The notes beneath the pieces were generated by a model. The model ran no database searches. It was not told the DNA's origin and saw nothing but the letters and a program-made list of their open reading frames with translations. Below, piece after piece: positions 1 through 9,492 of a stretch of DNA of 9,492 bases (the first letter of the stretch is position 1; every line of letters starts with the position of its first letter). The stretch is from JBFLYE01 sp040756715 [NCBI: bacterium] (lineage in GTDB: Bacteria; UBA9089; UBA9088): contig JBFLYE010000190.1 in the NCBI GenBank assembly GCA_040756715.1, positions 2,838 through 12,329 of the forward strand. Reading direction: 5' to 3'. Made by a program: the position numbers and the translations under genes.

Positions 1-25
1 TTCAAAATTCAACATTCAAAATTCA
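1..25. repeat. AT-rich TTCAAAATTCA direct repeat
   Basis: The 11-mer TTCAAAATTCA occurs at 1-11 and again at 15-25, a period of 14. Bases 1-15 are found as an exact reverse complement at 582-596, and a shorter direct copy (TTCAAAATT) lies at 637-645. The copies lie in non-coding DNA around the LamG fragment, tRNA-Gly and the thioredoxin start. This looks like a dispersed low-complexity intergenic repeat, not a mobile element: no terminal structure or ORF goes with it. Confidence 0.5.
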
Positions 26-120
26 TAATTTTATAAAGTTTTCCTTAAGATTATCTAAACACATACATTTTGTAAAGCGTTATGGAATTAACTATAAAAA
101 TACCAGGGGGAGGGGGAATA

Positions 121-177
121 ATGATTCCAGGAAGACCTTCTGAAATAGAAGAAGAGTATAAAAAAGATGTTTTATAA
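121..177 (+). pseudogene. Possible 5' part of a frameshifted LamG-like gene
   Basis: An 18-codon reading frame (MIPGRPSEIEEEYKKDVL, then TAA) begins at an ATG preceded by the G-rich stretch GGGGGAGGGGG, which ends 4 nt upstream and is the best ribosome-binding-site candidate in the window. The same frame could also start at an ATG at 82. It runs into the LamG-like frame, which is open from 149 and starts at 167. Removing one A from the run A160-A165 would join the two. I read it as the start of a gene broken by a 1-nt indel or a sequencing error. A separate short peptide cannot be excluded. Confidence 0.4.
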
Positions 178-493
178 AGAAGGAACAATTAAATTTTGGA
201 TAAGGATTTCCTTAAATCCAACATGGTTGAAGGATACATTGGGTTATAGCTTTATTGATAAAATGGTGGGTGATGCTAAGGTAAAAATATTAAAAACACC
301 GGATATGAAGCTTTATGTTGAACACTATCATCCTTTAACATATTTTAGAACATTGTCTTATGATCTTAATCTATTAGATAAAGAAAAAGATCATCATATA
401 GTTTTAACCTGGTCACCAATAGATTTAATTTTATACATTGATGGTAAACCTGTAGCTAAAATTGAAAATAGATTAGAAGCATTGGTTGTTTAG
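167..493 (+). CDS. LamG/concanavalin-A-like domain fragment
   Basis: This 108-residue frame resembles the C-terminal half of a LamG (concanavalin A-like lectin/glucanase) jelly-roll domain. An early strand, EGTIKFWIRI (residues 5-14), matches the usual E-G-T-I-x-F-W-I pattern. The end, HHIVLTWSPIDLILYIDGKPV (77-97), matches the W-H-H-I-x-L-T-W ... L-Y-I-D-G-K strand pair. These domains bind glycans or form structural modules of surface proteins. Its own ATG at 167 has no good ribosome-binding site, while the frame ending at 177 has a strong one, so this is probably the downstream part of a frameshifted gene. There is no signal peptide in the visible part. The stop is 8 nt before tRNA-Gly. The family call rests on pattern only; the reading frame is probably real, but its completeness is doubtful. 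Confidence 0.55.
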   Translation: MFYKEGTIKFWIRISLNPTWLKDTLGYSFIDKMVGDAKVKILKTPDMKLYVEHYHPLTYFRTLSYDLNLLDKEKDHHIVLTWSPIDLILYIDGKPVAKIENRLEALVV

Positions 494-501
494 AAACTTT
501 T

Positions 502-574
502 GCGGGAGTAACTCAGCTGGCAGAGTGCAACCTTGCCAAGGTTGAAGTCGAGGGTTCAAATCCCTTCTCCCGCT
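502..574 (+). tRNA. tRNA-Gly(GCC)
   Basis: A full cloverleaf can be folded. The acceptor stem is GCGGGAG (502-508) with CTCCCGC (567-573), and the discriminator is U574, as usual for bacterial tRNA-Gly. The D stem is ACTC/GAGT with GG in the loop. The anticodon stem is CAACC/GGTTG with loop TTGCCAA, giving anticodon GCC. The T stem is GAGGG/CCCTT with loop TTCAAAT. The 3' CCA is not encoded. It lies between the LamG fragment and thioredoxin on the same strand. Confidence 0.96.
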
Positions 575-581
575 TGAAGAA

Positions 582-596
582 ATGTTGAATTTTGAA
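582..596. repeat. Inverted copy of the repeat at 1-15
   Basis: Bases 582-596 (ATGTTGAATTTTGAA) are the exact reverse complement of 1-15. The pair brackets the LamG fragment and tRNA-Gly. Because the sequence is low-complexity, the match is better explained by a family of AT-rich intergenic repeats than by ends of a transposon. Confidence 0.4.
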
Positions 597-623
597 TGAT
601 GAATTCTAAATTAAAAGGAAAAT

Positions 624-651
624 TTTACAATAATAATTCAAAATTTAAAAT
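624..651 (+). promoter_or_regulatory. Candidate sigma70 promoter for thioredoxin (and tRNA-Pro)
   Basis: TTTACA (624-629) and TAAAAT (646-651) each match the sigma70 consensus at five of six positions and are 16 nt apart. A transcription start about 7 nt downstream would leave only a few bases before the thioredoxin ATG at 662, and there is no Shine-Dalgarno sequence in the TTTAAAATTTTTTAAAAT leader. The region is so AT-rich that chance matches are likely. Confidence 0.35.
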
Positions 652-661
652 TTTTTAAAAT

Positions 662-988
662 ATGGCAATTGAATTGACAGACGAAAATTTTAAGAAGGAG
701 GTTCTTGAAGCTGAAATTCCAGTAGTAGTAGATTTCTGGGCACCCTGGTGTGGGCCATGCAGAATGCTTGCTTCGGTAATTGATGAACTGGCAGAGGAGT
801 ATAAAGAAAAGGTAAAAATAGGCAAGCTCAATGTTGACGAGAATAGAAATATAGCAATAGAATATGGGGTAATGAGTATTCCAACCCTTAAGTTTTTTAA
901 TAAGGGACAGATTGTCAATGAGATAATTGGTGTAGTAAATAAGGATGTTTTGAAAAAGAAGCTTGATAAATTAATCTCCGGGGTGTAG
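662..988 (+). CDS. trxA: Thioredoxin
   Basis: A 108-residue thioredoxin of standard length. It is a cytoplasmic dithiol protein that reduces protein disulfides and is recharged by thioredoxin reductase. The active site WCGPC spans residues 29-33, the buried acidic residue is D24 in VVVDFWA, and the cis-proline loop MSIPT carries P74. There is no signal peptide, so it acts in the cytoplasm. The ATG at 662 gives the expected N-terminus but has no ribosome-binding site; transcription may start almost at the ATG. The unusual feature is the 3' end: the last ten bases (979-988), which encode the C-terminal SGV and include the TAG stop, are also the first ten bases of tRNA-Pro. No reductase gene is nearby. 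Confidence 0.96.
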   Translation: MAIELTDENFKKEVLEAEIPVVVDFWAPWCGPCRMLASVIDELAEEYKEKVKIGKLNVDENRNIAIEYGVMSIPTLKFFNKGQIVNEIIGVVNKDVLKKKLDKLISGV

Positions 989-1054
989 CGCAGCCCGGTT
1001 TAGCGCGCCTGCTTTGGGAGCAGGAAGTCAGAGGTTCAAATCCTCTCACCCCGA
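979..1054 (+). tRNA. tRNA-Pro(UGG)
   Basis: The acceptor stem is CGGGGTG (979-985) with CACCCCG (1047-1053), and the discriminator is A1054. The anticodon stem is CCTGC/GCAGG with loop TTTGGGA, giving anticodon UGG. The T arm is AGAGG-TTCAAAT-CCTCT. CCA is not encoded. The first ten bases overlap the end of the thioredoxin coding sequence, and the thioredoxin TAG (986-988) lies at the end of the acceptor stem and in the linker after it. No separate promoter is obvious, so it may be cut from the thioredoxin transcript. Confidence 0.96.
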
Positions 1055-1094
1055 AAAGGAAAGAAAAATAAAATGGGACAAAAGAGGATTTGAA
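1035..1094. repeat. 12-bp inverted repeat of the tRNA-Pro T arm
   Basis: TTCAAATCCTCT (1035-1046, T loop plus 3' T stem of tRNA-Pro) recurs as AGAGGATTTGAA at 1083-1094, with 36 nt between the arms. The second arm lies in the intergenic region between the convergent tRNA-Pro and flavoprotein genes. It may be a remnant of an inverted tRNA duplication. The match ends exactly at 12 bp on both sides. Confidence 0.5.
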
Positions 1095-1112
1095 GCCCGA
1101 AGCGAAGCGAAG
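1092..1112. repeat. GAAGC pentamer repeat in convergent intergenic region
   Basis: GAAGCGAAGCGAAG (1099-1112) holds almost three GAAGC units, preceded by an imperfect one (GAAGCC, 1092-1097). GCCC (1095-1098) could pair with GGGC (1112-1115) across a 13-nt loop. The rest of the 68-bp region 1055-1122 holds only the T-arm inverted copy and AT-rich sequence. No clear terminator with a U-run is visible on either strand. Confidence 0.4.
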
Positions 1113-1122
1113 GGCCGAACTA

Positions 1123-1668
1123 TTAGATTTTATTAGGCGAAAAACGAGCAAGTGCGAGTTTTTGAGCCTTAGAAAGCCAAGATTGTGAAGCAATCGTTTG
1201 TTTTAAGGACTCCAAAGGTTCATCATCTCTTAAGATAATTCCATCTATAAGCCTTGCCCCAATTGTTGCAAAGAATGCCCTTATCACATCAATACATCCA
1301 GGGAAATTTTCTTTTTTTTCACAGGTTAAGATAAAAAATCCAAGGGCTTTTTTTTCTATTTTTCTATTCCATAAAACTTGGCATCGATCAATCATAGCCT
1401 TAAGATGAGAGGGAATGCCTTTAAAATAAACAGGCGAGGAAAGAATAATTATATCAGATGAAATAAGGCTTGGGATTACCTCCTCCATATCGTCCTTGAT
1501 ATTGCATATTCCATTTCTGCTACATTCAAGGCAGCCAGAGCAGGGTTTGATATTTTTGTTTCTAATATAGAGCCTTTCAGCCTCTACATTTTTAAGCAGG
1601 ATGTTTAATGCTTTTTCTGATCTTCCATTTTCCCTTGGGCTTCCATAAATCGCAAGAAGCTTACCCAA
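1123..1668 (-). CDS. Isf-like iron-sulfur flavoprotein / NAD(P)H-dependent FMN reductase family
   Basis: A 181-residue flavodoxin-fold protein, last gene of the minus-strand cluster. The phosphate-binding loop GSPRENGRSEKAL (residues 9-21) and SSPVYFKGIPSHLKAMIDR (77-95) are the FMN-site signatures of the NADPH-dependent FMN reductase / iron-sulfur flavoprotein family. Between them is a compact cysteine motif, C43-x2-C46-x2-C49-x5-C55, the arrangement that binds a [4Fe-4S] cluster in archaeal Isf. The likely role is electron transfer between ferredoxin-type donors and a flavin acceptor; the true substrate is unknown. The start is TTG: the codon just upstream in this frame is TAA, there is no ATG or GTG option before the FMN loop, and the TTG overlaps the end of porG by 8 nt, suggesting translational coupling. 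The overlap with an oxidoreductase subunit fits a shared ferredoxin-linked process. Confidence 0.85.
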   Translation of the reverse strand: MGKLLAIYGSPRENGRSEKALNILLKNVEAERLYIRNKNIKPCSGCLECSRNGICNIKDDMEEVIPSLISSDIIILSSPVYFKGIPSHLKAMIDRCQVLWNRKIEKKALGFFILTCEKKENFPGCIDVIRAFFATIGARLIDGIILRDDEPLESLKQTIASQSWLSKAQKLALARFSPNKI

Positions 1669-2218
1669 TTACTTCATCATATGCCCTTTTTATGGCAGAA
1701 ATATTTCCTAAGAGAAGCTCCTTCTTTTTCTTTCCCAATTTCTTCTCTGTATATGAGATAAGGGTGTCAATGGGAAGGAGGTTTGAGACCTTTGCTAATG
1801 CAGAGAGCATCGGTGTATTTGGGAGATCCTTTCCAATGGTTTCTAAAGCAATCTTTGAGGCATCAAGCGTAAAAATGTTTTTATGGGTAATATTTTTCTT
1901 TTTCCTAAAATCCTCTGGCTTATCCTCTGTATTGACAATGAGCATTCCATTTTCACAAAGACCAGAGGTAACATTTTCTGTGTCAACCAGGGTTGGGTCT
2001 AAAACAACAACAATATCTGGCGATTTTATCCCACAATGTAGGGAAATAGGCAGGGAAGAGAGCCTATTAAATGCACAAACAGGTGCTCCCATCCTCTCTG
2101 GTCCATATTCTGGGAATGCCTGGACATATTTTCCCGCCTCAAGGCTTGCCTCAGCAAAGATTAAGGCAGCTGTCTTTGCTCCCTGTCCACCCCTTCCATG
2201 CCAGCGTATTTCAATCAT
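1661..2218 (-). CDS. porG: 2-oxoacid:ferredoxin oxidoreductase gamma subunit (PorG-type)
   Basis: A 185-residue protein with the N-terminal loop HGRGGQG (residues 7-13) and FPEYGPERMGAPV (35-47), both signatures of the gamma subunit/domain of pyruvate and related 2-oxoacid:ferredoxin oxidoreductases. These enzymes convert 2-oxoacid plus CoA to acyl-CoA, CO2 and reduced ferredoxin using thiamine diphosphate and Fe-S clusters; gamma is a non-catalytic structural domain near the CoA-binding region. Length is normal for a free gamma subunit. The alpha, beta (TPP-binding) and delta (ferredoxin-type) subunits are absent from the window, so gamma is separated from its partners, and whether the substrate is pyruvate, 2-oxoglutarate or a branched-chain oxoacid cannot be decided. 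It lies 24 nt after purB and overlaps the flavoprotein by 8 nt. AAGGG sits only 1 nt before the ATG, too close for a normal Shine-Dalgarno; a promoter-like pair lies just upstream. Confidence 0.88.
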   Translation of the reverse strand: MIEIRWHGRGGQGAKTAALIFAEASLEAGKYVQAFPEYGPERMGAPVCAFNRLSSLPISLHCGIKSPDIVVVLDPTLVDTENVTSGLCENGMLIVNTEDKPEDFRKKKNITHKNIFTLDASKIALETIGKDLPNTPMLSALAKVSNLLPIDTLISYTEKKLGKKKKELLLGNISAIKRAYDEVIG

Positions 2219-2224
2219 ACCCTT

Positions 2225-2253
2225 ATTTTATACAATTTGCCATTAAAGTTCAA
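2225..2253 (-). promoter_or_regulatory. Candidate internal promoter before porG
   Basis: On the minus strand TTGAAC (2253-2248) and TAAAAT (2230-2225) are separated by 17 nt. The -10 box ends 6 nt before the porG ATG, so the transcript would be leaderless or nearly so. The -35 box matches consensus at four of six positions and overlaps the purB 3' end. This is a moderate match in AT-rich DNA. Confidence 0.3.
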
Positions 2254-3526
2254 ATACTTTTTTAAAGATATAGTCAAGATGAGAAAGGCTTTTTTTTATC
2301 TCAAAAGAGGTTTCAATCTCATCCTTTGATAAAACTTTATTTATCTCCTCATCCCTTCTTACATTCTCATAAAAGACCCCTTCGCTATGTGCTATCCTTT
2401 GAACAATTCCATAAGCCTCCTCCCTTGAAAGACCTTTGTCCACCATTTTAAGCATAAGCTCTTCTGAAAATATAAAGCCTCCTGTTTTATTAAGATTTTC
2501 TTTCATTTTTTCTGTAAAAACAACAAGGCCCGAGATTATCTTAAAAAATTCACAAAGGATAAAATCAAGAAGGATTGACGATGATGATAAAATGACCCTC
2601 TCAGCTGAAGAATGGGAAATATCCCTCTCATCCCATAAGACCATATTTTCAAGGCCTGCTTGGGCATTTGAGCGAATAATCCTTGATAAACCAGATATTC
2701 TTTCACACAAAACCGGGTTTTTCTTGTGAGGCATTGCCGATGAACCCTTTTGTCCTTTGAAAAAAGGCTCTTGCAATTCACCTATCTCTGTCCTTTGAAG
2801 GTTTCTTATATTTGTTGTAAATTTATCCAATGATGAGGCAACAATAGCCAAGGTTGTAAGGTATTCTGCATGCCTATCCCTTTGTATAATCTGGGAGGAA
2901 ATCCTTGTTGGCTCAAGGTTTAAGTATCTCAAGGCAATTTCCTCAACTTTAGGAGAGATATGGCCATATGTTCCAACTGGACCCGAGATTTTTCCAACCG
3001 AAATTGTCTTTTTTAAATTCTTTATCCTTTCAAGGTTCCTCCTTGTCTCATCATACCACAATGCCAATTTTAGCCCAAATGTTATTGGCTCTGCATGGAT
3101 ACCATGTGTTCTTCCAATCATCATTGTACCCTTGTATTCAAATGCCTTTTCCTTAAAAGAAGAAAGAAGGTTGTTTATATCGGCCTCTATTATATCAAGA
3201 CTTTCCCTCATTATTAAAGATAAGGCACAATCAACCACATCGTATGAGGTAAGCCCAAGATGGACATATCTGGAAGCTGGCCCAATGTTTTCAGCCAGAT
3301 TTGTAAGCAAGGCAATTACATCGTGGTGGGTTTGCTTCTCTATTTCAGCTACCCTTTCTAGGGAAAACCTTGCATTCTTTTTTATTGCCTCTAATGCATC
3401 CTTTGGAATATTAGAAAGCTCCGCCTGTGCCTTACACACTGCAATCTCAACATCAACAATTCTTTGATAGCGATTTTTAAGACCCCAAATCTCTCTCATT
3501 CTTGGAAGGCTATATCGTTCAATCAT
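2243..3526 (-). CDS. purB: Adenylosuccinate lyase
   Basis: A 427-residue, full-length member of the fumarase/aspartase superfamily. It catalyses two fumarate-releasing steps of purine synthesis: SAICAR to AICAR, and adenylosuccinate to AMP. Visible signatures are THHDV (residues 66-70), GLTSYD (91-96), GRTHGIHAEP (138-147, with the catalytic-acid histidine at H141) and the superfamily signature GSSAMPHKKNP (261-271), whose mobile loop carries the catalytic serine. The start MIERYSLPRMREIW is typical of bacterial PurB. It is a cytoplasmic homotetramer in known members. It sits 29 nt after the TPR gene and 24 nt before porG. No other pur gene is in the window. The ATG follows TAAAATT with no close ribosome-binding site; AAAGGAAA lies about 21 nt upstream, too far to be normal. 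Confidence 0.97.
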   Translation of the reverse strand: MIERYSLPRMREIWGLKNRYQRIVDVEIAVCKAQAELSNIPKDALEAIKKNARFSLERVAEIEKQTHHDVIALLTNLAENIGPASRYVHLGLTSYDVVDCALSLIMRESLDIIEADINNLLSSFKEKAFEYKGTMMIGRTHGIHAEPITFGLKLALWYDETRRNLERIKNLKKTISVGKISGPVGTYGHISPKVEEIALRYLNLEPTRISSQIIQRDRHAEYLTTLAIVASSLDKFTTNIRNLQRTEIGELQEPFFKGQKGSSAMPHKKNPVLCERISGLSRIIRSNAQAGLENMVLWDERDISHSSAERVILSSSSILLDFILCEFFKIISGLVVFTEKMKENLNKTGGFIFSEELMLKMVDKGLSREEAYGIVQRIAHSEGVFYENVRRDEEINKVLSKDEIETSFEIKKSLSHLDYIFKKVFEL

Positions 3527-3555
3527 AATTTTATTGATTCTTTAGATTTCCTTTC

Positions 3556-5763
3556 TTATTTTTCAAGCTCCTTTATCTTTTCTTCTATCATAACCCTTAA
3601 TTGACCCTTTGAATATATAGATTCTGGATATTCCAGAAGAAGCCTTTTGTATGTTTTGACCGCCTCCTCCTTCATATTTAATAGGCTATAAGCACCTGCA
3701 ATGTGGTATAGGGCATCGGGAATAAGGCTTCCCTCCTTGAATTTTTCCTCTAATCCCTGCCATTGTATTATTGCATTTTGATAATCCTTCATCTCAAAAT
3801 AAATCTCTCCCTTTGAATATTGGGCATACTCTGCCCAATATGATGTTGGATATTGAGAAAGAATCTCATCAAATTTTTCCTCTGCTTCATCGTATTTTTT
3901 TTGGAATTGAAGGTTTTTGCCAGAATCATAAATCTCCTTTGCTTTTTCATTGGCTATTTTTTCATTAAGCCTTCCCATTGCAAGAAGCCCTGCCTTTGCA
4001 TAACTTGTCTGGGGATAAAGCTCTACTACCTTTTTAAATGTATCAAAAGCCTTATTGTATTCATTGTTTTCATAATAGCTCTGTGCCATTTTAAAAAGGC
4101 TTCCTGCATCTTCGCTATTAAGCTTAAGAGAGATTTCAGAAAGGATATTCTTTGCCTTTTCTGTGTAGACCCCAGAAGGCCAGATTGAAATAATATTTTG
4201 CAGAATCCTTGCACATTCCTTATATTCGCCAAGCTCATAGTATTTAAAGGCAATATCAAATTGTGCCTTTTGCCTTTCCTCGCTCATCTCATCCTTTATT
4301 TTCTTTATCCTTTCATTTGAAAGGGGGGTATAAATAGAATCTGGATATAAAAGGGTTATTTTTTGAAACATCTCTAAAGCCCGTGAATAATCTTTTTCGT
4401 TTAATAATGAAATGGCTTGTTTGTAAAGGGTCTCTGCATCCTTTTCCTCCTTTTTAGATGCTAGCTCATCTAGTTTCTCTTGAGACCTCTTTGCATAATC
4501 TGTGGTTGGGTAAGAAGAAATTACGGCCTGAAAAGCTATCCTTGCCTCCCTTTCTTTTCCTTCTTTTTCAAGCTTTAAACCTTCATTGTATTTTAATCCT
4601 GCCTCTCTTTCATATTTTTCTTTATTTGCCTTTATAATGCCTTCCCTTGAGAGATTTGTGTATTCTGTTTCAGCAAAATCCCTTATCAGTCTTTGAAAAC
4701 ACCCGATTGCCTCATCATATTTTCCATTTTTAAGATAATTTGTTCCATTATCATAAAGTTTCTTTATCCTTGAGATGCTTTCTTCTGCTAGCTTTTCGTT
4801 TATTTCCAACAAAAGATTAGACACCTCTTTTTTGTATTTGCAATCTGGATATTTTTCAAGGAGTTCCTCGAGGCTTGCCTTTGCTTTTTCTAGGTCTTTC
4901 TTTTGTAAAGATTCCTTTGCCAAGCTAAATAATTCGCTTGTTTTTTTCTCTTCTAGCTTCTTTTCCACCTCGCTTTTTAGCCTTAATCCAGAATCATAGT
5001 ATTTTTCCCCCTTGTTTTTTTCTAAAAAGCCCTTTATTGAATTTAAAGCATTATCATAATCTTGTATTTTAAAATAAGACCAGGCAAGGCTATATTCTGC
5101 ATAAGGGGTATATGTTGTATCTGGATGAAGGGCAAGAAATTCATTATAGCCTTTTATAGCATCAGGGTATTTCTCTTGATAATAAAGGCTCTCTGCTATT
5201 TTAAACCTTGCATAAGGTGTATATGTAGAATAGGGGTATTCTTTTATAAAGCTTAAAAATTTATCATAAGAGCCTGTATATGAGCCTTTCTCAAAGAGCT
5301 GTTTTGCATTTTTTATCTTTTCTGTCTCATCCTTGGTTGGCTTTTTTGGAAGAAAGTCGTTAAGTTGGGAGGTGGCATATTCTGCCTCTTTTGTTCCTGG
5401 ATACTCTATTACAAGCCTTTTTAATACTTCAATTGCCTCTTTCTTTTTGTTTAGCTTAAGATAGCAATCACCAAGCCTTGAAAGGGATGGTTTTACATAT
5501 TCTGATTCTGGATAAAGAAAAAGGACATTTTTAAACTCCTTTTCTGCCTCATCATATTTTTCTAATTTAAATAGCCCTTCTCCTATTCTATATTGAGCAA
5601 GGGGGCTAAATTCTCCTTGGGGTTGATATAAAAGGTATTCCTTATATAGCCCTATTGCGGCTTCAAAATTTCCATTATTAAAGCCTTCATCTGCCTTTTT
5701 TATGGTATCTTCAGCCCTTAATAATCTTATAAAAAGAAAAAAAAGAAAAATTGTCTTTTTCAT
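3556..5763 (-). CDS. Secreted TPR-repeat protein (YbgF/BamD-like)
   Basis: A 735-residue protein made almost wholly of tetratricopeptide repeats. The first ~17 residues (MKKTIFLFFLFIRLLRA) form a signal peptide with no lipobox cysteine, so a periplasmic location is likely. About a dozen or more units follow, each ending in a variant of YP-x-S-x-Y-x-x-x-A, the pattern seen in BamD, YbgF/CpoB and related envelope TPR proteins. Two adjacent units are nearly identical around TYTPYA, 37 residues apart, and their DNA is also alike (5098-5115 and 5209-5226), suggesting recent unit duplication. Charged linkers rich in K and E (for example around KKLEEKK) separate groups of repeats. It is much longer than BamD or CpoB (about 250 residues), so it is probably a scaffold for envelope or cell-surface assembly; partners are unknown. 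It has its own promoter-like sequence and no ribosome-binding site. Confidence 0.85.
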   Translation of the reverse strand: MKKTIFLFFLFIRLLRAEDTIKKADEGFNNGNFEAAIGLYKEYLLYQPQGEFSPLAQYRIGEGLFKLEKYDEAEKEFKNVLFLYPESEYVKPSLSRLGDCYLKLNKKKEAIEVLKRLVIEYPGTKEAEYATSQLNDFLPKKPTKDETEKIKNAKQLFEKGSYTGSYDKFLSFIKEYPYSTYTPYARFKIAESLYYQEKYPDAIKGYNEFLALHPDTTYTPYAEYSLAWSYFKIQDYDNALNSIKGFLEKNKGEKYYDSGLRLKSEVEKKLEEKKTSELFSLAKESLQKKDLEKAKASLEELLEKYPDCKYKKEVSNLLLEINEKLAEESISRIKKLYDNGTNYLKNGKYDEAIGCFQRLIRDFAETEYTNLSREGIIKANKEKYEREAGLKYNEGLKLEKEGKEREARIAFQAVISSYPTTDYAKRSQEKLDELASKKEEKDAETLYKQAISLLNEKDYSRALEMFQKITLLYPDSIYTPLSNERIKKIKDEMSEERQKAQFDIAFKYYELGEYKECARILQNIISIWPSGVYTEKAKNILSEISLKLNSEDAGSLFKMAQSYYENNEYNKAFDTFKKVVELYPQTSYAKAGLLAMGRLNEKIANEKAKEIYDSGKNLQFQKKYDEAEEKFDEILSQYPTSYWAEYAQYSKGEIYFEMKDYQNAIIQWQGLEEKFKEGSLIPDALYHIAGAYSLLNMKEEAVKTYKRLLLEYPESIYSKGQLRVMIEEKIKELEK

Positions 5764-5770
5764 TGTATTT

Positions 5771-5799
5771 AATATAATAGCAAATCCCTTTTAAGTCAA
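5771..5799 (-). promoter_or_regulatory. Strong sigma70-like promoter directly before the TPR gene
   Basis: On the minus strand TTGACT (5799-5794) and TATATT (5776-5771) are each one mismatch from consensus and have the optimal 17-nt spacing. The -35 box begins 1 nt after the TAG stop of the PHP gene. Only 7 nt (5770-5764) separate the -10 box from the TPR ATG, so transcription should begin at or next to the start codon, giving a leaderless mRNA. The lack of any Shine-Dalgarno sequence agrees with this. Confidence 0.6.
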
Positions 5800-5800
5800 G

Positions 5801-6616
5801 CTAGAAAATCTCTTTTAATAAAAGCCTTTCAACATCTTGATCATCAATTGTCCATTTTCCAAGGAATACATCTTCTCCCTTCATTTTTCCATGGCAATCA
5901 GAGCCACCTGTTACAAGAAGCCCATATTCTAATGCCTTTCTTCTTAAAAGCTTGGAAAGATTAGGATCAATCTTTGGATGGACAACCTCAACACCCATAA
6001 TCCCAATTTTTATAAGGCTTGGTAATAATCCTATTGTATCATAAGGGTGTGCAAGGACAGGGATTCCACCCGATGCTTTTATTGTCTCAATTGCCTTCTC
6101 TGGCTTTGGAAGGTTTTCCCTCTCAACAAAGCCACATTTTCCAAAGGAAAGATACTTATCAAAACAAGAGAGAACAGAGGAAGAAAACCCCTTATCAAAT
6201 AAAACCCTTGCAATATGAAGCCTTCCTATAGCACCTGGACCAGACACATTTTTTACCTCCTCATAATCTATCTTTATCCCTGCGCTTTGAAGCTTCTTTA
6301 CAATCTTTTTTACCCTCTCTTCTCTTCTCTCCCTTATTGGAGCAAGAAAATCCCTCATTCCTTGGTCTTCTATATCTATAACATACCCAAGTATATGAAT
6401 TTCCTCAATATTCCCCTCTCCTTCACATCCAATTTCAATGCCTGGAATTATTTTTACCTTTGAGGTTACATTTTCTATTTGAGAATAGCTATCCAATATA
6501 TCGTGGTCTGTAATGCTGATATAAGACAATCCTAGTGCTTTAGCATATTTGATTATCTCCTCTGGTGTAAAGCTACCGTCAGAGTAAATTGTATGAAGAT
6601 GCAAGTCAGATGGCAT
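5801..6616 (-). CDS. PHP-domain phosphoesterase (TrpH/YciV, RNase AM-like)
   Basis: A 271-residue PHP-domain metal-dependent phosphoesterase. The metal ligands occur in order: DLHLHT (residues 4-9), TDHD (36-39), PGIE (58-61), EEIH (71-74), GRLHIA (131-136), AHP (189-191) and GGSDCHG (237-243). Size and motif order match the TrpH/YciV group, which hydrolyses 3',5'-nucleoside bisphosphates (pAp) and, in E. coli, acts as RNase AM, a 5'-to-3' exonuclease trimming rRNA 5' ends. I infer a similar nucleotide or RNA phosphatase/exonuclease role in the cytoplasm; PolX and histidinol-phosphatase types are less likely given size and motifs. Its ATG comes 1 nt after the nusB stop, indicating co-translation. 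The neighbours NusB and the Mut7-C RNase make an RNA-processing role more attractive. Confidence 0.88.
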   Translation of the reverse strand: MPSDLHLHTIYSDGSFTPEEIIKYAKALGLSYISITDHDILDSYSQIENVTSKVKIIPGIEIGCEGEGNIEEIHILGYVIDIEDQGMRDFLAPIRERREERVKKIVKKLQSAGIKIDYEEVKNVSGPGAIGRLHIARVLFDKGFSSSVLSCFDKYLSFGKCGFVERENLPKPEKAIETIKASGGIPVLAHPYDTIGLLPSLIKIGIMGVEVVHPKIDPNLSKLLRRKALEYGLLVTGGSDCHGKMKGEDVFLGKWTIDDQDVERLLLKEIF

Positions 6617-6617
6617 T

Positions 6618-7016
6618 TTAGTCGCTTCGCTTAATTTCTGTTTTTATTTTATCCAAAATCCCATTTATTATTTTATAAGAGGAGCTTGTGCTATACATCT
6701 TTGAAAGCTCAATTGCCTCATCAATTATTACGACGGCAGGCGCATCTTTGGAAAATAAAAGCTCATAGATAGCAATTTGAAGAATCTTGTGGTCAATTAG
6801 GGCAAGACGCTCTATTTTCCAGTTTTCAAGATGGGATTTTATTATTTTATCAATTGCCTTTTCGTTTTCCTTTACTCCCGAAACAATGCTTAATGAAAAA
6901 TTATCCCTTTTTTCTGGATATAATGAGAAGAATTTATCTTCTCTCTTTTCTTTTGTTATTTCAAGCCAGTAAAGGAGTTCAAGGCTATATGCCCTTGCCC
7001 TTGTCCTTTTTCTCAT
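6618..7016 (-). CDS. nusB: Transcription antitermination factor NusB
   Basis: A 132-residue all-helical NusB protein. With NusE (S10) it binds boxA RNA and helps form the antitermination complex on rRNA operons. The arginine-rich first helix [20 protein letters not shown] (residues 1-20) is the RNA-contacting N-terminus typical of the family (R-x-x-A-R-x-x-x-L-x-x-L-Y). The later segment with [18 protein letters not shown] and the C-terminal [11 protein letters not shown] match the conserved NusB core (...VINEAVELAK ... FVNGVLD). The start at 7016 is supported by AAAGG 7 nt upstream, one of the few good ribosome-binding sites here. It overlaps the end of ribH by 32 nt, and the PHP gene starts 1 nt after its stop. 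Pairing of ribH with nusB is common in bacteria. Confidence 0.95.
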
Positions 7017-7476
7017 TTATTGCCTTTAAGAGGTTCACCATCTCAATGGCTGAAATTGCAGCATCCCTTCCCTTGTTTCCAGATTTTGTCCCAGCCCTTT
7101 CAATTGCCTGCTCAATTGTATCAGCGGTTATAACCCCAAAGATTACTGGAGTTCCTGTTTCTCGTGAGATGCTTGCTATCCCCTTTGCAACCTCAGAGGC
7201 AATATAATCAAAATGTGGCGTATCACCCCTTATTATCACACCAAGCCCAATAATAACATCAAATTTCTTGCTCTTTGCAAGATGTGAGGCAATGTATGGA
7301 ATCTCAAATGAACCAGGGGTATAAAAAAGGGAGATATTTTCATCTTCTACACCTTCTCTCTTTAAGGTATCTAAACAACCCTCTTTTAGCATATTTCCAA
7401 TGAATTCATTAAACCTTGAAATGATAATTCCTATTTTAATGCCACATCCATCAAGCTTTCCCTCATATACCTTCAT
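6985..7476 (-). CDS. ribH: 6,7-dimethyl-8-ribityllumazine synthase
   Basis: A 163-residue lumazine synthase, slightly extended at the C-terminus. It condenses 5-amino-6-ribitylaminouracil with 3,4-dihydroxy-2-butanone 4-phosphate, the penultimate step of riboflavin synthesis, usually as a 60-mer or decamer. Signatures are SRFNEFI (residues 20-26), PGSFEIP (54-60), [14 protein letters not shown] (79-92, with the catalytic histidine H88) and [17 protein letters not shown] (113-129, with the phosphate-binding arginine R127). The last ten residues ([10 protein letters not shown]) are encoded by bases that also encode the start of NusB, which explains the basic tail. No other rib gene and no FMN riboswitch is in the window. 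It begins 9 nt after the Mut7-C gene without a Shine-Dalgarno; a -35/-10 pair lies just upstream. Confidence 0.97.
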
Positions 7477-7482
7477 AAAAAA

Positions 7483-7512
7483 ATGTTAACATATTAAAGA
7501 GCCTTCTGTCAA
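7483..7512 (-). promoter_or_regulatory. Candidate internal promoter before ribH
   Basis: A perfect -35 box TTGACA (7512-7507) on the minus strand lies inside the 3' end of the Mut7-C gene. It is followed after 18 nt by TAACAT (7488-7483, four of six positions), which ends 6 nt before the ribH ATG. A transcript from here would be leaderless or nearly so, with a run of T up to the start codon. The weak -10 box lowers confidence. Confidence 0.35.
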
Positions 7513-7947
7513 ATTGTTTAAACTTTCCTTTATTTTCTCCCAATGATTTCCCCTCCAATAATATTTGCCACACAATGTGCAGAGAGAAAAATTATCATAG
7601 GAAGAAAAGACAATATCAGGAACATTATGATAAGCCTTTTCTTTTTCTATTCCCTCTAATATTCCATTACAGCTTGGACACCTTGTAAATATATCCTTTA
7701 TGTCCAAATTAAACCTTTTTATCACTTGCTTAAGCTGGTTTTCTATATCCTCTGATTTTATTAAAAGTGATGTGACAGCAAATCTCTTTACCAAAAGCCT
7801 ATCCCTTGTAAGGAGAATTCGTCTTTCCTCTTTTGCTTGTTTTATAACCTCATCGTCTGATATTTTTCTGCAATATTTGGCATCATAACCCATAATCCGA
7901 AGCCACCTTGCAAGCTTTCCGAGCATATCGTCAAGGATAAACTTCAT
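7486..7947 (-). CDS. Mut7-C PIN-like RNase domain protein with zinc ribbon
   Basis: A 153-residue stand-alone Mut7-C protein. The N-terminal part (residues 1-~80) has the pattern F-x-x-D-x-M-L-G-K-L-A-R-W-L-R-x-x-G-Y-D (3-22) and LLTRD (45-49), typical of the PIN-like Mut7-C fold with acidic active-site residues (D6, D31/D32, D49). The C-terminal part is a zinc ribbon with CPSC (90-93) and CTLC (123-126), followed by the family's YYWRGNHW (129-136). The family is predicted to cleave RNA and was named after the C-terminal region of the worm exonuclease Mut-7; the natural substrate is not known for bacterial members. It overlaps the glycosylase gene by 17 nt. AAGGGG lies 10 nt before its ATG, a distant but possible ribosome-binding site. 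Confidence 0.85.
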   Translation of the reverse strand: MKFILDDMLGKLARWLRIMGYDAKYCRKISDDEVIKQAKEERRILLTRDRLLVKRFAVTSLLIKSEDIENQLKQVIKRFNLDIKDIFTRCPSCNGILEGIEKEKAYHNVPDIVFSSYDNFSLCTLCGKYYWRGNHWEKIKESLNNLTEGSLIC

Positions 7948-8575
7948 TTAACGGACACCCCTTACATAATGGCTTGGTTTTTTTGCATACTTCTTTTCCA
8001 AGCTTAACGAAAAGGGCATGGTAGTTATTGAATAATTTGACATCTTTTGGAAGATTTTCCATAAATATTGATTGAATGGCATTATAATCTGCTTTTTCAT
8101 CTATAATCTTATGCCTTACAAGGATTCTCTTTGTATATGCATCAACCACGAATATGGGTTTATTTCCTGCATATAGAAGAATAGAATCTGCGGTTTCATT
8201 TCCAATCCCTGATATTTCCAGGAGTTCCTTGCGAAGAGAAAAAAGCCCTTTTTCAAATAATTTTTCAAGGGAGCCATTATATCTTAAAAAGAGAAAATTT
8301 ATAAATGCTTTAAGCTTCTTTGCCTTTTGGTTGTAAAATCCTGATGGTTTGATAATATTAGCAAGTTTTTCTTCTGGTATTTCATTTATCCTTTCTGGGA
8401 TTAGGAGATTTTCTTTTTTTAAATTTTCAATTGCCTTTTCTACATTTTTCCAGGCAGTATTTTGGGTAAGGATAGCACCGATTATTATCTCAAATTGAGT
8501 TTCACCTGGCCACCAATTCATATCTCCAAATTTATGATAGAGAATTTCATATATCCTTTCAAGGATTTCTTTCAT
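7931..8575 (-). CDS. HhH-GPD endonuclease III-family DNA glycosylase
   Basis: A 214-residue base-excision-repair glycosylase. It has the N-terminal helix pattern WWPGETQFEIIIGAILTQNT (residues 21-40) of the endonuclease III/MagIII-like group, a helix-hairpin-helix LEISGIGNETADSIL (119-133), and the catalytic aspartate D145 in VVDAYTKR. At the position of the endonuclease III lyase lysine (G-x-G-x-K-T-A) there is E127, so it is predicted to be a monofunctional glycosylase without AP-lyase activity. The C-terminus has C197-x6-C204-x2-C207, three of the four ligands of the usual [4Fe-4S] loop; the fourth (residue 213) is tyrosine, one residue before the end. The substrate could be alkylated bases, as in MagIII, or mismatched thymine/uracil. 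Its ATG overlaps the fliK stop as ATGA, and its 3' end overlaps the Mut7-C gene by 17 nt. Confidence 0.88.
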   Translation of the reverse strand: MKEILERIYEILYHKFGDMNWWPGETQFEIIIGAILTQNTAWKNVEKAIENLKKENLLIPERINEIPEEKLANIIKPSGFYNQKAKKLKAFINFLFLRYNGSLEKLFEKGLFSLRKELLEISGIGNETADSILLYAGNKPIFVVDAYTKRILVRHKIIDEKADYNAIQSIFMENLPKDVKLFNNYHALFVKLGKEVCKKTKPLCKGCPLNEVYP

Positions 8576-9270
8576 GCAGTAAATTCAAAGGATGCTTGTG
8601 TCCAATACAACCGAGCCAATTTGTCATCATTTGAATGAAATTGGGAAGATTCTTTTGGCTCAAATATGAAGCCTTGATTGGTTAGTTGGCTTTCATTATA
8701 TGTTTTCTCCCAAAGATTCCTTTGTGTTAAAAAGCCATTTTCTATTGATACCTCAATATTTCCTATTTCTACTTCCAATTGGGAAAATGTTTCTCTAAGG
8801 TTATTTAGATTTGTTTCTATCAATTCTTTAAGGTGTGGGTTTCCTACGGTAAACTTTGTATCAAGAATACCTTCATTCATTGTAAGCTTCATATTCAGCT
8901 TTCCAAGAAATTCTGGTTTAAGAATGATATTCATTTCTGTTTGTGCCTCTTTTAGCTCTAAATCTGCTCTTTGGACTATCTCATAGAGCTTTTTATCTAA
9001 AGAAAAGTCTTGTCTCTTTGGATTTTCAATGGAGAAGTTTAATGTTTCAGGAGTTTCTTTTGGTAAGATTGGCTCTTCTAATATATTTGATTGGAAAATG
9101 GGGGATTTATTCTCTTTGTAATCTTTGTAATCTTTGGAATCTTTGGAAAAAAATTCATCATTTTCTTTATGTCTCTCAATGTTGATATTATGGTTGTTTT
9201 CTTTATCAAAGATTTGGATTGGGGATTCATTAGAATTGCGGATTTCGGAATACGAAGTATTGCGAAGCAA
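8572..9270 (-). CDS. fliK: Flagellar hook-length control protein FliK, C-terminal part (5' end uncertain)
   Basis: The called frame of 232 residues contains a Flg_hook (FliK C-terminal) domain at about residues 112-175, with LKPEFLGKLNMKL (117-129) matching the L-x-P-x-x-L-G-x-L-x-x-x-L core and an L-x-x-N-L-x-x-L-R helix (150-159). FliK is a secreted ruler that sets hook length and triggers the export-specificity switch of the flagellar type III apparatus. Residues 1-~95 are a polar, disordered-looking linker including KDSKDYKDYKENK, encoded by a 9-bp repeat. The first usable codon is TTG at 9270, yet the frame stays open to 9477 with P/T/Q/E-rich sequence like a FliK linker, then meets TGA at 9480-9478. 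FliK is usually 350-500 residues, so the true start is probably beyond the window, with a frame disruption near 9437-9460. Its stop overlaps the glycosylase start by 4 nt. Confidence 0.75.
   Translation of the reverse strand: MLRNTSYSEIRNSNESPIQIFDKENNHNINIERHKENDEFFSKDSKDYKDYKENKSPIFQSNILEEPILPKETPETLNFSIENPKRQDFSLDKKLYEIVQRADLELKEAQTEMNIILKPEFLGKLNMKLTMNEGILDTKFTVGNPHLKELIETNLNNLRETFSQLEVEIGNIEVSIENGFLTQRNLWEKTYNESQLTNQGFIFEPKESSQFHSNDDKLARLYWTQASFEFTA
9114..9149. repeat. 9-bp tandem repeat in the FliK linker
   Basis: Four copies of a 9-mer (plus-strand CTTTGTAAT, CTTTGTAAT, CTTTGGAAT, CTTTGGAAA) follow one another without gaps. As the unit is a multiple of three it stays in frame and encodes a repeated K-D-Y/S tripeptide on the minus strand. 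Copy-number change would alter only the linker length. Confidence 0.8.
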
Positions 9271-9477
9271 TTGCGAATCTTTAATTTCGGATTTCAGATT
9301 ATAAATTGTTTCCTGCGGCTTATTTTCCTTGGGTATTTCCTTTGGAATGTCTAATCCCTCAGGTTTGTTCCCTATATTCTGTATTCTGGGTTCTCTTGTC
9401 TGAATGTCGGTTGTCTGTGCTCTGGTGCTAGTAGGCTGCTCTGGTGCTCTGGTGCTCTGTATTCTATCGGGTATGTT
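9271..9477 (-). other. fliK: Open frame upstream of the called fliK start
   Basis: The fliK frame continues for 69 codons upstream of TTG 9270 without a stop and without any ATG, GTG or TTG. It encodes P/T/Q/E/R-rich sequence such as RAPEQPTSTRAQTTDIQ, compatible with a FliK linker. A TGA at 9480-9478 closes it. A second minus-strand frame is open from the window edge (9491) to 9372, overlapping this one by about 100 nt. Confidence 0.55.
9418..9460. repeat. 8-bp TGCTCTGG repeat upstream of fliK
   Basis: TGCTCTGG occurs in tandem at 9437-9444 and 9445-9452, with a near copy (TGCTCTGT) at 9453-9460 and a separated exact copy at 9418-9425. The unit is not a multiple of three, so gain or loss of a copy shifts the reading frame through this region. 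Confidence 0.75.
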
Positions 9478-9492
9478 TCATTGCATTGGTAT

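Follow-up and report, generated by a model that had tools for sequence, protein, structure and literature searches.

A thioredoxin gene in this stretch of DNA ends inside the gene for the tRNA that follows it. This raises the question of what becomes of an RNA that carries both: can the message and the tRNA be obtained from one molecule, and does the arrangement tie the two products together or is it simply tolerated? We analysed the window, that is, the whole stretch of 9,492 nucleotides, which comes from genome G000, and searched 61 genomes with the window thioredoxin. Four others belong to the same order as G000: G001 (same genus), G002 (same family), and G003 and G004 (another family). The genomes of the order measure 1.4–2.6 Mb.

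The thioredoxin stop codon belongs to tRNA-Pro

The window protein is a thioredoxin: it matches PF00085 at E = 2.3e-34 and TIGR01068 above its cut-off, and its translation carries the WCGPC active site. It is of normal length, the family profiles stopping at residues 102–103 of 108. The RNA that follows has the cloverleaf, the UGG anticodon and the C1:G72 pair of a bacterial tRNA-Pro(UGG), with a score of 67.7 bits; C979 pairs with G1053 (C1:G72), and A1054 is nucleotide 73. The coordinates of the two features are listed in Table 1.

The gene closes with the codons ATC TCC GGG GTG TAG. The initial annotation had described its last ten bases, TAG included, as the 5′ end of the tRNA, and this is exact: they are nucleotides 1–10 of tRNA-Pro. 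As read from the DNA, the window thioredoxin thus has no private stop and uses U8-A9-G10 of the following tRNA. The gene and the tRNA share a strand and overlap, with the stop within the mature tRNA, and relatives keep the arrangement.

Two further features of this region were noted. The spacer ahead of the thioredoxin gene in G000 (575–661) is AT-rich and has no Shine-Dalgarno-like sequence; one is present in G001, G003, and G004. On the minus strand, an ORF antisense to tRNA-Pro (915–1193) encodes GVRGFEPLTSCSQSRRAKPGC, which we take to be the type of spurious protein that antisense tRNA sequence yields.

Table 1 Features of the thioredoxin/tRNA-Pro region, in window coordinates
Feature	Position	Strand	Basis or remark
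tRNA-Gly(GCC), upstream partner in tRNA-Gly/thioredoxin/tRNA-Pro	502–574	+	ARAGORN and Rfam; same order in relatives
Thioredoxin gene, 108 aa, stop included	662–988	+	PF00085 and TIGR01068
Promoter-like TTGACG-18-TAGAAT inside thioredoxin	834–863	+	10/12 consensus matches
tRNA-Pro(UGG), nt 1–73, CCA not encoded	979–1054	+	ARAGORN and Rfam
Thioredoxin stop TAG = tRNA-Pro U8-A9-G10	986–988	+	
Second in-frame TAG, in the D loop of tRNA-Pro	1001–1003	+	
Degenerate copy of a tRNA-associated element	1083–1195	+	Covariance model, G000:C190:3920-4032, 49 bits
Left repeat of the element, inverted; its 12 nt exactly complement T-arm bases 1035–1046 of tRNA-Pro	1083–1094	+	

The overlap is conserved in the order

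A search of related genomes for the same overlap had been proposed with the initial annotation. In the order, all six thioredoxin copies, from all five genomes, have the overlap and stop at the same tRNA-Pro UAG. A stop lying ahead of the tRNA in relatives had been named as one observation that would speak against the reading, and for thioredoxin none was seen in the five genomes of the order. The conservation spans considerable divergence: the proteins of the four relatives share 81, 69, 58, and 58% of their amino acids with the window protein, and the thioredoxin tails of the order vary in length and sequence (SGV; IGV; SALSEDGA; SASSELNSGV), all entering the same UAG. A tRNA-Gly(GCC) lies upstream of the gene in all five genomes, the contig of G002 carrying only its 3′ end.

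G001 holds two copies of the gene in tandem, both overlapping tRNA-Pro. The whole unit of tRNA-Gly, thioredoxin, and tRNA-Pro is repeated there with a period of 991 bp and an identical protein (L002; G001:C31:14650-16180), which reflects either a true duplication or an assembly error.

Outside the order, no thioredoxin stop was found inside a tRNA at any of 25 examined loci. The same was true of all 165 same-strand thioredoxin matches at 160 further loci, viral contigs included, where the smallest gap to a tRNA was 5 nt.

Other genes of the order end inside tRNAs

We surveyed 160 distinct tRNAs in the five genomes of the order (the genome search had counted 190), naming the genes by a family search of representatives and the remainder by similarity. 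The stop-in-tRNA overlap characterizes the order and is not peculiar to thioredoxin. In all five genomes cdsA ends within tRNA-Ala(CGC); its stop is a UAG at tRNA nucleotides 8–10 in four of them and, in another frame, a UAA at nucleotides 13–15 in G001. The gene for ribosomal protein L21, rplU, ends in the anticodon loop of tRNA-Met(CAU) in three of the five (G000, G001, and G002; L032, L039, and L040). Its UAA consists of the last anticodon base and the next two bases, so that the genes overlap by 38–39 nt and about 12 tRNA-encoded residues follow the L21 domain. The same UAA arrangement is seen where ogt ends in tRNA-Arg(CCU), in G000 and G001. Single genomes add ilvH of G000, which ends at U8-G10 of tRNA-Val(UAC), an ftsB-like gene of G002 that ends inside tRNA-Phe, and a clan AA aspartic-protease gene of G001 (below the curated cut-off) that ends in tRNA-Asp. 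Overlaps of 1–2 nt occur at rpmG/tRNA-Trp, a Nudix gene/tRNA-Val(GAC), and ilvH of G001. Some candidates were not credible as genes, such as 93-aa ORFs before tRNA-Thr(CGU) with no Pfam hit, and these were not counted.

Within the available flanking DNA, rplU is not followed by such a tRNA in G003 and G004, nor is cdsA or rplU in eight other genomes of the phylum. At the 3′ end of rplU in G003 (L493), the L21 tail VPLA and the DNA GTGCCATTAGCTTAA show similarity to the 5′ end of the tRNA-Met located behind rplU in G000, and this tail is possibly the relic of a lost tRNA. Another gene of the survey codes for a fusion of a DnaJ domain with IspF, 252–254 aa long (L037:736-1497 in G004, with orthologues L036, L055, and L274); it abuts tRNA-Thr(UGU) in four genomes, the domain test being that of the G004 protein.

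The initial annotation had suggested that the overlap would link tRNA supply to a redox protein. The same arrangement at cdsA, rplU, ogt, ilvH, ftsB, and others leaves that link unsupported. A link specific to thioredoxin was rejected on the same grounds, and a regulatory meaning of the overlap is not supported.

Enrichment relative to other bacteria

How unusual is the arrangement? We counted upstream ORFs of at least 100 aa and used acceptor pairing to correct the tRNA starts, which yielded no corrected start for 8 tRNAs. Overlaps of at least 3 nt were found at 16 of 144 tRNAs in the order, against 6 of 240 in the six genomes used for comparison (Fisher p = 9e-4). The 16 represent 6 distinct gene–tRNA pairs of shared ancestry, so that p-values here overstate independence. 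With uncorrected ARAGORN starts the figure for the order is 18 of 144. Of the outside overlaps, two belong to three further members of the phylum (2 of 108 tRNAs) and four to three genomes beyond it (4 of 132). Among tRNAs with a qualifying same-strand upstream gene, a gene end inside the tRNA or at most 10 nt from it occurred at 32 of 105 in the order and 11 of 170 in the others (p = 2e-7, with the same reservation about independence). tRNAs with less than 400 nt of upstream sequence were dropped (16/160 in the order, the thioredoxin locus of G002 among them, 8/116 in the phylum, and 0/132 in the others). ftsB of G002 (88 aa) and rpmG (53 aa) were too short for the length limit, and of the two identical thioredoxins of G001 the second was left out.

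Six outside cases mean that the overlaps are not confined to the order: purA/tRNA-Lys and response regulator/tRNA-Gly (G017), GHMP kinase/tRNA-Gln (G041), and deaminase/tRNA-Ser plus two copies of one transposase ORF (G028). Of the 25 outside candidates listed, 9 were put through the family search. The arrangement recurs in bacteria and is enriched in the order. We found no description of it in the excerpts available from the open-access literature, those of PMC8204192 and PMC6581868 included, and one may be in print elsewhere.

The stop itself is a feature of tRNAs generally: nucleotides 8–10 read TAG in 94 of 154 tRNAs from the order, and six other genomes give 139 of 246. Any gene lacking its own stop that runs into such a tRNA in the matching frame will therefore end there.

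Two proposed, exclusive fates for one transcript

We infer that one transcript carries tRNA-Gly, thioredoxin, and tRNA-Pro. The presence of tRNA-Gly upstream of the gene in all five genomes would fit co-transcription. No terminator-like site was found in positions 1–1300, which is little informative, as shuffled sequences give only 0.8.

If co-transcription holds, the proposal that one molecule could give either product and not both is sound. In the first fate, ribosomes would read to nucleotide 10 of an unfolded tRNA-Pro and terminate normally, and a ribosome terminating at nucleotides 8–10 would have to keep the acceptor strand open. In the second, RNase P would cut ahead of nucleotide 1 and free tRNA-Pro, leaving the thioredoxin message nonstop. 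tmRNA–SmpB is the known remedy for nonstop mRNA and would clear it.

That such a cut would produce a nonstop thioredoxin mRNA had been claimed at the outset. The logic stands, since a cut before C979 would strip the stop and leave a message ending in ...AUC UC, and the parts are present in most genomes of the order; the process itself is a prediction. Class A RNase P RNA was found in four of the five genomes (not in G004, a genome 78% complete), tmRNA above the cut-off in four, and SmpB in all five, so the parts for a cut followed by rescue exist. In G002, which has SmpB, the best tmRNA match scored 36.6 bits, under the cut-off; a missing contig may account for the shortfall.

Both products are probably needed from this locus, because each genome set of the order has one tRNA-Pro(UGG) gene (34, 36, 30, 34, and 26 tRNAs surveyed, the identical tandem pair of G001 counted once) and the sole other thioredoxin-like match in G000 is weak (E = 4e-6). 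A tRNA is stable, and an mRNA is short-lived and translated during transcription. Both products could thus be attained in sufficient amount without dedicated control.

Gene ends drift across tRNA boundaries

The position of the gene end relative to the tRNA differs among relatives for several of these genes. Measured from ARAGORN starts, the gap between ilvH and tRNA-Val(UAC) is −10, −1, and +1 nt in G000, G001, and G002, where the proteins are 77–88% identical. The gap between the ftsB-like gene and tRNA-Phe is −10, +3, and +2 in G002, G003, and G004, the latter two proteins being 30–33% identical to that of G002. For dnaJ-ispF and tRNA-Thr the gaps are +3, +3, +1, and −1 in G000, G001, G002, and G004; after acceptor correction the G004 gene has a gap of 0 and abuts the tRNA. 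The stop ahead of the tRNA that was absent for thioredoxin is therefore seen in relatives for ilvH (1 nt before) and ftsB (3 and 2 nt before).

We consider the best explanation of the whole, and on balance a probable one, to be tolerated spacer erosion, with two exclusive fates per transcript and without dedicated control. In tightly packed transcripts such as tRNA-Gly, thioredoxin, and tRNA-Pro, the spacer between gene and tRNA would have eroded and the private stop been lost. This loss would do little harm because the tRNA sequence provides stops in the entering frames seen, and the overlap would then be retained mainly through tolerance. The ends of ilvH and ftsB, which fall inside the tRNA or before it among relatives, look like erosion and not like a dedicated circuit. 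Spacer erosion is likewise the likely history of the thioredoxin stop in tRNA-Pro. As a counterpoint, the thioredoxin and cdsA ends stay inside the tRNA in all five genomes, for thioredoxin down to 58% protein identity. This could reflect selection for the overlap, since point mutations in the tail could bring back a stop.

A promoter-like sequence inside thioredoxin

The conflict between the two products would hardly arise if tRNA-Pro came mainly from its own promoter within the thioredoxin gene, on a separate RNA. We regard this as possible, though doubtful. The promoter-like sequence of Table 1 lies about 115 nt ahead of tRNA-Pro and is kept in G001 and G002 as TTGACG-18-TA(G/A)AAT, but its second hexamer is missing in G003 and G004. 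The stretch also encodes the conserved thioredoxin motif NVDENRNIA, so that its conservation is explained by the protein. Such sites are, moreover, frequent in this AT-rich region, with 12 on both strands against 4.1 ± 2.3 in shuffles.

A structured element downstream of tRNAs

Many tRNAs of the order are followed by a structured element that is apparently undescribed. Its left repeat is complementary to the T arm of the preceding tRNA; a hairpin and a second stem follow, and the unit is sometimes present in tandem. Complete units measure 74–137 nt (examples are L036:1636-1770, L239:1677-1791, L270, and L272). Complementarity of the left repeat is perfect across 9 nt for 29 of 154 tRNAs in the order, in copies lying about 12–67 nt behind the tRNA. 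In 19 of these 29 the T-arm sequence recurs at the right end, mostly as a direct copy of tRNA nucleotides 53–73. The window copy has no right end.

A covariance model built from 16 copies gave 42 matches in the five genomes of the order, two of them opposite-strand readings of places already counted, and none in a further eight from the phylum; scoring was limited to the first 150 candidates of each genome. Among the 20 element loci listed, 16 had a same-strand tRNA ending about 25–63 nt upstream, three had one about 170–210 nt upstream (two of these being further tandem copies), and one was a weak partial match with no upstream tRNA. RNAalifold gave 28 pairs, 13 of them changed on both sides in at least one sequence. 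Across 39 tRNAs, of which three belong to G007, the repeat matched its own tRNA at 8.77 of 9 positions, and none of 2000 permutations exceeded 8.21; the measured match is biased upwards by the choice of cases with at most one mismatch. At the Rfam gathering cut-off the window element matched no described RNA family; four element loci searched at E up to 1 gave only tRNA and one chance hit, and nothing fitting was found in the literature.

Three observations concern single loci. In G007, outside the order, a tRNA-Cys (L352) is followed 63 nt downstream by a similar inverted repeat, and 18 nt of the tRNA 3′ end recur there as a direct repeat, although the element model has no match in G007. In G004 tRNA-Gly(GCC) and thioredoxin are separated by a complete element (L005:395-530), whose right end is followed directly by the thioredoxin start. 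In the window, the 3′ end of an FMN reductase-like gene (1123–1668, minus strand) lies inside the degenerate copy (1123–1195), and the C-terminal residues of its product appear to come from element sequence.

Could the element act as a regulated switch? It would pair with the T arm of tRNA-Pro, keep the tRNA unfolded and uncut and so spare the thioredoxin message, until trimming of the element let the tRNA fold and be cut. The left repeat exactly complements 12 nt of the tRNA-Pro T arm, and folding predicts that the element, if co-transcribed, would unfold tRNA-Pro: in the fold of 940–1180 pairing between T arm and element replaces the cloverleaf, and with the element present the predicted acceptor-stem pairing drops from 0.99 to 0.00. 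The fold of 940–1180 is, however, only 2 standard deviations below shuffles, of which 11 of 200 fold at least as well, and tRNA-Pro is transcribed before the element and could fold first. In G000 the repeat accompanies 6 of 7 overlapped tRNAs and 7 of 27 others (p = 0.007), and in G000, G001, and G002 together 10 of 19 and 16 of 77 (p = 0.009), the counts of overlapped tRNAs including 1–2 nt overlaps. A 26-nt core of the element occurs three times in G000, behind the tRNAs that follow thioredoxin, cdsA, and rplU. The association is absent in G001 alone (p = 0.34) and in G002 alone (p = 1.0), however, and in G003 and G004 the repeat is missing from all 6 tRNAs of the overlapped set, which includes dnaJ-ispF of G004. 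The thioredoxin overlap itself is kept without the element, the repeat behind tRNA-Pro being poor in G001 and G002 (4 and 2 mismatches of 9). The element also stands behind many tRNAs that are not overlapped, and the window copy lacks its right end. We consider the switch improbable. As an explanation of the overlap, the element was rejected because it is absent at the overlapped tRNAs of G003 and G004.

A broader form, which we rate slightly lower still and would not expect to hold, makes tRNA maturation at trxA, cdsA, rplU, ilvH, and others a decision point for the mRNA, tipped by the order-specific, T-arm-matched element refolding the tRNA. If true, a tRNA-processing switch would couple tRNA supply to protein output, and tmRNA would clear the losing message.

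That the overlap is unreal, through assembly error, a TAG that is not a stop, or a spurious tRNA, is scarcely credible and was rejected: the five genomes are draft assemblies of 200–330 contigs each, but they are separate and agree, so that all five would have to share one artefact, the tRNA-Pro score and the normal end of the thioredoxin speak against it, and in the window the 108-aa ORF, the PHP gene, and ribH also end in TAG (table 11).

Discussion

The arrangement can be set beside several known systems. The arfA gene of Escherichia coli gives a nonstop mRNA through RNase III cleavage or through termination inside the ORF (PMC10107115). The likeness would be that RNA processing within the coding region removes the stop and the product relies on ribosome rescue; there, however, the cut is made by RNase III and the gene encodes a rescue factor repressed by tmRNA (PMC10107115). 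In the order RNase P, working on a tRNA, would make the cut; no feedback is known, and the product is a thioredoxin, not a rescue factor under tmRNA control. The predicted RNase P site before nucleotide 979 would fit the position of an arfA-type processing site inside the ORF.

In human mitochondria, RNase P excision of tRNAs that flank genes sets the 3′ end of the mRNA and may leave an incomplete stop (PMC9674279). Thioredoxin likewise lies between tRNA-Gly and tRNA-Pro in all five genomes, and RNase P RNA was found in four. In the mitochondrial case polyadenylation completes the stop (PMC9674279). In the order the tRNA contains the complete stop codon together with as much as 39 nt of the gene, a comparable repair is not known, and poly(A) added to the predicted end ...AUC UC would not directly create a stop.

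Loss of spacers in compact genomes has been described for Blattabacterium, with 139 overlapping regions (PMC2768785). Neighbouring genes there overlap by a few bases, as in the order; the excerpted text describes overlaps generally and does not single out gene ends in tRNAs (PMC2768785). The genomes of the order are less reduced than genomes of this type.

The element, too, has partial counterparts. One is the tyrT/rtT repeats of E. coli; another is the tRNA fragments that integrating elements leave behind (PMC9897764). The likeness to the element is that the tRNA 3′ end recurs behind the tRNA, at times as tandem copies. The element of the order differs in that each genome has it behind numerous different tRNAs, its inverted repeat corresponding to the tRNA ahead of it, and its units are too short for an integrase gene.

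One practical consequence is that gene callers that mask tRNAs may shorten such genes. For the biology of the order, the overlaps provide a natural and conserved set of bacterial genes, a ribosomal protein gene among them, whose message and downstream tRNA would not both be obtained intact from one RNA. With this set, the competition of translation, RNase P, and trans-translation for one transcript becomes directly testable.
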